Assembly (NCBI GenBank): GCA_013140715.1
Contig: JABFSG010000033.1
Coordinates: 1-64,000 of the forward strand
From: Nitrospiraceae bacterium
GTDB lineage: Bacteria > Nitrospirota > Nitrospiria > Nitrospirales > Nitrospiraceae
DNA length: 64,000 nt
Direction: 5' to 3'
Shown here piece after piece: positions 1-64,000 of this stretch. Position 1 is the first letter of the stretch. The number at the start of each line of letters is the position of its first letter. The position numbers and the translations under genes are program-made. The notes under the pieces were generated by a model. That model had not been told where the DNA came from. It made no database searches and saw nothing but the letters and a program-made list of their open reading frames with translations.

Positions 1-356
<356 letters not shown>

Positions 357-428
357 GTGTTCTTAGAATTTGGACCAAGGGCCACCACTTCAATACACTT
401 ACACCATTGCTCAACATTCTCTATTCAG

Positions 429-440
429 TTGTCAAAGAAC
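429..440 (-). promoter_or_regulatory. boxA-like antitermination site in the rRNA leader
   Basis: The complement contains TTCTTTGACAA, close to the boxA/leader sequence found upstream of 16S genes in many bacteria (known role: NusB/S10 loading for antitermination). It lies in the leader, downstream of the promoter at 466-495. Assignment rests on sequence and position only. Confidence 0.5.
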
Positions 441-465
441 AAAAAACTCGTCACGCGAGCCGTGC

Positions 466-495
466 ACTATACTCTGTGCACAGAAAGCGTGTCAA
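466..495 (-). promoter_or_regulatory. rRNA operon promoter
   Basis: On the minus strand a perfect -35 TTGACA (490-495) is followed after 18 nt by TATAGT (466-471). Transcription should start near 459, giving a leader of about 100 nt before the 16S 5' end. The spacer carries the dyad GTGCAC...GTGCAC. This is the best sigma70 match I saw in the window and fits a strong rrn promoter. Confidence 0.8.
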
Positions 496-649
496 GGGAC
501 CCTTTTACCAAAACTATGGTCGGGTATTCCCTAGAACCGCATGCCCTCACCGCACTTTCGCACGCGGCCAACAGGCAGGAAGTACAAACACCATCGAACA
601 GGCGGGAAGATAACAAAGCATCGGATGAGAGTCAAGCATCATTTGCGTG

Positions 650-655
650 TATAAT
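650..655 (+). promoter_or_regulatory. -10 element for a possible leaderless transcript
   Basis: A perfect TATAAT ends 8 nt before the ATG at 664, with no good -35 and no Shine-Dalgarno between. A start 6-7 nt downstream of the -10 would fall at about 661-664, so the mRNA may be leaderless or nearly so. Confidence 0.5.
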
Positions 656-663
656 AAACAATT

Positions 664-1701
664 ATGTCGTCGTACGAATCCCCATTATCCATAGGTCGTC
701 GGACCATTCTGAAGGCCCTCGGTCTCGGCACTCTTGCCGGAGCGACCGGTGGCTGCGATGCCGTCGGCGGTGTATTCGGCCGCATGTTTGCCGTTCCTGC
801 GCGCGAGACCACCTACTTCACACCGACGTCAAAATTCTACGTCGTTAATTACGCCGATGGCGCCGTCTCCATGACGCGCGACGTGAACATCGAACAATGG
901 AGGCTGCACATCAAGGGAGAAGTGAAGCAGCCAATGGCGCTCGGCTGGCGCGATATTCTGAATCGCGATTCCTACGATCAAGTCTCGACACTCATGTGCA
1001 TCGACACGTTGCCGGGCGGGGACAGCATGGGCAACGCGACGTGGCGCGGCATTTCGCTCAAGAAGCTCCTCACAGAAGCCGGCGCCGATGAAGAGACCGC
1101 GCGCGACGTCGTCTTCCGCGGCATCGATGGCTACGACGACAGCATTCCATTCGCGCGGGCCATGCAGGACGACGTGATGCTCGCCTTCCTGATGAACGGC
1201 GAAAAGCTGCCACGGGAGCACGGGTTCCCGATCCGCCTGATCGTCCCGGGCCTCTACGGCATTAAGAACGTCAAATGGATCGCCGAAATCGAAGTCTATC
1301 CCGGTGACTATCAGGGTTACTGGCAGCGCAAAGGCTGGACCGACGACGGCACGATCAAAATCTTTTCACGCATCGATAGCCCCGGCCATTACCAAACACT
1401 CCGTGGAGCCGAGCAGCAATTCCGCGGCATCGCCTTCGGCGGGCCCAACAGCATCGGCAAAGTCGAATTGAGCTTCGACGCAGGCCGAACCTGGAACGAG
1501 TGCCAGATCGAACCGCCCATGTCGCCCTACTCCTGGGTCATCTGGACCTATACCTGGAAACTGCCTCAACGAGGCAAATTCCAAACGGTTGTCCGCGCAA
1601 CAGATACAAAGGGCCAGCTGCAGATTGCGGAAATCATCCGGCCGCAGCCAGCTGGGGCGAGCGGGCTGCACACTATTATTGCCGACATTGAGCAGGTCTA
1701 A
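664..1701 (+). CDS. Tat-exported molybdopterin oxidoreductase, sulfite-oxidase fold
   Basis: A 345-residue protein. It begins with a twin-arginine signal (RRTILKALGLG, from residue 12), so it should be exported folded to the periplasm. The oxidoreductase molybdopterin domain covers roughly residues 55-225, with the likely molybdenum-ligand cysteine at 112 (LMCIDTLPGGD). A Mo-co dimerisation-like domain follows (about 245-335, SFDAGRTWNE). The two-domain order fits the SoxC/SorA group rather than the single-domain MsrP. Substrate is unknown; sulfite is only the family default. No haem motif is present and no cytochrome partner gene is adjacent. No in-frame ATG/GTG/TTG lies between 664 and the RR pair, so this start is forced although it lacks a ribosome-binding site. 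Confidence 0.85.
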   Translation: MSSYESPLSIGRRTILKALGLGTLAGATGGCDAVGGVFGRMFAVPARETTYFTPTSKFYVVNYADGAVSMTRDVNIEQWRLHIKGEVKQPMALGWRDILNRDSYDQVSTLMCIDTLPGGDSMGNATWRGISLKKLLTEAGADEETARDVVFRGIDGYDDSIPFARAMQDDVMLAFLMNGEKLPREHGFPIRLIVPGLYGIKNVKWIAEIEVYPGDYQGYWQRKGWTDDGTIKIFSRIDSPGHYQTLRGAEQQFRGIAFGGPNSIGKVELSFDAGRTWNECQIEPPMSPYSWVIWTYTWKLPQRGKFQTVVRATDTKGQLQIAEIIRPQPAGASGLHTIIADIEQV

Positions 1702-1844
1702 CCTCCGCCCCTCCTTGATGCCCCGAGCTAGCCGATATTCGCAGCCCCAGGAAATCGACGAGTGGCACTCAAGGAAGAGTGGAAGAGCTTTCACTCGATT
1801 CGAAAGCAATCAATAACTCCTGGAACCTTAGGTTATCTATGAGG

Positions 1845-1932
1845 AGGCCTGGCTTGGTCACCACCTGCGCACGTTGAACGACCACCGCTTTATCGTGGGG
1901 GTTCCGGGAGCAGAGGGGGCCAAGCCAGGCTG
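1845..1932. repeat. E-type hairpin repeat, variant core
   Basis: Arms GCCTGGCTTGG (1847-1857) and CCAAGCCAGGC (1920-1930) are perfectly complementary. The middle has the variant core (CCACCGCTTTATCGTGGGGG) shared with the copy at 33126-33213. One of the roughly 100-bp E elements, in which arm sequence differs from copy to copy while complementarity is kept. Confidence 0.7.
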
Positions 1933-1974
1933 GTCTTATCCCTCTCTCCCCCCCACGCCGTGAGTGACAAAAAT

Positions 1975-2073
1975 AGGAAGGGCGTCTGTCGAACTCTCGA
2001 TTGCGCGCGTCCAACGAGGGCCTTCAGAGGCCGCGCGTTGCGCGAGCAGGAGAGTTTGGCAGACGCCCTTCCT
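1975..2073. repeat. E-type hairpin repeat, standard core
   Basis: The left arm starts AGGAAGGGCGTCTG and the right arm ends CAGACGCCCTTCCT; about 24 bp pair, with the few non-Watson-Crick positions being G-U type. The core TGCGCGCGTCCAACGAGG ... CGCGCGTTGCGCGAGCA is nearly identical to copies at 14411, 29986, 33254 and 45265. With the 1845-1932 element it fills the space between the oxidoreductase and glutaredoxin genes (1702-2099), where I see no gene. Confidence 0.8.
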
Positions 2074-2099
2074 GACTTTCCCGAATCTTCTCGACTATT

Positions 2100-2423
2100 C
2101 TATTTTCCGAACGCTTTTTTCAGCAGCGGCTCAATCTCGCCTTTGGCCGCCATCGGATCCAGAATATCGGTATCGCCGTAAAACTGCCCGTCGATGAACA
2201 CCTTGGGGAGCGTCGGCCAGTTAGTCATCTTGACCAGCGCCTCGCGCTTGGCCGGTTGGGACAGGACGTCGATAAGTTCAAACGGATACCCGTACTTATC
2301 GAAGAACTGAATCGTTTCTCTTGTGAACCCGCACATCGGCATCGATTTGGTGCCCTTGCCGTAGATCAAAATCTTGTGCGCGGCGACTTCCTTATTGATT
2401 TCTTCTTCAATGGGATTTGCCAT
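2100..2423 (-). CDS. grxD: monothiol glutaredoxin (Grx4 type)
   Basis: A 107-residue single-domain glutaredoxin of the [2Fe-2S]-cluster-carrying Grx4 class. The fold markers are KGTKSMPMCGFT (active site), WPTLPKVFIDG (TVP-type cis-proline loop) and GDTDI (glutathione-binding GCD-type loop). The canonical CGFS active site reads CGFT, a conservative change that keeps the single cysteine. The start at 2423 is set by AGGAGG at 2431-2436, seven nt upstream; an upstream in-frame ATG at 2441 would include that site and is rejected. It lies downstream of bolA on the same strand, the usual Grx4-BolA partnership in iron-sulfur trafficking and iron sensing. Confidence 0.92.
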   Translation of the reverse strand: MANPIEEEINKEVAAHKILIYGKGTKSMPMCGFTRETIQFFDKYGYPFELIDVLSQPAKREALVKMTNWPTLPKVFIDGQFYGDTDILDPMAAKGEIEPLLKKAFGK

Positions 2424-2512
2424 GGACTGGCCTCCTAACAAGTTACAGAAAGACTATGATTGGCACGAGAGGGTTTCAATGATCGGCACATGTGGCACAA
2501 CATGAGTACACC

Positions 2513-2638
2513 AGCAGGATGCTCAAACAGTCTGTCCAGCAAGGCCGCAGTGAGCGAAGAGGCGAGGCGTACAGTTCGGTACGTTGAGCCTCTGAGCGAA
2601 GCGAGAACGAAGCTGACAGACTGTTTGAGCATCCTGCT
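2513..2638. repeat. H-type long hairpin repeat between bolA and grxD
   Basis: Arms AGCAGGATGCTCAAACAGTC (from 2513) and the complementary arm ending ATCCTGCT (2631-2638) give about 25 bp of pairing. A second hairpin is nested inside (GAGGC..GCGTAC / GTACGT..GCCTC). The outer end touches the bolA stop codon (2638-2640). Core words (GCGAGGCCGCAG-like, CTTCGTTCTCG, CTCAACGTA) recur in the element at 60062-60197. It may act as an intra-operon terminator or RNA-processing site; that is inference. Confidence 0.8.
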
Positions 2639-2877
2639 TAGGATTCTTCTGTTGTTCGAGCCGTTATTTCGAGAGCGTGAATTCGTCCATCCTTCATCGG
2701 GGCATCCAACGATTGATAGACCAGACGATGCCGATCCAGCAGATTCTTCCCTGCGAAGGCCGACGAGATCACCACCACTTTGAGATGATTCATCGTGCCG
2801 GTCCGATCCAACACCGTGACCACGGCATCCGGCATCATTTTCCGCACATATTCCGTTAGGACATCGGGTGTAATCAT
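2638..2877 (-). CDS. bolA: BolA family protein
   Basis: A 79-residue BolA-like protein with the class II KH-like fold. The signature HRLVYQSLD with its invariant histidine sits near residue 50, followed by the HALEI strand. BolA proteins bind monothiol glutaredoxins through a shared [2Fe-2S] cluster; grxD lies 215 bp downstream on the same strand, which supports that role here. A GGAGAGG site directly precedes the ATG. The stop codon is immediately followed by the H-type hairpin, so the extreme C-terminus may have been reshaped by the repeat. Confidence 0.93.
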   Translation of the reverse strand: MITPDVLTEYVRKMMPDAVVTVLDRTGTMNHLKVVVISSAFAGKNLLDRHRLVYQSLDAPMKDGRIHALEITARTTEES

Positions 2878-2955
2878 GACCTCTCCAATTTACCGATCAT
2901 CAGAATACCTCAGTACCGAACTGAAAGGCAATTCGCAGCCGGAGGCTGGTTCCTC

Positions 2956-3026
2956 TTGTTTGTTTTGTTTGTCTGGTTTGTTTCATTGAACAAGATCAAC
3001 CAGAGAAACCAAACAAACCAAATCAA
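2956..3026. repeat. F-type T/G-A/C hairpin repeat
   Basis: The left arm is built from TTTG words (TTGTTTGTTTTGTTTGTCTG) and the right arm from the complementary AAAC words (CCAAACAAACC). One of seven F elements here, all intergenic. It lies in the 2878-3239 gap between divergent genes, which otherwise holds only the sigma54-like promoter. Confidence 0.8.
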
Positions 3027-3151
3027 CCCTCCCCACATTTTTCGGTGGTGCTTTTCAGCACATGATGGTGGATATCAACTAGGGCTCCGCGCATCACCTT
3101 CCATAAGACTCCCTTTTCCAGGAAATCTGAACCCTTTCTGCATGGCCATGC

Positions 3152-3166
3152 TGGCACGCACATTGC
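3152..3166 (+). promoter_or_regulatory. candidate sigma54 (RpoN) promoter
   Basis: TGGCACGCACATTGC matches the -24/-12 consensus TGGCACG-N4-TTGC exactly; only the following W position is G. GG (3153-3154) and GC (3165-3166) have the required spacing. Predicted start is near 3178, about 60 nt before the receiver-protein ATG at 3240. The signalling operon 3240-7881 would then need an enhancer-binding protein, which is not encoded nearby. Confidence 0.65.
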
Positions 3167-3239
3167 GCTTCGCGTTGGGTAAGAACCAAGGAGTCGATCA
3201 TAATGCCTCCACATCTACCTATCAACAAAGGAGGGTGCC

Positions 3240-3674
3240 ATGAGTGAGTTTAAGTCCGGATCCTTTATCGGAGGAGAAACCTGCGAGGGACGGGTGCTCG
3301 TGGTCGACGACGAGCCCGATATCCGCAAAGTCGTCAAGATGACTCTGCAGAAGGCCGGCTATGAGGTCCTTGAAGCGGAAAACGGCGAGAAGGCGATCGA
3401 GGTTATTAATTCAGGCGAAAACCGGCTGCTCCTCGATGTCGTGATCTGCGACATCCGTATGCCGAAAATCAATGGAGCCGAAGCCGTCGCGTACTTTAGA
3501 AACAACTACCCTCATGTGCCGCTAATCGTGCTGACCGGTTTCCCGGACACAGATATGGCGACATCCTTTCTCCGGCAGGGAGTGGTCGACTATCTCGTCA
3601 AGCCGGTCGAAGGGGAGAAACTGAGAGCAGCCGTCGCACGGGCCATGGAACAGCGGGAACTGGCACGGTTGTGA
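3240..3674 (+). CDS. single-domain response regulator
   Basis: A 144-residue protein made of one receiver domain (residues ~18-138) with no output domain. The acidic pair is D23/D24, the phosphoacceptor D71 (CDIRMPK), the switch threonine T99 (VLTGFP) and the conserved lysine K121 (LVKPV). It starts at an ATG preceded by AAAGGAGGG. It heads a co-directional cluster with two histidine kinases and a c-haem protein, so it is probably their phosphate acceptor, acting by protein-protein contact or as an intermediate relay. Confidence 0.9.
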   Translation: MSEFKSGSFIGGETCEGRVLVVDDEPDIRKVVKMTLQKAGYEVLEAENGEKAIEVINSGENRLLLDVVICDIRMPKINGAEAVAYFRNNYPHVPLIVLTGFPDTDMATSFLRQGVVDYLVKPVEGEKLRAAVARAMEQRELARL

Positions 3675-3773
3675 CGACGAACGGCCTTTCCCTCTGTTTC
3701 GAGGAGAGACCTTCTCCTCTTGATTCTTCTTCGGAACAGAGGGCCACAGTCCCTCAAAAGTGAGACCGCCTGA

Positions 3774-4826
3774 ATGGAACGGACCGGCCATACCAAGGTC
3801 GCCATTGTCGGAGCGGGGCACGGGGGTCACGCACTGCTGGATCTGCTGCATCGAGTCCCGTCGATTGAAATCGTCGGCATAGCGGACAGAAACCCTGCGG
3901 CACCGGGCCTGCAGCGCGCGCGGGAGCTCCGAATTCCCATCATCGCCGAGGTGCCCGATCTGATCGGCAACCATGGCGCGAGCCTGATCATGGACGTCAC
4001 GGACGATCCTGAGATGGAGACCTATCTCCATGCCCACAGACCCCCGACCACGGACATCCTCAACGGATCGTCATCCCGACTGGTCTGGGAACTGGTCCAA
4101 CACGAATTTAAACTCGAAGCAGAGCTGCTCCAGTCGGAAAAGCTTGCGGGAATCGGCTCCTTCGCCGCAGGAATTGCCCACGATATCAACAACCCCCTGC
4201 AGCTCATTTTGGGCCTGGCGGAAAACCTGGCGGAGGAACGAAACCTGACCGCCGTCCACGAACAGGCCAATGAGATTATCGAAGCGGTCAAACGGACAAG
4301 CGCCATCTGTCGTGACCTCACCCGCTACTCACGGCGCGCATCTCCCCATGAAGATGTGCTGGTGCCGGTGAACGGCAAACTGGACGAGGCCTTGAGGATC
4401 GCACGCTACGCGTCGAGCTTTCACGATATCGAGATGATTAAACAGTATCAGCCAAGCGCCGCCGTCACAGGGAATCCGGATGAGCTGCTCCATGTCTTCG
4501 TCAATCTCATCACCAATGCGGTCCATGCCATGGAACAGGCAGGCGGTAGACTGACGATCGAGACCTCCGTCCTCAACGGCCAGGTCGGCGTCCGAATCTC
4601 CGATACTGGTTGCGGCATCGCCCCGGACAAGATCCCCGAAATCTTCGAGCCGTTTTTCACAACGAAGTCCCCAGGGAAAGGAACGGGGCTGGGACTCTAT
4701 AACGTCAAAACGATCGTCGACAAAATGCACGGAGTCATCGCCGTCGACAGTCAGATCGAAAAGGGAACGACCTTCATCTTGACCTTCCCCAAAGGAGAAC
4801 CGACCGGACAAGAGGGTCTGTCATGA
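3774..4826 (+). CDS. histidine kinase with N-terminal Rossmann (NAD-binding-like) domain
   Basis: 350 residues with no membrane segment, so cytosolic. Residues 1-105 form a dehydrogenase-type Rossmann fold: KVAIVGAGHGGHA carries the glycine-rich loop (13-18) and GIADRN ends strand 2 with an acidic residue (D38), typical of NAD(H) rather than NADP(H) binding. Then come HisKA (H136 in GIAHDINNP; the usual E after H is D), an N box (VNLITNAVHAM) and G boxes (DTGCGIAP, GTGLGLYN) of the ATPase domain. The architecture suggests a kinase that reads a dinucleotide or a small ligand. The stop overlaps the next start by 4 nt (ATGA), so translation is coupled. Confidence 0.85.
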   Translation: MERTGHTKVAIVGAGHGGHALLDLLHRVPSIEIVGIADRNPAAPGLQRARELRIPIIAEVPDLIGNHGASLIMDVTDDPEMETYLHAHRPPTTDILNGSSSRLVWELVQHEFKLEAELLQSEKLAGIGSFAAGIAHDINNPLQLILGLAENLAEERNLTAVHEQANEIIEAVKRTSAICRDLTRYSRRASPHEDVLVPVNGKLDEALRIARYASSFHDIEMIKQYQPSAAVTGNPDELLHVFVNLITNAVHAMEQAGGRLTIETSVLNGQVGVRISDTGCGIAPDKIPEIFEPFFTTKSPGKGTGLGLYNVKTIVDKMHGVIAVDSQIEKGTTFILTFPKGEPTGQEGLS

Positions 4827-7321
4827 TCCCACCACCTCCTCCCTCTCGTTCCAATAGGACGTGGGGACTTCAACCGAAACTGATCCTGGCCATGTTGCTT
4901 GTCGGGATTGTGCCCCTCATCGTGGGACTCGGTCTCGCCTTTTGGCAAGGCTCCCGCGAAATCCAGGTCGTCAGCGGCGAAAGCTTCAAGGCCTTGGCCG
5001 AAGAGACGGCGCGAAAAGTCGATCTCTTGATGTCTGATGAAATAGGACGGACATCACGGATTGCAACAGACCCCTCGATTATCCTTGAACTTGAACAACG
5101 GCGCGATGCCCTGCTGGACATGTCTGACGATGCGCGTCGTCGATCGGTGGATACCCTTAAGAGGGGCTGGGAAGCCAAAGAGCCGGCATCAGTCCAGGCC
5201 ATTACGGGAAACAAGATGGCCGGCATCATCCAGGAATATCTCGCGGGGACCAAGAACGAAGCCGATCAATTGATACCGCAAGTAGTCCGGTCTGCCACGA
5301 AGATGCTGTACATCACAGACGTCGAGGGGAACCTGGTGGCCTCGTCGACCAACCTACCGTCCTTCGCGCATAAAGAAACCGCCTGGTGGAAAGGCGCTTC
5401 CCATCGCGGGGTCGGCCAGCTCTATATCGAAAACGTACACTTCGACGAGTCGGTCCAGAGCTATGTCATCAGTATCTCGCTTCCCATTATGGATCGCATC
5501 CGATATGGAGTAGTCGGGGTGATCCATCGTGTCATCGACGCCAAAGAGCTGATCTCACCTTCGATCTCGCCCATCCGATTCGGCAAGACCGGCCATGTAA
5601 TGCTGATCGATCATCGCGGCATCGTCATAAGCTGCCCCATCCTGCCGACCGGCGTCCGGCTCTCCGATGCACAGCTGGTTCCCCTCGTCACGCCTCTTCA
5701 ACCCGGTTGGGTCAGCGCCCCGAGCGATGGCCATGGCGGACAATCAACCTCGATTATCGGATTCGCCCCGATGCCGGAAACCAGTCGGGCTACCAATAGC
5801 GATCTCGGCAAGGGCTCCTGGCATACCTTTGTCTGGCAAGCGTCCGATGAACTCTTTGCGCCGATTCGTCACTTCCTCACCTGGATGGCGATCTTCAGTC
5901 TGGTCGCCGTCGGATTGATGACATCGCTCGGCTACCTTGCGGCGAACCGTATTGTCACGCCAGTGCGTCGATTACAGGCAGCGGCACAATTGGTCGGGCG
6001 CGGTGAGCTTCGGCAGCCCATCGACATTCAGACAGGCGATGAAATTCAGGATCTCGCTGACGAATTCAATCGGATGAATCGCCAGTTGGAAGCGGCCTTT
6101 GCCGGCCTGACCGATCAAGTGACCTTCAAAACACAACAGGTGGAGTCCCTGCTTCACTCGACAGACCAGATTCTGGATGCGGTTCCAACCCCGATCATCA
6201 TGGTCAATCAAGACGAACAGGTGCAGTACATCAATCGTGTCGGACGAGACTCCTTTCCGGTTACCGACCATTCGACCCAATCGATCCCGTTGTTCGAGAT
6301 ACTCCCAGACGACGCCGCTCTACGAGAGCACCTGCGGAGAGAATTCCGGCGCGCGCGAAATGGAGACCATGTCGAGACAGCATCCGGAGCGGAGGATGCC
6401 GCGGTCGTCAAGACCGCCCGCGACCCCTTGGCTCCTGAGACGGGAACGGGAGAACCAAGCAACCGGCAGGAAATTCAGATCGGTTCCCGACGGTATCACT
6501 ATCAGTGGTTCCACATGGTGGGGAGAAACCAGGGAGAGGATCGGGTCGGCCTTGTCTTCAGGGACACGACGGACGACAGCCTGCTCCAAGATCAGATTAT
6601 CCAGGCAGAAAAATCAGGCAGTCTTGGGACCCTCACAGCCGGAATCGGCCATGAACTGAACAATCCGCTCTTCGGCATTCTCGGACTGGGAGAAGCCATT
6701 GAAGAAGAAGCAGACCTGGACCGTGTCAGATCCTATGCCCGAGACATCGTCCAGCATGGCCGCCGAATGGCCGCGATTATCCGAGACTTCACCGGCGTCA
6801 CAGCCCGCGAGACATCGGATCAACGGCAACCGGTTCACCTCGAACGGGAACTCGATCAGGCCATCACGACAGTCGTGGCTGGCATCGACGCCACAGGACT
6901 CGCGATCCAGAAAACATACGCGGGAGACAGCTGCGTGTCGGCTCTGCCCGACCAGATCAGACAGGCGTTCACGAACTTAGTGGCGAATGCCATTCAGGCA
7001 ATGAAAGGCCGTGGCAGCTTGCATCTTTCGACATCTTTGACCGATACATCGGTCGTAACCAGGATTGGGGATTCCGGACCCGGTATTCCAAAACAATACC
7101 TGTCAAAAATTTTCGACCCCTTCTTTACTACCAAGGGGCAGGGCGAAGGATCCGGACTGGGCCTCACCGTGGCCCGCCGCATCATCAGAAAATTTGGAGG
7201 AGACATCAGAATCGAGAGTCAGGAAGGGAGCGGCACCTCATGTATCGTGACTCTCCCTGTCATTCCGCCATTTCCGCGCACAGAGGAGGCTTCATGCACC
7301 GAGTCGCACTCTACGCCATAG
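4823..7321 (+). CDS. membrane sensor histidine kinase (Cache-HAMP-PAS-HisKA-ATPase)
   Basis: 832 residues. A membrane segment near 17-38 (MLLVGIVPLIVGLGLAF) and another near 350-375 (FSLVAVGLMTSLGYLAA) bracket a ~300-residue periplasmic region that reads as a double Cache sensor (YITDVEGNLVASS, MLIDHRGIVIS). HAMP, a coiled linker and a PAS-like domain (VPTPIIMVNQDEQVQYINR) follow. HisKA has the phosphorylatable histidine in GHELNNPLFG near residue 609, then N, G1 and G2 boxes (FTNLVANAIQAM, DSGPGIP, GSGLGLTVA). It overlaps the preceding kinase by 4 nt and the following haem-protein gene by 28 nt. The periplasmic sensor could receive a signal from that haem protein (inference). Confidence 0.9.
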   Translation: MIPPPPPSRSNRTWGLQPKLILAMLLVGIVPLIVGLGLAFWQGSREIQVVSGESFKALAEETARKVDLLMSDEIGRTSRIATDPSIILELEQRRDALLDMSDDARRRSVDTLKRGWEAKEPASVQAITGNKMAGIIQEYLAGTKNEADQLIPQVVRSATKMLYITDVEGNLVASSTNLPSFAHKETAWWKGASHRGVGQLYIENVHFDESVQSYVISISLPIMDRIRYGVVGVIHRVIDAKELISPSISPIRFGKTGHVMLIDHRGIVISCPILPTGVRLSDAQLVPLVTPLQPGWVSAPSDGHGGQSTSIIGFAPMPETSRATNSDLGKGSWHTFVWQASDELFAPIRHFLTWMAIFSLVAVGLMTSLGYLAANRIVTPVRRLQAAAQLVGRGELRQPIDIQTGDEIQDLADEFNRMNRQLEAAFAGLTDQVTFKTQQVESLLHSTDQILDAVPTPIIMVNQDEQVQYINRVGRDSFPVTDHSTQSIPLFEILPDDAALREHLRREFRRARNGDHVETASGAEDAAVVKTARDPLAPETGTGEPSNRQEIQIGSRRYHYQWFHMVGRNQGEDRVGLVFRDTTDDSLLQDQIIQAEKSGSLGTLTAGIGHELNNPLFGILGLGEAIEEEADLDRVRSYARDIVQHGRRMAAIIRDFTGVTARETSDQRQPVHLERELDQAITTVVAGIDATGLAIQKTYAGDSCVSALPDQIRQAFTNLVANAIQAMKGRGSLHLSTSLTDTSVVTRIGDSGPGIPKQYLSKIFDPFFTTKGQGEGSGLGLTVARRIIRKFGGDIRIESQEGSGTSCIVTLPVIPPFPRTEEASCTESHSTP

Positions 7322-7881
7322 CCCTCACTCTCCTCATTGCTAGCCTGTGGTGGGAGCCCTGTACCCTTTCTGCAAAAGAGCGAACTGGACCGTCCGGTAT
7401 CCCCCCGGAAAAAGTGGCGGCCTATATCTATGATGTCATCAAGGCAGACCGCACATTGTATACCACGGAAATCGTGAATCGACTCCAGGCAAAAGGGGTC
7501 GCCAATGCCTCCGAACATTGGGAGCAAGAGAACGCCCTCATGTTGCCGGCACAGTTCCTTCAACATTCCGGCAAGCTGGCGGCAGAGAGCGGAAGCGAGA
7601 TCCGGTATCGGCTGATAGGCCTCTGGCCTATTTACCGTCGCAATGCTCCAGCGAGCGACCTGGAACGGAATGCCCTGGAGTCTCTCCGTAAGAATCCCGC
7701 CGTGCCTGTCACAGGAGTCGTGACCAGCGGGCGCAAACAATATTTTCAGGCGATCTATCCAGACCTCGCCGTCTCATCCGTCTGTATCGAGTGCCACAAC
7801 GGTCATTTGCTCAGCCCGAAACGGGACTTTAAGCTCAACGACGTGATGGGCGGAATCGCCATCACCATCCCGCTGGAATAA
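7294..7881 (+). CDS. periplasmic c-haem sensor-like protein (Tll0287/DUF3365 family)
   Basis: 195 residues. The start at 7294 is chosen because AGAGGAGG precedes it and it gives a clean signal peptide (MHRVALYAIALTLLIASLWW). The C-terminal half matches the Tll0287-like haem domain, with one CxxCH haem-attachment site (CIECH, residues 164-168) followed by GGIAITIPL. Such domains are known as periplasmic haem sensors, free or fused to kinases. The first 28 nt are shared with the 3' end of the kinase gene, so the two are translationally linked. Together with the Cache kinase it probably forms a split redox or gas sensor; the ligand cannot be read from sequence. Confidence 0.85.
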   Translation: MHRVALYAIALTLLIASLWWEPCTLSAKERTGPSGIPPEKVAAYIYDVIKADRTLYTTEIVNRLQAKGVANASEHWEQENALMLPAQFLQHSGKLAAESGSEIRYRLIGLWPIYRRNAPASDLERNALESLRKNPAVPVTGVVTSGRKQYFQAIYPDLAVSSVCIECHNGHLLSPKRDFKLNDVMGGIAITIPLE

Positions 7882-7913
7882 CGTATGAGCGAGAAAGGCG
7901 AGACGGATGAGAC

Positions 7914-7989
7914 TGGTTGATCTGGTTTGTTTAGTTCATCTGGTAAGTCTGGTTCAACCAAACAAACGAGACAAACGAAACAAAGCAAA
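7914..7989. repeat. F-type hairpin repeat in a convergent gap
   Basis: Left arm words GGTTGATCTGGTTTGTTTAG pair with right arm words CCAAACAAACGAGAC. The tail AACGATCTTCATCCTGCTAAG (7990-8010 region) is shared with other F copies. It sits between the ends of two convergent genes and may work as a bidirectional terminator. Confidence 0.75.
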
Positions 7990-8006
7990 TAACGATCTTC
8001 ATCCTG

Positions 8007-9095
8007 CTAAGATGGCGAGGCAGGTGGGTCTATTTCAGTCTTGTGATATTCCTCCCGGTAGATCTGCATGCTGGTCATCAAGAGACTCACCAGTACCGGC
8101 CCGACGAAGAGCCCGATGAGACCGTAGAGCGCCAGCCCGCCGAGGACGCTGAATACGAGGAAGAGCACAGGAATCTGAACCGCCTGTCCGATCAGCCAAG
8201 GCCGAAGAAACTGGTCGATCATCGACACCACGCCGATGCCCCAACCCAACATGGCCAACGCTTTCCAGAAAGGCCCGACTGAAAAGAAATAGAGCACGAT
8301 CGGGCCCCATACCAAGGCGGTTCCACCGAAGGGAAGCGGCGCAAGAATCACCGTCACCGCCGTCAATACGACCGGGAAAGGCACTCCGAGGGCTACATAG
8401 GCCAGCCCTGCCAGGAGTCCTTGTACGATTGCAGTCACGCCGATCCCCTTCACCACAGCACGAACGGTCTGATCCATACGATCGACGATCCGTTCCTTAT
8501 GGGACGCTTCCAGTGGAATCACGTCCTGGAGAGATGCTAACCACTGTTTCCCATCCTTGAAGAGAAAAAACAGCGCGAAGAGCATGAGGAAGAAATCCGT
8601 CACCAACAAAAAGACGTTCTTCAGCAGATCGCCCACCTGATCGAGAAAGAAACGGGTCAAGAAACTCGCAGCCGAGAGAAGCCCCTGCTCCAGGGAGTCG
8701 GGCGTCAACAACGTACTGCTCCCCATGCGATCGAGGAGTCCTCCGATGATGGGCCAGGTGCGCACTTGTTCCGGCAGCGTATGGAGCGCTCCGCTCGCGA
8801 TCCATTCGCGAATGGTCTCTTCGGCCGCACTGGCTTCTTGGGCCAGTAACACTCCCATCATCGAGATCGGAACCACCACGAGGGCCAGAACCAAGAGAGT
8901 CAGACAGGAGGCCGACAGGACCTCCCGGCCTCGAAGGAACGATGTGAAGCGTACGTGCAGTGGAAACGTGAGGTGGGCCAGGAGCGCAGCCCAGAGTACC
9001 GGGAAGAGAAACGGCCGAAACATCAGGGCGATCTGATAGAGGAGCAACAGAAGGAGCGCAAAAAACACGGCGGTGAAGAGCTGCGGCTTCGTCAT
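8007..9095 (-). CDS. AI-2E family (PerM/YdiK-like) membrane transporter
   Basis: 362 residues, strongly hydrophobic, with an N-terminal membrane hairpin (LFTAVFFALLLLLLY), a soluble middle part and a C-terminal bundle with VFSVLGGLALYGLIGLFVGP, the family's most conserved segment. Members are homotrimeric permeases variously implicated in autoinducer-2, auxin or Na+/H+ transport; the substrate here is unknown. The stop lies next to an F-type hairpin. Confidence 0.85.
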   Translation of the reverse strand: MTKPQLFTAVFFALLLLLLYQIALMFRPFLFPVLWAALLAHLTFPLHVRFTSFLRGREVLSASCLTLLVLALVVVPISMMGVLLAQEASAAEETIREWIASGALHTLPEQVRTWPIIGGLLDRMGSSTLLTPDSLEQGLLSAASFLTRFFLDQVGDLLKNVFLLVTDFFLMLFALFFLFKDGKQWLASLQDVIPLEASHKERIVDRMDQTVRAVVKGIGVTAIVQGLLAGLAYVALGVPFPVVLTAVTVILAPLPFGGTALVWGPIVLYFFSVGPFWKALAMLGWGIGVVSMIDQFLRPWLIGQAVQIPVLFLVFSVLGGLALYGLIGLFVGPVLVSLLMTSMQIYREEYHKTEIDPPASPS

Positions 9096-9134
9096 GGACT
9101 GGACAGGAACAGAAGAGAACCGATCGCCCTATCG

Positions 9135-9590
9135 CTATCGGCGCGCGTCGCCGCTGGCCTCTTTATCGAACACCACAACCTGCTTGGCTCTGTGTGCGGA
9201 GATGTCGCTGACACCACCCGGCAACTTTGGAAGCTCGTCGGTCCAGGCAGTCACCCCCATGTCCGTCACACCTTGGAGCTTGGCGCCTTCTTCCACGATA
9301 AGCACCGGCGTCAGCACTTCTCCGATCAGCGTCGCCGTCTTCATCAAGTGGACTCGTTCATTCGCCATGACCTTCGCTTTGATGCGACCGCTGCTGACAA
9401 CCGCGCCGGCCGTAATCGTTCCCTGCACCAGTCCATCCTCGCCGATAATGACCTGCCCCTTGGTCTGGATGTCGCCATCGAGACGACCGTCGATCCGCAC
9501 CGTCCCTTCAACATGAATCTCGCCCCTCAATACCACGCCTTTGGCCAAGAGGGTAATGTTGTCGTCCCCGGCAAAGCTATTACTCTTCAT
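9135..9590 (-). CDS. bactofilin
   Basis: 151 residues. A short polar N-terminus is followed by the repetitive right-handed beta-helix of bactofilins (GEIHVEGTVRIDGRLDGDI, then TKGQVIIGEDGLVQG). Bactofilins are polymer-forming cytoskeletal proteins that scaffold cell-wall enzymes or polar structures. The gene lies between a permease gene and PBP1B on the same strand, so a cell-wall role is plausible. A purine-rich stretch AAGGGGGGATG precedes the ATG. Confidence 0.9.
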   Translation of the reverse strand: MKSNSFAGDDNITLLAKGVVLRGEIHVEGTVRIDGRLDGDIQTKGQVIIGEDGLVQGTITAGAVVSSGRIKAKVMANERVHLMKTATLIGEVLTPVLIVEEGAKLQGVTDMGVTAWTDELPKLPGGVSDISAHRAKQVVVFDKEASGDARR

Positions 9591-9653
9591 GCGGCATCCC
9601 CCCTTTTATATCCGGCCGTTCAGGGCAGCTTACACTATTCCTCTTCGTGAGTC

Positions 9654-11948
9654 CTAGGAGAATCCAAATGTGTGCCTAAGCCGTTCCCATATTCCCCCTC
9701 CATGCACCTCGCAGTAGACGGTCGGCTCCGTGCCTTCAATGAAGACCTCCGAGACCTGCTCAGGACACTGCGACGTTGCCAATTGCCCCGTCTTCGGATC
9801 GATGGTACGGGTGACCACACCGGTCGGCATCACGAATGCCGGGACATTGGGTGGAATGATCCGGCGAGCCAGATCTATCCAAATCGGCAAAGCCGCCTGC
9901 GACCCAGTGAGACGCAGAGAACGCTCATCGTCGAATCCCACCCAGACCCCGATCACCAGATCGGATGTGTAGCCGACAAACCAGGCATCTCGATAGCCGT
10001 CGGTTGTGCCGGTTTTTCCTGCCACCGTGCCCTGGAGCCCAAGCACTCTCGCTTTACTCGCCGTACCCCGCTGGATGACGCCTTCGAGGAGCGTCGTCAA
10101 CACATAAGCCCCCTGAGGCGACGTCGCTTGTTGCCGATCCGGCGTGTCATTCCAAATGACATCTCCCTGTCGATCTCTGGTCGATCTCACCGCAGTCGGT
10201 TTGACAGCGATCCCTCCGTTGGCGATCGCTCCGTATGCCGCCGTGATTTCCAACAACGATACAGAGGAACTGCCCAACGCCACAGACGAAAGATCCTCGC
10301 CGATCGCACTTGTCACGCCAAGACGGTGCAACAGCTGCACGATCGGCTTGGTCCCTACAGTCTTGGCTGCCTGCACCGCCGGCACATTGAGCGACTGTTC
10401 CAACGCATTCCGTACCGTAATAGGTCCATGGAATTGCTTGTCGTAATTCTGTGGAGACCAGGGACCGGTCCCCGACTCAAAGGTGACCGGTTCGTCCGCC
10501 AACAGACTCGCCGCCGTCAACTGGCCGGCTTGCCCCTCACGGGCCGCTTCCAACGCCGCAAGATAGACGAAGGGTTTGAAGAGGGAACCCGGTTGCCGCC
10601 GTGCCTGAAGGACACGGTTGAACTGACTCCGCCGATAGTCCCGCCCTCCGACCAACGCCAACATCGACCCGGTCTTGGAATCGAGTACCACCACCGCCCC
10701 TTGCACCGGTTCAGCCGACTGGTTGAGATGCGCATAGGTCGTCTCTAACTTTGCCAGTCCCCTCTCCAGCGATTCAGTCGCCGCCTGCTGGATCATCGGA
10801 TCGAGCGTGCTGTCGATCCTCATGCCCTCCGGCAAGGGCACCACGCCAGCCTCTTCCACCTGTCGAAGCACGACATCGACGAAGTAGGGCGCGTCCGTCA
10901 GGCCGTCTTCCGGTGGAGTCACACGCAACGGGGCTTTGGCGGCACGACCCCAGGCCTCTTCCGTCAGAAGACCGATCTCTTTCAGCCGCCGCAATACAAC
11001 ATCGCGCCGCTGCTTCGCCAGCTCAGGATGTTTCGTCGGCGCATAACTGTTGGGCCCCTTGATCAGGCCGGCTACCATCGCAATCTCTTCGACCGTCAAC
11101 TCCTGAAGGGTCTTGCCGAAATAGCGATGGGCTGCCTCGCTCACTCCGTAGATCGACACGAATCCCGCCTGCCCGAGATAAATTTCGTTCAGATAGCTCT
11201 CCAGGATACTCTGCTTCGAATACTTCACCTCCAGAACCAGCGCCGCCAGGGCCTCCTTGAACTTTCGTCCCATGGTCCTCTGCGGCGAGTAAAAGAGATT
11301 CTTCGCCAACTGCTGCGTAATCGTGCTGCCGCCCTGCACCACCCCCCCCTTCGTGAAATTGGTCCAGAGCGCCCGACCCACCGCAACCGGATCGATACCG
11401 AAATGGGAATAGAACCGGCGGTCTTCGATGGTCAAGACCGTCTCGATGATCTGTGGAGGAATCTGCGCCAACGGAATCCATTCTCGCACTTGGCGCGACT
11501 CACCCCGCACACCGCTCAGCAGTTCCGGCTCCAGAAAGATGGAAAAGAGCGGGGTGCCCTCTAGCGGAGACAGGACATCCGTCACACGCCCCTGATCCAG
11601 CGGCAACGTCACCATCGTCGCGCCGACGTGGGCCTCCGGCTGCGGGTGGAGATAAATCGTCAGAGACTCCTCCGTCAACAGATAGTCGCCGGAAGCCTGC
11701 ATCGTCTTCACTTGTCGATAGCCCAGTCGCTGCAACCGCTCGAGCAGGTGGCTCTGCACAAGCGGGAGATCCGGTTTCAGCTGAAAGGGTCCGCTATACA
11801 GGCGCAGAGGAGGGTGGTCATCGCTCTTGGGCAGCTCCAGAAAGGTTGCCAAATACGCGCCATAGGCCACAACGACAAGTCCCAGCACGGCAACGATGCC
11901 TGCCAGGACCATGCTTGCGTATGTCACCCAACGGGTCGGTCTATTCAT
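9654..11948 (-). CDS. mrcB: bifunctional penicillin-binding protein 1B
   Basis: 764 residues; polymerises and cross-links peptidoglycan in the periplasm. Order: short cytosolic tail, membrane anchor (MVLAGIVAVLGLVVVAYGAY), a UB2H-like domain (~65-150), the GT51 glycosyltransferase (catalytic glutamate in TIEDRRFYSHFG; GGSTITQQLAKN) and a class A transpeptidase with SxxK (GSLFKPF), SxN (SLN) and KTGTT motifs. The UB2H module points to PBP1B rather than PBP1A; in E. coli it binds the activator LpoB, of which I see no homologue here. Length is normal. Confidence 0.95.
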   Translation of the reverse strand: MNRPTRWVTYASMVLAGIVAVLGLVVVAYGAYLATFLELPKSDDHPPLRLYSGPFQLKPDLPLVQSHLLERLQRLGYRQVKTMQASGDYLLTEESLTIYLHPQPEAHVGATMVTLPLDQGRVTDVLSPLEGTPLFSIFLEPELLSGVRGESRQVREWIPLAQIPPQIIETVLTIEDRRFYSHFGIDPVAVGRALWTNFTKGGVVQGGSTITQQLAKNLFYSPQRTMGRKFKEALAALVLEVKYSKQSILESYLNEIYLGQAGFVSIYGVSEAAHRYFGKTLQELTVEEIAMVAGLIKGPNSYAPTKHPELAKQRRDVVLRRLKEIGLLTEEAWGRAAKAPLRVTPPEDGLTDAPYFVDVVLRQVEEAGVVPLPEGMRIDSTLDPMIQQAATESLERGLAKLETTYAHLNQSAEPVQGAVVVLDSKTGSMLALVGGRDYRRSQFNRVLQARRQPGSLFKPFVYLAALEAAREGQAGQLTAASLLADEPVTFESGTGPWSPQNYDKQFHGPITVRNALEQSLNVPAVQAAKTVGTKPIVQLLHRLGVTSAIGEDLSSVALGSSSVSLLEITAAYGAIANGGIAVKPTAVRSTRDRQGDVIWNDTPDRQQATSPQGAYVLTTLLEGVIQRGTASKARVLGLQGTVAGKTGTTDGYRDAWFVGYTSDLVIGVWVGFDDERSLRLTGSQAALPIWIDLARRIIPPNVPAFVMPTGVVTRTIDPKTGQLATSQCPEQVSEVFIEGTEPTVYCEVHGGGIWERLRHTFGFS

Positions 11949-11990
11949 AATTCTGGGATATCACTACAGCATAACCAGACAAGCGGAACT

Positions 11991-12079
11991 GTTTATTTGG
12001 TTATTTGGTTTGTTTCGTTTATTTGGTTGAACCAGACTAACCAGATAAACCAAAAAAACCAAACAAACGAAAGCAACCA
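11991..12079. repeat. F-type hairpin repeat
   Basis: Long imperfect inverted repeat: GGTTTGTTTCGTTTATTTGG on the left, CCAGATAAACC ... CCAAACAAACG on the right, around a short GAACCAGAC loop. It lies between the end of the symporter gene and the 5' side of mrcB. Confidence 0.8.
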
Positions 12080-12087
12080 GTTTGTTT

Positions 12088-13506
12088 TCACACTTCGTGC
12101 GTTCCAATCTTCTGAGGCAGCAGCGAGCCGACGATCATCCCCACCGTAGCTAAGAGAAATCCGGTCAGTTGAGGATGCCAGAGCGAATCGGGAGAACCGA
12201 ACAATTCCAACCCCACCCACGTGATCAATCCTGCTGCAAAAGCGCACAAGGCCCCTTGCGTCGTCGCGCGGGACCAAAAGAGCCCGGCAGCGAGCGGCAC
12301 GAAGGCCGTCACCAGCGTTACACTGTAGGTGTTCACCACCAACGTATAGATGCTGGAGCTGGAAGTAAGTGCGATGGCCAGGACCAGGGCGGCAAAGACG
12401 ACCACGACCAGCCTCATGACCCGCAGAAACTCCCCATCGCTGAGACGAGGCAGCATCCCCTTGATCACATTTTCGCTCAGCATCACCGACGGCGCTAGCA
12501 ACGTCGCACTGGCACAACTCATCACCGCTGAAAGGACGGCCCCGAAAAAGACGATCTGCGCCAGGACCGGTGTATGCTGCATGATTAAGGTCGGCAACAC
12601 CAGTTGAGAATCCTGGTCGAGCAGCGTCGTGAACAGAGCCGGATCGACCAGCGTCGCCGCATAGGCGAGAAACATCGGCACAAAACAGAAGCAGAAGTAG
12701 AGCCCCCCGCCCAGGACCGATCCACGCACCGCAGTCCGTTCATCTTTGGCCGAGGTGACTCGCTGGAATACGTCTTGTTGAGGGATCGAGCCCAACATCA
12801 TCGTGATCCAGGCCCCGATAAAAGGAACCCACGCGGCGAAAGTGGGAGGTGGAAAGAAATCCAATTTGCCTGCTGCAGCCGCATGGTCAATCACAACACC
12901 CACTCCCCCCACCAGTCCGCTGACGATCGACGCGATATAGAGGAGCCCTCCCATGATCACAGAGATTTGGACAAAGTCTAAAATGGCAACGGAAAACATG
13001 CCGCCAAAGGTCGTATAGACCAGAACGATCACCGCTCCGATCACCATCCCGACCGGCTGGCTGACTGCGCCATCTGTGACCACGTTCAGCACAAGTCCGA
13101 ACACTTTGAACTGCGCCGCTACCCATCCGAGATAGGAGGCAGCGATACAGACGGCGCAGAGCACCTCGACAAGGCGGTTGTACCTCAGACGGTAGAAGTC
13201 GCCGACGGTCAGGAGGTTCAGCCGGTAGAAACGAGGAGCAAAGAACAGGCCAACCAGGATCAAGCAGAGGCTCGAGCCAAAAGGATCGGCTACGACGCCC
13301 CGTAACCCTTCCTTCGCAAACGTGGCAGAAATTCCGAGTACGGCCTCCGCGCCAAACCAGGTGGCAAAAACTGTGGCAATCACGACCGGCAGCGGCAAGC
13401 TTCGGCCTGCCACAGCAAAATCCTTCGCTGTATGGACCCTCCTGGCCGCAGCCAGCCCGATCCCCACCGACAGGAGTAAATAAATTGTGACGAAGCCAAG
13501 AATCAT
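12088..13506 (-). CDS. sodium:solute symporter (SSS family)
   Basis: 472 residues with about 13 predicted membrane helices. N-terminal signature: RRVHTAKDFAVAGRSLP, then FATWFGAEAVLGISA, the unwound TM1 region of LeuT-fold symporters; YTTFGGMFSVAILDFVQ is the TM5 region. The close group (PutP/panthothenate/urea-like) imports organic solutes with Na+, but the substrate cannot be told. The gene stands alone on its strand and is flanked by an F and an E repeat. Confidence 0.88.
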   Translation of the reverse strand: MILGFVTIYLLLSVGIGLAAARRVHTAKDFAVAGRSLPLPVVIATVFATWFGAEAVLGISATFAKEGLRGVVADPFGSSLCLILVGLFFAPRFYRLNLLTVGDFYRLRYNRLVEVLCAVCIAASYLGWVAAQFKVFGLVLNVVTDGAVSQPVGMVIGAVIVLVYTTFGGMFSVAILDFVQISVIMGGLLYIASIVSGLVGGVGVVIDHAAAAGKLDFFPPPTFAAWVPFIGAWITMMLGSIPQQDVFQRVTSAKDERTAVRGSVLGGGLYFCFCFVPMFLAYAATLVDPALFTTLLDQDSQLVLPTLIMQHTPVLAQIVFFGAVLSAVMSCASATLLAPSVMLSENVIKGMLPRLSDGEFLRVMRLVVVVFAALVLAIALTSSSSIYTLVVNTYSVTLVTAFVPLAAGLFWSRATTQGALCAFAAGLITWVGLELFGSPDSLWHPQLTGFLLATVGMIVGSLLPQKIGTHEV

Positions 13507-13553
13507 GCGGATGGTTCAGGCATAGGTGTGGACGGATTCTAGCAGGTGGGGGC

Positions 13554-13648
13554 GGGGGTGGCCAGGTGCCCTTCTTGCTCGCAGAACGCGCACGGTGAAA
13601 CGGTGCTCATTCGATGCGCGCAGTGAAGGGCAGCCTCGGCCACTCCCT
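13554..13648. repeat. E-type hairpin repeat
   Basis: Arms GGTGGCCAGGTGCCCTTC and GAAGGGCAGCCTCGGCCAC pair; the core TTGCTCGCAGAAC...TTCGATGCGCGCAG is the same as in the interrupted copy at 29945-30168. It lies in the 13507-13829 gap, which shows no convincing gene. Confidence 0.75.
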
Positions 13649-13829
13649 TGAACGAGAATTTTTGATGGCGCAGAAAAGGAAACCAGAGCCCCTTGCCCAG
13701 GCTGATGACATGTTAGTGGAAGTTTTGCCCTGTTCGGGAGAGCGATATCGAACAGAGTGCTGGATAAACATGAGCCATTTCAGCAGACTCGGTCGCAGTG
13801 GGTTACTGACGCTGCGGGGCAAAGGACCT

Positions 13830-14069
13830 ACGGTAAAATTCACTAAATACTTCGAGTTTATTCGCCAGCGGCCTGATCGTTAGATCATTCGTGATGAATG
13901 GATCGAACGGGCGATTAAAAGTCCAGTGAAGGAAATCGTGCAGAAGGACGGGCGTATTCGTCGCTGGGTTTCAATTGAAGAGATGGAAAACAGATTCTTG
14001 CGGGTTGTGATACTGCCGGATGGCAAAACTGTCCACAACGCCTTCTTTGACAGGAGATTCAAACCATGA
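13830..14069 (+). pseudogene. broken small gene paired with DUF2283 (in-frame TAG)
   Basis: The frame reads VKFTKYFEFIRQRPDR, then TAG (13881-13883), then IIRDEWIERAIKSPVKEIVQ ... LPDGKTVHNAFFDRRFKP and TGA at 14067-14069. From memory this is the ~78-residue family (DUF4258-like) often found directly before DUF2283 genes. Homology continues on both sides of the stop. The expected start also looks lost: AAAGGA is followed six nt on by ACG (13830-13832) where ATG would be expected. The 3' end overlaps the DUF2283 start by ATGA. I call it a pseudogene; a restart after the TAG is possible but would lack the N-terminus. Confidence 0.75.
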
Positions 14070-14263
14070 CGATCAAGTATTTTCAGGACACCGACACGCT
14101 CCACATAGAATTTAAAGCGGCGGAAGTGGCAGAGACCAGGGATCTCGATGAGAACACACAACTCGATATCGACAAGGATGGAAATATCTGCGCCATGACC
14201 ATTGAACATGCGCGTGATCGAGCGGATATTCCACATTTTTCTTTCGAGCAGATTGCATCCTGA
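14066..14263 (+). CDS. DUF2283 domain protein (putative antitoxin-like partner)
   Basis: 65 residues. IKYFQDTDTLHIEF, ETRDLDENTQLDIDKDG and CAMTIEHA are the hallmarks of DUF2283 proteins. Function is not established; these small proteins often accompany a DUF4258-like gene in toxin-antitoxin-like pairs. The start codon overlaps the stop of the broken upstream partner, so expression was probably coupled. With its partner inactivated, this looks like an orphan left after decay. Confidence 0.85.
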   Translation: MTIKYFQDTDTLHIEFKAAEVAETRDLDENTQLDIDKDGNICAMTIEHARDRADIPHFSFEQIAS

Positions 14264-14410
14264 CAAAGGCAGGACATCGGCGGGAGAGAAAACGGGAACA
14301 TGCTCAACTTCTGAAGGCATAAGAACGTAGACGCGAGCTTTCAGCCCATCGGTCGGTCATAAAAATAGTAACAACGTAGAATCTCTCTTTGTTTTCTACA
14401 TTGCCTTCCA

Positions 14411-14507
14411 GGGATGAGCGCTGATTGATCTTCCACTGCGCGCGTCCAACGAGGGGAGTCTTCGACCGCGCGTTGCGCGAGCACAGAAGATCATCAGGGC
14501 CCATCCC
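14411..14507. repeat. E-type hairpin repeat, standard core
   Basis: Arms GGGATGAGCGCTGATTGATC (from 14411) and GATCATCAGGGCCCATCCC (to 14507) pair. The core CTGCGCGCGTCCAACGAGG ... CCGCGCGTTGCGCGAGCA is shared with four other copies. It fills most of the 14264-14615 gap; I see nothing else there. Confidence 0.8.
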
Positions 14508-14615
14508 TTTCTCTGTTCCGCGAGCACGAGGACGGCCAGGCTACCCATATCCCCCTATTCTCCTTAGCAATCTTGTGTTAGCCTGTAATCGATAATCTCA
14601 ACCAGGGGGAAGCCG

Positions 14616-15110
14616 ATGAGCGAACACGCAAATTTCCGCCCTGACTCCTCTCGGAACACAAGAGGCCTCTGGCCACAACTTTTCATCGGAGCGATCGGGA
14701 TCGGACTGTTGCTGGCCGGACTACCGGCCTACGCGGGTGAATCGCAGACACCGTGGGAATGTTCGAATTATAGCGGCGAGGCCCATACCCGTTGTTTGGA
14801 GGTCTTCGTCGAGACGCAACGAGACCAGATCGCGGCACTCCAAGGAAAGGTGCAAGCCCAGCAGGAGACTGCCAATCAACTAAAAGCCCAGCTCGACCGC
14901 CAGGCCTCTTCGAATGCCGGCCTGCAACGCCGGCTGGCACAACCACCAATCGTTGTACAAACAGCCCCTCCCTTCTACGGCTATCCCTCCGTGGGACTCG
15001 GATTCTCCTTTGGAAGCTCTTGGAACTATGGGCCGTCACTTTTTTATAGCCCCTATGCCTACGGCCCAAGCTTCTTCTACGGATCGCACCATCGGGGCCA
15101 CCGGTGGTAA
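14616..15110 (+). CDS. secreted coiled-coil protein with Tyr/Gly/Phe-rich tail
   Basis: 164 residues, not recognised. An N-terminal hydrophobic stretch near residues 23-43 (LFIGAIGIGLLLAGLPAYAG) looks like a signal peptide with an unusually long polar leader. A heptad-like helix follows (VFVETQRDQIAALQGKVQAQ to about residue 105), then a low-complexity tail (GLGFSFGSSWNYGPSLFYSP). Two cysteines just after the signal may form a disulfide. Probably an envelope or surface protein. The stop is followed directly by an F-type hairpin. Confidence 0.65.
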   Translation: MSEHANFRPDSSRNTRGLWPQLFIGAIGIGLLLAGLPAYAGESQTPWECSNYSGEAHTRCLEVFVETQRDQIAALQGKVQAQQETANQLKAQLDRQASSNAGLQRRLAQPPIVVQTAPPFYGYPSVGLGFSFGSSWNYGPSLFYSPYAYGPSFFYGSHHRGHRW

Positions 15111-15113
15111 CAA

Positions 15114-15195
15114 CTGGTTTGTTTCGTTTATTTAGTTGATTTAGTTCATCTGGTAGTTTCGTCAACCAAACAAGACAAACCAAATAAACCAAACA
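15114..15195. repeat. F-type hairpin repeat after a stop codon
   Basis: Left words GGTTTGTTTCGTTTATTTAG and right words CAAACAAGACAAACC pair. It starts 3 nt after the stop of the upstream gene. The tail AACGGCCTTCA ... CAGCATCCTGCTA (to 15235) is shared with the F copy at 61285. Confidence 0.8.
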
Positions 15196-15338
15196 ACGGC
15201 CTTCATAGGCAGGCGGACATTTTCAGCATCCTGCTATGAATAATTGTCTTGAGCCCGCCCGCAACATCGCATAGTCTAGAGCAACCTAGGACTTGTGATA
15301 TCAGGTCCGTCGCAGCACATATAAAGAAAGGACCGTTC

Positions 15339-16025
15339 ATGCGCTTTATTATCCTCAGTTTAGTGGCTCTGCTCAGCCTTGGAACGACAACGGCATTCGC
15401 CGGGGCTCCAGAGCCGACAACCGATGAACAAAAAACTCTCTATGCCCTGGGATTAGCCATTAGCCAATCGCTCGGGACCTTCAGCCTGAACGAATCGGAA
15501 CTAGAAATTGTAAAGTCCGGTATCAACGATGGGGTCTTCAAAAAGACCCCTAAAGTCGATCTCCAGACATTCGGCCCCAAGATTCAACAACTGCAACAGG
15601 CCCGCGCCTCGGTCGTTGCCGAAGCGGAAAGCAAAGTAGGGAACGCGTTCCTCGCGAAAGCCGCGTCGGAGTCCGGCGCCAAGAAAACCGAGTCCGGCGC
15701 CATCGTCACGACCATCAAGGAAGGGAATGGCGCAACTCCGAAAGCCACGGATACGGTCAAGGTGCACTATCACGGCACCCTGATCGACGGGACCGTGTTC
15801 GACAGTTCCGTCAAGCGAGGCGAGCCGGCGACGTTCGGCTTGAATCAAGTGATCAAGTGCTGGACGGAAGGAGTGCAACAGATCAAGGTCGGCGGCAAGA
15901 GCAAGTTGGTCTGCCCGGCAAGTCTCGCCTATGGCGAGAGAGGCGCTCCCCCCACGATCAAGCCAGGCGCCACGTTGGTGTTCGAGGTCGAACTCCTGGA
16001 GATCGTCGCCAAGCCAAAGTCATAA
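15339..16025 (+). CDS. periplasmic FKBP-type peptidyl-prolyl isomerase (copy A)
   Basis: 228 residues. The start is set by AAGAAAGG upstream and by the signal peptide [20 protein letters not shown]. An FKBP_N-like helical dimerisation region (~25-115) precedes the isomerase domain (~125-225) with [16 protein letters not shown] and AYGERGAPP. These are the usual pocket tyrosine, Phe-Asp and Ala-Tyr-Gly motifs, so the active site looks intact. Cysteines in IKCW and LVCP may form a disulfide. Resembles FkpA/Mip-type folding helpers. First of a tandem pair with shared leader and terminator sequences. Confidence 0.9.
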
Positions 16026-16063
16026 CTACAGCCAAGTCGTTTCGCACTTCAGTCTTCAGCAGA

Positions 16064-16090
16064 GTCGAGCGGGAGAATGTCCCGCTCGAC
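16064..16090 (+). terminator. hairpin after FKBP copy A
   Basis: GTCGAGCGGGA (16064-16074) and TCCCGCTCGAC (16080-16090) form a perfect 11-bp stem with loop GAATG, 38 nt after the stop. There is no clear U-run, so it may be an RNA 3'-end stabiliser or Rho-assisted terminator. The same hairpin recurs after copy B. Confidence 0.6.
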
Positions 16091-16282
16091 TTCGCCTGGC
16101 ACCCACTCAACAGAAGGTTCATCGAGTCGTGTGAGAACACGCCAATGACAACCACTCCCTGCTCAGACCCATCCATCTAGCAGCAGAGATTCTCGACCCC
16201 GTCGCAACACCGCGTACTCGACACCATTCCAGGACTTGTGGTATCAAATCCGTCCCAGTTACACATAAAGAAAGGACCGCTC

Positions 16283-16972
16283 ATGCGCTTCATTGTATTG
16301 TGTTTAGCAACCCTGCTCGGTCTTGGAACCACGACGGCATTCAGTACTGCTGCAGAACCGACGACCGAAGACCAGAAAACCCTCTATGCCTTAGGATTGG
16401 CCATCAACAAATCGCTCGAGGTCTATACGTTGAATGAAGCTGAATTCGAGCTCGTGAAATCCGGCATCACCGATGGGTTCTCGAAAAAGCCCGCCAAAGT
16501 GGACCTGCAAGCCTATGGTCCGAAAATTCAACAACTGCAACAGACCCGCGCCTCGATCATTGCCGAAGGCGAGAAGAAGTTAGGAGCGGCGTTCCTCACC
16601 AAAGTTTCCGCAGAATCCGGCGCCAAGAAAACCGAGTCCGGCGCCATCCTCGTGACCATCAAGGAAGGAACCGGCGCGACCCCGAAAGTTTCGGACATGG
16701 TAAAGGTGAGTTATGTCGGGACTTTGATCGATGGCACGGTCTTCGACGATACGGCAAAGCAGGGCAGCCCTGTCACACTCGGCATGAATGAAATGAGCAA
16801 GTGCTGGAAGGAAGGGATGCAGCAGATAAAAGTCGGAGGCAAGGGCAAGTTGGTCTGCCCGTCGAGCCTGGCCTATCGAGACAAGGGCCTACCCCCCCTG
16901 ATCAAGCCCGGCGCCACGTTGGTATTCGATATCGAACTCTTGGAGATCACGGGCAAGCAAACGGCACAGTAA
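16283..16972 (+). CDS. periplasmic FKBP-type protein, diverged active site (copy B)
   Basis: 229 residues, clearly paralogous to the gene just upstream across the whole length (signal MRFIVLCLATLLGLGTTTAF, helical FKBP_N region, isomerase domain). Pocket motifs differ: VHYHG became VSYVG, FDSS became FDDT, and AYGERGAPP became AYRDKGLPP, replacing the conserved glycine after the pocket tyrosine by arginine. It may keep chaperone activity with reduced isomerase activity. The paired cysteines (SKCW, LVCP) are conserved. The start follows the same AAGAAAGGACCG motif as copy A. Confidence 0.88.
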   Translation: MRFIVLCLATLLGLGTTTAFSTAAEPTTEDQKTLYALGLAINKSLEVYTLNEAEFELVKSGITDGFSKKPAKVDLQAYGPKIQQLQQTRASIIAEGEKKLGAAFLTKVSAESGAKKTESGAILVTIKEGTGATPKVSDMVKVSYVGTLIDGTVFDDTAKQGSPVTLGMNEMSKCWKEGMQQIKVGGKGKLVCPSSLAYRDKGLPPLIKPGATLVFDIELLEITGKQTAQ

Positions 16973-16982
16973 CTCTCAGCAG

Positions 16983-17009
16983 GTCGAGCGGGAGAATGTC
17001 CCGCTTGAC
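16983..17009. terminator. hairpin after FKBP copy B, between convergent genes
   Basis: GTCGAGCGGGA (16983-16993), loop GAATG, TCCCGCTTGAC (16999-17009): the same hairpin as after copy A with one G-U change in the stem. It sits between FKBP copy B and the convergent copB. Confidence 0.6.
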
Positions 17010-17031
17010 CTTGTGGTCGCTCTGGTCTTGT

Positions 17032-17925
17032 TCAAAACCACATGCGAACGCCTGCCACGAAGCGAATCTGACTCGGGTTTCCGCCTTCTTCGCGCACGAG
17101 TGTAGCCGTTTCGCCAAAACTCCTATCGAGAGAGATACCGACGTAGGGGGCAAATCCCCGTCGAATTTCGTAACGTAACCGAAACCCTAATTCCAGGTTA
17201 TTGAGGCCCGAACCGGTTGAGAATTTCTCGACTCGTTGTACGGCGGCGTTGGTCTCGAAGCGGGTCTGGACGATCAACCGTTGCGTCAGCAACATATCCT
17301 TGTTAAACGAGAGTCGTGCGGACAGGGCGCCGTTCTGATCGATAAACAAGGAGGACTCGAATTCGTAGTTGTACGGGACAAGTCCTTCGATTCCGATCAC
17401 TCCCAGACTTCGCGTCACATTACTGCCCTTGAAGGACTGAGTTTCGACGCGACCGCCCATTTGCAGATCGTAGTACTTCTGGATGAACCGCCCATACAGA
17501 AGCTGGAAATCGACGTCGTAGTCTGCCTTAAAAGCCGTATCCCTCTGTCCTTCGCTTTTGAACCAGAGTCGATTGTAGTCCCCGCCGTACCAGCCCTCGA
17601 CGTCCCACCGGTAGTCGTCGTTCCCTTGGCTCCCACCTATTCTCGGACGATATTCAAGAACGTCGACGAGAGTGAAGAGACGGTGTGCCTGATCGTGGAC
17701 GGGAGGAGGCCAGACGCCCGGCGAGGCAAACGGAGGGAAAACGCCGGCTGCAGCCTTTCCGTCTTCCACCTTCTCAATCTCTGTTGACGCGATTGGAGCC
17801 TTAAGGGATCCACTCGAAGATTGGCCAGCAATGACCGTCGTTGCCATGCCTTCGCCTGACAAGAGGGTCAGAGTCATTGCGAAGAGACTTACAGAAAATC
17901 TGAGAGATGCGCCTGTCCCGTTCAT
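17032..17925 (-). CDS. copB: copper resistance protein B (outer-membrane beta-barrel)
   Basis: 297 residues. After a signal region comes the CopB/PcoB barrel: HRLFTLVDVLEYRP, then WDVEGWYGGDYNRLWFKSEG, alternating strands and the typical last strand (IRFVAGVRMWF) ending in phenylalanine as outer-membrane barrels do. It overlaps copA by 4 nt (ATGA), the classic copAB arrangement. The N-terminus is short and lacks the Met/His-rich repeats of the Pseudomonas protein. Confidence 0.9.
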   Translation of the reverse strand: MNGTGASLRFSVSLFAMTLTLLSGEGMATTVIAGQSSSGSLKAPIASTEIEKVEDGKAAAGVFPPFASPGVWPPPVHDQAHRLFTLVDVLEYRPRIGGSQGNDDYRWDVEGWYGGDYNRLWFKSEGQRDTAFKADYDVDFQLLYGRFIQKYYDLQMGGRVETQSFKGSNVTRSLGVIGIEGLVPYNYEFESSLFIDQNGALSARLSFNKDMLLTQRLIVQTRFETNAAVQRVEKFSTGSGLNNLELGFRLRYEIRRGFAPYVGISLDRSFGETATLVREEGGNPSQIRFVAGVRMWF

Positions 17926-19808
17926 TGTTCCGACACTTCAACGACCCGGAACATTCCGGCCTCCATATGAAGGAGTAGATGACAATGAAACGCCCAATGC
18001 CCTGGCGCGTCTGCCGTGACGGCGACAGACAACCGCTCTGCCGGCTTGACGATGACCGTGTGTTTACGGGGAAGGTACGCCCTCGTCCCGTTTTCCAGGT
18101 GCATCCACATGCCGTGCAAGTGGAGCGGATGCTCCATCATCGTGTCGTTCACAAAGGTCAATCGCACTCGCTCGCCATAGCGTATGTGGATCGGCTCGCG
18201 GGCTTCTGAATACTTCTTCCCATCGAACGACCACATATAGCGCTCCATGTGGCCCGTGAGGTGGATTTCAATCTCCCGCTCCGGCTCACGTTGATCTGGA
18301 TAGGGCGCCAGACTTCTCAAATCGGTATAGAGCAGCACCCGGCGACCACTGGATTCCAACCCTCTTCCTGGTTCCCCCATCCGATTCTGCGAAAACTCAG
18401 CGACCATTTGATTGCCTGGCCCATGATCGTCGGGGCCATGCTTGACCGGCTCAGCGCCAGGGATCTTCGACCGGCGTGGTTCGCCCGCATCAACCGCCGG
18501 TATATCCGGCATATCTTGTCTGTGCTGTAGGCCTGAACCATGCTCCGTGTGCTGGCTCTTCTGATTAGCATCACCCCCTTTCACGTTCGCCGTATTACCG
18601 GACGGGTCCATAGCGGGTATTGTCGTGTGAGCATGGGGATCTTTCATGTCTCCCATGTCCATGCCCTCCTCCATGCTCATGCCCATGTCTTCCATGGTCC
18701 GAAGCGGTCTCGTCCGGCGGTCAGGGATCTCTCCACTCATGCCCGGGCGAGGCACGAGGGTGCCGCGCGTATAACCGCTACGATCCATGGTCTCGGCAAA
18801 GATGGTGTAGGCGCGGTCTTCGACTGGCTCGACGATCACATCGTAGGTCTCTGCCACTCCCATGCGAAGTTCATCCACCACGACCGGTTGGACGTTCTGC
18901 CCATCGGCCTGCACCACCGTCATCTTGAGACCAGGGATGCGCAGGTCGAAGAAGGTCATACTGGCTGCGTTGATCAATCGTAGACGCACCCGGTCGCCGT
19001 GACGAAACAGCCCGGTCCAGTTGCCCACGGGCGATAAGCCGTTCATCAGATAGGTAAAGGTGTAGCCGGTGACATCCGCGAAGTCGGTCGGGTCCATCCG
19101 CATCTGATCCCACATCAAGTAGTTTTGTATCGCCGGCCAGAGGCCTATACGCTTCACGTCGGCGAAGAACTCGCCGGCCGCACGCTTCTGGAAGTTGTAA
19201 TAGCCCCCTTGCTTTTTGAGATTGGAGAGCAGGGTTTCCGGCGACTCGAAGCTCCAATCGGAGAGCATCACCACATAATCGCGTTCGTACTGAAACGGCT
19301 CCGGTTCGATGGGATCGATAATCATCGGCGCATACATGCCCTGCATCTCCTGACCGCCTGAGTGACTATGAAACCAATAGGTGCCGCTCTGGCGCACCGG
19401 GAACTGATAGGTAAAGGTGGTGCCCGCCTCGATGCCGGCGAAGCTGACGCCTGGCACACCGTCCACGGCAGGAGGTAAAAGCAACCCATGCCAGTGAATC
19501 GACGATCGTTCTTTCAGGCGGTTCGTGACGCGCAGCGTCGCCTGTTGCCCTTCCTTCAGACGAATCACGGGCCCCGGTATCATCCCATTGATCGTGAGAG
19601 CAGGCGCGGTTCGCCCGTCAAGACTGAACAACTGCTCGCTGATCGTCAGATCGATGACGTCTCCGCTTAGCGCGGTCTGTGAACTGGGATCGAGGGTGGT
19701 GTTTGTCAAGGCATCGGCGGCGTGGACAAGCAGTTCCACCGCTGCCAGCAGGCTCAGCGCTACGACGCGATTCAGCAGAGAATGTCGAGAAAGAAGCTCG
19801 TATTTCAT
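17922..19808 (-). CDS. copA: periplasmic multicopper oxidase, CopA type
   Basis: About 628 residues from the ATG at 19808, preceded by CGAAAGG. Three cupredoxin domains with ligand motifs SIHWHG, WFHSHSG, HPLHLHGMW and HCHLLLHMEAGMF supply all type 1, 2 and 3 copper sites. A Met-rich insertion (MEDMGMSMEEGMDMGDMKD) lies near the middle, followed by a His/Asp/Gly-rich linker. It should oxidise Cu(I) in the periplasm. Unlike most CopA/PcoA proteins the leader (MKYELLSRHSLLNRV...) has no twin arginine, so Sec export is suggested. Coupled to copB by a 4-nt overlap. Confidence 0.93.
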   Translation of the reverse strand: MKYELLSRHSLLNRVVALSLLAAVELLVHAADALTNTTLDPSSQTALSGDVIDLTISEQLFSLDGRTAPALTINGMIPGPVIRLKEGQQATLRVTNRLKERSSIHWHGLLLPPAVDGVPGVSFAGIEAGTTFTYQFPVRQSGTYWFHSHSGGQEMQGMYAPMIIDPIEPEPFQYERDYVVMLSDWSFESPETLLSNLKKQGGYYNFQKRAAGEFFADVKRIGLWPAIQNYLMWDQMRMDPTDFADVTGYTFTYLMNGLSPVGNWTGLFRHGDRVRLRLINAASMTFFDLRIPGLKMTVVQADGQNVQPVVVDELRMGVAETYDVIVEPVEDRAYTIFAETMDRSGYTRGTLVPRPGMSGEIPDRRTRPLRTMEDMGMSMEEGMDMGDMKDPHAHTTIPAMDPSGNTANVKGGDANQKSQHTEHGSGLQHRQDMPDIPAVDAGEPRRSKIPGAEPVKHGPDDHGPGNQMVAEFSQNRMGEPGRGLESSGRRVLLYTDLRSLAPYPDQREPEREIEIHLTGHMERYMWSFDGKKYSEAREPIHIRYGERVRLTFVNDTMMEHPLHLHGMWMHLENGTRAYLPRKHTVIVKPAERLSVAVTADAPGHWAFHCHLLLHMEAGMFRVVEVSEQ

Positions 19809-20041
19809 GGTACGACCTTTCGTCTTGGAGCACTCCATAGTCCCTTGCTTCTGCGCATCGGATTTTCGCAGACCGTCATATGCGCATAGAGATATTCATC
19901 GAACATGACGTACACACCCCGCTATCGAAGCCGGTCGTCAGCCTTTCCCGCCGAGCCGTTGACAAGGCTACGCGAGATGTAACTCGCTACAACGGGAGGG
20001 TTACGTGCCCGCTGCAATTCCCGAAGAAAATGAGAAAAGGA

Positions 20042-20362
20042 TTAGGAGATGAGGCGCGGAGGATGAAATGGTGCTCGAAGGGCTACCAACGCAAGTGACA
20101 CGAGGAGCATGAATGCGGCCGAACCAAGGAAGGTCAAAAGAAAGATCGCCACAGGTAAGTCAATCGATCCCATGCAAGTCGCACACGAAACAGACGCATC
20201 GTGATGGAGGTGGCCGCTACTGTGAGAGAGGCTGCCCATAAGGGGAACCATACACAACAACAGGAGAGCGAGAAATCCTATGAGAAGCACCTTGAGCATG
20301 GAATTGAATGATACTCTGTACCCATAAAAAATCAATCCCAAATGTGTTGGCTCTCTCGACAT
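20042..20362 (-). CDS. small membrane protein with CxxC and His-rich loop
   Basis: 106 residues, not recognised. Two hydrophobic segments (MLKVLLIGFLALLLLCMVPL and LPVAIFLLTFLGSAAFMLLV) flank a periplasm-facing loop with SSGHLHHD and CATCMG, which could bind copper. The start at 20362 has AGGA at a suitable distance; a shorter start at 20299 is possible. It lies in the copper island upstream of copA on the same strand, so a copper-related role is inferred. Confidence 0.6.
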   Translation of the reverse strand: MSREPTHLGLIFYGYRVSFNSMLKVLLIGFLALLLLCMVPLMGSLSHSSGHLHHDASVSCATCMGSIDLPVAIFLLTFLGSAAFMLLVSLALVALRAPFHPPRLIS

Positions 20363-20633
20363 AGGCTGTCCTAACACTCACGTCGAGAGTAAGCCCTGAC
20401 AGGATGCTGTATTCGCGCCCTCACCAGGGTTCGAGCACGTCCTCTGGTCAAATCGACTGGGGCCTTCCAAGTGGTGGGAAACGCTAAGTACAGGTAGCAG
20501 TTCCAGCATCTGACGGTGAAGCCGTGTGTCTGGTCATGTGCCACGAGTTCCTCTCAATCCGTATCTGACAGAGCATTCACCTCCGCAGGCACGGATGATC
20601 CACCGATTGTGTGCTGTCCCTCTACGCACGTTC
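20363..20633. other. gap without a recognised gene
   Basis: About 270 nt. CAGGATGC at 20401-20408 resembles the end motif of the H and F repeats. A minus-strand frame could encode a ~58-residue peptide with CWNC, but I do not recognise it. Confidence 0.4.
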
Positions 20634-20996
20634 TCACGAACGACCCGTCATCTCGCGATGAGTGCGTGCCATCATCTCGGCCTCATCGGCCGCCTTGGCG
20701 TAGCTTGCTGCGAGGGCTTGGCAGTGCTGGATCAACACGAAATTGGCGGCGGCAGCCCCAGGCGTACTCGGTCCTTGAACCTTCTGATACTGCTCTGCCA
20801 TCGCCATCATGTCCTTCGTGCGTTTTCTGAGATGGGCGGCCTCCTTCACATACCAGGTTTCCAGCCCCACATGGTCATTCTTGGCAACAAGGTCTTGAGG
20901 CACACTGTCAATATCAGAAGGGACCGTGCATGCGACGATTCCCACCATCATCAGAGCCGCGACAACGCCTTTAACCAGGTTTCCATTCTTCGTCAT
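20634..20996 (-). CDS. small lipoprotein of the copper island
   Basis: 120 residues. The start MTKNGNLVKG gives a lipoprotein signal with lipobox GIVAC (cysteine ~22). The mature part is helical: DHVGLETWYVKEAAHLRKRT, MMAMAEQYQK and a C-terminal HCQALAASYAKAADEAEMMA. The family is unnamed to me. A C-terminal paralogue fragment occurs at 22009-22155, so the family is present twice in this island. Probably a periplasmic accessory of metal handling (inference from context). Confidence 0.7.
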   Translation of the reverse strand: MTKNGNLVKGVVAALMMVGIVACTVPSDIDSVPQDLVAKNDHVGLETWYVKEAAHLRKRTKDMMAMAEQYQKVQGPSTPGAAAANFVLIQHCQALAASYAKAADEAEMMARTHREMTGRS

Positions 20997-21152
20997 AGAT
21001 TTACCCTTCTCTAGTTCTGGCACATTTAGCCAGGCGCCATTTGATGGTCACGGATCTGATCACTTTCCACCCAACGCTCCTCGAAGATGGACTGTGCCTT
21101 CCAGAACGGCTTCTCACAGGTCGTGGGCTGCCGTCATGCGACCTTCGTGACT

Positions 21153-21617
21153 TCACGGCACCGTCATGAATACTTTCGAGGTGCTGCCATCCGCGACGAT
21201 CTCATGGATCGCGACCGGATTGGAGCGTGGCCCAGGCATACCGGGCAGGTTAGCCGGCATCCCCGGAATGGAAATGCCGATCATCTTCGGTCGCTCAGCC
21301 AGGAGCTTGCGGATCGCATCAATCGGTACGTGGCCGATCACGACATAGCCATCGATGAATGAGGTATGACAGCCCTCCAGAGCCTCCGGCACGCCGGCCT
21401 TCTGGTCGATCGCGTGCAGATCGCGGACCGGTTTGACCTCCACCGTGAAGCCCTGCTTCTCGAGAAATTTCACATAGCCCTCGCAGCAGGTGCATTGCAG
21501 ATTCTTGTAGAGCGTGACCATCGTCTGCGCGGCGAAAGCCTGGGTGGACAGAAGCGCCATCAGGAGCGCTGCCAGCAGCGCGGTGCTGCGTCGAACCTTG
21601 AACATTGTGTTGCGCAT
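21153..21617 (-). CDS. DUF411 metal-binding protein
   Basis: About 154 residues. The start at 21617 is set by GAGGAG eight nt upstream and gives a signal peptide (TALLAALLMALLSTQAFA). The mature domain is DUF411: MVTLYKNLQCTCCEGYVKFL with the CxCC site and CHTSFIDGYVVIGHVP with the second conserved cysteine. DUF411 proteins are periplasmic and recur in copper/silver resistance clusters. The C-terminus (RSNPVAIHEIVADGSTSKVF) is an extension beyond the usual domain end. Confidence 0.85.
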   Translation of the reverse strand: MRNTMFKVRRSTALLAALLMALLSTQAFAAQTMVTLYKNLQCTCCEGYVKFLEKQGFTVEVKPVRDLHAIDQKAGVPEALEGCHTSFIDGYVVIGHVPIDAIRKLLAERPKMIGISIPGMPANLPGMPGPRSNPVAIHEIVADGSTSKVFMTVP

Positions 21618-21648
21618 GTCGATTCTCCTCATACGATATGGTAACGCG

Positions 21649-21792
21649 TCAGCTGACACGAATTACGGCCATCATGCCGCTCTCCTGGTGATCGGTCGTA
21701 TAACAATGTCGCTTCCAGTCGCCCGGATTGTCTGCGGCAAAGGCGATGTCCGAAGTTTCATTGGGCTCCACCAAAGTTCTTGTCGGACCTGC
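21649..21792 (-). pseudogene. C-terminal remnant of a multicopper oxidase
   Basis: A minus-strand frame between an upstream TGA and the TGA at 21649-21651 reads AGPTRTLVEPNETSD..., then DIAFAADNPGDWKRHC..., ending HQESGMMAVIRVS. This is the last ~47 residues of a multicopper oxidase (usual form NPGDWMxHCHxxxHxxxGMM). The copper motif is damaged: HCH has become HCY. Nothing resembling the rest of the enzyme lies upstream, and the reading frame is closed. It is a second, decayed oxidase of a type different from the intact copA at 17922. Confidence 0.75.
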
Positions 21793-22008
21793 TCAAGTTC
21801 ACTGTTGCCCAGGCCAACTGAGTCGAGCAGATCGAGTCCGCTCGACTCACCTCTGTCTTGTTCAGCAGCAGTGATACCGGAAAGACGGGGAGTTGAGTCG
21901 ACGACGTCGTCGACACGCACGTCCTTGTGCGGAGGAGCCAGCCCCCCATCCATCCACCGCTCACTTCCTTGCGGATCTGCATTAACTAATCCAGAACCCT
22001 CGCTTCTT

Positions 22009-22155
22009 CTACTTCACAATGGCGCGATGCCCCTTGGCCAATTGGTCGGATGCTTCACCTACCTTCGTATACATGGCAATAAGTGCATCACAGTGCTGAC
22101 GAAAACTCTGCCGAGAAATGTTAGACTGTAAGGATCTGAGCCCGATTACTCGCAT
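22009..22155 (-). CDS. 48-residue ORF, paralogue fragment of the island lipoprotein
   Basis: Starts with the ATG of TGATG, sharing one base with the stop of the SHOCT-protein gene, and ends at TAG 22009-22011. The second half (QHCDALIAMYTKVGEASDQL, then AKGHRAIVK) matches the C-terminus of the lipoprotein at 20634 (QHCQALAASYAKAADEAEMM). The first ~20 residues are not similar and no lipobox is present. It is either a truncated paralogue or a translated remnant. The space 21793-22008 shows no gene. Confidence 0.5.
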   Translation of the reverse strand: MRVIGLRSLQSNISRQSFRQHCDALIAMYTKVGEASDQLAKGHRAIVK

Positions 22156-22613
22156 CAGCGTTTCTCAATAATCCTTTTCTTCTGGAATCGGAACTCTTCT
22201 TCCGCGATGACGCCGGTGTCTTTCAGGTCCTTCCATTTCATGAGTTCGGTGTAGAGATCGACTGGTTCCTTTGTCCGAACATCCTGCTTCACGATCTGAT
22301 CGCTTTCCTGGCGACCCATTGGCGTTTGTGGACTGCCAAGGTCGCCGCTTGTCCCGTAGGACTCGACCCGCCCATCGATAAGCCGTACCACATAGGGGCG
22401 CATAATTCCGTTCAGTGTCTGATTTTCTGTGTCACACACAGAGTAGTTGAGATACTGGGAGCTACCGTGTGTGCTGATACTGACCGGAGCGCCCATTACG
22501 GCTACGACTTCTTGCTTGGACATGCCATAGTTCACCCCGCTAGTCCGTCCTGCCTTCGCAAAACAGCCTGACAAGAGCACGCTGACAATTGCTATCCCAA
22601 TCAAGGATTTCAT
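22155..22613 (-). CDS. lipoprotein with BamE/SmpA-like and SHOCT-like regions
   Basis: 152 residues. The start at 22613 follows GGAGGGAG and gives a lipoprotein signal (GIAIVSVLLSGC). Residues ~25-90 have the SmpA/BamE-type pattern (NYGMSKQEVVAVMGAPVSIS, then RPYVVRLIDGRVESYG); the last ~35 residues form a SHOCT-type helical hairpin (MKWKDLKDTGVIAEEEFRFQ). Its place between cusA and the DUF411 gene suggests a role in the copper island, but a structural envelope role is equally possible. Confidence 0.75.
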   Translation of the reverse strand: MKSLIGIAIVSVLLSGCFAKAGRTSGVNYGMSKQEVVAVMGAPVSISTHGSSQYLNYSVCDTENQTLNGIMRPYVVRLIDGRVESYGTSGDLGSPQTPMGRQESDQIVKQDVRTKEPVDLYTELMKWKDLKDTGVIAEEEFRFQKKRIIEKR

Positions 22614-22776
22614 GGCTCCCTCCATTGTTATTAGTGGGCTGCTTTCTCCACTCAGTTTTCCCGGGTTTCGGCGAGTGTTTCGTCACCTTCTTCCTCTGCA
22701 TGATTTGTAAATATGTACGAGTGGCCCCATCACTCCGACTGCTGATTCAACCTGTCTGCTATTCTGCTCACCGCGC

Positions 22777-25700
22777 TCATGTGTCTTGCCTCCCGGACAC
22801 GCTGGTGCTTTCCTGCTCTGGCAGAGAAGGGTCAGTACTGGTGAGTGGGGACGGAGCCCCGCCGGACACAGACCACCCGCGCCAGAGGGCATAGAGCACG
22901 GGAATCACCACCAGCGTCAGGATGGTCGAACTCACCATCCCGCCGATCATCGGGGCAGCAATCCGTTTCATCACGTCGGCACCTGTGCCGGTGGTCCACA
23001 TAATGGGGAGCAAGCCGCCCATAATCGCCGCGACCGTCATCATCTTGGGTCGTACCCGCTGAACCGCGCCCTCCATAATGGCTTCCCGCAGGTCTTGCGC
23101 CGTCGTCATGCGACCTTCGCGTACCCGCCGCTCATAGGCCTCGTCGAGATAGACGAGCATAACCACACCCGTCTCTGCCGCCACGCCGGCCAGGGCGATG
23201 ATGCCGACCCAGACCGCCACGCTCAGGTTGTAGCCCAGATAGTCGAGATACCAGATGGCCCCAATCGCGGCGAAGGGAACGGACAGGAGGACGATCAGCG
23301 ATTTCGCCAACGAACCGAAGTTGAGGTAGAGCAGCAAGAGAATGATGCCAATGGTGACAGGGACGACCAGCTTTAGTCGCTCTTCGGCCCGCACCAGATG
23401 TTCGTATTGACCGGTCCAGATCAGCCGATAGCCGGAAGGTAATGTCACCCGGTCTTGCACCGCTCGTTGGGCGTCTTGGACATAGCCGCGAAGATCGCGG
23501 CCGCTGACCGAAACCGAAACCAACCCGGCCAGCGCTCCCGCTTCATCCGCGATCGACGGCGGCCCTTGAGTAATGACCATCTCCGCGATTTGTCCGAGTG
23601 GAATCTGCGTGCCGCTTGGCGTGGGAATCAGCACCCTCTTGAGCCGGTCTGGGTCATCGCGCAATTCGCGCTTGTAGCGGACATTCACCGAATAGCGCTC
23701 GCGTCCCTCGACCGTGGTCGTCACAGTCTCGCCGCCGATGGCTGTGGTGATCACCGCTTGCACATCTCCCACCGTGAGACCATAACGGGCCGCTTCGCGC
23801 CGGTTGACGATCAGATCCAGGTAATAGCCTTCATTCAACCGTTCGGCAAACGCGCTTTTTGTGCCAGGCACGTTTGCCAAGACTTGCTCGATCTCCAAAC
23901 CGATCTTCTCAATGGTCTTCAGATCCGGCCCCAGGACTTTGATGCCGACTGGGCTTCGCACACCGGTCGTGATCATCTCGGTGCGGGTTTGAATCGGCAT
24001 CCACCAGATGTTCGGAAAGCCGGGAATGCGCAGCTTCGCGTCCATTTCATCCAGCAACCGATCCCAGGTCATACCGGGTCGCCATTGCGATTCCGGTTTG
24101 AGGGTGACCGTGATTTCTGCCATTCCGACAAATGCCGGATCGGTGGCAGTCGGGGCTTTCCCCATTTTGCCGAACACCCGTTCTACTTCAGGGAAGGTCG
24201 TGAGCAACTGATCCTGGACCTGCAAGACCTTGGCAGATTCAGGAATCGAAAGGCCTGGAACGGTGGTCGGCATGTAGAGAATGGTCCCCTCATTCAGCGG
24301 TGGCATGAATTCTGCGCCGAGGCGGGAAAAGATCGGCACCGTAAGCCCCACGACCACCACCGCCAATCCGAGCGTCAGCCACCGAACGCGCAGGGCGCCG
24401 GCGATGATCGGTCGATACAGTGTGACCAACAGCCAATTCAACGGATTCTTGGTCTCCGCTCGGATGCGCCCTCTGATGAGCAGGACCATCAGGACAGGCG
24501 CCAGGGTCACAGACAGGGCTGTGGCAAACAGCATCGAGAAGGTCTTGGTGTAGGCCAGGGGCGTAAACAATCGGCCTTCCTGCGCTTCCAGCGCGAAGAT
24601 CGGCAGGAACGATACGGCGATCACCAGCAACGAGAAGAATAAAGGACGGCCGACTTCTTTGGCCGCCGCGATGATCGTCTCGATCCGGTTTGCAGTCGGA
24701 GCTTGTTCCAACCGCTTGTGTGCGTTCTCCACCATGACGATGGCCGCATCCACCATCGCGCCGATGGCAATGGCGATGCCGCCGAGCGACATGATACTGG
24801 AGGTGATATGCAAGTAGGCCATCGGGATGAAGGCCAGTAACACCGCCACGGGCAGGATGAGAATCGCCACCAGAGCGCTGCGCAGGTGAAACAGAAAGAC
24901 AATCGCGACTAGGCTGACGATGAGGCTCTCCTCCACGAGCTTCTCACGGAGTACGGCAATGGCTCGATGAATCAAATCGGATCGGTCATAGGTGGGCACG
25001 ATGTGGACGCCCTTCGGCAAGGCCGGCGTAATCTCATTCAGCCTGGCTTTAATCCGCTCGATCACGGAGAGTGCATTCTCTCCGGCCCTCATGATGACGA
25101 TGCCGCCGACCGTTTGGCCCTTGCCGTCCAACTCGGCGACACCCCGGCGTTGGTCCGGTCCGATGTGGACATGGGCAATATCCCGGATCAAGATGGGCGT
25201 GCCGCGCCCATCTGTTCCGACCGGGATCAGCTCGATGTCATCGACCGAGCGCAGGTAGCCTCTCCCTCGAATCACATATTCCGTGCCGGCCATTTCCAAG
25301 ACACGGCCGCTCACCTCCGCATTGCTGTTCCGGACCGCCTCGATGATCGTCTTGATCGGCAACCGATAAGCAGCCAGCGTGTTCGGATCCACTTCGATTT
25401 GATACTGCTTGACGAACCCGCCGACCGCCGACACTTCTGCCACACCTGGCACGCTTTCCAGCTGAAAGCGCAGGTACCAATCTTGAAAACTGCGGAGCTG
25501 CGCCAGGTCGTGCGCGCCGGACTCATCGACCAGCGCATACTGATAGATCCATCCGACACCAGTCGCGTCGGGACCGAGCGTCGGCGAGACGCCGGAGGGC
25601 AACTTCCCCGCCAGCTTCTGCATGTATTCCAGCACACGACTCCTAGCCCAGTACAAGTCCGTCCGGTCTTCGAAGATCACATACACATAAGAGACCCCGT

Positions 25701-25962
25701 ATTCCGAGACCCCCCTCACCCGTTTGACTTTCGGTCCTGCAAGCAGGGACGTGACGATCGGATACGTCACCTGATCTTCGATCAATGTGGGACTGCGCCC
25801 CTGCCACTCCGTGTAAATAGTCACTTGGACATCGGACAGGTCAGGAACCGCATCCAGTGGAACCTGAAATCCCGCCCACAGACCCCAGCTTGCCAACAGC
25901 AGCACGCAGAGGATGACCAGGATCGGATTGCGAGCGCTTCCGTCAATGAGTCGTGCAAGCAT
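22777..25962 (-). CDS. cusA: Cu(I)/Ag(I) RND efflux pump
   Basis: 1061 residues, normal for heavy-metal RND pumps, with 12 membrane helices and two large periplasmic loops. N-terminal VPLDAVPDLSDVQV and GAMVDAAIVMVENAHKRLE (TM4, with the proton-relay acidic residue) place it in the CusA/CzcA group. RTEMITTGVRSPVGIKV carries the methionine aligned with a Cu/Ag ligand of E. coli CusA, and the pore region is Met-bearing, so monovalent copper/silver is preferred over Zn/Co. The start is 6 nt after the cusB stop, behind a G6/C6 hairpin. The gene is third in the leftward cusC-cusB-cusA order. Confidence 0.93.
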   Translation of the reverse strand: MLARLIDGSARNPILVILCVLLLASWGLWAGFQVPLDAVPDLSDVQVTIYTEWQGRSPTLIEDQVTYPIVTSLLAGPKVKRVRGVSEYGVSYVYVIFEDRTDLYWARSRVLEYMQKLAGKLPSGVSPTLGPDATGVGWIYQYALVDESGAHDLAQLRSFQDWYLRFQLESVPGVAEVSAVGGFVKQYQIEVDPNTLAAYRLPIKTIIEAVRNSNAEVSGRVLEMAGTEYVIRGRGYLRSVDDIELIPVGTDGRGTPILIRDIAHVHIGPDQRRGVAELDGKGQTVGGIVIMRAGENALSVIERIKARLNEITPALPKGVHIVPTYDRSDLIHRAIAVLREKLVEESLIVSLVAIVFLFHLRSALVAILILPVAVLLAFIPMAYLHITSSIMSLGGIAIAIGAMVDAAIVMVENAHKRLEQAPTANRIETIIAAAKEVGRPLFFSLLVIAVSFLPIFALEAQEGRLFTPLAYTKTFSMLFATALSVTLAPVLMVLLIRGRIRAETKNPLNWLLVTLYRPIIAGALRVRWLTLGLAVVVVGLTVPIFSRLGAEFMPPLNEGTILYMPTTVPGLSIPESAKVLQVQDQLLTTFPEVERVFGKMGKAPTATDPAFVGMAEITVTLKPESQWRPGMTWDRLLDEMDAKLRIPGFPNIWWMPIQTRTEMITTGVRSPVGIKVLGPDLKTIEKIGLEIEQVLANVPGTKSAFAERLNEGYYLDLIVNRREAARYGLTVGDVQAVITTAIGGETVTTTVEGRERYSVNVRYKRELRDDPDRLKRVLIPTPSGTQIPLGQIAEMVITQGPPSIADEAGALAGLVSVSVSGRDLRGYVQDAQRAVQDRVTLPSGYRLIWTGQYEHLVRAEERLKLVVPVTIGIILLLLYLNFGSLAKSLIVLLSVPFAAIGAIWYLDYLGYNLSVAVWVGIIALAGVAAETGVVMLVYLDEAYERRVREGRMTTAQDLREAIMEGAVQRVRPKMMTVAAIMGGLLPIMWTTGTGADVMKRIAAPMIGGMVSSTILTLVVIPVLYALWRGWSVSGGAPSPLTSTDPSLPEQESTSVSGRQDT

Positions 25963-25980
25963 GGGGGGTTACATCCCCCC
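25963..25980 (-). promoter_or_regulatory. hairpin masking the cusA start region
   Basis: On the minus strand GGGGGG, loop ATGTAA (which contains the cusB stop TAA), CCCCCC, directly followed by the cusA ATG at 25962. No Shine-Dalgarno is free for cusA other than the G-run inside the stem. A ribosome finishing cusB would open the stem, so strict translational coupling is suggested. Confidence 0.5.
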
Positions 25981-27810
25981 GCCGCCAACCGAGAACTGAA
26001 ACTTTTCGGCAACTGGCCCTCGCCCCGGCACAGTCACATTGACCGTCACCACCCAAGTGCCGCCCATGCCGAACAGCACGTTACCTTCGTAGAGCCCATC
26101 CTTGATGTGGCGAACCGCTGCCTTGGAGTCCATCATGCCCGGCATCGGCATCGTATAGACAAACACAACCTGTGCATTGGTCACCGGCTTGCCTGCTTGA
26201 TCTGTGATCGTCAGCTTGAGCGGCGCCATACCAGGCGTGAGGGTTTCCGACGCCGTCGCGAGGGAAAGAGTGAGTCCATTCGCCTGACGGGTCTGAGCCC
26301 CTGAGGTTCCTCCCTTTCCCATGTCCATGCCCGGCATATTCTCCATCCCCTTCATGCCTTGCATGCCCTTCATCCCCTCCATACCCTTCATGTCTCCCAT
26401 CGGCATGCCTTTCATGCCTTGCATGCCCCCCATGTCGCCTTTCTCACCCTCCCGCCCTGGGGGCGCTGAGACGCCCCCTTGCCCCATGTCCATCCCTTCC
26501 ATCTTGCCCTCGTACGCCCCGCGCATCTGCCAATCGCCCATGCCGATCCGGCCCATCATGGCCTGCATGCTCGACGCCGAGGTCAACTTGCTCTCCGCGT
26601 CCAATAGGAAATTGGCTGAGGTCACGATCCGATCCCCTTCCTTGATTCCCTCCAGCACTTCAATCGAATCCTGATTACGACGACCCAGCTTGACCGGATA
26701 GGCGGTATAGGATCCTTCGCCACGATCCAGGAACACGATTTGACGAAGTCCCGTGTCCAGCACCGCCTCTTTAGGGACAACCAACGTTTTCGCCGCATCG
26801 ATCTGCAAGATGACGGTTCCGAACATGCCAGGCTTCAGCTTGAGTCCAGGATTCGGCAATTCCAACCGCACCCGCACGGTGCGGGCCTCGGTATTCAACG
26901 TGGGATAGATGTACGAAATCTTGCCTTGAAATGTTTCTCCTGGATAGGCGGCGAACGTGACTGATGCCGGCTGGTTGAGCATCACCGTAGCGACCTCTGA
27001 CTCATAGATGTCGGCGGAGATCCAGACCCTGGAGAGATCCGCCACCTCATATAATGTCGTGCCTGGCTCCACGTATTTTCCTGGCACTGCTTCCCGCTTC
27101 ATGACGATCCCGGAGGACGGGGCGGCGACCATAAGCACCGGCTCCGCCTTATCGCGACGTTTCAACGCAGCAATTTGCTGATCAGTCACATCCCATAGTC
27201 GGAGGCGTTCCCTCGTACTGACCACAAGAGAATCCGCATTGGCCTTCACTTCAGGGAGCGGACTGGCAGCCAGTCGGCCTTGCATGTTCACGGCGAGAAG
27301 ATACTCGTCCTGGGTAGCCAGAAGGTCCGGCGAATAGAGGGTGAAGAGGGGCTCGCCCTTGCGTACCGAGCGACCGATCGAGTCGACAAACACCTCTCGC
27401 ACCCACCCGGAAGTCTTCACCGTGACCTGTGTGAAACCACGTTCGTCGTAGCCGACCGTACCGACCGCGCGAACCTCCTGCCCCAATACCTCGACGCCGG
27501 CCGGTGCGCTTCTGACCCCAATCAACTGTCTCATCACAGCCGGAACCACCACTGCCCCGGACGGCGACGCAGACATACCCGGCATGCCCTGCATCGACAT
27601 CCCCTTCATATCCATTTGCTTCATATCACCCATTTCACCCATCTGCTCTTGAGCCACCGAAACGACCTCTGTTCCCATCTCACCCATGGTCATGCCCGCC
27701 ATACCACCGATCATTCCATGGGCGGTGAAGAAACCGACGGCCACTCCGGCGATCACCCCGATCGCCACGCCGCCAACCATGAAACGCTTCCTATATGTAT
27801 ACTGATCCAT
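25969..27810 (-). CDS. cusB: CusB-type periplasmic adaptor with Met-rich segments and YtkA-like tail
   Basis: 613 residues from the ATG at 27810 (AGGAGG 5 nt upstream). N-terminal anchor (FMVGGVAIGVIAGVAVGFF), then a Met-rich stretch (MGDMKQMDMKGMSMQGMPGM), the adaptor core (~80-430: hairpin, lipoyl and barrel domains, VKTSGWVREVFVDSIGRSV), a second Met-rich repeat block (GMQGMKGMPMGDMKGMEGMK, ~455-510), and a C-terminal YtkA/FixH-like beta domain (LKLTITDQAGKPVTNAQVVF). Links CusA to the outer-membrane channel and probably hands over Cu(I). Such Met blocks commonly ligate Cu(I)/Ag(I). It is longer than E. coli CusB (about 400 residues) because of the added domains. Confidence 0.9.
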   Translation of the reverse strand: MDQYTYRKRFMVGGVAIGVIAGVAVGFFTAHGMIGGMAGMTMGEMGTEVVSVAQEQMGEMGDMKQMDMKGMSMQGMPGMSASPSGAVVVPAVMRQLIGVRSAPAGVEVLGQEVRAVGTVGYDERGFTQVTVKTSGWVREVFVDSIGRSVRKGEPLFTLYSPDLLATQDEYLLAVNMQGRLAASPLPEVKANADSLVVSTRERLRLWDVTDQQIAALKRRDKAEPVLMVAAPSSGIVMKREAVPGKYVEPGTTLYEVADLSRVWISADIYESEVATVMLNQPASVTFAAYPGETFQGKISYIYPTLNTEARTVRVRLELPNPGLKLKPGMFGTVILQIDAAKTLVVPKEAVLDTGLRQIVFLDRGEGSYTAYPVKLGRRNQDSIEVLEGIKEGDRIVTSANFLLDAESKLTSASSMQAMMGRIGMGDWQMRGAYEGKMEGMDMGQGGVSAPPGREGEKGDMGGMQGMKGMPMGDMKGMEGMKGMQGMKGMENMPGMDMGKGGTSGAQTRQANGLTLSLATASETLTPGMAPLKLTITDQAGKPVTNAQVVFVYTMPMPGMMDSKAAVRHIKDGLYEGNVLFGMGGTWVVTVNVTVPGRGPVAEKFQFSVGGGGM

Positions 27811-27839
27811 GTACACCTCCTTGATACTTGCTGATGATG

Positions 27840-29129
27840 TTAGCTCTGCCGATCAAGCGCGATACCGACAACCTGTTCAAGTTCCGCCAGTCGATGCTGG
27901 CGGTCCACGAGAGCCGTGAAATATTCAAGCTGAAATCCCCGCCAAGCCCGCTGGGTATCGATCAGGTCTAAAAAACCTGCTTTGCCTGCACGGTACCCGA
28001 CACGCGCCGCCTCCAGGCTCTGCTCTGCCTGCGGCAGAATAGTGGTGCGATACAGGGTTGCCACCTGGTCGGTCGCCCGAAGCTTGGCCAAGAGATCGTT
28101 GATCTGAAACCTGGTCATGTTTTCAGCTGTATGTTGCTGCGCCCGCGCGACCGCGACCGCTGCCGCTGCCTCCTGCACTCCCGCGTCGTACTTTGGCTTG
28201 GTCCAGAAGGCGAAGGGAATGCTCATGGCCACGTAGGCACCGAATCCGTCGTTGGCTTGATAGTTCTGGAATCGCTGAAACGCCACGTTGAAGTCCGGGT
28301 AGTACTGACGCTCGGCCAGCGCATGGGACTGTTCGTTCCGCTGCACATCCAGCTCGGCGGCTTTGATCTCTGGCCGGTCGTTCAGCGCAAGACGGTGCAG
28401 ATCGTCGATGGGCTGATCGAGCGACAGTTGAGAAGGTTCTTGCGCAAGCCCCAAAGGTGACGTGAGAGTCCGATCAAGCAACGTATTCAGCTTCGCCTCT
28501 GCAGTTTCCCGGCGCTGCTCCAAAACGGGACGATGTTGGAACAGCAGGGACAGCTCCACTTGAGCCTTGAGGACATCGGCCTGGCTCCCCTTCCCAGCGC
28601 GGAACTTCGCGTTTGCAATCTCGACAAACTGTCTGAGCAGCTCCACCTGTTCATGATGAATCTGGACGGCCTTCTGCGCGAGAAAGAGATCGTAGTAGGC
28701 CTGCTTCAGACGAGCGACGAGTTCCCGTTCCTTTGCTCGGACCAACTGCTCGGTCATATCGGCCGAACGGCTCGCCACATCGCTTTTGAGGGTGCGCTTG
28801 CCGGGAAAGGGGAGGCTCTGCGAGAGACCGAAAATGCTGTTGTCTGATCTTGTGGCGTTGAACGACTGCGGAAAATTCCACAACTGGACGGACAGGATCG
28901 GGTCATCCAAAGACCCAGCCTGCGTAATCCGGCTCGTGGCAACTTCCCACTGTTTGCGTGTCGCAACAAGCTCGGGATTTCGAGCCAGAACCTCTTGGAT
29001 CAATTCCGGCAGTACCAGCCTGTTGCGTAGCGTAGAGTCGGAATCCTGTGCCCTCGACAATCCGCTGCTGAAGAACAGCATCAGTGCTAATGCAACCATC
29101 GCACAGTGACGATATCTATTCCATCTCAT
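27840..29129 (-). CDS. cusC: CusC-type outer-membrane efflux channel
   Basis: 429 residues from the ATG at 29129 (GGGAGG upstream). Signal peptide (CAMVALALMLFFSSGLSRAQ), then two outer-membrane-efflux-protein repeats with long helices (LVLPELIQEVLARNPELVAT, LPFPGKRTLKSDVASRSADM). It has no lipobox, unlike E. coli CusC. Forms the trimeric channel for CusBA. First gene of the cus set; the 30-nt gap to cusB holds the cusB ribosome-binding site. Confidence 0.88.
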   Translation of the reverse strand: MRWNRYRHCAMVALALMLFFSSGLSRAQDSDSTLRNRLVLPELIQEVLARNPELVATRKQWEVATSRITQAGSLDDPILSVQLWNFPQSFNATRSDNSIFGLSQSLPFPGKRTLKSDVASRSADMTEQLVRAKERELVARLKQAYYDLFLAQKAVQIHHEQVELLRQFVEIANAKFRAGKGSQADVLKAQVELSLLFQHRPVLEQRRETAEAKLNTLLDRTLTSPLGLAQEPSQLSLDQPIDDLHRLALNDRPEIKAAELDVQRNEQSHALAERQYYPDFNVAFQRFQNYQANDGFGAYVAMSIPFAFWTKPKYDAGVQEAAAAVAVARAQQHTAENMTRFQINDLLAKLRATDQVATLYRTTILPQAEQSLEAARVGYRAGKAGFLDLIDTQRAWRGFQLEYFTALVDRQHRLAELEQVVGIALDRQS

Positions 29130-29286
29130 AGCAATGACCTCCCAGAGTCCCCACTCGTTCGAAGCCCTGTCTGTGCTCATGCCCTAGATGGCCAAGAGAA
29201 CTGGACGATAGGCCGGTCGCTCAAACTGAGCATCGAACGGCACACGCAATAGCAAAGGAACGATTACGCGGTATGGGAGAGGAAGA

Positions 29287-29658
29287 TCAGATGCGGAGCA
29301 CGGAGATCTTGAGCAGGAGATCTTGAGGAGGACCGACTATAGGATGATCGGACAGGCGGTTGCTGGGTGAAGTGAGGACAGCAAGAAGCGCTAACGAGGC
29401 AGTGTCTTCGGAACAGATCGTCTGGTAATCACTGCTGAGTTGGAGCTTATCGATAGACTGCACGCTGAGCGTCTTGAACGCATCGCATAACTGGTAGACT
29501 GGTTGTTCGTCCGGAGTTGAGCAGCCCTTCTCCATTGTAGAGGCCGTGACGCTATTCACCGGCACGAGGCAGGCATAGGCATTGAAGCTCACTGCGAAAA
29601 AGAGCACGACGAGCGTGCAGGCCAGGACCGAAAGGGAGCGATGAGATAAAACTCGCAT
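29287..29658 (-). CDS. small secreted cysteine-containing protein at the head of the cus cluster
   Basis: 123 residues, not recognised. Signal peptide (LACTLVVLFFAVSFNAYACL), then ~95 residues with four cysteines beyond the signal core (ACLV, GCST, LCDA, ICSE). It lies just upstream of cusC on the same strand, so a role in periplasmic copper handling is possible but unproven. Confidence 0.65.
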   Translation of the reverse strand: MRVLSHRSLSVLACTLVVLFFAVSFNAYACLVPVNSVTASTMEKGCSTPDEQPVYQLCDAFKTLSVQSIDKLQLSSDYQTICSEDTASLALLAVLTSPSNRLSDHPIVGPPQDLLLKISVLRI

Positions 29659-29695
29659 GGCGTCACTTTACCCCTCTCTACCCCAGCCGTCAACC

Positions 29696-29737
29696 GTATA
29701 CCCCATACGTATAGCCTATGCACTTTGAGCCCAACAA
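29696..29737 (-). promoter_or_regulatory. possible promoter/operator of the cus cluster
   Basis: On the minus strand TTGTTG (29732-29737) and TATACG (29708-29713) are 18 nt apart, and GTATACCCCATACGTATAG (29696-29714 on the plus strand) is a partial dyad overlapping the -10. It could be the site of a copper-responsive regulator. No regulator gene lies in the window. Confidence 0.3.
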
Positions 29738-29786
29738 CTCACATTCAGTCGTTCACTTATGCAATGCGCGGGCTCCGAAGGAGATA

Positions 29787-29883
29787 GCGAGATAGCTGGT
29801 GTGGTCTCTGTGCTCGCAGAGCCCCCACGATGAAGCGGTGGTCGCTCGATGCGCGCAATGGAGACCACAACCAGCCACCTCGC
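29787..29883. repeat. E-type hairpin repeat, variant core
   Basis: Arms GCGAGATAGCTGGTGTGGTC (from 29787) and GACCACAACCAGCCACCTCGC (to 29883) pair over ~21 bp. The core has CCCCCACGATGAAGCGGTGG, the complement of the variant seen at 1845 and 33126. In the 29659-30337 gap, which holds only repeats. Confidence 0.75.
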
Positions 29884-29944
29884 TGGATGAAGGTAAGAGT
29901 TGATTTCGCAACTCGTTCGACGCACGCCCCAGGAAGGATAGGGA

Positions 29945-30168
29945 GGGAGTGACCAGGTGCCCTTCTTGCTCGCAGAACAGAGGAAGGGATGGAGCCTGAC
30001 GATCTTCTGTGCTCGCGCAACGCGCGGTCGAGGACTCCCCTCGTTGGATGCGCGCAACAGAAGATCATCAGCCCCCATCCCTGAGAAAGAGAACGAGCGA
30101 GCTTGGAAGGATCTATTGGATGCTGCTCGTTCGATGCGCGCAGTCAAGGGAAGCCTCGGCCACTCCCT
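29945..30168. repeat. E-type repeat interrupted by a second E element
   Basis: Outer arms GGGAGTGACCAGGTGCCCTT (from ~29945) and AAGGGAAGCCTCGGCCACTC (to ~30168) match the copy at 13554. Its core halves TTGCTCGCAGAAC and TTCGATGCGCGCAG are separated by a complete second element at 29986-30081 plus ~40 nt. Confidence 0.7.
29986..30081. repeat. E-type hairpin repeat nested in another copy
   Basis: Arms GGGATGGAGCCTGACGATCT (from 29986) and AGATCATCAGCCCCCATCCC (to 30081) pair over ~25 bp. The core TGCTCGCGCAACGCGCGG ... CCTCGTTGG is the standard core in reverse orientation. It lies inside the loop of the element at 29945-30168. Confidence 0.8.
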
Positions 30169-30337
30169 TAATGGAGGCATAGGGAATCAGACGGCATCCA
30201 ATCGAGGATCAATCGGCACTCTCGTTTGTCTCATCTCGCAAATCCCGCCTGTCTCGCGCACCTTGCGTCAATGCGATGACCTCGGTAAGGCTCATCGTAA
30301 TGTTGGATTGCAAGACTTGACTCTCACTCCTGAAGAG

Positions 30338-31081
30338 TTAGCCATCAGTCGATAGCCGAGCTTCGCCATGTTCCAGCGGGCTCGGCAGTAGTTGTACTCG
30401 TAGTGGCATGTGATCGCTATGGGCAATCCAATTTTCCGCAAGCCCAACTTCAACTGTAGATGAATCGAGCCATTGGTTCGAAACGAATGCGTAGTCGATG
30501 TGGTACGGCTTAGCCAGATTGCGGTGCATGTAGAACGTCGGTTCCGACTCTGCCCCTTGAGCTATACGCTTGGAGCGATGGTAAAGACTGTGTATGCCGA
30601 TCTCCTCAAGTTCTCGCACCACGTCGCTATGGTTCCACCAGTGGTCCCAAACATCCCAGCGCACGTTGCTGTTAAAGTCGCCAAGGACGAGGGTGCTTCC
30701 GTGACACAGTGCAGCGCGGTGTAGCTTTAGGTACTTCCACATTTGACCGATGTAGCGGAATGTCGGCGAGTTCGCCTGTCGCGTCCAAACGGCAAGAAGC
30801 ATGACCTAATCGTTGATCCGACAAGGAAGAAAGGACTGAAGACGACCAGGGTCGAGGTCTACCTGCTTAAGGGAAATACCAGGCTTCGCGAATATGCCCA
30901 AGCCTCTGTTCTTGTTCGGACCGACCCAGAGATAGTTTGATGCCCATGACGAGTAGGCGCCGGACTTTGCAAGCGCGGGGTCTTCGCATTCCTGGATGAC
31001 GTAAACATCGGCACCCAAGTCCCGCAGCACTTGCAGCTTTGTGCGTAAGGCACCGTTGCAGTTCCAACTAACAATCACCAT
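30338..31081 (-). pseudogene. endonuclease/exonuclease/phosphatase family protein, nonsense-mutated
   Basis: One frame encodes a whole EEP-fold protein (~247 codons) broken by a TAG at 30806-30808. Before it: SWNCNGALR, YVIQECE and GLGIFAK. After it: LLAVWTR, VLGDFNSN, HIDYAFVS and SDHMPLRV. These are the metal and catalytic motifs of DNase I/exonuclease III-like enzymes, in the right order, so a single base change explains the break. No extra family domain is visible. Either half alone lacks essential residues. The nearest start is ATG at 31081. Confidence 0.8.
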
Positions 31082-31367
31082 GATGGCTAACAATGTTTAG
31101 GCGAATCCGTATAAGAGCCGAATCTGCCAACTTCTGTCCGTATAACACGCCATCGAATTTTCAGAGCATAACGCCATGCTCGTTGCTGTTGCAACGCGAC
31201 ACGACCGCGAGATCATTTATCATGAGTTCTTATGCGGATCGGCATCACGGCCCTGCGGCTCATGTGCGGCTCTTCTAACTGCGTGGATTTCTGCTGCCAT
31301 GCATGACTGCTACGACAACGATTGTGCTGATCTCGACTCGATAATAAACGCTAAAGAAACTTAAGAG
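31082..31367. other. gap without a recognised gene
   Basis: About 285 nt, somewhat AT-richer than its surroundings. It contains several short dyads (for instance near 31150-31240) but no repeat family seen elsewhere and no toxin gene partner for the adjacent antitoxin remnant. Confidence 0.5.
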
Positions 31368-31576
31368 TCATAGTTTGCGTCGGATGTCGGCCACCGCATC
31401 AACGGCCAAGTGGTCAGGATTTCCATCAGCTTCGTAGGCGTCGGACATCGATCGAGTTCGGTCTTTTGCTCGGTGGTAAGCGGTAGGGATTTTTGATCGG
31501 CGGCAATACTGTCCCACAGGTCTTCAACAATTCTGATTCGTTCTTCGACAGGCAGCGCTTGCAACTTTGTATTCAT
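31368..31576 (-). pseudogene. addiction-module antitoxin (PF09720 type), frameshifted
   Basis: The start reads MNTKLQALPVEERIRIVEDL then WDSIAADQKSLPLTTEQKTE, the typical 'putative addiction module component' sequence. After LDR the frame breaks; a +1 shift restores SDAYEADGNPDHLAVDAVAD then IRRKL and a TGA at 31368-31370. One missing base around 31445 explains this. No ParE/RelE toxin gene is next to it. The unshifted frame runs on to 31361 with an unrelated tail. Confidence 0.75.
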
Positions 31577-31690
31577 AACACAACCTCCATCAATGTCTAC
31601 CGTCCGAGGAACGGAGACATTCTACAGTTCCGCTCACGACAGGACTCCCCACCGACTCAGGAAAACCAGAATGTCTCCGTTCATCCCCCC

Positions 31691-31927
31691 TCACCCAACA
31701 GATGAGCCGGGGATCTTGCCATCCACGATCTGTTGGCCATAGGCAATGCAATGGGCCGTGGCTTCGTCCTCCGTCGCATACCGACCGACCAAATAGAAAT
31801 GGCGACAGTCCTCTTCCTCTTCGGTTGACCATGAAATGAAGACGTTCAATTCCCACTGGCCGGTGTCGGGTAGCTGCCGGAGTGCTGGTTGAATGGTGTA
31901 CCCCTTGTAGATCACGGCCTTGCTCAT
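31691..31927 (-). CDS. small conserved-looking hypothetical protein
   Basis: 78 residues, starting MSKAVIYKGYTIQPALRQLP. Not firmly recognised; the pattern KGYTIQP ... WELNVFISW ... FYLVGRYATEDEATAHCIAY suggests a compact alpha/beta protein of a type common in proteobacterial and phage genomes. It follows the PilZ-protein gene by 19 nt on the same strand. An upstream in-frame start at 31990 would overlap that gene. Confidence 0.6.
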   Translation of the reverse strand: MSKAVIYKGYTIQPALRQLPDTGQWELNVFISWSTEEEEDCRHFYLVGRYATEDEATAHCIAYGQQIVDGKIPGSSVG

Positions 31928-31946
31928 TTCTGTCTCTGATCCTCTC

Positions 31947-32882
31947 TCAGAAGGGTTTCGCCCTATACGCACCTGGCTCGGTCTCGTCATTGCTCCTATT
32001 TCGCATTTCCCTTTCGGCCTCCACGCGGCGTCGCTCCGACGCGATCATTTTGTCGAGTTCTGCAATGTGCGTCTCGGCGAACGCTTTGACTGCAGGTCGT
32101 CCGTCCGTCAGCCACTTCGCCAACAATTCTTTCTTGCCGCGCCATGCTTCTGCAAGCCCGAAGTCACCAGAGACCACTCCGGTGCTGTTGATGTTGCTCC
32201 TGACTCCGCCTATTTTGCGTTCGTCATTCGGAAATCGCGACACAATCTCTTTCAAGACCGCGTCGGTGGATGTCTCCCCAGGATAGTTCTGGAGAATCGC
32301 CAGGGAGCAATCTGCCTCCGTATCGCCGCCGGCTTTTACCGACTCGGCGAGCGCGGCAGCGAATTCCTGGGTGCAGTTGGGAAACGCTCTGCTGAGGAGG
32401 CTCCCCCCTCGAAACCGGAATTGCTCCCGGTCTTGAGCGAACCAGATCAGTCCCTTGCTGATTGCGAGTCGAGGGTCCTTCGAGAGCTCCTTTTCCAGTT
32501 CTTGGAGCTCAACCGGCGCCGCCTCGAACCGCTCTTCGTCGCCGTCCTCGGACTTCTTGGCGAGCCGAGCTGCAATCATCTCGTCGAGTCGCTGCCGCTC
32601 AGTCTCCCTCATTTGAACAAACGCCAGCCCGGCGGTTTCCTCGTTCACCCACTGCACATCCGCCCCATCAATTATGATCGGCCATTCCCAGCCAGGCACA
32701 TAGATGCGCAGTTCTAACGAGAGGCCCGGCAAAATAAGAAGCGGGCTTTCCAGCCGGCACCCGCCACTTGAGAGATCAAGCAGAATGCCTGCTCCATCGG
32801 GCTGTGCGGAGCCCGATACCGTGGTATGAAACTGGACAGGCAAACGGAGTGTAGCCCGCCGCTCCTCTACTTTCATGTCCAT
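31947..32882 (-). CDS. PilZ-domain protein with unrelated helical C-terminal part
   Basis: About 311 residues from the ATG at 32882. Residues ~3-105 are a PilZ domain: RRATLRLP supplies the RxxxR motif and LDLSSGGCRLE the (D/N)xSxxG motif, so c-di-GMP binding is likely. The rest (~115-311) is helical and unlike known PilZ partners: LLSRAFPNCTQEFAAALAES, VLKEIVSRFPNDERKIGGVR, AWRGKKELLAKWLTDGRPAV. This tail reminds me of the end of large HEAT-like or restriction-associated proteins, so the ORF may be a chimera. The frame is open upstream to 33077 without homology. Confidence 0.65.
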   Translation of the reverse strand: MDMKVEERRATLRLPVQFHTTVSGSAQPDGAGILLDLSSGGCRLESPLLILPGLSLELRIYVPGWEWPIIIDGADVQWVNEETAGLAFVQMRETERQRLDEMIAARLAKKSEDGDEERFEAAPVELQELEKELSKDPRLAISKGLIWFAQDREQFRFRGGSLLSRAFPNCTQEFAAALAESVKAGGDTEADCSLAILQNYPGETSTDAVLKEIVSRFPNDERKIGGVRSNINSTGVVSGDFGLAEAWRGKKELLAKWLTDGRPAVKAFAETHIAELDKMIASERRRVEAEREMRNRSNDETEPGAYRAKPF

Positions 32883-33125
32883 GACTGATCGACGCTCCAC
32901 CTTTCCATCAATGGCACAGATCGCTTCTCCTTCGGCAGGATCACCTTCTTCATCAGCTCCTGAACATGAGCTTCTACAACCTGCCACTGTTGCATAGCAC
33001 CGCAGCCTCAGCGATCCGTTGAGGGCAAGTCTACTGTAACGCCGCACACTTTTCCATGGCACTGCGTCCTCAACCAATCAAGATAGACTGCGGTATTTTC
33101 TGACCAACCCCTATCGCAAGAAAAT

Positions 33126-33213
33126 TGCCAGGCGATCCTTGACTGCGCGCATCGGGCGACCACCGTTTATCGTGGGGGCCCTGCGAGCACAGGAGACCAT
33201 CAGCTTCCATCCC
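33126..33213. repeat. E-type repeat, variant core, weak arms
   Basis: Shares TTGACTGCGCGCATCGGGCG, ACCACCGTTTATCGTGGGGG and TGCGAGCACAGGAGACCATC with other E copies. Arm pairing is poor, so it may be a decaying copy. In the 33078-33487 gap. Confidence 0.6.
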
Positions 33214-33253
33214 CCCTTTTGTCCTCTCGTATCTGCCCTACCCCCTACACATT

Positions 33254-33352
33254 CCCAAGAGGGTGGGCTGGCCGATCCCCTAGTGCGCGCGTCCAACGAG
33301 GGTCTTCTCAGGCCGCGCGTTGCGCGAGCGAAGAAGATCCTCAGCTTCCATT
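33254..33352. repeat. E-type hairpin repeat, standard core
   Basis: Core GTGCGCGCGTCCAACGAGG ... GGCCGCGCGTTGCGCGAGC. Arms GGGTGGGCTGGCCGATC and GATCCTCAGCTTCCATTCC pair with several G-U positions. Second E element of the gap upstream of the ABC-F gene; no gene is visible there. Confidence 0.7.
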
Positions 33353-33487
33353 CCATCCCATCCCCTCCCCCTTGCAGTTCTCTCTCCCACCCCGTACACT
33401 GAGTTCTTCGCGATCCAGCCTGGCCTGAATAGTCCTGCCCGATCGTCCATCAGCTGATCAACATTTTTTCATTCGTTTGGTAGAGCT

Positions 33488-35338
33488 ATGCCACCGACAA
33501 TGTTTCTGAGCTGCGAGTCCATCAGCAAAAGTTACGGGGTTAAACCCTTGTTTGCCGAACTATCGATCGGTTTGGCCGAGGGCGATCATGTCGGACTGGT
33601 CGGACCGAACGGTTCCGGCAAATCGACCTTGCTGAAGATCATGGCAGGGCTCGAAGAACCGGATGAAGGCACCAGGTCGATGCGCCGACAGCTTCGCATC
33701 GGCTACGTGCCGCAGGAACCGTCGTTGGACGGGAAACACACGATCGAAGAAGTGCTCGCGCAGGTCCTCATCGACGAGGGCCTGGATCCCCATGACCATA
33801 GTGGCCGCATCGCCACGGCGCTCAGCTTGGGTGAATTCCCCGCCACCGATCAGGCGGTGGCCACGCTCTCCGGAGGGTGGAAGAAACGCCTGGCTATCGT
33901 CCGATCCCTGATGCTGGAACCGGACGTCCTGCTGATGGACGAACCGACCAACCATTTGGATCTCGAAGGCATCTTGTGGCTGGAGCGATTGTTGCGCGCC
34001 GAAGCCCACGCCTTTCTCGTCGTGAGCCATGACCGGCGTTTTCTTCAAGCCGTGACATCGAGGATGATCGAGATCAATCGCAGCTATCCGAACGGAGTCT
34101 TCGAAGCCAAAGGCAACTACAGCGATTTTCTGGAACAGAGGGATGCCGCGCTTCATGCGCAGGCCAACTATGAAGCGTCATTGGCGAATCGTGTCCGCCG
34201 CGAAGTGGAATGGCTCCGGCGCGGTCCCAAGGCCCGCACCACAAAAGCCAAGTCGCGGATCGACTCGGCCGGCCGCATGATCGAAGAGTTGAACAGCACC
34301 GAGGCCCGGAAAGACCAGGGCCCGGCCGGTATCAATTTCACTGCGTCGGGACGCAGGTCGAAGCAGTTGGTTGAGGCGACACAGCTCAGCAAATCCCTCG
34401 GCGGACGACAGATCATCAAGGATCTCGATCTGCTGCTTGGACCGGGACAGCGGCTTGGATTGCTGGGTCCGAATGGAAGCGGGAAGAGCACATTGCTCAA
34501 ACTGGTGGCAGGCACACTCCAGCCGGACGCGGGCAACATTGTCCGCGCAGACAAATTGCGCGTCGTCACGTTCGAGCAACACCGCGAATCGCTGGACCAA
34601 TCGTCCTCGCTCCGCCGAGCCCTCGCCCCACACGGCGACTCGGTCGTCTATCAAGACCGCTCAGTGCATCTCGTCTCATGGGCCAAACGGTTTCTCTTCC
34701 GGCCTGAGCAGTTGGACCTCCCTGTCTCTCGCCTCTCTGGCGGCGAACAGGCGCGCCTTCTCATTGCACGACTGATGCTGCAACCGGCCGATCTCCTGAT
34801 CCTCGACGAACCGACGAACGACTTGGACATTCCGACGCTCGACGTGTTGGAGGACAGCCTGGTGGAGTTTCCCGGCGCCTTGATGCTGGTTACGCACGAC
34901 CGATGGCTCTTAGACCGCGTCTCCACCATGCTGCTTGCACTGGACGGCACTGGACAGGCTGAATGGTTTGCCGACTATGCGCAATGGGAATCCATGCAAG
35001 AACGCAAGGCGGCAGAGCAGGCCCGCGCATCGTCGGTACGGCCACCCAAATCGTCCCGCGCCGAGTCGGATGCACCTCCGAAAACCAAAAAAACTGGCCT
35101 GTCCTATCGAGAGCAGAAGGAATGGGCGAAGATGGAGGAGCGAATTCTCAAGGCCGAAGAGACCATCGCCTCCTGTCAGGCAGCAGTGGAAGATCCGGCC
35201 ATCGCCTCCAATGCGGCAGAGTTACTGGCACGCTCTGAAGCGCTGGAGGCGGCACGCACAGCCGCGGAACGGCTCTATAACCGCTGGACCGAACTCGAAG
35301 GCAAACAGACCGAGTCCGCCGGCCAACCACAAGCATAA
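33488..35338 (+). CDS. uup: ABC-F ATPase, Uup type
   Basis: 616 residues with two ABC domains (Walker A GPNGSGKST in both; signatures LSGGWKK and LSGGEQA; Walker B LLMDEPTNHLD and LILDEPTNDLD), no membrane segments, and a C-terminal coiled-coil domain (WAKMEERILKAEETIASCQA). This is the Uup layout. ABC-F proteins act on ribosomes; Uup is linked to ribosome function and to tolerance of replication intermediates/transposon excision. Start could be 33488 or the next ATG at 33500; neither has a strong ribosome-binding site. Followed 7 nt later by an F-type hairpin. Confidence 0.92.
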   Translation: MPPTMFLSCESISKSYGVKPLFAELSIGLAEGDHVGLVGPNGSGKSTLLKIMAGLEEPDEGTRSMRRQLRIGYVPQEPSLDGKHTIEEVLAQVLIDEGLDPHDHSGRIATALSLGEFPATDQAVATLSGGWKKRLAIVRSLMLEPDVLLMDEPTNHLDLEGILWLERLLRAEAHAFLVVSHDRRFLQAVTSRMIEINRSYPNGVFEAKGNYSDFLEQRDAALHAQANYEASLANRVRREVEWLRRGPKARTTKAKSRIDSAGRMIEELNSTEARKDQGPAGINFTASGRRSKQLVEATQLSKSLGGRQIIKDLDLLLGPGQRLGLLGPNGSGKSTLLKLVAGTLQPDAGNIVRADKLRVVTFEQHRESLDQSSSLRRALAPHGDSVVYQDRSVHLVSWAKRFLFRPEQLDLPVSRLSGGEQARLLIARLMLQPADLLILDEPTNDLDIPTLDVLEDSLVEFPGALMLVTHDRWLLDRVSTMLLALDGTGQAEWFADYAQWESMQERKAAEQARASSVRPPKSSRAESDAPPKTKKTGLSYREQKEWAKMEERILKAEETIASCQAAVEDPAIASNAAELLARSEALEAARTAAERLYNRWTELEGKQTESAGQPQA

Positions 35339-35344
35339 GAGAAT

Positions 35345-35421
35345 CTGGTTTATTTGGTCTATTTGGTTTGTTTCGTTGACCTGATTCAACCAAATAAACG
35401 AGACAAACCAAACAAACGAAA
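35345..35421. repeat. F-type hairpin repeat
   Basis: Left GGTTTATTTGGTCTATTTGG ... GTTTCGTTGACCTG, right CAACCAAATAAACGAGACAA ... CAAACGAAATAACGG. It starts 7 nt after the uup stop and precedes the lytic transglycosylase gene. Confidence 0.8.
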
Positions 35422-35485
35422 TAACGGTCGTTATCCCGCATAACGACAACCTTGCGGGCCGCAGAAAAATCTGTACAATGCCCCC

Positions 35486-36733
35486 ATGCGTCTATCGACT
35501 TCGCTCCCCTTACTACTCATCCTCGCCGTTGCCTTGATCGCCTCGGGCTGTGAGACAACCGATCGTGTGCTCACCGGTGCGGAGCGAATCGTATCAGGCC
35601 GGACCGGCAAGACTATTATCGATCTTGCCCAAGGCAAGGATCCGGGACAGATCGCCAAACGTCGGCTCGATGAGTATGCCCGCGATCCCGAGTCGTTGCT
35701 CAGAGACATCCGATCCGCCCAACGTGATTTCAAAGTTCTCTATGAGGCCCTCGGCGGCAAGGTCGGCGAGAAATGGGGAAAGAAAGAAGTCAAACTGCCC
35801 GAGCAGAAGAAATATGTGAAGTACACGCAGAACTATAAGAGTCGCGCGATCGTGGACTTCGACAAGGGCGACATTCTCGTCGAGACGGTGGACGAACAAG
35901 ATCCACAGCGTAGCTTAAAGAACGCCATCGTGACGACGCTGTTGACGCCTCAAGATCCCCGAGCCGTCGACCTGTTTTCCGATAAGGAAATCGTACTGAC
36001 GGGAGACAAGGAGCCTTACCTCCTTGGATTGGTTCTCGACCAGGAGGGCAACGCGATTCGAACGCCGGGCGACGCGGAACCATTCGCAGAGCATCTACTC
36101 GCCGGCAAATCCGGCAAGCGGGACGTCGACCAGGACGGAACCAAAAAAACGGCCACCTACGTCACCATAAAAATGGCGGCCAATCTCTCGCACAAGCAAG
36201 CTGAAAAGTATCGCCCTCTGGTCCAACAGTTCGCCGAACAGTACAAGATCAGCCCCAGTCTCGTCTTCGCGATCATTCGGACGGAAAGTAACTTCAATCC
36301 CTATGCCGTCAGTTCAGCGCCGGCCTACGGACTCATGCAGCTCGTACCGACCAGCGGAGGCCGCGAAGCGTACCGAAAGGCGAAGGGCCAGGACGTGGCA
36401 CCCTCGCGCGATTATCTGTTCGACCCTGAGAATAATGTGGAACTGGGAACCGCTTATCTCAATGTCCTGACGTTCAACCAGCTCGAAGCGATCGACCATC
36501 AGGTGTCGCGCGAGTACTGCGTGATTTCAGCCTACAATACCGGCCCAAGCAACGTGTTCCGCACCTTTTCGCGTGACCGGACAACGGCTGTGAACCAGAT
36601 CAATGGTCTCCAACCAGCCGCTGTCTATGACCAACTGCGTGCAAACCTGCCTTACGAAGAGACCCGCAGCTATCTCCAAAAAGTGACGACCTACCGCAAG
36701 GCCTTCGTCAGTTCTTCTGAGAGTCCCAATTAA
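35486..36733 (+). CDS. mltC: membrane-bound lytic murein transglycosylase, MltC-like
   Basis: 415 residues. Lipoprotein signal with lipobox IASGC (cysteine 22). Residues ~60-220 match the MltC N-terminal domain (DUF3393: YVKYTQNYKSRAIVDFDKGD); residues ~235-410 are the SLT goose-lysozyme fold with the catalytic glutamate in RTESNFNPYAVS, then YGLMQLVP and SAYNTGPSN. It cleaves peptidoglycan with 1,6-anhydro product formation, anchored to the outer membrane. Distinctly separate from the MltA/B families. Confidence 0.92.
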   Translation: MRLSTSLPLLLILAVALIASGCETTDRVLTGAERIVSGRTGKTIIDLAQGKDPGQIAKRRLDEYARDPESLLRDIRSAQRDFKVLYEALGGKVGEKWGKKEVKLPEQKKYVKYTQNYKSRAIVDFDKGDILVETVDEQDPQRSLKNAIVTTLLTPQDPRAVDLFSDKEIVLTGDKEPYLLGLVLDQEGNAIRTPGDAEPFAEHLLAGKSGKRDVDQDGTKKTATYVTIKMAANLSHKQAEKYRPLVQQFAEQYKISPSLVFAIIRTESNFNPYAVSSAPAYGLMQLVPTSGGREAYRKAKGQDVAPSRDYLFDPENNVELGTAYLNVLTFNQLEAIDHQVSREYCVISAYNTGPSNVFRTFSRDRTTAVNQINGLQPAAVYDQLRANLPYEETRSYLQKVTTYRKAFVSSSESPN

Positions 36734-36780
36734 AGAAGGGGACTGGCTCCGCCGTCTGCGGCGGTGCCTGTCCCCCTTTG
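36732..36780. terminator. bidirectional hairpin between convergent genes
   Basis: AAAGAAGGGGACTGGC ... GCCTGTCCCCCTTTG encloses an inner stem CCGCC/GGCGG. It begins at the mltC stop and lies between convergent mltC and the FG-GAP gene. A related unit (GGGGACAGGCACC ... GACGCGG) occurs at ~40034-40062, so this is also a small repeat family. Confidence 0.65.
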
Positions 36781-36823
36781 AAAACGTCAGGGTGAAGGAG
36801 AAATCGGTTTCGAACCAACCACC

Positions 36824-39712
36824 TCACTGCGCGATAAACACATAGGCAGCGCCACTGTTGACCGCGTTGTTGTTCACCTGATTTCCGTTCATGCCCGTGG
36901 CATTGCTACCCTCACGGGCTGCTCCCGCCACCACTGTGTCGCCGGACAGCGCCACGTTCCAGCCGAAGTAGTCCCCGGCCTCGGTATTGGAGGCCTTCAG
37001 ATAGGCCCGTTGGCTCCAGATGCCTCCAATTCGCGTGAACACATAGGCCGCCCCACTGTCACCGGCGTTGTTAAAGAATTGGTTACCATTCACACCCGTG
37101 GAGCTACTATCCTCGAATAACGCTCCCACCACCACCTTATCGCCGGACAATGCGAGACTCCAGCCGAACGAGTCCCCGGCCCCGGTGTTGGAGGCTTTCA
37201 GATAGGCCTCTTGGCTCCAGACTCCCCCCGTCCTTGTGAACACATAGGCAGCCCCGCTTGCATTGCAGCTGGTATCTGCTTGATTGCCATTAACGTCTGT
37301 TGCGCAGCTACCATCATGCGTGGCCCCAGCTACCAGTGTATCGCCGGACAGTGCCACGCTCCCGCCGAACCCATAGCCCTGACGGCTATTAGATGCCTTC
37401 AGATAGGCCTCTTGGCTCCAGACTCCCCCCGTCCTCGTGAACACATAAGCAGCTCCGCTGCCGAGACAGCCAGTGCCTGCTTGATTGCCGTTGACACCTG
37501 TCGCGCAGCTGGACTCCCCATTGGCCCCCGCCACCAGCGTATCGCCGGACAGTGCAACGCTCCAGCCGAATTGATCTCCCGCTTTGGTATTAGAAGCCTT
37601 CAGCAATGCCTCTTGGCTCCAAACTCCCCCGACCCGCATGAATACATAGGCCGTTCCGCTTTTCACGATGTTGTCAAATATGTCGCTGTCCTCAAAGTGC
37701 GCTCCCACGACCAGAGTATCACCGGACAGCGCAACGCTATGACCGAAGGCGTCATCCACCCCGGTGTTGGAGGCCTTCAGATAGGCCTCTTGGCTCCAGA
37801 CTCCCCCCGTCCTTGTGAACACATAGGCAGCCCCGCTGCCGAGACAGCCGAAATCTGCCTGATTACCATTGACACCTGTCGCGCAGCTCCGCTCTAACGG
37901 TGCTCCCACGACCAGTGTGTCGGCGGACAACGCAACGCTCGCGCCGAACCGGTCCGCCGCTTCGGGATCGGAGGCCTTCAGGTAGGCCTCTTGGCTCCAG
38001 ACTCCGCCCGTCTGCGTGAACACGTAGACCGCACCACTCTCTGGGGCACTGTTGTTCGCTTGGTCCCCGTTTACACCAGTAGCACTACTGTCCTCTAGCG
38101 GCGCTCCTATCACCAGCGTGTCACCGAACAGTGCCACACTCCCGCCAAACTGATCCTGCGCTCTGGTGTTGGACGCTTTCAGATAGGCCTGCTGGGCAAA
38201 GGTTGGCAAACCAACGGGATTGAATGTTGCCGTGACGGTGCTATCTTGACTCACAGTCACCAGGCAGGGGCCGGTGCCGGCACAGCCTCCGCCACTCCAG
38301 CCAGCAAACCCAACGCCTGCGGCCGTGAGCGCAACGAGACTCCCCTTGTCAAATGGCGCCAAGCAGATCGCCACACAACTGTTAATGCCGACAGGATTCG
38401 AGGAGACCAATCCATTTCCGACCAGTTGAGCTGTGAGCACTGGCCGATTGAAGTTGGCCGTGACAACTGTATTGCCCGCCAATGTAAACGTGCAGTTCCC
38501 TGGGCCTGAGCACCCGGCCCCGCTCCACCCGGTAAAATTCGACACAGCATTTGGCGTGGCAGTCAGGACCATGGTAGTGCCAATCGAATAACTGCCGCAG
38601 GGTCCAACCACGCCTCCGTTCGCACTACACCGGACTGTCCCGCCTCCTCCGTTACCGGAAAAAATGGAGAGACCCACCAGCGCCGACAGTGTATTGGGGC
38701 GAAACGTCGCACTGACGCCAGAATCCACGGTCAACAGGATCGAACAGACGCCGACTCCTGCGCAGTTCGCATTCCCCATGTTAAAGTGCCAGCCAGCAAA
38801 GGTAGAACCGGGGTCAGCTCGGGCGGTGAGCTCCACCACCCCTTGAACCAATAGAGCCCGACAGATCGCCCCGCAGTCGATCCCAGCTGGGGTCGACGTG
38901 ACCATCCCTGTTCCTCCACCGTCTCTGGCCACTCTTACTGTGGCATGGCCCGGCGTGGCGCTAAACGTGGCAGTCACTGAGGCATCGGCATCGAGCGTCA
39001 CGACACAGGCACCAGTCCCAGTACAGCCGCCACTCCAGCCGACAAATCCAACCCCAACCGGGGTTAACGTCACAGTAGTTCCTTTAGGAAAGTCGGTAAG
39101 ACAGGCATAGGAACCAACCCCATCACCACAACCTATACCAGCCGGATCGAATGTGACACGGCCCCCGATTCCGTTACCGGCCGCAGTCACCGAGAGGGTT
39201 GAGAAGTTGGCCTGTAAGTGGGTCGTCGCAACTGCCTCCGACACAAGTCCAGGGAACAACGTATCGAAGCCTCCAGCACAAAAGTCCAGCCTCGTAGGAA
39301 AACCGGCCGGAGGCAGCGGGGGTATTCTTATCGGATCCGTTCCAGCAGGAATCCCCCCCAACGTCAACAGCAACTGTGACAGGTTCAATGCGCAGAAATC
39401 TGTCACCCTCTTTTGATTTAAGACCGACAAGGGGGTGACGACGGGGGTAGCAGGCACAGGTGTCCCGATGGGCCTTCCAAACAAGGTGAAGATCACGGTA
39501 TCGCCAGGGTTGTAATTGAACTGTCCGTTGGCGTCCGTGAGGCCTGACATTCCAGAAGGCGTCGTCCTGTACCCAAGGCCTTGCACCGGACTATCGACGA
39601 ATGTGCCGGTCAACGGCGCGGCCGCCGGCACGGTGCCATCGCCGCCATCAGTGCCCCCGGAGCTGCAGGCGCCGAGCGCAGCTAGTAGCGAAAGCGCCCA
39701 TGCCAGCGACAT
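36824..39712 (-). CDS. FG-GAP repeat surface lipoprotein
   Basis: 962 residues from the ATG at 39712. N-terminal WALSLLAALGAC is a lipoprotein signal. Then a Ig-like/carboxypeptidase-like start (TGTFVDSPVQGLGYRT), four or five 'bacterial repeat' modules (WSGGCTGTGACVVTL, ATFSATPG) and seven FG-GAP units of ~60-65 residues (FGGSVALFGDTLVIGAP ... SGAVYVFTQTGGVWSQ) forming a probable seven-bladed beta-propeller. Likely surface-exposed. The 39712 start lacks a ribosome-binding site and a charged n-region. A good site (AGGAG 39750-39754, ATG 39744) lies out of frame by one base across an A7 run at 39714-39720; A8 would join them. Confidence 0.85.
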   Translation of the reverse strand: MSLAWALSLLAALGACSSGGTDGGDGTVPAAAPLTGTFVDSPVQGLGYRTTPSGMSGLTDANGQFNYNPGDTVIFTLFGRPIGTPVPATPVVTPLSVLNQKRVTDFCALNLSQLLLTLGGIPAGTDPIRIPPLPPAGFPTRLDFCAGGFDTLFPGLVSEAVATTHLQANFSTLSVTAAGNGIGGRVTFDPAGIGCGDGVGSYACLTDFPKGTTVTLTPVGVGFVGWSGGCTGTGACVVTLDADASVTATFSATPGHATVRVARDGGGTGMVTSTPAGIDCGAICRALLVQGVVELTARADPGSTFAGWHFNMGNANCAGVGVCSILLTVDSGVSATFRPNTLSALVGLSIFSGNGGGGTVRCSANGGVVGPCGSYSIGTTMVLTATPNAVSNFTGWSGAGCSGPGNCTFTLAGNTVVTANFNRPVLTAQLVGNGLVSSNPVGINSCVAICLAPFDKGSLVALTAAGVGFAGWSGGGCAGTGPCLVTVSQDSTVTATFNPVGLPTFAQQAYLKASNTRAQDQFGGSVALFGDTLVIGAPLEDSSATGVNGDQANNSAPESGAVYVFTQTGGVWSQEAYLKASDPEAADRFGASVALSADTLVVGAPLERSCATGVNGNQADFGCLGSGAAYVFTRTGGVWSQEAYLKASNTGVDDAFGHSVALSGDTLVVGAHFEDSDIFDNIVKSGTAYVFMRVGGVWSQEALLKASNTKAGDQFGWSVALSGDTLVAGANGESSCATGVNGNQAGTGCLGSGAAYVFTRTGGVWSQEAYLKASNSRQGYGFGGSVALSGDTLVAGATHDGSCATDVNGNQADTSCNASGAAYVFTRTGGVWSQEAYLKASNTGAGDSFGWSLALSGDKVVVGALFEDSSSTGVNGNQFFNNAGDSGAAYVFTRIGGIWSQRAYLKASNTEAGDYFGWNVALSGDTVVAGAAREGSNATGMNGNQVNNNAVNSGAAYVFIAQ

Positions 39713-39744
39713 ATTTTTTTGCCGATTCCGATGAAGGTCATCAT

Positions 39745-40153
39745 AACGACTCCTGGATGAATCGATGCATCCTGTTTTCGTTCAAGCTTTGTTCCAATAG
39801 GCTTCTCCTGCACTCGTTATGTCGGTAATATCGAAACCTATGCCCTGCACACCCGTGCTGCTCCATTTGTTAGCAATCAGAATGTTGAGTTAGGCCACTC
39901 TAGGGCTTAGCTCAACATTCGATCAAGCCTTCTTAGGAAGGGGCTAATCTACGGAAGAGGGGCAAACCACAGTGAGTTGGAGGAAACAGGATGAGGGGAT
40001 TGTGCGCGAATGCGGTGCATCTCCCGGTTCGGACGGGGACAGGCACCACGCGCAGACGCGGAGAAGGGTGTCAGTCCTCAGGCTGCATATGCCCGTCTCG
40101 CAACACGACTGCGCGATTTTGCGACGAACCGTCATGAATAATGCGGGCTAGGC
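39745..40153. other. gap with one hairpin and one short repeat
   Basis: GAATGTTGAG (39880-39889) pairs with CTCAACATTC (39911-39920), with partly paired GGCC/GGGCT inside. It sits downstream of vapC and upstream of the FG-GAP gene, both leftward, and may end the vapBC transcript, though no T-run follows. At ~40034-40062 lies the GGGGACAGGCACC repeat also seen after mltC. No gene is recognised. Confidence 0.5.
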
Positions 40154-40558
40154 CTATTTGGCGGGCGGGGTATGCCACACGAGAATCTGAGGAATCTTGA
40201 GGTAGTGGGCATCGGTGGTGATCACCGTCAAGCCATACTGCATCGCCGACGAGGCAATCCAAATATCGTTCGTCGGAATAGGGGTGCCTGCAGTCCAGAG
40301 CGCATCGAGTATCACGGCATAGCGTTCAGCGGTTTCATCGTCAACTGCGACAATGGAGACTCTGGAAGAGGCCAAGAACTGCCGCAATCGCTCTTCGTTT
40401 TTCTGCCGAGTGCGGCCTCGCAGAAATCCGACCCGCAGTTCCCCGAGAACAACCGAATTCACATACACGGCATCCACGGTCTGGAGCATCTCCTTGACCA
40501 CCGCATCGCCTCTCATGAATGCGGAGTATCCGGAAGTATCCAGTAAGACACGGCTCAT
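40154..40558 (-). CDS. vapC: PIN-domain toxin VapC
   Basis: 134 residues. PIN nuclease acidic residues are in place: LLDTSGYSAF (D near 7), VVLGELRVGF (E), PTNDIWIASSA (D) and VITTDAHYLK (D). VapC toxins cleave RNA (often tRNA) when freed from VapB. The start at 40558 overlaps the vapB stop by 4 nt (ATGA). The catalytic set is complete, so the toxin should be active. Confidence 0.92.
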   Translation of the reverse strand: MSRVLLDTSGYSAFMRGDAVVKEMLQTVDAVYVNSVVLGELRVGFLRGRTRQKNEERLRQFLASSRVSIVAVDDETAERYAVILDALWTAGTPIPTNDIWIASSAMQYGLTVITTDAHYLKIPQILVWHTPPAK

Positions 40559-40812
40559 TTCCACATCTCCGGATCGATGCCCCGCTGTTTCGCGAGCGTT
40601 CGTTCGAATAGCTTGGCCTCTTGTTTGCTCCATGAGCCCGCAAGTTCGTCCAAATCGTGGTACCGACGCACCAGCCTCCGCTCCGACTCGCCGAGATGGT
40701 CCTGCAAGAGACTGATCACCACTTTGTTGACACTCACTCCCTTCTTCTTCGCGCGCTTGCGGATCGTCCGATCCAACTGGGGGGGAAGATTTCTTAACGT
40801 CATCGCTTTCAT
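40555..40812 (-). CDS. vapB: antitoxin VapB (ribbon-helix-helix)
   Basis: 85 residues. MKAMTLRNLPPQLDRTIRKR fits a ribbon-helix-helix DNA-binding N-terminus, followed by an acidic/aromatic toxin-binding tail (YHDLDELAGSWSKQEAKLFE). GGAGG lies 4 nt before the second of two adjacent ATGs, which I take as the start (40812). Expected to neutralise VapC and repress the operon. Confidence 0.88.
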   Translation of the reverse strand: MKAMTLRNLPPQLDRTIRKRAKKKGVSVNKVVISLLQDHLGESERRLVRRYHDLDELAGSWSKQEAKLFERTLAKQRGIDPEMWK

Positions 40813-41101
40813 CATGCCTCCTTTTGCATCAGAATCTGCATCACATCGATGCGAAAATATCAGCGAAGAATGCGCCTGTCAAGACTGCGGCACAACAAGG
40901 CCGAGGCCGAACTCAGAGGAGCCTGAACCGAACCGTCCACTGCCTATACTAAATCAAAACCCAAGCGCTTCGTCCTACTGACGACCGACGCGCTACGAAT
41001 AATAAATGGAAGGACAGTGGATCGCAGGACCCAGAAAGAAAAATGATATTCGACCGACCACCAACAAGACAAGAGCGACCGTGCGAGATAGGCGTGCGGA
41101 G

Positions 41102-42373
41102 TCAGGCCGTGAAACGAGATTTCAATGCGGCAGTTGCTGAGGCATTCACAGCCTTTGCCTCAGACGTCTGCACATACTCCGGTCGGAATCCGAGTCCGAT
41201 CATCCGGGCAGGAATCCGGCGGAGGAATGGAAGCCACGCCAATAGACGGACTGGGAATGGCGGCGAAAACTTGTCTCCATCGGTCAGTGCGCGACTGATG
41301 ACGCGATTCTGAATCGCGAGCTGGACTCGTTGCGTCATGCGGGTCGGCCACTCGCGCCGCTGCTGGACCCTGCGTAAATCTTCGGTCGTAATCTGGCCGT
41401 CTCGCAGCGGAACGGCCAAGAGATTTGCCGTCGCGACCGCATCCTGGATGGCCAGATTGATCCCGACACCCCCGACCGGCGACATGGCATGGGCGGCATC
41501 GCCGATGCAGAGCAGCCCCCGTTTATACCATTGCTTCAATCGATCGACTTGCACGGTGAGGAGTTTGATCGGCTCCCAACTTTGAAGTTCGTGAACACGA
41601 TCCGCCGCAAACGGCGCCAGCTGAGCGACGCTCTCGCGGAACGAGACCAACCCCTGCGATTCGATGTGACTGCGGGAGCCTTTCGCGATCACGAACCCGC
41701 ATTGCCAGTAGTCTGCACGGTTCAACATAATGAAGATACGTCCGCGGTTAAAGCGGCCCATCGGATCGACTGGATCGCCGGCCCGCCGCGAGAGTCGGAA
41801 CCAGAGCACGTCCATGGGCGCCCCGAATTCTTCGATCGAAAGACCGGCCCGCTCGCGCACAACGGAATGCCGGCCATCGGCACCGACCACCAAGTCGGCG
41901 CGAACCTCCAGCGCTCCTTCTCCCGTATTGACTGTAAGCCCGACGATAGAATCGCCGGCCCGGATGAGATCCGTCACTTCTGCGTTCATGCGGAGCTGAA
42001 ATGCGGGATAGCGCTTCCCTTCCTCGACTAGGAAGCTGAGGAAATCCCACTGCGGCATGAAGACGATGTAGGGGCAGCGCACAGGGAGCGTCGAAAAATC
42101 GGCGACGGTAAAGGCGACATCGCCGAATTGTCCGTTCATGCGTGGGACTTTTTGGTGCGGCAGCGCGAGGAACCGGTCGAGCACCCCCAACTCATGCATG
42201 ACTTCCAAGGTCGAGGGATGCAGTGTGTCTCCGCGAAAGTCACGCAGAAAATCCGCGTGTTTTTCGAGTACGAGCACTGGGACACCGGCCCTGGCAAGCA
42301 ACAGCCCGAGCATCATCCCTGCTGGCCCACCGCCCGCGATGCAGCAGCGCACGGTGATCGTGTTCGTTGCCAT
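41102..42373 (-). CDS. FAD-dependent monooxygenase (PHBH/UbiH fold)
   Basis: 423 residues. GxGxxG FAD motif at the N-terminus (CCIAGGGPAGMMLGLLLARA), the DG motif (VVGADGRHSVVRE) and the GD motif (LLCIGDAAHAMSPVGGVGIN) define group A aromatic hydroxylases. Close in layout to UbiH/UbiF-type and to uncharacterised bacterial 'FAD-dependent oxidoreductases'; substrate unknown. The start at 42373 follows GAGAGG. The C-terminal tail (~45 residues) after the last conserved helix is poorly conserved. It stands alone. Confidence 0.88.
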   Translation of the reverse strand: MATNTITVRCCIAGGGPAGMMLGLLLARAGVPVLVLEKHADFLRDFRGDTLHPSTLEVMHELGVLDRFLALPHQKVPRMNGQFGDVAFTVADFSTLPVRCPYIVFMPQWDFLSFLVEEGKRYPAFQLRMNAEVTDLIRAGDSIVGLTVNTGEGALEVRADLVVGADGRHSVVRERAGLSIEEFGAPMDVLWFRLSRRAGDPVDPMGRFNRGRIFIMLNRADYWQCGFVIAKGSRSHIESQGLVSFRESVAQLAPFAADRVHELQSWEPIKLLTVQVDRLKQWYKRGLLCIGDAAHAMSPVGGVGINLAIQDAVATANLLAVPLRDGQITTEDLRRVQQRREWPTRMTQRVQLAIQNRVISRALTDGDKFSPPFPVRLLAWLPFLRRIPARMIGLGFRPEYVQTSEAKAVNASATAALKSRFTA

Positions 42374-42744
42374 GCCTCTCGTCCTCACACTAGAAGACCA
42401 GCTATCCCCTTTGAACACGGTACTCCGGTACCGTTCACCATCTCAAGCTTTTCGGAATCTTCTCTCTACTGATGCGCTGTGGACTGGCGCCGGGAAGCGC
42501 AAGAAACCACCAGGCCAACGCCGCGTTGTCCGCTGACTGTCGAACGCCGGCGAGGAACTGGTCGATGGTGAAACAAAAATGACGAAGAAAACACCCGTCT
42601 ACACCAAATCGGCTGCCAACGGCCAATCGATAGACAAAAAGAAGCTGCTGAGTGAGAGACAGCCTCGCTGTATCCGCGAAGCACGGGAGCCAGACACAGC
42701 CAGCGAGTTGGTCTTGTGGACGGTGGACATGCATGCGGGGACTC
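42374..42744. other. gap without a recognised gene
   Basis: About 370 nt. A ~99-codon minus-strand frame (42435-42734) fills it but has no ribosome-binding site and no family resemblance that I can see. None of the repeat families occurs here. Confidence 0.5.
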
Positions 42745-43779
42745 TTACGATGCCTCTCTTCTCTGCGGTTTCACGAAACAGTCGATCGTATGGTCGTCAA
42801 CCATCCCGACCGCCTGCATGTAGGCATAGACAATCGTGCTGCCGACAAACCGGAAGCCGCGCCTCTTGAGATCTTTCGATAGGGCATCGCTCTCAGGGGT
42901 TGTGGCCGGGACCTCAGCCATCGTCCGCCGGCGATTCACTTGCTGTTTTCCACCGACGAACTGCCAGACGTAGCGATCGAACGAACCGAACTCCCGTTGC
43001 ACCGCCAGAAATGCCTGCGCGTTAGTCACTGCTGAGTCGATCTTGAGCCGGTTGCGAATGATTCCTGGGTTCTTCAGTAGCGCGGCTTTCTTCCTCGCTG
43101 TAAATCGCGCCACCTTCTTTGGGTCGAAGTTTGCGAAGGCCTTCCGATAGCCTGACCGTTTCCGCAAAACGGTGTCCCACGTGAGCCCCGCCTGCGCGCC
43201 TTCGAGCAACAGCATCTCAAAATGCCGGCGATCACGATGCACCGGCTTGCCCCACTCCTGATCGTGATAGCGAACCATATGTGGCTTCTCCCCAGCCCAA
43301 CTACAGCGAGGCCTATCGTCGGATATCGAACGGCGGTGCCTGGTCAATGGTTTTCCCTCAACCTTCTCTCTCGGATCAATCGGAATCCACCATTTCGACT
43401 TCATACGGCTGAAGTCGGTCCGCGCATGACGCCGAAGGGCTCGCTTCGAGTCGAGCACGACAGGTCCTTGAGGTCCACGCCAAAACACCGCCCAATGCCA
43501 GAAAGCGCGACCTTGTTCTTCATGCCACTTGATGGCAAGCAATGCAAGATTCGGCAACGCCTCCCATGTGGTGAAGGGCACATCGGTTCGTGCCGACCGA
43601 AATCCATACTCCTTGAGCAACCTGCGGACATGGTCTGTCTCGGACCACAACCTTGGATCGTCGGCGGAGATGCCGAGCCGATTCGCCACATGCTTCGCCT
43701 GTGCATAGCTCACACCTGCGAGTGTAGCTATGCTTGCAATGCCGCACCCGGTCCGTTCGAGCTGTACCACCGGCTTCAT
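42745..43779 (-). CDS. tag: fusion of a C39-like peptidase domain and 3-methyladenine DNA glycosylase I
   Basis: 344 residues. Residues 1-~135 form a papain-like C39-type domain: C12 (ERTGCGIASIATLAG), H95 (FWHWAVFW) and D110 (VVLDSK) are a plausible catalytic triad, as in 'cysteine peptidase C39-like' proteins. Residues ~152-340 are Tag: CSWAGEKPHMVRYHDQEWG, LLEGAQAGLTW (catalytic-site glutamate E193) and DDHTIDCF. The zinc ligands C159, H172, H330 and C334 are all present, so base-excision activity should be intact. Ordinary Tag begins MSDDRPRCSW; here it reads ISDDRPRCSW, as if the Tag start codon became ATA after the two genes joined. Confidence 0.85.
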   Translation of the reverse strand: MKPVVQLERTGCGIASIATLAGVSYAQAKHVANRLGISADDPRLWSETDHVRRLLKEYGFRSARTDVPFTTWEALPNLALLAIKWHEEQGRAFWHWAVFWRGPQGPVVLDSKRALRRHARTDFSRMKSKWWIPIDPREKVEGKPLTRHRRSISDDRPRCSWAGEKPHMVRYHDQEWGKPVHRDRRHFEMLLLEGAQAGLTWDTVLRKRSGYRKAFANFDPKKVARFTARKKAALLKNPGIIRNRLKIDSAVTNAQAFLAVQREFGSFDRYVWQFVGGKQQVNRRRTMAEVPATTPESDALSKDLKRRGFRFVGSTIVYAYMQAVGMVDDHTIDCFVKPQRREAS

Positions 43780-43824
43780 ATCAGATCCTCTTTTAATTTC
43801 CGGCCGTCTGAGAGGCTGAGCCCT

Positions 43825-44373
43825 TCACGCTGATAGAACGCCCATGAATCGTTGAAGCAGGTCATACCCCTCGTTCCATTCACCATGCCCACTGTCGGCA
43901 TTGATGTGGCCGGCCTGGCCGATATCGACAAAGGTGCTCCCCCAAACCATCGCACAATGTTCGGCATAGCCCAGCGACCCGAGCGAGTCATTGGCGCTGG
44001 CGACCACAAAGCTCTGAAACGCGAACGGCACCATCGGCACCGGTGCAAATCCGCACGCCGTGGCAGGAAAGTTTGTGCTCTGCGGATCGGGCACCGCTAC
44101 GAGAAACGCGCCCTTCGGAACCAGCGCTGAACGTTGCGCCCAATGAGCCACCAGGAGACAGCCGAGGCTATGGGCCACCAGAACGGGTGGAGAAGAACAA
44201 GCCCGCACGGCGGCATCCAACGCACGAACCCAATTGTCACAGGCTGGACTGTTCCACTCTCCCAAATTCACACGTTGCCAATCAGGATGGCGCAGCTCCC
44301 AGAGCGTTTGCCAATGTTGCGTCCCGGAGTTGCCAATACCCGGCAGAACTAACACCGGTGTAACGACAGACAT
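43825..44373 (-). CDS. RBBP9/YdeN family alpha/beta hydrolase
   Basis: 182 residues. Starts MSVVTPVLVLPGIGNSGTQH; nucleophile serine in VAHSLGCLLVAH, catalytic histidine in GHINADSGHGEW and an acid in SANDSLGS. These features define the RBBP9/YdeN serine hydrolases, whose bacterial substrates are unknown. The ATG lies 1 nt after the methyltransferase stop, so the two are an operon. Confidence 0.9.
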   Translation of the reverse strand: MSVVTPVLVLPGIGNSGTQHWQTLWELRHPDWQRVNLGEWNSPACDNWVRALDAAVRACSSPPVLVAHSLGCLLVAHWAQRSALVPKGAFLVAVPDPQSTNFPATACGFAPVPMVPFAFQSFVVASANDSLGSLGYAEHCAMVWGSTFVDIGQAGHINADSGHGEWNEGYDLLQRFMGVLSA

Positions 44374-44374
44374 C

Positions 44375-45175
44375 TCATCCACCGGCCTTCCGACCACTCA
44401 CGGCGATTGTGGCGTAGTAGATGGCCCAGGTGTCCGGATCGTCTGCAAACCGGCAATACCGTTCGAGATCGGACTGGTCGACGACTCCTGTGGCCAGATA
44501 CTTCTCTCGCAATTGCTCTGTGGACATCTTCATCACCGTAGCCAGACCTGTCCCGCCAGCACAGAGCGGGACATCGTTCTCCACGGTGAGCCGTTGCAGC
44601 CCTCGCCGTTGCATCAAGGCAGGCAACTTCAGTCCCAGCGCGTAGTCCATTTTCAATCCCGTGTACATTTGTTCGATGGCTTGATTGACCTTTCGAAAAG
44701 ACAGCAATTCCTGCCCATTGCCGGTAATCCCATGTGACGCTGAAAAGTCAGGTTCCTCCAGGACAAGCCAACCTCCCGGCTTGAGGCTGTTGAACATCTT
44801 CTCTAACGCCGTCTCGTAGTCGGGAAGATGGATCAAGACGTATCGGGCATGAACCATATCGAACGATTGTTGCGGCAACTGAGCGGTACGAATATCGGCT
44901 TGCACAACACTCACATTCGGTCGCTCCGCTCCGCTGAGGAACTTCGGATCGAGGTCCACCGCCACGACCTGACCCGTCGGACCAACCACCTCGCTCATCC
45001 AGGTCATAATCGAACCAGCGCCTGGCCCGACTTCCAGACAACGCCAACCAGTTTGTAGACCAGCGGCCAGGAGCCGTCTCCTGCTCGCAGGATCGAATAC
45101 CTTCTCGATCATCCGAAGCCGTTCCAATTCCCATCGATCTTCAACTCGCTGAAAGACGTAGTCCGATTGGACCAT
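44375..45175 (-). CDS. class I SAM-dependent methyltransferase
   Basis: 266 residues. Motif I LEVGPGAGSIMTWMSE near residue 45, acidic motif II AVDLDPKF, VVQADIRTAQLPQQSFD, and GGWLVLEEPD. It has the UbiE/Methyltransf_11-like Rossmann fold plus a C-terminal helical substrate cap. Substrate unknown; small molecules are typical. The start at 45175 follows GAGG. Upstream lies an E repeat. Coupled to the RBBP9-type hydrolase. Confidence 0.87.
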   Translation of the reverse strand: MVQSDYVFQRVEDRWELERLRMIEKVFDPASRRRLLAAGLQTGWRCLEVGPGAGSIMTWMSEVVGPTGQVVAVDLDPKFLSGAERPNVSVVQADIRTAQLPQQSFDMVHARYVLIHLPDYETALEKMFNSLKPGGWLVLEEPDFSASHGITGNGQELLSFRKVNQAIEQMYTGLKMDYALGLKLPALMQRRGLQRLTVENDVPLCAGGTGLATVMKMSTEQLREKYLATGVVDQSDLERYCRFADDPDTWAIYYATIAVSGRKAGG

Positions 45176-45264
45176 GCCCGACCTCTTTCTCACACAGGTT
45201 AGAAAATCCGATCAGCCCAAAGAGCCAAGAAGTATAGACGACTACCCGGCAGGGAGAAAGACCA

Positions 45265-45362
45265 GGATGGCCCGGATGAGTCCCCCCCCTGCGCGCGTCC
45301 AACGAGGGCCTGCTGAGGCCGCGCGTTGCACGAGCACGGGGACCCACCGGGCCGGGCCATCC
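45265..45362. repeat. E-type hairpin repeat, standard core
   Basis: Arms GGATGGCCCGG (45265-45275) and CCGGGCCATCC (to 45362) are perfect complements, with a second paired block GTCCCC/GGGGAC. Core CTGCGCGCGTCCAACGAGGG ... GCCGCGCGTTGCACGAGCA. Confidence 0.8.
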
Positions 45363-45391
45363 CTCCCCTTGCTGAACGGCCTTTCTGAACA

Positions 45392-45476
45392 GCCTGCGAC
45401 GGCTTCTGAACGGAGCTGTGAGTATTCAAGCCTTGCGTTCCTGTCACGCTCAAGTAGTTTGTCAACACCCTGCTAG
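45392..45476. repeat. J-type intergenic repeat
   Basis: GCCTGCGACGGCTTCTGAAC ... CAAGCCTTGCG ... CACCCTGCTAGT matches the stretch at 57684-57770 almost word for word. Direct repeat with some internal pairing; it ends in the CCTGCTA word shared with F and H elements. Confidence 0.7.
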
Positions 45477-45508
45477 TAAACCGACAGAGTTCGGTGTAGC
45501 TTACCCCC

Positions 45509-45871
45509 ATGAAACTCTGCCCGTCATGCCGACAGGAACTCCCGGAAATCAGCCGCTACTGCTCTCAATGCGGCCAACGCCTCCATGCAGAACCGGTCGA
45601 ACTCCCTCCACCACCGCCACGCATCAATCCGAAACCGGGCCAACTGAACCTCGAGGTCATATACGGCATGGTGGCGATGCTGGCCCTCGCAATCCTCTTC
45701 CCACCCTGGGAAACCCCGCCGTCCAAGCCCCCTGAGTTTCTCGGCATGCATTTCATTCTCAGCCCACCGACCGCCGATGCCATCATGAGCCGACTCTTGC
45801 TGACGATCGAACTCGTCACCATCGCTATCGCAGGGCTCTACGGGGCTTTTCTGTTTCGAAATCGCTCATAA
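45509..45871 (+). CDS. zinc-ribbon membrane protein
   Basis: 120 residues. A zinc ribbon MKLCPSCRQEL ... YCSQCGQRL at the N-terminus, a proline-rich linker (VELPPPPPRINPKPGQ) and two hydrophobic segments (VIYGMVAMLALAILF and LLLTIELVTIAIAGLYGAFL). Function unknown; such proteins often sit near export machinery. It precedes the export operon by about 155 nt on the same strand, and may or may not belong to it. Confidence 0.75.
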   Translation: MKLCPSCRQELPEISRYCSQCGQRLHAEPVELPPPPPRINPKPGQLNLEVIYGMVAMLALAILFPPWETPPSKPPEFLGMHFILSPPTADAIMSRLLLTIELVTIAIAGLYGAFLFRNRS

Positions 45872-46027
45872 ATCCTCATAAAATAAGACCCTCTTCCTAA
45901 TACTCTGTCCCTCTCCTTCCAAGCATCGGTTGTTCTCCGACTCTCTCCATTGATTCAAGTTTCAACTCTATTCCGCCGAAACAGTAACGTCGCAGAAACC
46001 TTTCGCCAACGAGGATACTGGAAGTCA

Positions 46028-47563
46028 ATGGCCGAGTCACAGGTACGCACGCTGCTCTTGGTCTGCGCCCTGATGCTGATGACGAGTTGCATGGTGAAAC
46101 CGACAGTGCTGACAACGGGTGAGGTTCAGAATCGCGTGACTGCCGATCGTGAGATGCTCTCGCACGACTATGAGCCGATCACGAGGCCCATCAACCTCTA
46201 TGAGGCCATGGCTCGGGCCCTGCGATACAACTTGGATGCCAAGGTCAAAGCCATGCAGGCCGCGCTGGCCCATCAACAACTGAACGTGTCGAATTATGCC
46301 CTGCTTCCGCAACTAGCGGCCAATGCCGGTTATGACGGCCGCAACAATTTCAGCGCCAGTGCCGGACGCTCACTCGTTACCGGAAGGCAGCTCCTCGAAC
46401 CGTTCACCTCGATGGATAAAAATATCTTCACCGGTAATCTTGCCCTGAGCTGGGACATCTTGGATTTCGGATTGTCCTATGTCCGCGCCAAGCAGGCGGG
46501 CGACAACATGTTGATCGCTGAAGAAGAGAAACGCCGCATTGCCGTCCGACTCCTGCAGGAAGTGCGGAGCGCCTACTGGAGAAGCGTGAGCGCGGAGCGC
46601 CTGTTACCACAAATTCAAGCCCTCGACTCGATGGTCGGAAAGGCCTTGTCTCAGGCTCAAGTAATCTACGACAAGAAGCTGCAGACCCCCTTGAGCCCGC
46701 TGAACTATCGCCGGGACATGCTGAATATTCAGCGAGAAGTGCAAAAACTGTATCGCGAGCTCGTCACGGCAAAGTTTCAGTTGGCCGCCCTGATGGGACT
46801 CCCGCCCGGCAGTCAGTTTCAGGTCGAACAGCTCAGCAGCCAAGAAACCGATCCGATCGTGAACCTGAACATCGAGGTTCTCGAGAAGCAGGCCTTGGTG
46901 TTTCGTCCTGAGCTACGAACCATCGACTATCAGAAACGTATCAATGCCAAAGAAGCGAAGGCTACGCTGCTTGAGCTGTTTCCCAGCATGAAACTGCAGT
47001 TCGGCGGCTATTACAACAGCAACAGCTTTCTTCTGTATCAGAACTGGCTGAATTACGCCGCACAGATCAGCTGGAACCTGCTCGGCGTCTTTCGCGTCCC
47101 TGCCAAGTATAAGGCGGTAGAGGCCCATGGCAAAGTCCTCGAAGCCCAAAGTATGGCGCTTACCATGACCATTATCACAGAGATCCATGTCGGGGCTGCG
47201 CAATTCCTCCTGGCCAAGGATGAGTTGAACAATGCCAAACAGTATCGCGAGACGCAGCACGCTATTACCGAACACACAAAAAACCTGTGGCTCACGAACA
47301 GCACGAACGATCTCACGCTCATGCGCGAAAAAATGAATCACATTCTGGCCGAGGCCCGCCTGGATGTTGCGCAAGCCGGAACCGAATCGGCCTACGCAAC
47401 CCTCCGGGCCGCAGTCGGAGAAGAAGCCGTTCCTCCGGCGATAGAGGGTCAGGACATCGCCGCTCTGACCGACGCCGTGCGGCGGCTCTGGGAACCGACC
47501 ATCTCAACAGACATCGGTCAAATAGAGAAAGAAGCAGCCCATGCGTCTCTGGTCGCCCGTTAA
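46028..47563 (+). CDS. TolC-like outer-membrane lipoprotein of the export operon
   Basis: 511 residues from the ATG at 46028. Lipobox LMTSC (cysteine ~22). Two efflux-protein repeats with the long helices of TolC/OprM proteins (YEAMARALRYNLDAKVKAMQ, YWRSVSAERLLPQIQALDSM, VFRPELRTIDYQKRINAKEA). Expected to form the outer-membrane channel for the adjacent adaptors. Its last 23 nt overlap the next gene, so the genes are translated together. Unrelated to cusC beyond family level. Confidence 0.88.
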   Translation: MAESQVRTLLLVCALMLMTSCMVKPTVLTTGEVQNRVTADREMLSHDYEPITRPINLYEAMARALRYNLDAKVKAMQAALAHQQLNVSNYALLPQLAANAGYDGRNNFSASAGRSLVTGRQLLEPFTSMDKNIFTGNLALSWDILDFGLSYVRAKQAGDNMLIAEEEKRRIAVRLLQEVRSAYWRSVSAERLLPQIQALDSMVGKALSQAQVIYDKKLQTPLSPLNYRRDMLNIQREVQKLYRELVTAKFQLAALMGLPPGSQFQVEQLSSQETDPIVNLNIEVLEKQALVFRPELRTIDYQKRINAKEAKATLLELFPSMKLQFGGYYNSNSFLLYQNWLNYAAQISWNLLGVFRVPAKYKAVEAHGKVLEAQSMALTMTIITEIHVGAAQFLLAKDELNNAKQYRETQHAITEHTKNLWLTNSTNDLTLMREKMNHILAEARLDVAQAGTESAYATLRAAVGEEAVPPAIEGQDIAALTDAVRRLWEPTISTDIGQIEKEAAHASLVAR

Positions 47564-48323
47564 CATCGCAAGCGCCATCGCCCTCGGAATCGCAACACTG
47601 ACCGCCCAGACCGGCTGGTCCAAAGGCGACCGGCCGGTCTATGCGATCAAGTCGGAGGGCGGAGTCATGCGCGGCGTGGTGAAAGCGGGAACCCAAGCCA
47701 TCCTCTATGCCCAAATTCAGGGTCGCGTCAACCAATTGCCCTACAAAGAAGGCCAGCGGTTCGAAAAGGGCCGGATGCTGGTGCAGATCGACTGCGACAA
47801 GTACCGGGCGGAACTGGCCGTGGCCCATGCGGAACATGAGGTCAAGGACAAGACCTACAAGAACAACCTCGAGCTGACCACGCTTGACGCCGTCAGTACG
47901 CTGGATTTGGGAATATCGGAAGCGGAGGCCAAGAAAGCCCTCGCCGCAATCAGAGTGGCCGAGGTAACCATCAAAGGCTGCCAAATCGTCGCACCCTTCG
48001 GCGGTCGTGTCGTCAGCGTCATCGTCAATGAATTCGAAAACGTGTTTCCCAACGACAAACTGATCAGCCTCCTGGACGACACCAGCCTGGAGATCGAACT
48101 GGTATTGCCGTCGTCCGCCCTCTCCTGGCTCAAACGCAAGTCGGCCTTCACATTTGTGGTGGACGAGACGAAACGCAGCTACGCGGCGAAGGTGATGGAG
48201 ATCGGCGCGACCGTCGATCCGGCCAGTCAAACCATCAAAGTGATCGGAGCCTTTGAAAAGTTGCCTCCGGAGGTGTTGTCCGGCATGAGCGGCACTGCAC
48301 AGTTCTCACTCTCACATCCTTAG
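47541..48323 (+). CDS. periplasmic adaptor (RND/HlyD-type membrane fusion protein)
   Basis: 260 residues. Signal-like N-terminus (VNIASAIALGIATLTAQTGW), lipoyl half-motifs GRVNQLPYKEGQRFEKGRML and CQIVAPFGGRVVSVIVNEFE flanking a short helical hairpin (residues ~95-140), then a beta barrel (GATVDPASQTIKVIGAFE). Shorter than normal adaptors because the last domain is missing. Bridges the inner-membrane component to the TolC-like channel. Overlaps the channel gene by 23 nt; the next gene begins 9 nt downstream. Confidence 0.87.
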   Translation: MRLWSPVNIASAIALGIATLTAQTGWSKGDRPVYAIKSEGGVMRGVVKAGTQAILYAQIQGRVNQLPYKEGQRFEKGRMLVQIDCDKYRAELAVAHAEHEVKDKTYKNNLELTTLDAVSTLDLGISEAEAKKALAAIRVAEVTIKGCQIVAPFGGRVVSVIVNEFENVFPNDKLISLLDDTSLEIELVLPSSALSWLKRKSAFTFVVDETKRSYAAKVMEIGATVDPASQTIKVIGAFEKLPPEVLSGMSGTAQFSLSHP

Positions 48324-48332
48324 AGCATTCAC

Positions 48333-49697
48333 GTGGCCACCACAACCGAACCGACCTCACAACAGATAACTACGCTAATCCATCTGGCGGCGCTGACGCA
48401 TCTCGAAGGGCAGATCCGTGCCGCGAAAACCGTACAGGAACTTCAATTTCTCTGCGTGAACGAAACACGCCGGCTCATCCCTTACGAACAGGCCTTCCTC
48501 CTCAGTTCCCCTGACCCCGGTACGGAACCATTCCACGTCGTCAGCGCTTCGAGTGTCGCGCTTGTCGATCGCGACGCGCCGATGATCCTCTGGCTCGAGG
48601 CCATGGGACGGGCGCTCCTGAAGAACCAGAACGCCGATGAGCCGATGATGGTGACAGAGGATCTGGCTCCGGAGGAACTACGCGAGGGGTGGCATGAATT
48701 TGTCAAAGGGCATGTCTTTTGGTGCCCCTTGAAACACCCGGACGAAACGGTGTTGGGCACCTGGTGGTTCGAACGAGACACCCCCTGGCAGGAGAACGAT
48801 GTCACGATCGTCCATCGGTTGGCCGGAAGTTATGCCTACGCATGGAAAGCCTTGTCGAAGAAAACACGGCACTGGTCGATGACCATCAAGAAACCGTCGG
48901 TTTGGTTGATTGCCGCCGCAATCGTTGCGGCGCTCTGCATACCGGTTCGGATGTCGGCCCTGGCGCCGGTCAAGGTCATGGCCAAAGATCCTGTCGTCGT
49001 GAGCGCCCCGATGGATGGTGTCATTGCAGACGTCTTCATTCCCCCCAATCAGACCGTGAAGGAAGGGCTGCCGCTCTTTCGCTATGAAGATATCAACCTG
49101 CGCAACCAGTTTCGCGTTGCAGAGAAGCAGCTGGCGATCGCCCAAGCTGAATACCAGCAAGCCGTTCAAGCAGGCTTCGTCGATCCCCAGCGAAAGGCGG
49201 ACGCGCCGTTGAAAGAGGCGGAGGCAGATTTGCGTCAGACCGAACTCGATTACGCGAAAGAAATGCTCGGCCAGGTGGACGTGACGGCCCTGAAGCAGGG
49301 CGTGCTGCTGTATTCGGACAAATCGGATTGGATCGGCCGCCCTGTCACGGTCGGGGAACGCATCATGGAAATCGCCGACCCCAAACGGATCGAATTGCGC
49401 ATCGAATTACCTGTTGCCGACGCCATTGTCCTCAAAGAAGGCGCGGAGGTCATGGCATTTCTGAACGCATTGCCGTTGGAATCGTTCACTGCCGCCGTCA
49501 CACATGCGAGCTACCACGCCGACGTATTACCGGGAGACATCCTGGCTTATCGTGTGACGGCCGAACTGGCACAGGCCGACCCCCGGATCCGAATCGGGTG
49601 GCAGGGCACAGCCAAGCTCTACGGAGAATGGGCGCCGTTGGCCTACTTGCTCTTACGGCATCCATTCATCGCCCTGCGCCAACGGATCGGCTACTAG
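48333..49697 (+). CDS. GAF-domain/HlyD-type adaptor hybrid
   Basis: 454 residues starting at GTG 48333. Residues ~15-180 read as a GAF-like sensor domain (VQELQFLCVNETRRLIPYEQ, FWCPLKHPDETVLGTWWFER). One membrane helix at ~192-212 (VWLIAAAIVAALCIPVRMSA) is followed by a HlyD-type adaptor (VVSAPMDGVIADVFIPPNQT; helical hairpin to ~300; VGERIMEIADPKRIELRIEL). Topology therefore puts GAF in the cytosol and the adaptor in the periplasm. This would let a cytosolic ligand control the export complex (inference). Separated by 2 nt from the next gene. Confidence 0.82.
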   Translation: MATTTEPTSQQITTLIHLAALTHLEGQIRAAKTVQELQFLCVNETRRLIPYEQAFLLSSPDPGTEPFHVVSASSVALVDRDAPMILWLEAMGRALLKNQNADEPMMVTEDLAPEELREGWHEFVKGHVFWCPLKHPDETVLGTWWFERDTPWQENDVTIVHRLAGSYAYAWKALSKKTRHWSMTIKKPSVWLIAAAIVAALCIPVRMSALAPVKVMAKDPVVVSAPMDGVIADVFIPPNQTVKEGLPLFRYEDINLRNQFRVAEKQLAIAQAEYQQAVQAGFVDPQRKADAPLKEAEADLRQTELDYAKEMLGQVDVTALKQGVLLYSDKSDWIGRPVTVGERIMEIADPKRIELRIELPVADAIVLKEGAEVMAFLNALPLESFTAAVTHASYHADVLPGDILAYRVTAELAQADPRIRIGWQGTAKLYGEWAPLAYLLLRHPFIALRQRIGY

Positions 49698-49699
49698 CC

Positions 49700-51835
49700 A
49701 TGGTCTCTCCTGCCGCCCCAGCCGCCGCAGAACACAAACTCCCTCCGCTGAGAGCCAATCTGCAATTCCTGCGAGGCGCGCCGACTCCGGACGGGGTACC
49801 GACCTGGACCATCGTCGATCCGATCCGCAACCGCTATTTCCAAATCGAATGGACCGCCTACCAGATGCTCCAACGGTGGGAGGCGGGAACCATCGAACAG
49901 CTCCACACAGCGATGACACGCGACACGACCTGCCGGATCGCACCGGAGGATGTCGAGGACTTCGTCAAGTTCCTCTATGCCAACAATCTGACGGAGCAAT
50001 CGGCCAGCGGAAAACATACGGACTATCTGGCGCAAGCAGAAGCAGGAAAACAGAACTGGCTCATGTGGCTCATCCACCACTACCTGTTCATCAAGATTCC
50101 GCTCGTTCACCCCCACCGGTTTCTCCAGTCGACCTTGCCGATCGTGGCACCCCTCTATAGCGCGGCAGCCAGCTGGATCTTCGGATCGATTGGCCTGGTT
50201 GGGCTGATCCTCGTCAGCCGCCAATGGGACACCTTCGCGTCGACGTTTCTCTATTTTTTCAGTTGGCACGGAGCCATCAGCTACAGTCTGTCGCTCTGTG
50301 CGGTGAAAGTCGTGCACGAGCTTGGACATGCCTATACCGCCACCCGCTTCGGCTGCCGGGTTCCTACGATCGGTGTGGCGTTCATGGTCATGATGCCGGT
50401 CCTCTACTCCGACGTATCCGACTCCTATCGCCTAACGTCGAAGCGAAAGCGCCTCTGGATTGCCGCAGCCGGTGTCGTCGCAGAATTGGGACTGGCATGT
50501 CTGGCGACGTTCTTGTGGGGATTCCTGCCGGAGGGCACGCTGCGCAGCATCGCCTTTGTCGTGGCCACGACCAGCCTGATCATGAGCCTCGCCGTGAATC
50601 TGAATCCCCTGATGCGCTTCGACGGATATTACTTGTTAGCGGATGGATTGGGCATTCCCAACTTACAGGATAGGGCCTTCTCCTTTGGACAATGGAAGCT
50701 GAGAGGATTGTTGTTCGGTCGCGCGACCGCACCGCCAGAGGCAGTCTCGGCAGGCATGCGCAACACCATGGTGACCTATGCCTGGGCAATCTGGTTGTAT
50801 CGGCTGATCCTCTTCACCGGTATCGCGGTGATGGTCTACCACCTCTTCTTCAAGGCCCTGGGTCTCGCCCTCTTCATGGTTGAGATCGTCTGGTTCATCG
50901 TCCTGCCGATCGTGCGGGAGGTGACGGGATGGTGGAACAATCGCTCCCTCTACGCGACAGCACCACGCGCTTGGATATCGGCCACAGTCCTCGGCACGAT
51001 CCTCTTGCTCGCCTGCATTCCGCTCCCAACACGCGTCTCCATTCCAGCCGTGCTCCATGCCTCGTCCTATGCCACGATCTTTGCGCCATCCCCGGGCCGC
51101 ATTCAGGAAGTCCGCATTCACAACGGACAACAGGTTCAAGCCGGAGAGGTGCTCATCATCTTGGGGAACCCTGAATTGGACAATGAAATGCACCTGGCAG
51201 AGACACGGGTGGCCATGTGGGACTATCGCCTGAGACGGCAAGCGGGCCATGTGGGAGATCGCATGCAGGCACAGGTGATCGCGGAGTCATTGAAGGCAGG
51301 GCTTGTCGAGTTGACCGGATTGGAGGCCAAGCGGAACAATCTGGGATTGAAAGCCCCGGTCACCGGAATCGTCCGAGACCATGAAGATTCGCTGCATCCT
51401 GGTCGATGGATCGGCACAACAGTCCCGGTTGCCTATATCGTCGACCCTGCCCACATCGAAGTCGAAGGCCTTGTCGCCGTGAATGAAATCGCCTACCTGG
51501 AGATAGGGCAATCTGCGCAATTCATTCCCACCGATCTGACTCGTCCCGCAGTCGACGCGAAAATCACGGAAATCGCCGAGATGGACGAGCGCGAATTTAC
51601 TGTGCCCTACCTGGCCTCCATCTATGGCGGCGACGTGCCGGTGCGCAAAGACGACAAGGGCCGGCTCAAGTCGGAGCTGTCGGTCTATCGAGTCCGGTTG
51701 AGTGTGACGGAGACGACACAAGGAATCGACCAAGCTGTCTCAGGCCATGTGCAGATCTCTGGACAATCGTCCAGCCTGGCACGACGGACGTGGGATCAAG
51801 TGGCCGCGGTCCTGATCAGAGAGAGCGGGTTCTAA
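49700..51835 (+). CDS. M50 site-2 protease fused to a HlyD-type adaptor
   Basis: 711 residues. Residues ~20-100 resemble a PqqD-like/winged-helix peptide-binding module (QIEWTAYQMLQRWEAGTIEQ). Multi-pass membrane part: HELGH at 206-210 binds zinc, and NLNPLMRFDGYYLLAD (300-315) gives the third ligand D308. After the last helices (~475-500) a periplasmic HlyD part follows (FAPSPGRIQEVRIHNGQQVQ; APVTGIVRDHEDSLHPGRWI). Such proteins are known from clusters with DUF4347/cadherin giants. I infer an intramembrane processing and handover role for the 1935-residue protein encoded next; no ATPase or RND pump accompanies it. Confidence 0.85.
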   Translation: MVSPAAPAAAEHKLPPLRANLQFLRGAPTPDGVPTWTIVDPIRNRYFQIEWTAYQMLQRWEAGTIEQLHTAMTRDTTCRIAPEDVEDFVKFLYANNLTEQSASGKHTDYLAQAEAGKQNWLMWLIHHYLFIKIPLVHPHRFLQSTLPIVAPLYSAAASWIFGSIGLVGLILVSRQWDTFASTFLYFFSWHGAISYSLSLCAVKVVHELGHAYTATRFGCRVPTIGVAFMVMMPVLYSDVSDSYRLTSKRKRLWIAAAGVVAELGLACLATFLWGFLPEGTLRSIAFVVATTSLIMSLAVNLNPLMRFDGYYLLADGLGIPNLQDRAFSFGQWKLRGLLFGRATAPPEAVSAGMRNTMVTYAWAIWLYRLILFTGIAVMVYHLFFKALGLALFMVEIVWFIVLPIVREVTGWWNNRSLYATAPRAWISATVLGTILLLACIPLPTRVSIPAVLHASSYATIFAPSPGRIQEVRIHNGQQVQAGEVLIILGNPELDNEMHLAETRVAMWDYRLRRQAGHVGDRMQAQVIAESLKAGLVELTGLEAKRNNLGLKAPVTGIVRDHEDSLHPGRWIGTTVPVAYIVDPAHIEVEGLVAVNEIAYLEIGQSAQFIPTDLTRPAVDAKITEIAEMDEREFTVPYLASIYGGDVPVRKDDKGRLKSELSVYRVRLSVTETTQGIDQAVSGHVQISGQSSSLARRTWDQVAAVLIRESGF

Positions 51836-51874
51836 AAGGGTACTGGCGTATGCACGGCTCATCGCGCTTTACCT

Positions 51875-54800
51875 ATGGTAAACCTTGCCGATAAGAGAGT
51901 CGGATCTTTTCGAGGACGTCGCACCATCGCAAACCGGGCCGCTATGAAAAAACCGATTCAGACCGGTCAGCCGTCAAAAATGCCTCAGGCTCAAGGGCCT
52001 ACGCCTCCTCAACGGCAAGGACTCAAGCAATCGCTGTTAAGTCTAGAGCCGCGCCTGATGTTCGATGCCGCCGCCGCCGCCACCGCTTCCGAGATTGCCA
52101 CAGAACAGGTTGCACAGGAACAGGCCGATGCAGCAGTGTCCAGCGACGCGACGGTGGAGAGTGGAAGTCATGACCAGGCCGACGGTCAGGATCTGTTACA
52201 GGCTATCTCGACCTTCATGCCTGCCGAATCGCGAACGGAAGTCGTGTTCGTCGATCCCACCGTGCCGAACTACCAAGAGCTTCTGAGCGGTATGGATCCC
52301 AACATTGAAGTCGTCATGCTCGACAGCGGACAGGATGGCGTCGAACAGATCGCCAATACCCTGTCAGGCCGTTCAGGCATCGATGCCGTCCATCTGATCT
52401 CGCACGGGAACGCCGGCGAATTGCATCTCGGAACCGGCACACTGACTGCGGAGTCCATGTCAGGCCGGTATGCCGACGAGTTAGCCACGATTCAGCATTC
52501 GCTCTCCGAACAAGCGGACATCCTGGTCTACGGATGCGATTTCGCTAAAGGCGAAGCGGGTCAACTTGCTGTCGACCGGCTGGCGGACATGACCGGGGCC
52601 GATGTTGAGGCCAGCAACGATCTTACCGGTCATATCTCCCTTGGCGGCGACTGGGACTTTGAGGTCAAGACCGGCGCGATCGAAACCAAACTCCTCCCGA
52701 CCGATGAAGCGCAGATGAATTGGACCGGCCTTCTTGGTACACAGACCGTTAGAGATCAATTTACCGGCACATCGTATTCCAACAACGACGGTACCCAATC
52801 ATGGTCGACAAGCTGGTCCGAGACCGATGCCGACGGTGGTGGCGCAGGTGGAGGGGATGTTCGTGTCAATTCGGGTCAGTTACGGATCGATACCGACACC
52901 GTAGGGAACGCCATTAGTCGAGGTGTCAACCTGAGCGGCGCCACCAGCGCCACCTTGACCTTTGACTATTCCAACACGCTGACCGAATCCGACCGGGTTG
53001 AAGCGCGAGTCTCAAACGATGGTGGGGCTACTTATCGTACGTTGAGCGGTGGAGTGTTCTCCAGCAGACTGCTTACAGGGAGTGGAAGCGCGAGCTTCGA
53101 CATCTCTGGATATGCATCGGCAAACACGCGAATACAATTCATTGTGACAGGCACTGGTGGGAGTGACCGGCTCTATGTCGACAACGTCCAAGTCAGTTAT
53201 GACACTGGCTCGACAAACACGGCCCCTGTAATCACCAGCAATAGCGGCGGTGCCACGGCCTCGATCACAGTAGCGGAGAATACGACGACCGTCACGACTG
53301 TCACCACAAGCGATGCCAATGCAGGCCAAACCATGACCTACTCGATCAGCGGCGGCGCAGACGCGGCCAAGTTTACGATCAACAGCAGCACGGGCGAACT
53401 CAGCTTTGCCACCGCTCCGAACTACGAATCCCCCACCGATGCCGGCGGTAACAACATTTACGATGTGACGGTGCAGGTGTCAGACGGAAATGGCGGAACG
53501 GATACCCAGGCCATTGCCGTGACGGTTGGGAACATAAACGAGAGCCCAACCGATATCGTCCAGTCTACGGGAACTGGGATCGACTTAAATACCGACGGGG
53601 GAAACAACTCGTATTTGTACACCACGAACGGTGGCGCAATTCTGGGGGGACGCACTGCATTCAGCATTGAGGCGCAGTTCAGTTCCAGCAACACCCCGGT
53701 CAATGGTGAACACAGGGTGCTCCTCTCCTACGCAACAACTGGGTCAGATAACGAAGTGCGTGTTGGTATCGCCCAAACCGCTCCTTCCACTTGTCAACTG
53801 ACCCTCACCATTAACGGTAGTCGAGTCGATCTCTCGGGCTATGATGCAAGTCGTTTGTTCGATGGAGGGCAGCACCACCTTGGTGCCACCTGGAGCGCAA
53901 CAAACGGAGGGTATAGTTTCTACGTCGACGGCCACCAGGTCGGAACCGGAACCGGCCTTCAGACCGGCTACACAACTCGATCGAGCGGAACAGTGGTCGT
54001 GGGAATGGACCAGGACCGCGTCGGCGGGGGGTTTCAAACCAATCAAGTGTTTAAGGGAACTCTTCAGGACGTACGAGTTTTCAACGACGTTCGCACGGCA
54101 GCTGAAATCTCAGCCTATCTCTACCAAGATGTGTCCAACTCCGAGTCTGGCCTCGTCGCCGACTGGACGATGAATGATCTCTCTGGAGGAAGCACCTCGG
54201 ATACAGTTGCAGGCCGTAATCTAACCGTTGGATCGGTTTCCGGATCGGGATGGGTGGCATCCACACCATCGTTGACATGGCGGGTTACTGAGAATGCATC
54301 AAATGGGACGGTGGTCGGAACGGTCACAGGGACCGATCCCGACAGTGGCGATACAAAGACCTATAGCCTGACCGACACGGCAGGGGGCCGGTTTGCGATC
54401 AACAGTTCCATCGGGCAGATTACCGTGGCCGATGGCACGTTACTGAACTACGAAAGTGCCATGAGTCACACGGTGACGGTACGAGTGACGGATAGCGGAG
54501 GGAGCAGTTACGACGAAGCCTTCACGATCAGGCTGACCAACGTCAACGAGGCCCCAACCGATCTGAGTTTGTCTGCCAATAGTGTGGCGGAGAACGCATC
54601 GACCGGCACCGTCGTTGGCACGGTAACCGGGACGGATGTCGATACCGGCGACACCAAGACCTACAGCCTCACCGATACCGCCGGCGGGCGGTTTGCGATC
54701 AACCCCAGTACCGGGCAGATCACCGTGGCCAACGGAAATCTCCTGAACTACGAAAGCGCGGCCAGCCACCCCGTCATCGTCCAGGTCACCGACGCCGCGG

Positions 54801-57682
54801 GCCTCACCTATAATGAGACGTTTACGATCAACTTGACCAACGTGAACGAGGCTCCCACTGATCTGGCACTCTCCGCCAATACGATCGCAGAGAACGCGAC
54901 GAATGGGACCATGGTGGGAACGATCACGGGGACGGATCCTGATAGCGGCGACACCAAAAGTTACAGTCTCACCGATACGGCGGGCGGCCGGTTTGCCATC
55001 AATAGCAGCACGGGCCAGATTACCGTGGCGGATGGGTCCTTACTAAATTATGAAGCGGCCGCGAACCACAGTGTGACCGTGCGGGTGACGGATAGTGGCG
55101 GCCTGACCTACGACGAGACTTTCACCATCAACCTCACCAACGTCAATGAGGCCCCCACCGATCTGAGTTTGTCTGCCAATAGTGTAGCGGAGAACGCATC
55201 GACCGGCACCGTCGTCGGCACGGTAACTGGGACGGATGTCGATACCGGCGACACCAAAACCTACAGCTTGACCGATACCGCCGGCGGGCGGTTTGCGATC
55301 AACAGCAGTACTGGCCAGCTCACCGTCGCCGACGGCAGTCTCCTCAACTACGAACAGGCGGCCAGCCACTCCGTCATCGTCCAGGTCACCGACGCCGCGG
55401 GCCTCACCTATAATGAGGCGTTTACGATCAACCTCACCAACGTCAACGAGGCCCCAACCGATCTGAGTTTGTCAGCCAATAGTGTAGCGGAGAACGCATC
55501 GACCGGCACGGTCGTTGGCACGGTAACCGGAACGGATGTCGATACCGGAGACACCAAGACCTACAGTCTCACCGATACGGCGGGCGGCCGCTTCGCCATC
55601 AACAGCAGCACAGGCCAGATTACCGTGGCGAACAGCTCGCTCCTCAACTACGAACAGGCGGCCAGCCACCCCGTCATCGTCCAGGTCACCGACGCCGCGG
55701 GCCTCACCTACAATGAGGCGTTTATGATCAACTTGACCAACGTGAACGAGGCTCCCACTGGCGCTGACGCCACCGTCACGATGAATGAAGACACATCGCA
55801 CGCGCTGACGGCTACGAACTTCGGCTTCAGCGATGTCGATGCCGGTGACAGTCTAAGCGCCGTCCGGATCGACAGCCTCCCAACCTCCGGCACGCTCCAG
55901 TTGTCCGGAGTGGATGTCACCGCTGGGCAAGTGATTGCGGTAGCCGACATCACCGCCGGCAATCTCGTCTTCACACCGGCAGCCGATGCGAATGGTACCG
56001 GCTACGCCAGCTTCACCTTCTCGGTCCGTGACAGCAACAACGCATATAACGCAGCACCGAATCAGCTAACCTTCGATGTGACACCTGTCAACGACACGCC
56101 GATTGCAGGGAACGACAGCTATTCCATCCAGGAAGACGGCACGCTGACAGTCGATGCCTCTTCCGGGCTTCTGGCCACCGACATGGAGATCGATGGAGAC
56201 GTGAGCACCGTCATTCTCGTGAACGGCCCATCGAACGGTACGCTCCATTTGAGTGCCGACGGCAGCTTCGTCTACAGGCCGAATGCAAATTTTTCCGGCA
56301 CCGACACCTTCGCCTATAAAGTTAATGACGGCATGGTTGACTCAAACGTGGCGAGCGTCACCATCACTGTGTCTCCCGTCAACGATGGCCCGACGCTGAC
56401 GACCAACAGCGGCAGCACCGTCTCCGAGGGTGGAGCGGATACGATCGACACAAACGAATTGACCGTGACAGATGTGGACAACGCGGCGGCCCAGCTGACC
56501 TATTCAGTTGGAACTGGTCCGGCACATGGACGGCTGGAATTCACGACGGCGCCAGGCGTCTCCGTGACAACCTTCTCTCAAGCCGACATCGCGGCCAATC
56601 GACTGACTTACGTCCACGACGGGTCAGAGACGACCAACGACAGTTTCACATTCACCGTCAGCGACGGTGCCGGCGGCACGATCGGAAGCACGACCCTTAC
56701 CCTCACAATCGCCCCGGTGAACGACGCTCCAACCATCGTGAGCGGCGGAGGCGGCGCTCACGCTACCTACAACGTGGCGGAGAACGTGAGTGCGGTGACG
56801 ATCGTGACCGGCGCCGATGTGGATCTGCCCGCACAGGCCTTGACCTACAGCGTCAGCGGCGGGATCGACCAAGCCCTGTTTACCATCGACATCAACACCG
56901 GAGCGCTGAGTTTCGTCGTACCGCCTGACTTTGAAGTACCGGTCGATGCCGACGGGAACAATATCTATGTGGTGCAAGTGCGCGTCACCGATAGCCAGGG
57001 TGCAACCACGACACAGACAATTCAAGTAACAGTCACAAATGTCGCGGAACGGGTTACGCCCCCGTCGAATAATCCGCCGCTACCGCCATCCTTCGTGCCT
57101 ACCGCACAGCCAGGACTACCCCCCCCTGGAACTCCGCTTTCCGGTGGGCTGACGCCGACCCCTCTTACTTCGACGGTTGGTGAACCGACCGTGACCTCAC
57201 CTCACAATTCTGAGGTACCATCAGCCCCCACAGGATTCACACTCGAAGACCCCCGCCGCACCAACGAGAGAGTGAAGGACTTCGCTATGCCACAGTGGGA
57301 TACAATTCCTGATCCGACTCCCTTGCCCATTGTCCCGATTGAGATAGCCGACCCTCGCAATTCCGAGGAGCCGAACCCATCCGAACCAGCCGGCGAAATC
57401 CCGCTGGAACAGTTAGACGCCATAGCTGATTCATTAGAAGAAGCGATCGGTGTAGACCAGGAACGGGATGACCTTGTGGCACGCATCACAGCCTGGACCG
57501 GTTCCACACTATCAAGCGGATTCGTTGGCTTGGCCCTTCGAAGCAGTGTCCTGCTTGCCGGCTGCCTGGCCACAATGCCCGCATGGAAACGCTTCGCCAC
57601 CCCTTCCAGTCGTCGCCGTGAGCCGGCGCGAATGGAACCTCCGAAGACACAACGTAGTCGCAGCCCAGCAAGACCAAAATAG
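51875..57682 (+). CDS. giant LEPR/DUF4347/cadherin surface protein
   Basis: 1935 residues, probable export substrate of the genes upstream. A basic N-terminus leads to LEPRLMFDAAAAAT (57-70), the LEPR-XLL signal seen in this protein class. DUF4347 follows (~100-280: HLISHGNAGELHLG, DILVYGCDFAKGEAG), then a jelly-roll region, a cadherin module, a LamG-like domain (~560-800), five cadherin repeats of 100 residues (NVNEAPTDLSLSANSVAENA), Ig-like/VCBS-type modules (NEDTSHALTATNFGFSD) and a proline-rich stalk. It ends with a hydrophobic helix (~1880-1902, FVGLALRSSVLLAGCLATMP) and an Arg-rich tail. There is no RTX repeat, so a classical type 1 signal is absent. Start could be 51875 or ATG 51944; neither has a clear ribosome-binding site. 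Confidence 0.9.
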   Translation: MVNLADKRVGSFRGRRTIANRAAMKKPIQTGQPSKMPQAQGPTPPQRQGLKQSLLSLEPRLMFDAAAAATASEIATEQVAQEQADAAVSSDATVESGSHDQADGQDLLQAISTFMPAESRTEVVFVDPTVPNYQELLSGMDPNIEVVMLDSGQDGVEQIANTLSGRSGIDAVHLISHGNAGELHLGTGTLTAESMSGRYADELATIQHSLSEQADILVYGCDFAKGEAGQLAVDRLADMTGADVEASNDLTGHISLGGDWDFEVKTGAIETKLLPTDEAQMNWTGLLGTQTVRDQFTGTSYSNNDGTQSWSTSWSETDADGGGAGGGDVRVNSGQLRIDTDTVGNAISRGVNLSGATSATLTFDYSNTLTESDRVEARVSNDGGATYRTLSGGVFSSRLLTGSGSASFDISGYASANTRIQFIVTGTGGSDRLYVDNVQVSYDTGSTNTAPVITSNSGGATASITVAENTTTVTTVTTSDANAGQTMTYSISGGADAAKFTINSSTGELSFATAPNYESPTDAGGNNIYDVTVQVSDGNGGTDTQAIAVTVGNINESPTDIVQSTGTGIDLNTDGGNNSYLYTTNGGAILGGRTAFSIEAQFSSSNTPVNGEHRVLLSYATTGSDNEVRVGIAQTAPSTCQLTLTINGSRVDLSGYDASRLFDGGQHHLGATWSATNGGYSFYVDGHQVGTGTGLQTGYTTRSSGTVVVGMDQDRVGGGFQTNQVFKGTLQDVRVFNDVRTAAEISAYLYQDVSNSESGLVADWTMNDLSGGSTSDTVAGRNLTVGSVSGSGWVASTPSLTWRVTENASNGTVVGTVTGTDPDSGDTKTYSLTDTAGGRFAINSSIGQITVADGTLLNYESAMSHTVTVRVTDSGGSSYDEAFTIRLTNVNEAPTDLSLSANSVAENASTGTVVGTVTGTDVDTGDTKTYSLTDTAGGRFAINPSTGQITVANGNLLNYESAASHPVIVQVTDAAGLTYNETFTINLTNVNEAPTDLALSANTIAENATNGTMVGTITGTDPDSGDTKSYSLTDTAGGRFAINSSTGQITVADGSLLNYEAAANHSVTVRVTDSGGLTYDETFTINLTNVNEAPTDLSLSANSVAENASTGTVVGTVTGTDVDTGDTKTYSLTDTAGGRFAINSSTGQLTVADGSLLNYEQAASHSVIVQVTDAAGLTYNEAFTINLTNVNEAPTDLSLSANSVAENASTGTVVGTVTGTDVDTGDTKTYSLTDTAGGRFAINSSTGQITVANSSLLNYEQAASHPVIVQVTDAAGLTYNEAFMINLTNVNEAPTGADATVTMNEDTSHALTATNFGFSDVDAGDSLSAVRIDSLPTSGTLQLSGVDVTAGQVIAVADITAGNLVFTPAADANGTGYASFTFSVRDSNNAYNAAPNQLTFDVTPVNDTPIAGNDSYSIQEDGTLTVDASSGLLATDMEIDGDVSTVILVNGPSNGTLHLSADGSFVYRPNANFSGTDTFAYKVNDGMVDSNVASVTITVSPVNDGPTLTTNSGSTVSEGGADTIDTNELTVTDVDNAAAQLTYSVGTGPAHGRLEFTTAPGVSVTTFSQADIAANRLTYVHDGSETTNDSFTFTVSDGAGGTIGSTTLTLTIAPVNDAPTIVSGGGGAHATYNVAENVSAVTIVTGADVDLPAQALTYSVSGGIDQALFTIDINTGALSFVVPPDFEVPVDADGNNIYVVQVRVTDSQGATTTQTIQVTVTNVAERVTPPSNNPPLPPSFVPTAQPGLPPPGTPLSGGLTPTPLTSTVGEPTVTSPHNSEVPSAPTGFTLEDPRRTNERVKDFAMPQWDTIPDPTPLPIVPIEIADPRNSEEPNPSEPAGEIPLEQLDAIADSLEEAIGVDQERDDLVARITAWTGSTLSSGFVGLALRSSVLLAGCLATMPAWKRFATPSSRRREPARMEPPKTQRSRSPARPK
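54541..55740 (+). repeat. four 300-bp tandem repeats coding for cadherin modules
   Basis: Units start at 54541, 54841, 55141 and 55441, exactly 300 bp apart, each opening with AACGAGG(C)CCC-type text for NVNEAPTD. Units 1, 3 and 4 are near-identical; unit 2 differs in its first third. A more diverged unit precedes (54285-54540). Recent duplication and copy-number change are likely, and short-read assemblies may collapse it. Confidence 0.9.
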
Positions 57683-57683
57683 T

Positions 57684-57770
57684 TGCCTGCGTCGGCTTCT
57701 GAACCGGCTTGTGAATATCCGAGCCTTGCGAGGCTATCAGGCTCACGTGGTTGGTCAGCATCTTGCTAGT
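57684..57770. repeat. J-type intergenic repeat
   Basis: GCCTGCGTCGGCTTCTGAAC ... GAGCCTTGCG ... CATCTTGCTAGT, the second copy of the repeat at 45392-45476. It lies directly after the stop of the giant gene and reaches the stop of the convergent amidinotransferase-fold gene. Confidence 0.7.
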
Positions 57771-58566
57771 CGAGCGCTAGCGTCAGACACTTCGCTGAGC
57801 CACCAGACTTCATGAATTCATCGAGCGGGACTGGATGGGGAAGATACCCGCGTGAGATCAAGAGGGATTCTGTATCTAGACAACCTGCCGGCAACACGAC
57901 ATGTTTCCCGACACAGACGGCATTGCAAGCAAACCTCAGTGCCTCAGCTTCCGGAACTGCAAGACGTCTGGCCGGATCGATCCGTTCGGCAAGCGCCTTC
58001 TGCGCATAGCGATCGAAGGCGGAAGGAAAATAGAGAAGTTCACCACCGCTCAAGGGACAGAGGCAGGTATCCAGGTGATAGAACCGGTTGTCGACCAGTT
58101 CGAGCGGAATGATCTCCCGATGAAACCAGTCACTGAGGATCGGAAAGACACGGATCTCCGACCGTTGCCGATAGCCGCCGAACCAGGTGTCTGAAAATCC
58201 CAAGAGATCCCCTGCTCCTTCGAAGAAAAATCCAGGGTCCAGAGTGATCACTTCGTACCCCTGGCTGCGAAACCAGTCTTCGAAATACACTTCTTCTCGG
58301 CGTCGCTCGGGGTAACGAAACCGGCTCGGCACCGCTTTGCCTCCAGCGACAATGCCGGCATTCGCCGTAAACACCAGATCCGGTAATCCCGGCACAGGCT
58401 TCATCCGTTCTAGAACCGCCCCCACATCCTCTTCAAGCACCTGCATGAGGTGATGCCATTGCTGGACCGCCTCATCTGAATTGACGGCATTGGAACGGCG
58501 CATCCATGGATTGATCTCATATTCGATCGCGAAATAGTCGGGAGGGCAGACCAGCAGATGGCTCAT
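57766..58566 (-). CDS. arginine dihydrolase-like enzyme (guanidine-modifying fold)
   Basis: 266 residues of the amidinotransferase/DDAH fold. N69 (LVFTANAGI), E116 (FFEGAGD), H164 (FYHLDTCLCPL) and the C-terminal nucleophile C260 (SGGSAKCLTL) are all in place. By itself it could be a dimethylargininase. But the upstream co-directional gene encodes a LOR/SDH-type ornithine cyclodeaminase, and in cyanobacteria these two domains are fused in the ArgZ/AgrE enzyme (arginine to ornithine, CO2 and two ammonia, then proline). I therefore favour arginine dihydrolase. The F-type hairpin at 58592-58659 separates the two genes. Confidence 0.8.
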   Translation of the reverse strand: MSHLLVCPPDYFAIEYEINPWMRRSNAVNSDEAVQQWHHLMQVLEEDVGAVLERMKPVPGLPDLVFTANAGIVAGGKAVPSRFRYPERRREEVYFEDWFRSQGYEVITLDPGFFFEGAGDLLGFSDTWFGGYRQRSEIRVFPILSDWFHREIIPLELVDNRFYHLDTCLCPLSGGELLYFPSAFDRYAQKALAERIDPARRLAVPEAEALRFACNAVCVGKHVVLPAGCLDTESLLISRGYLPHPVPLDEFMKSGGSAKCLTLALD

Positions 58567-58591
58567 GACCTCTCCAGAACGTTGGATAGTT

Positions 58592-58659
58592 GCTTTGGTT
58601 TGTTTCGTGTATTTGGTTGAACCGGACTAACCAAATCAACCAAACAAACCAAATCAACG
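58592..58659. repeat. F-type hairpin repeat between two leftward genes
   Basis: Left GGTTTGTTTCGTGTATTTGG, right CCAAATCAACCAAACAAACC. It lies in the 103-bp space between the cyclodeaminase and dihydrolase genes. Confidence 0.8.
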
Positions 58660-58669
58660 AGATCGACAA

Positions 58670-59914
58670 TCACAGTCGAGCTCCCAGCTCACGCGCCAGT
58701 TCACGCAGGAACGACGCGGCGTCCATAACCAACCCGACAGCTTGAAAGCTTCCCCGGTCCGCGAGTTTCGTCGGGACGGCTGGATTCACATCGACACAGA
58801 CGGATGGGATCGTAGCAGGCAGCAAATTGCCCGTCGCCACTGCATGCAGCGTCGAGGCGACGAGCAGGGCCATTCCGATACCGGGAATGGCCGCCCGCAT
58901 GGCTGCCTGAGCCTCTACCGAATCCGTGATCACACCGGGCAAGGGGCCGTCATCGCGGATCGTACCGGCCATGACGACGTGGACACCTCGCCTGACACAG
59001 GCCGCCATAATTCCGGTCTTTACGACTCCCGACTTGACCGCTTCCTCGATGCTACCGATGGCCCTAATCCGATTGATGGTTCGTAAATGGTGCTCATGCC
59101 CATGCGGTACGACACGCCCAGCCGCATGCCGATAACCGAGAGATGTGCCATAGAGATCCAGCTCCATATCATGGGCAGGCAGCGCATTCCCGCAGAACAG
59201 AACATGGATGAATTCTTCCTCGATGAGCCATGCCAATGCTTCGCGCCCTCCGGCATGCACAATCGCCGGGCCTCCAGCCAGCAACACCTTGCTGTCTGCT
59301 TTCCCTTCTCGGAACCCTGTTCGCAACTGTATGAGTCGTCTGGCGACGTCGCCGATAATATGTCCGTGGGGACGTTCGGACGAGACCTGCGATTCCATAA
59401 AACTAAACACATCCCGATCGCGGGGCCGCTGCAGTGGGATCACCCGCACACCCTCACGACCGGTGACGATCAGATCTCCGCTCCTCACTTCCCCCATTGG
59501 GATGGTGCGGGCAGTCAGACGAACTGTGTCCACGAGAATCCCCAGATCCATCTCGATTCTGTCCACTTCAATCCACTGATCATGGACCCGCAGCTGAGTC
59601 GGCAGATGGGTTGTCGCATAGAACTCGTCCGGAAAAATGCCGTCCGCCGGCGCCGGAGTCAGCCGGCAATCCCGTTCACTCTCGACCGACGCGCCGTGGG
59701 GTTGAATCGCATGGAGAATTTCGCCAAGCAACTTCGCGGACGAGGCCCGCACGATGATTCTGGCACGCGAGGGCTCCTCACGAGTCTTACCAATCTGCAC
59801 ATCCTCGAGATCGAATGTGCCTCCCATCATCAGTATCGTGTCTAGCACCTTCGCCAGGATCAACGAATCGATGATATGGCCTTGGAGCAAAACGGTTTCT
59901 TGATCATGCATCAT
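58670..59914 (-). CDS. LOR/SDH-family ornithine cyclodeaminase-like protein (TIGR00300 type)
   Basis: 414 residues. The N-terminal region (QGHIIDSLILAKVLDTILMM ... EDVQIGKTREEPSRARI) is the LOR/SDH 'bifunctional' conserved region; the C-terminal half has a dinucleotide-binding segment (LLAGGPAIVHAGGREALAWL, HVLFCGNALPAHDMELDLYG) and ends with the conserved VDVNPAVPTKLADRGSFQA. Archaeal and cyanobacterial members convert ornithine to proline with NAD+ and release ammonia. The downstream gene would supply ornithine. GGGGGGAG stands 8 nt before the ATG. Confidence 0.87.
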   Translation of the reverse strand: MMHDQETVLLQGHIIDSLILAKVLDTILMMGGTFDLEDVQIGKTREEPSRARIIVRASSAKLLGEILHAIQPHGASVESERDCRLTPAPADGIFPDEFYATTHLPTQLRVHDQWIEVDRIEMDLGILVDTVRLTARTIPMGEVRSGDLIVTGREGVRVIPLQRPRDRDVFSFMESQVSSERPHGHIIGDVARRLIQLRTGFREGKADSKVLLAGGPAIVHAGGREALAWLIEEEFIHVLFCGNALPAHDMELDLYGTSLGYRHAAGRVVPHGHEHHLRTINRIRAIGSIEEAVKSGVVKTGIMAACVRRGVHVVMAGTIRDDGPLPGVITDSVEAQAAMRAAIPGIGMALLVASTLHAVATGNLLPATIPSVCVDVNPAVPTKLADRGSFQAVGLVMDAASFLRELARELGARL

Positions 59915-60061
59915 TGATCGAACTCCCCCCCTAGTCGCCTCGCACAGATTCTACCATCAAGGTCCAACCGTTGTAGATCGGACCTGACCACGCGCCAAAA
60001 CTCACAAAGCAACAAATCATGGCAGTACTGCGTAGCCATTCCTGCAGACGGTTCAAATGCT

Positions 60062-60197
60062 CCGCTAGCGAGGCCGCAGGCGAGTGAAAACCGGAGGCGT
60101 ACCATTCTCACCCGCCCAACCCCGAGCTGTCGGAACAGCTCTTTTCCCAGGTCGGCTACGTTGAGGATTTTCACGAGCCGAGAACGAAGCTAGCGGG
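60062..60197. repeat. H-type long hairpin repeat overlapping the truD stop
   Basis: Left CCGCTAGCGAGGCCGCAGGC and right GCCGAGAACGAAGCTAGCGG pair, with an inner TGAAAA/TTTTCA block. The right arm contains the truD stop codon (60190-60192). Same family as 2513-2638. The 59915-60189 gap holds only this. Confidence 0.75.
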
Positions 60198-61239
60198 TAT
60201 TTTCAACCGCCTGCGAATCCGTTTTCATGAGTTCGCGCAGGACATTCGTCGCATAAGCGCCTGGTGGAAGTGAGAAGCAGAGGGTGAGTACTGAGCCCTC
60301 CAAGATCCACTCCAAGCCGACGAGGGGGGTTCTGAACGAGCGCCGTTCACCGCGAAACCCGCAGGCTTTCGCGGCTTCAGTGAGGCTCTCCGGCGTGGCT
60401 CCGCTCTCAGCAACCACAGCCCGCTCGATCTCACCCGGTTCTCCGCTGGCCCACGACGCACGAGACCCGAACAGGATGCCGGTGGGGCTGATCTCAAACC
60501 GATCCGCCCTCGGCTGTTCCTTCATGGCATCCTCGACCGGAAAACAAGCCCCGTTTTCCATTTTCATGGCCCAGTCTCCAACCAGGATACGATCGAGCCG
60601 ATCTAGTCGTCTTGCCAACATGTCATTAAAGAAGTGCGATTGATAGGCGTTGAGGTACCACATGCGCTTAGATCGGCTGAGCCTATTTCGATGAGCTGGG
60701 TCCACCAGCAATTTGGCTCCAATTTGGTAATTCTGTCCGCTCCGACCTTGACGCTGGGGGCCGAAATAGTTCGGCACGCCACGTCGCACCAGCATATCCG
60801 TGGCCTGGGGCACAGTCTCACGAGCATGCGTCGCGACATCCCGAATCACCAGCCGAAAGTGATTACCCGCATGATGCCCGGGACGCAGGCGATTGCGATG
60901 GCGGCCCAGCACCTCCACGGACAGGAGCTGCTCGTCTATCTTCAGTCGATCCAGACGGTCAGGCGTGACGCCGAGAAGCGAGACCATCTGTGTCGTCACA
61001 GCCCTGGCATCTTTGAGACCCGCCACTCCGATCGCTTGGGCCTTCACACCCAAGACCGAGGAAAGTCGCAGGACTAGGTCCGGCGTCGAGAGCAGGCGTT
61101 TTTTAATCTTGATGTAGAGATGCTCCCCCTCTCCGCAAGGAAGATAGAGCGGACGTTCCTCGACCTGAAAGTCTTCCGGAATTGCCCGCATCTGTCCACC
61201 GATGCCCGGCACTGCCTCTGTCAAAAACGGCATGGTCAT
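60190..61239 (-). CDS. truD: tRNA pseudouridine(13) synthase TruD
   Basis: 349 residues. Family marks: EDFQVEERPLYLPCGEGEHL, then VAGLKDARAVTTQ with the catalytic aspartate (usual form GxKDxxAxT), NHFRLVIRD and GVPNYFGPQRQGR. Converts U13 of tRNA(Glu) to pseudouridine. Length is normal for TruD. The last codons (ENTR) and the TAG lie in the arm of an H-type repeat, so the C-terminus may have been trimmed or replaced. Two possible ATGs (61239, 61233) give nearly the same protein. Confidence 0.93.
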   Translation of the reverse strand: MTMPFLTEAVPGIGGQMRAIPEDFQVEERPLYLPCGEGEHLYIKIKKRLLSTPDLVLRLSSVLGVKAQAIGVAGLKDARAVTTQMVSLLGVTPDRLDRLKIDEQLLSVEVLGRHRNRLRPGHHAGNHFRLVIRDVATHARETVPQATDMLVRRGVPNYFGPQRQGRSGQNYQIGAKLLVDPAHRNRLSRSKRMWYLNAYQSHFFNDMLARRLDRLDRILVGDWAMKMENGACFPVEDAMKEQPRADRFEISPTGILFGSRASWASGEPGEIERAVVAESGATPESLTEAAKACGFRGERRSFRTPLVGLEWILEGSVLTLCFSLPPGAYATNVLRELMKTDSQAVENTR

Positions 61240-61284
61240 GGTGCACTCAGCCCCTTCATCATTCGCATGTGAGAGTCGCGTGCG

Positions 61285-61370
61285 ATTGGTTGATTTGGTT
61301 CATCTGGTTTGTTTTGTGTTTCTGGTTGGTCTTGTTCAACCAAACAAACGAGACAAACCGAACAAACCAC
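61285..61370. repeat. F-type hairpin repeat in a divergent gap
   Basis: Left GGTTGATTTGGTTCATCTGG, right GTTCAACCAAACAAACGAGA. Tail ATAACGGCCT ... CATCCTCCTAG continues to ~61415, as in other copies. It is the only F element between the starts of two divergent genes, so termination cannot be its only role. Confidence 0.8.
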
Positions 61371-61448
61371 ATAACGGCCTCCACCGCTGGCAGACTGTTT
61401 CGGCATCCTCCTAGCGCGATAAGGCAACTCGCATGGTATACTTTTCCT

Positions 61449-62126
61449 ATGTTTTTTCTCTTAGCATTATACCGGACATGCTGTCCTGAACAGCATCCAC
61501 TAAGAGTCCGACGACCTGCATCCATCCTCTTAACGGCAGGAATGTTCCTCACCGTTCTGCTCTGTGCTCTGCTCCCAGAAAACTCGTCGGGTGGAGAGAA
61601 CGAACTGTTTCAACAGTTCACCCAACATATCGGACGGCAAATTCACAGGGACAAACAGGCATTTGCCCAAGCGAACAACTGCGTCTCATGGTTTTACAAA
61701 ACCAAACATCCGCCTCCTCCATCCGTACAGGGAATCAGTTGGAAAGGCACTCCTTCTTCCCAGCCCGAATGGGATTGTCTTCGTACCTATCCAGCCGGGA
61801 TCGACGACGCGCGGAACGATCTTGCCAAAACACAAGCCTTGCTCTCCATCAGCCTCACCTTCTATGAATTTGCCTTGGTCGCCGACCGGAATGATGACGC
61901 GATCTATAGCCCTGCCGAAACTCAAGACTTGTTCCGCTCTCTTGCCCTCTCATACCATGACGGGGATCCGACTCCGGATCAAGTCGCGGCGCTTACGGAA
62001 CGGTTCGACAATTGGTATCACAAACGCAATATGGACGCCTTGATGCAAGGGATGAGCGATCTCTATGAACGGGGCTATCGCGTGACTCCTTCCGATCGTG
62101 TCGAACTGGATCGGGTGATGGGATGA
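61449..62126 (+). CDS. secreted or membrane-anchored hypothetical protein
   Basis: 225 residues, not recognised. A hydrophobic segment (ASILLTAGMFLTVLLCALLP, ~24-43) follows an RVRR-rich stretch, suggesting a signal anchor; ATG 61542 would leave a short signal peptide instead. The mature part has NNCVSWFYKTK, WDCLRTYPAGIDDARNDLAK and YSPAETQDLFRSLALSYHDG. It ends in a 4-nt ATGA overlap with the phosphoesterase gene, so the two are co-translated and perhaps functionally linked. Confidence 0.7.
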   Translation: MFFLLALYRTCCPEQHPLRVRRPASILLTAGMFLTVLLCALLPENSSGGENELFQQFTQHIGRQIHRDKQAFAQANNCVSWFYKTKHPPPPSVQGISWKGTPSSQPEWDCLRTYPAGIDDARNDLAKTQALLSISLTFYEFALVADRNDDAIYSPAETQDLFRSLALSYHDGDPTPDQVAALTERFDNWYHKRNMDALMQGMSDLYERGYRVTPSDRVELDRVMG

Positions 62127-62977
62127 CTCGACGCCCGCGGTCCTGGCCTGACCAGGCCCGTTCATTCATCGGATATTGCCTGAGCGAACCCCTCTACCGG
62201 CTCTTTAGTCTCGCCCCCCAATGGGAGATCGGACTTTCCAGACACGAAATTTCACGACTCACCTATCGGCATAGCGCCATGGCCGGACGGCGAGCCATTC
62301 ACCTCAGCGATCTGCACCTCGATCGTTATCAGCCACGGCACGATCGTATCGTCGCCGCTATCGAAGGACTTCACCCCGACTGGATTTTTGTCACCGGCGA
62401 CCTCCTCAACGTGCCGGAGGGGCTGCCGCATCTGTTTCGATTTCTCGCAGCCCTGCGGAAGATCGCGCCGGTCTTCGTGACGCTCGGCAACCACGATCAC
62501 TACAGCGGCGTACCGATCGATCAGTATTGCGAACTCGCCGACCGCGACAAAATCACCTTCCTGATCAACCAAACCACCTTCATTCCCATCGGCAGCGGCG
62601 AAATCGCCATTGTCGGCGTCGACGATCCCTCCCTGCATCGGGCCGACTTGAGCTGTCTACCGCCAAGCGCACAGAATCGTTTTACCCTCCTGCTGGCCCA
62701 TGCGCCGAATATCCTCGATCAACTGGAAGACCACCACGAAGTCGATCTGATCCTCTGCGGACATAGCCACGGAGGCCAATGGCGCATCCCCGGCGTGCCG
62801 ACATTCTGGCTCCCGCCTGGATGCAACGGTAGGATCGATGGGCATCACGGGGAACCAGGCCGCAAACTCTATGTCAACCGTGGACTCGGATGGTCGTTTC
62901 TTCCTCTGAGATTAAATTGCGCACCGGAAATCGCCTGCATCGAATGGATTCCCGAACAGGTGCAGCCAAAAAACTGA
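62123..62977 (+). CDS. metallophosphoesterase (calcineurin-like, YaeI/YkuE type)
   Basis: 284 residues. All five metal motifs are present: HLSDLHLDRYQ, VTGDLLN, LGNHDHYSG, LLAHAPN and CGHSHGGQWRIPG. The set matches YaeI/YkuE-type phosphodiesterases, which in other bacteria act on UDP-diacylglucosamine or membrane-linked substrates. No clear membrane segment is seen; an N-terminal amphipathic stretch could bind the membrane. Overlaps the preceding gene by 4 nt. Confidence 0.9.
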   Translation: MTRRPRSWPDQARSFIGYCLSEPLYRLFSLAPQWEIGLSRHEISRLTYRHSAMAGRRAIHLSDLHLDRYQPRHDRIVAAIEGLHPDWIFVTGDLLNVPEGLPHLFRFLAALRKIAPVFVTLGNHDHYSGVPIDQYCELADRDKITFLINQTTFIPIGSGEIAIVGVDDPSLHRADLSCLPPSAQNRFTLLLAHAPNILDQLEDHHEVDLILCGHSHGGQWRIPGVPTFWLPPGCNGRIDGHHGEPGRKLYVNRGLGWSFLPLRLNCAPEIACIEWIPEQVQPKN

Positions 62978-63059
62978 AGGCTGAAGGCCGACGGTCAGGA
63001 TTCGAAGTCTCAATACTTCAGCCTTTAGCGTACAGCCTGCTTCGCCTGTTCGAACGGTT

Positions 63060-63698
63060 TCATGACTGCCTAATCCGCTCCAACGCCTCCTTCGATCGGC
63101 TCCTGACGGTTTGATCCCAATCCCCCTCCATAACAGCCGTCAATTTTTCTCTCGCCTCAGCAGCGCGCAACCGCCCCAACCCCAACGCCGCGCTGGCACG
63201 GACATAGGCATGACTATCTTCCAATGCCTTGAGCAGAAGGGGAATGACGGTCTTGTCGTTCAGGACTCCCAGGTAGCTGGCTGCCATCCCGCGAATCCGA
63301 TGCTGCTCGTCCTTCAACTCATGTTGTAACGTCGTCGCGAAGAGGTCTCGTAAGGCGGGGATCGCAGAATCCAGCCCATCGGCCCTGTACCCATTCGCTT
63401 CGATCAATGCAAAGGCAATCTCCAGTTTCTTCTCCTGTGCCGTCGCTCGATCGAACGCAGCCAACAACTTCGCGCGTTCACGCCGTTTCGCACCGCGGCG
63501 AGTGAACGTCCGGACCACCAGCCCTAGCCCGACCGCAATCACCAGGCCCCCGAATGCCATGGGGACGGCCTGATCGATTACATATTCCTGGGTCTCGAGC
63601 GACAGACGTTTCCATATCCAGACGCCGGCAATGATCAGGCCGACAAGGACCGCAATGGCAGCCAGGTTCGTCTGGCCCGATTCAGAACGAGTGTTCAT
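63060..63698 (-). CDS. HEAT-repeat membrane protein
   Basis: 212 residues. Two N-terminal membrane segments (LAAIAVLVGLIIAGVWIW and PMAFGGLVIAVGLGLVV), then a cytosolic part with HEAT repeats (RIRGMAASYLGVLNDKTVIP, LLKALEDSHAYVRASAALGL, REKLTAVMEGDWDQTVRSRS). HEAT modules are protein-binding scaffolds; partners unknown. Faces the metallophosphoesterase gene convergently. Confidence 0.8.
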   Translation of the reverse strand: MNTRSESGQTNLAAIAVLVGLIIAGVWIWKRLSLETQEYVIDQAVPMAFGGLVIAVGLGLVVRTFTRRGAKRRERAKLLAAFDRATAQEKKLEIAFALIEANGYRADGLDSAIPALRDLFATTLQHELKDEQHRIRGMAASYLGVLNDKTVIPLLLKALEDSHAYVRASAALGLGRLRAAEAREKLTAVMEGDWDQTVRSRSKEALERIRQS

Positions 63699-63915
63699 GG
63701 GGATAGCATCTTAGCAGGATGGGAAAAGGGATGGGAGAGGATGGAATAACGGGCATGCGTGGAACGATGGGGCGGGCAGCCTTGTCAAAAGCGTAAAATG
63801 CAACGTCAAACAATGCCCCATTGCACATACGCAATTGCTTCAAGTAAGACGAGCGACTCCATCCAATAAGTCACTAGTCAGGCCTGCCCCTTATTCTTTT
63901 TCGTAGGTTTTCCCT

Positions 63916-64000
63916 TCAGGGAAGGGGCATGCCCGACAAGAGCTGTTGCGCCTGAATGATCGCCTCCAGCAATGCGCTCCGTTCTTCTTGCAGCTTCTTC
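63916..64000 (-). CDS. C-terminal end of a leftward gene (partial)
   Basis: The minus strand from the window edge reads KKLQEERSALLEAIIQAQQL, then LSGMPLP and a TGA at 63916-63918. The helical, Glu/Gln-rich tail suggests a coiled-coil protein; too little is visible to name it. A hairpin CCCTTC-CCT-GAAGGG overlaps the stop and could be its terminator. The 63699-63915 gap holds only the CAGGATG word near 63714. Confidence 0.5.
   Translation of the reverse strand, partial: KKLQEERSALLEAIIQAQQLLSGMPLP

Follow-up and report, generated by a model that had tools for sequence, protein, structure and literature searches.

We analysed a window of 64,000 nucleotides from a Nitrospiraceae bacterium (contig JABFSG010000033.1), in which positions 3152-7881 carry, in this order on the forward strand, a predicted sigma-54 promoter, a receiver gene, the gene for a cytosolic, Rossmann-headed histidine kinase (RossHK), the gene for a membrane histidine kinase (CacheHK) and the gene for a secreted c-haem protein. 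The features and coordinates that an earlier note had given for this stretch were borne out. The RossHK and CacheHK genes overlap by 4 bp (4823/4826), and those for CacheHK and the haem protein by 28 bp (7294/7321). A divergent glutaredoxin gene (2100-2441, reverse strand; Pfam Glutaredoxin, 59.5 bits) is a conserved neighbour of the cassette in the family, and a convergent gene for an AI-2E-type permease lies downstream. None of the defence-system models matched.

Conservation of the cassette covers the genus and the family and in part reaches further. Throughout both, and in another family of the same order (f2), the genes run receiver-RossHK-CacheHK, in most cases along with the haem gene; the nearest named relative is Nitrospira sp. 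CG24E, whose RossHK is 95% identical. The earlier note's view that the receiver, both kinases and the periplasmic c-haem protein form one group is supported. Some relatives of the receiver-RossHK pair occur without CacheHK or the haem gene.

The promoter, TGGCACG-CACA-TTGC (TGGCACGCACATTGC; 3152-3166, forward strand), matches the -24/-12 consensus with 0 mismatches, is the sole perfect match within the window and would direct transcription from about position 3178. Perfect matching as stand-alone evidence was rejected, given that the 3.58 Mb genome contains 2 perfect matches where about 1.7 are expected by chance; the case for the promoter is therefore carried by conservation and position. In 23 of 24 non-redundant upstream regions from the same genus, the element lies 84-96 bp ahead of the receiver start. 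Two further genera of the family (L066 and L028) also have perfect or near-perfect sites, and weaker ones occur elsewhere, while the upstream regions of f2 yielded no convincing -24/-12 site. The predicted promoter shows the TGGCAC-N5-TTGC elements and fixed spacing of the sigma-54 class, and the genome encodes one RpoN (a frame of 516 aa) along with 27 matches to the sigma-54 activator domain. The sigma-54 control proposed earlier is supported.

The first gene (3240-3674, forward strand) encodes a single-domain response regulator (Pfam Response_reg, 101.8 bits) that has the residues of a receiver, namely the acidic pair D23/D24, the phospho-acceptor D71, T99 and K121, together with a conserved N-terminal tail of 16 residues. 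Since it has no output domain, it would relay to another protein. No other signalling part of the cassette is as well conserved: its identities across family genera are 77-88% (83-88% in most of the other genera sampled, 77% in two), while RossHK reaches 54-69% and CacheHK 56-64%. In some f2 genomes the receiver gene is preceded by a gene for a hybrid receiver-PAS-GAF-PAS kinase, which suggests that the receiver may act as a hub for several kinases. Between the receiver and RossHK genes lies an inverted repeat (3690-3743, forward strand), a possible attenuator or processing site; with a fold z of -1.83, a single compensatory pair across 15 species and no match in Rfam, it is a weak candidate for a conserved RNA element.

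RossHK (3774-4826, forward strand) is a HisKA-type kinase by its Pfam matches to HisKA (41.8 bits, with H136 present) and HATPase_c (97.9 bits). Its kinase core is akin to those of NtrB, AtoS and ZraS (166 bits to the AtoS model, and the ZraS structure), but a Rossmann head takes the place of the PAS or periplasmic sensor of those kinases. On the combined evidence of PDB profiles, fold and conservation, this head is a predicted dehydrogenase-type sensory domain spanning residues 7-111 (3792-4106, forward strand), with GAGHGG at 13-18, D38, T76, G98 and W105 as its marks. The window copy falls below every Pfam cut-off, and heads of relatives pass the cut-offs of GFO_IDH_MocA, DapB_N or NAD_binding_3. 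Searches of the PDB with the head, both single-sequence and profile-based, return acetaldehyde dehydrogenase, DapB-type reductase and Rex. Matches to the acetaldehyde dehydrogenase models of NCBIfam are weak but present in 17 of 17 members scanned, the window copy lying far below the cut-off. In the AlphaFold2 model of RossHK, pLDDT is mostly 74-90 at residues 11-90 and low in the remainder because the alignment was shallow, and the last helix of the head (98-124) continues towards the HisKA helices. The solved folds closest to it are the NAD domains of an acetaldehyde dehydrogenase (4lrs, with a VIA-align Z of 11.6 and an rmsd of 2.0 across 99 residues) and of Gfo/Idh/MocA enzymes.

Judged from profiles, relatives and the predicted structure, the head is the NAD half of a dehydrogenase without its catalytic domain, an NAD(P)-type Rossmann domain by both the GAGHGG and D38 signature and the fold, and the dehydrogenase-like nucleotide-binding domain that the earlier note had read on this cytosolic kinase is supported. 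Acylating acetaldehyde dehydrogenases of the DmpF/BphJ type possess the closest NAD domain by profile as well as by fold, but RossHK lacks their catalytic and dimerisation domain, and its head (to about residue 107) runs into a signalling helix. An enzyme of the acetaldehyde dehydrogenase or Gfo/Idh/MocA type was accordingly rejected, the kinase following directly after the NAD domain with no C-terminal catalytic domain between. Rex, the standard example of direct NAD(H) reading, also employs an NAD-type Rossmann domain as a sensor, and the profile match to it is weak but repeated. Membership of RossHK in the Rex family was nonetheless rejected, as its Rossmann domain begins at residue 7 and the Pfam scan revealed no winged-helix DNA-binding domain; the outputs are instead kinases, cyclases, MCPs or receivers.

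The alignment of 106 distinct head domains bears on what the head might bind. G13, an acid at position 38 (D or E) and A49 are present in all 106, G15 in 105 and T76 in 103; in one Desulfobacterota subgroup, Cys replaces the third loop glycine. In Rossmann enzymes an acid at position 38, where strand 2 ends, usually distinguishes NAD sites from NADP sites, although Rossmann folds can bind other nucleotides, or none. NAD(H) is the likely predicted ligand of the head. A sensor for another nucleotide (NADP(H), ADP-ribose, a CoA derivative or a sugar nucleotide) or for a partner protein strikes us as rather unlikely: the invariant strand-2 acid and best folds from NAD-dependent enzymes speak against it, even if weak matches to CoA_binding and sugar-nucleotide families point that way, the conserved G98 and W105 lie outside the dinucleotide loop and are unexplained by NAD binding, and at two positions the residues of the window copy are not those usual in the family (D77, common to three close relatives, where nearly all have G, and N97 where most have S or G). 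It is much more improbable that the head is vestigial, or a purely structural dimerisation domain that senses nothing. The sub-threshold Pfam scores of the window copy would fit such decay, but drift would be expected at a decaying site, whereas three phyla and many outputs retain both the glycine loop and the acid.

The head is a widespread predicted sensor module that extends beyond the operon, a spread that the earlier reading had missed. It occurs in Nitrospirota, Desulfobacterota and Pseudomonadota. Head-bearing genomes make up 142 of 147 in the family of the host, in some of which the head is present only as a HisKA_3-type paralogue; the host has a paralogue of its own (L002). At the level of phyla, where the counts are samples at a set threshold, the head was found in 175 of 296 genomes of Nitrospirota, 68 of 247 of the phylum of Desulfopila and 99 of 398 of the phylum of Marinobacterium. 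L049, from Desulfopila, was rejected as a relative, the kinase core being all that it has in common. The head is joined to HisKA, HisKA_3 and GAF/PAS hybrid kinases and to GGDEF, GGDEF-EAL, MCPsignal and Sigma54_activat outputs, as expected for a sensor, and also exists in tandem pairs (for instance in L127 and L133). Neither Pfam nor NCBIfam turned up a model specific to the head, and the open-access papers searched yielded nothing on this domain in Rossmann-headed kinases, cyclases or inserted receivers, an absence that in itself is no proof.

Within the order of the host, the head is also found nested inside a receiver. This form comprises 17 full-length genes in 16 genomes (some of them single contigs) from seven genera and two families, and an eighth genus has a copy interrupted by masked bases (L065). 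The Rossmann domain is inserted after receiver strand beta-4, and the receiver resumes ahead of the conserved beta-5 Lys, so that in the alignment the C-terminal Rossmann helix occupies the place of alpha-4 in a stand-alone receiver. In nine aligned nested proteins the first acidic residue (E24), D72, T98, K241 and the Rossmann glycine loop and acid are invariant. Because the nested receiver part resembles the cassette receiver (42-51% identity over the main segment), the nested protein is a fusion of two cassette neighbours. These natural fusions constitute independent Rosetta-stone evidence for a connection between the receiver and the Rossmann domain, for which gene linkage in the cassette likewise argues. 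On the tree the nested form takes 3 changes, and with an AU p of 0.26 for one origin it is compatible with one or several. The nested genes with scanned neighbourhoods have no adjacent partner kinase. The insertion offers a direct test of the ways in which the alpha-4 output face of a receiver can be connected to a sensor.

The second kinase of the cassette, CacheHK (4823-7321, forward strand), has dCache_1, HAMP, PAS, HisKA and HATPase_c domains according to Pfam. The kinase thus has a dCache itself, along with a PAS that is weak, and the haem protein is separate from it; a sequence search of the PDB with the CacheHK sensor found no relative. Among the kinase cores of the genome, that of CacheHK comes closest to RossHK (37% identity), with 145 bits against 144 for the next kinase; three other kinases of this genome score barely lower. 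Given this slim margin, the use of one receiver by both kinases rests mainly on gene order: the predicted link of CacheHK to the receiver draws on gene linkage, and the kinase similarity adds little to it. The two kinases could serve different receivers, the operon order reflecting co-regulation only, and the scant resemblance of their cores and the relatives in which CacheHK and the haem protein are missing would be in keeping with such an arrangement. We think this unlikely, however, as the receiver-RossHK-CacheHK order is kept both in the family and in f2, and the nested fusion connects at least RossHK with the receiver.

The last gene (7294-7881, forward strand) encodes a secreted c-haem protein of the Tll0287/sCache_heme family (Pfam Tll0287-like, 59.1 bits against a cut-off of 24.1), with its CxxCH motif, CIECH, at 7783-7797. 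The ATG at 7294 is a likelier start than position 7240, because it is preceded by a Shine-Dalgarno-like AGAGGAGG. The family, formerly DUF3365/Tll0287, was renamed sCache_heme in a 2026 preprint, in which a stand-alone protein with Cys/His ligation looks redox-like, and a signalling-associated member without the axial Cys binds NO tightly (PMC12889525). The window protein shares with the proteins of that study the CxxCH motif and a score above the cut-off, but it is a stand-alone protein without the axial Cys, encoded beside a dCache kinase and unfused to it. Across 17 orthologues CxxCH is invariant and no other Cys is conserved, which sets the protein apart from the redox-type stand-alone members. 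Lacking any conserved Cys outside CxxCH, it would resemble the NO-binding type in its ligation even though it stands alone, leaving NO and redox state as candidate inputs. The model of the protein (pLDDT 58) gave no significant fold match, and the PDB offered no usable match by sequence or fold. That the haem protein might be an electron carrier sharing the transcript, unrelated to signalling, would accord with the redox-like behaviour of the one stand-alone sCache_heme protein tested so far (PMC12889525). We nevertheless regard this as doubtful, since the haem and kinase genes overlap and have been conserved together, and the axial Cys of the tested protein is absent.

Taken as a whole, we consider the chances about even that the locus is a sigma-54-driven two-kinase cassette in which an NAD(H)-type input and a periplasmic haem or ligand input meet at one receiver. 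The head of RossHK would be joined via a continuous helix to the dimerisation and phospho-acceptor helices, and binding of a dinucleotide, most likely NAD+ or NADH, would shift this helix and set the kinase or phosphatase activity of RossHK. The input of CacheHK would be a ligand in the periplasm, probably read jointly with the secreted sCache_heme protein, which may report haem redox state or NO, and both kinases would set the phosphorylation of the first-encoded receiver, which would relay to another protein. What the analysis shows is the gene content, its conserved linkage, the conservation of the promoter, the fold and NAD-type signature of the head, its modular spread and its natural fusion with a receiver; the ligand, the direction of control, the convergence of both kinases and the output of the cassette are the parts of this scheme that we infer. 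A lead from elsewhere is KidO of Caulobacter, an NAD-binding oxidoreductase-like regulator of DivJ, which is likewise a dehydrogenase-like protein modulating a histidine kinase; KidO, however, is a separate protein, whereas the domain in RossHK is borne by the kinase.

To our knowledge, few signalling proteins read NAD(H) directly. We tentatively propose, as a possibility somewhat short of an even chance, that an undescribed family of cytosolic sensors, with its origin in the NAD half of dehydrogenases, conveys the NAD(H) state to two-component, c-di-GMP, chemotaxis and sigma-54 outputs in at least three phyla, and that in some Nitrospirales it sits inside a receiver in place of alpha-4, yielding a regulator gated by both phosphorylation and dinucleotide. 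If this is true, redox state could set behaviour in Nitrospirota, nitrite oxidisers included, as well as in sulfate reducers and other bacteria.

The sigma-54 (-24/-12) promoter pattern matched perfectly at window positions 3152-3166 has only one other perfect match in the genome, located at G000 C100:100542-100556 (locus L140, from 1501), roughly 50 bp upstream of a gene encoding a secreted TPR-type protein.

Dispersed hairpin repeats occur in the window at 2944-3014, 11988-12056, 15114-15183, 35344-35410, 58580-58646 and 61286-61363, and a further one was spotted by eye at about 7921-7985. These repeats are composed of T/G-rich pentamer-like units followed by a complementary A/C-rich arm, and throughout the arms keep this same order on the + strand. 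At locus L006, one such repeat lies between the receiver gene and the gene for the Rossmann-headed kinase.

The genome that the window comes from encodes a second Rossmann-headed kinase, HisKA_3-like (L002 1444-2553, +), which is preceded by nrdR and glyA genes and followed by a LuxR-type regulator. In 17 full-length genes from 16 genomes, alpha-4 of a receiver domain is replaced by an inserted Rossmann domain; receivers of this kind are found at L068 4938-5810 (-) and at L080-L086, L089 and L090. The Rossmann head is present as a tandem pair in the kinases at L127 2553-4904 and L133 2133-4436, and Pseudomonadota genomes contribute soluble proteins of ~215 residues joining a Rossmann head to a short MCPsignal-like domain (L214, L215 and L216). 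The sigma-54 activator at L096 4228-5538 (+), which combines a Rossmann head with a Fis-type HTH, is a one-component version.
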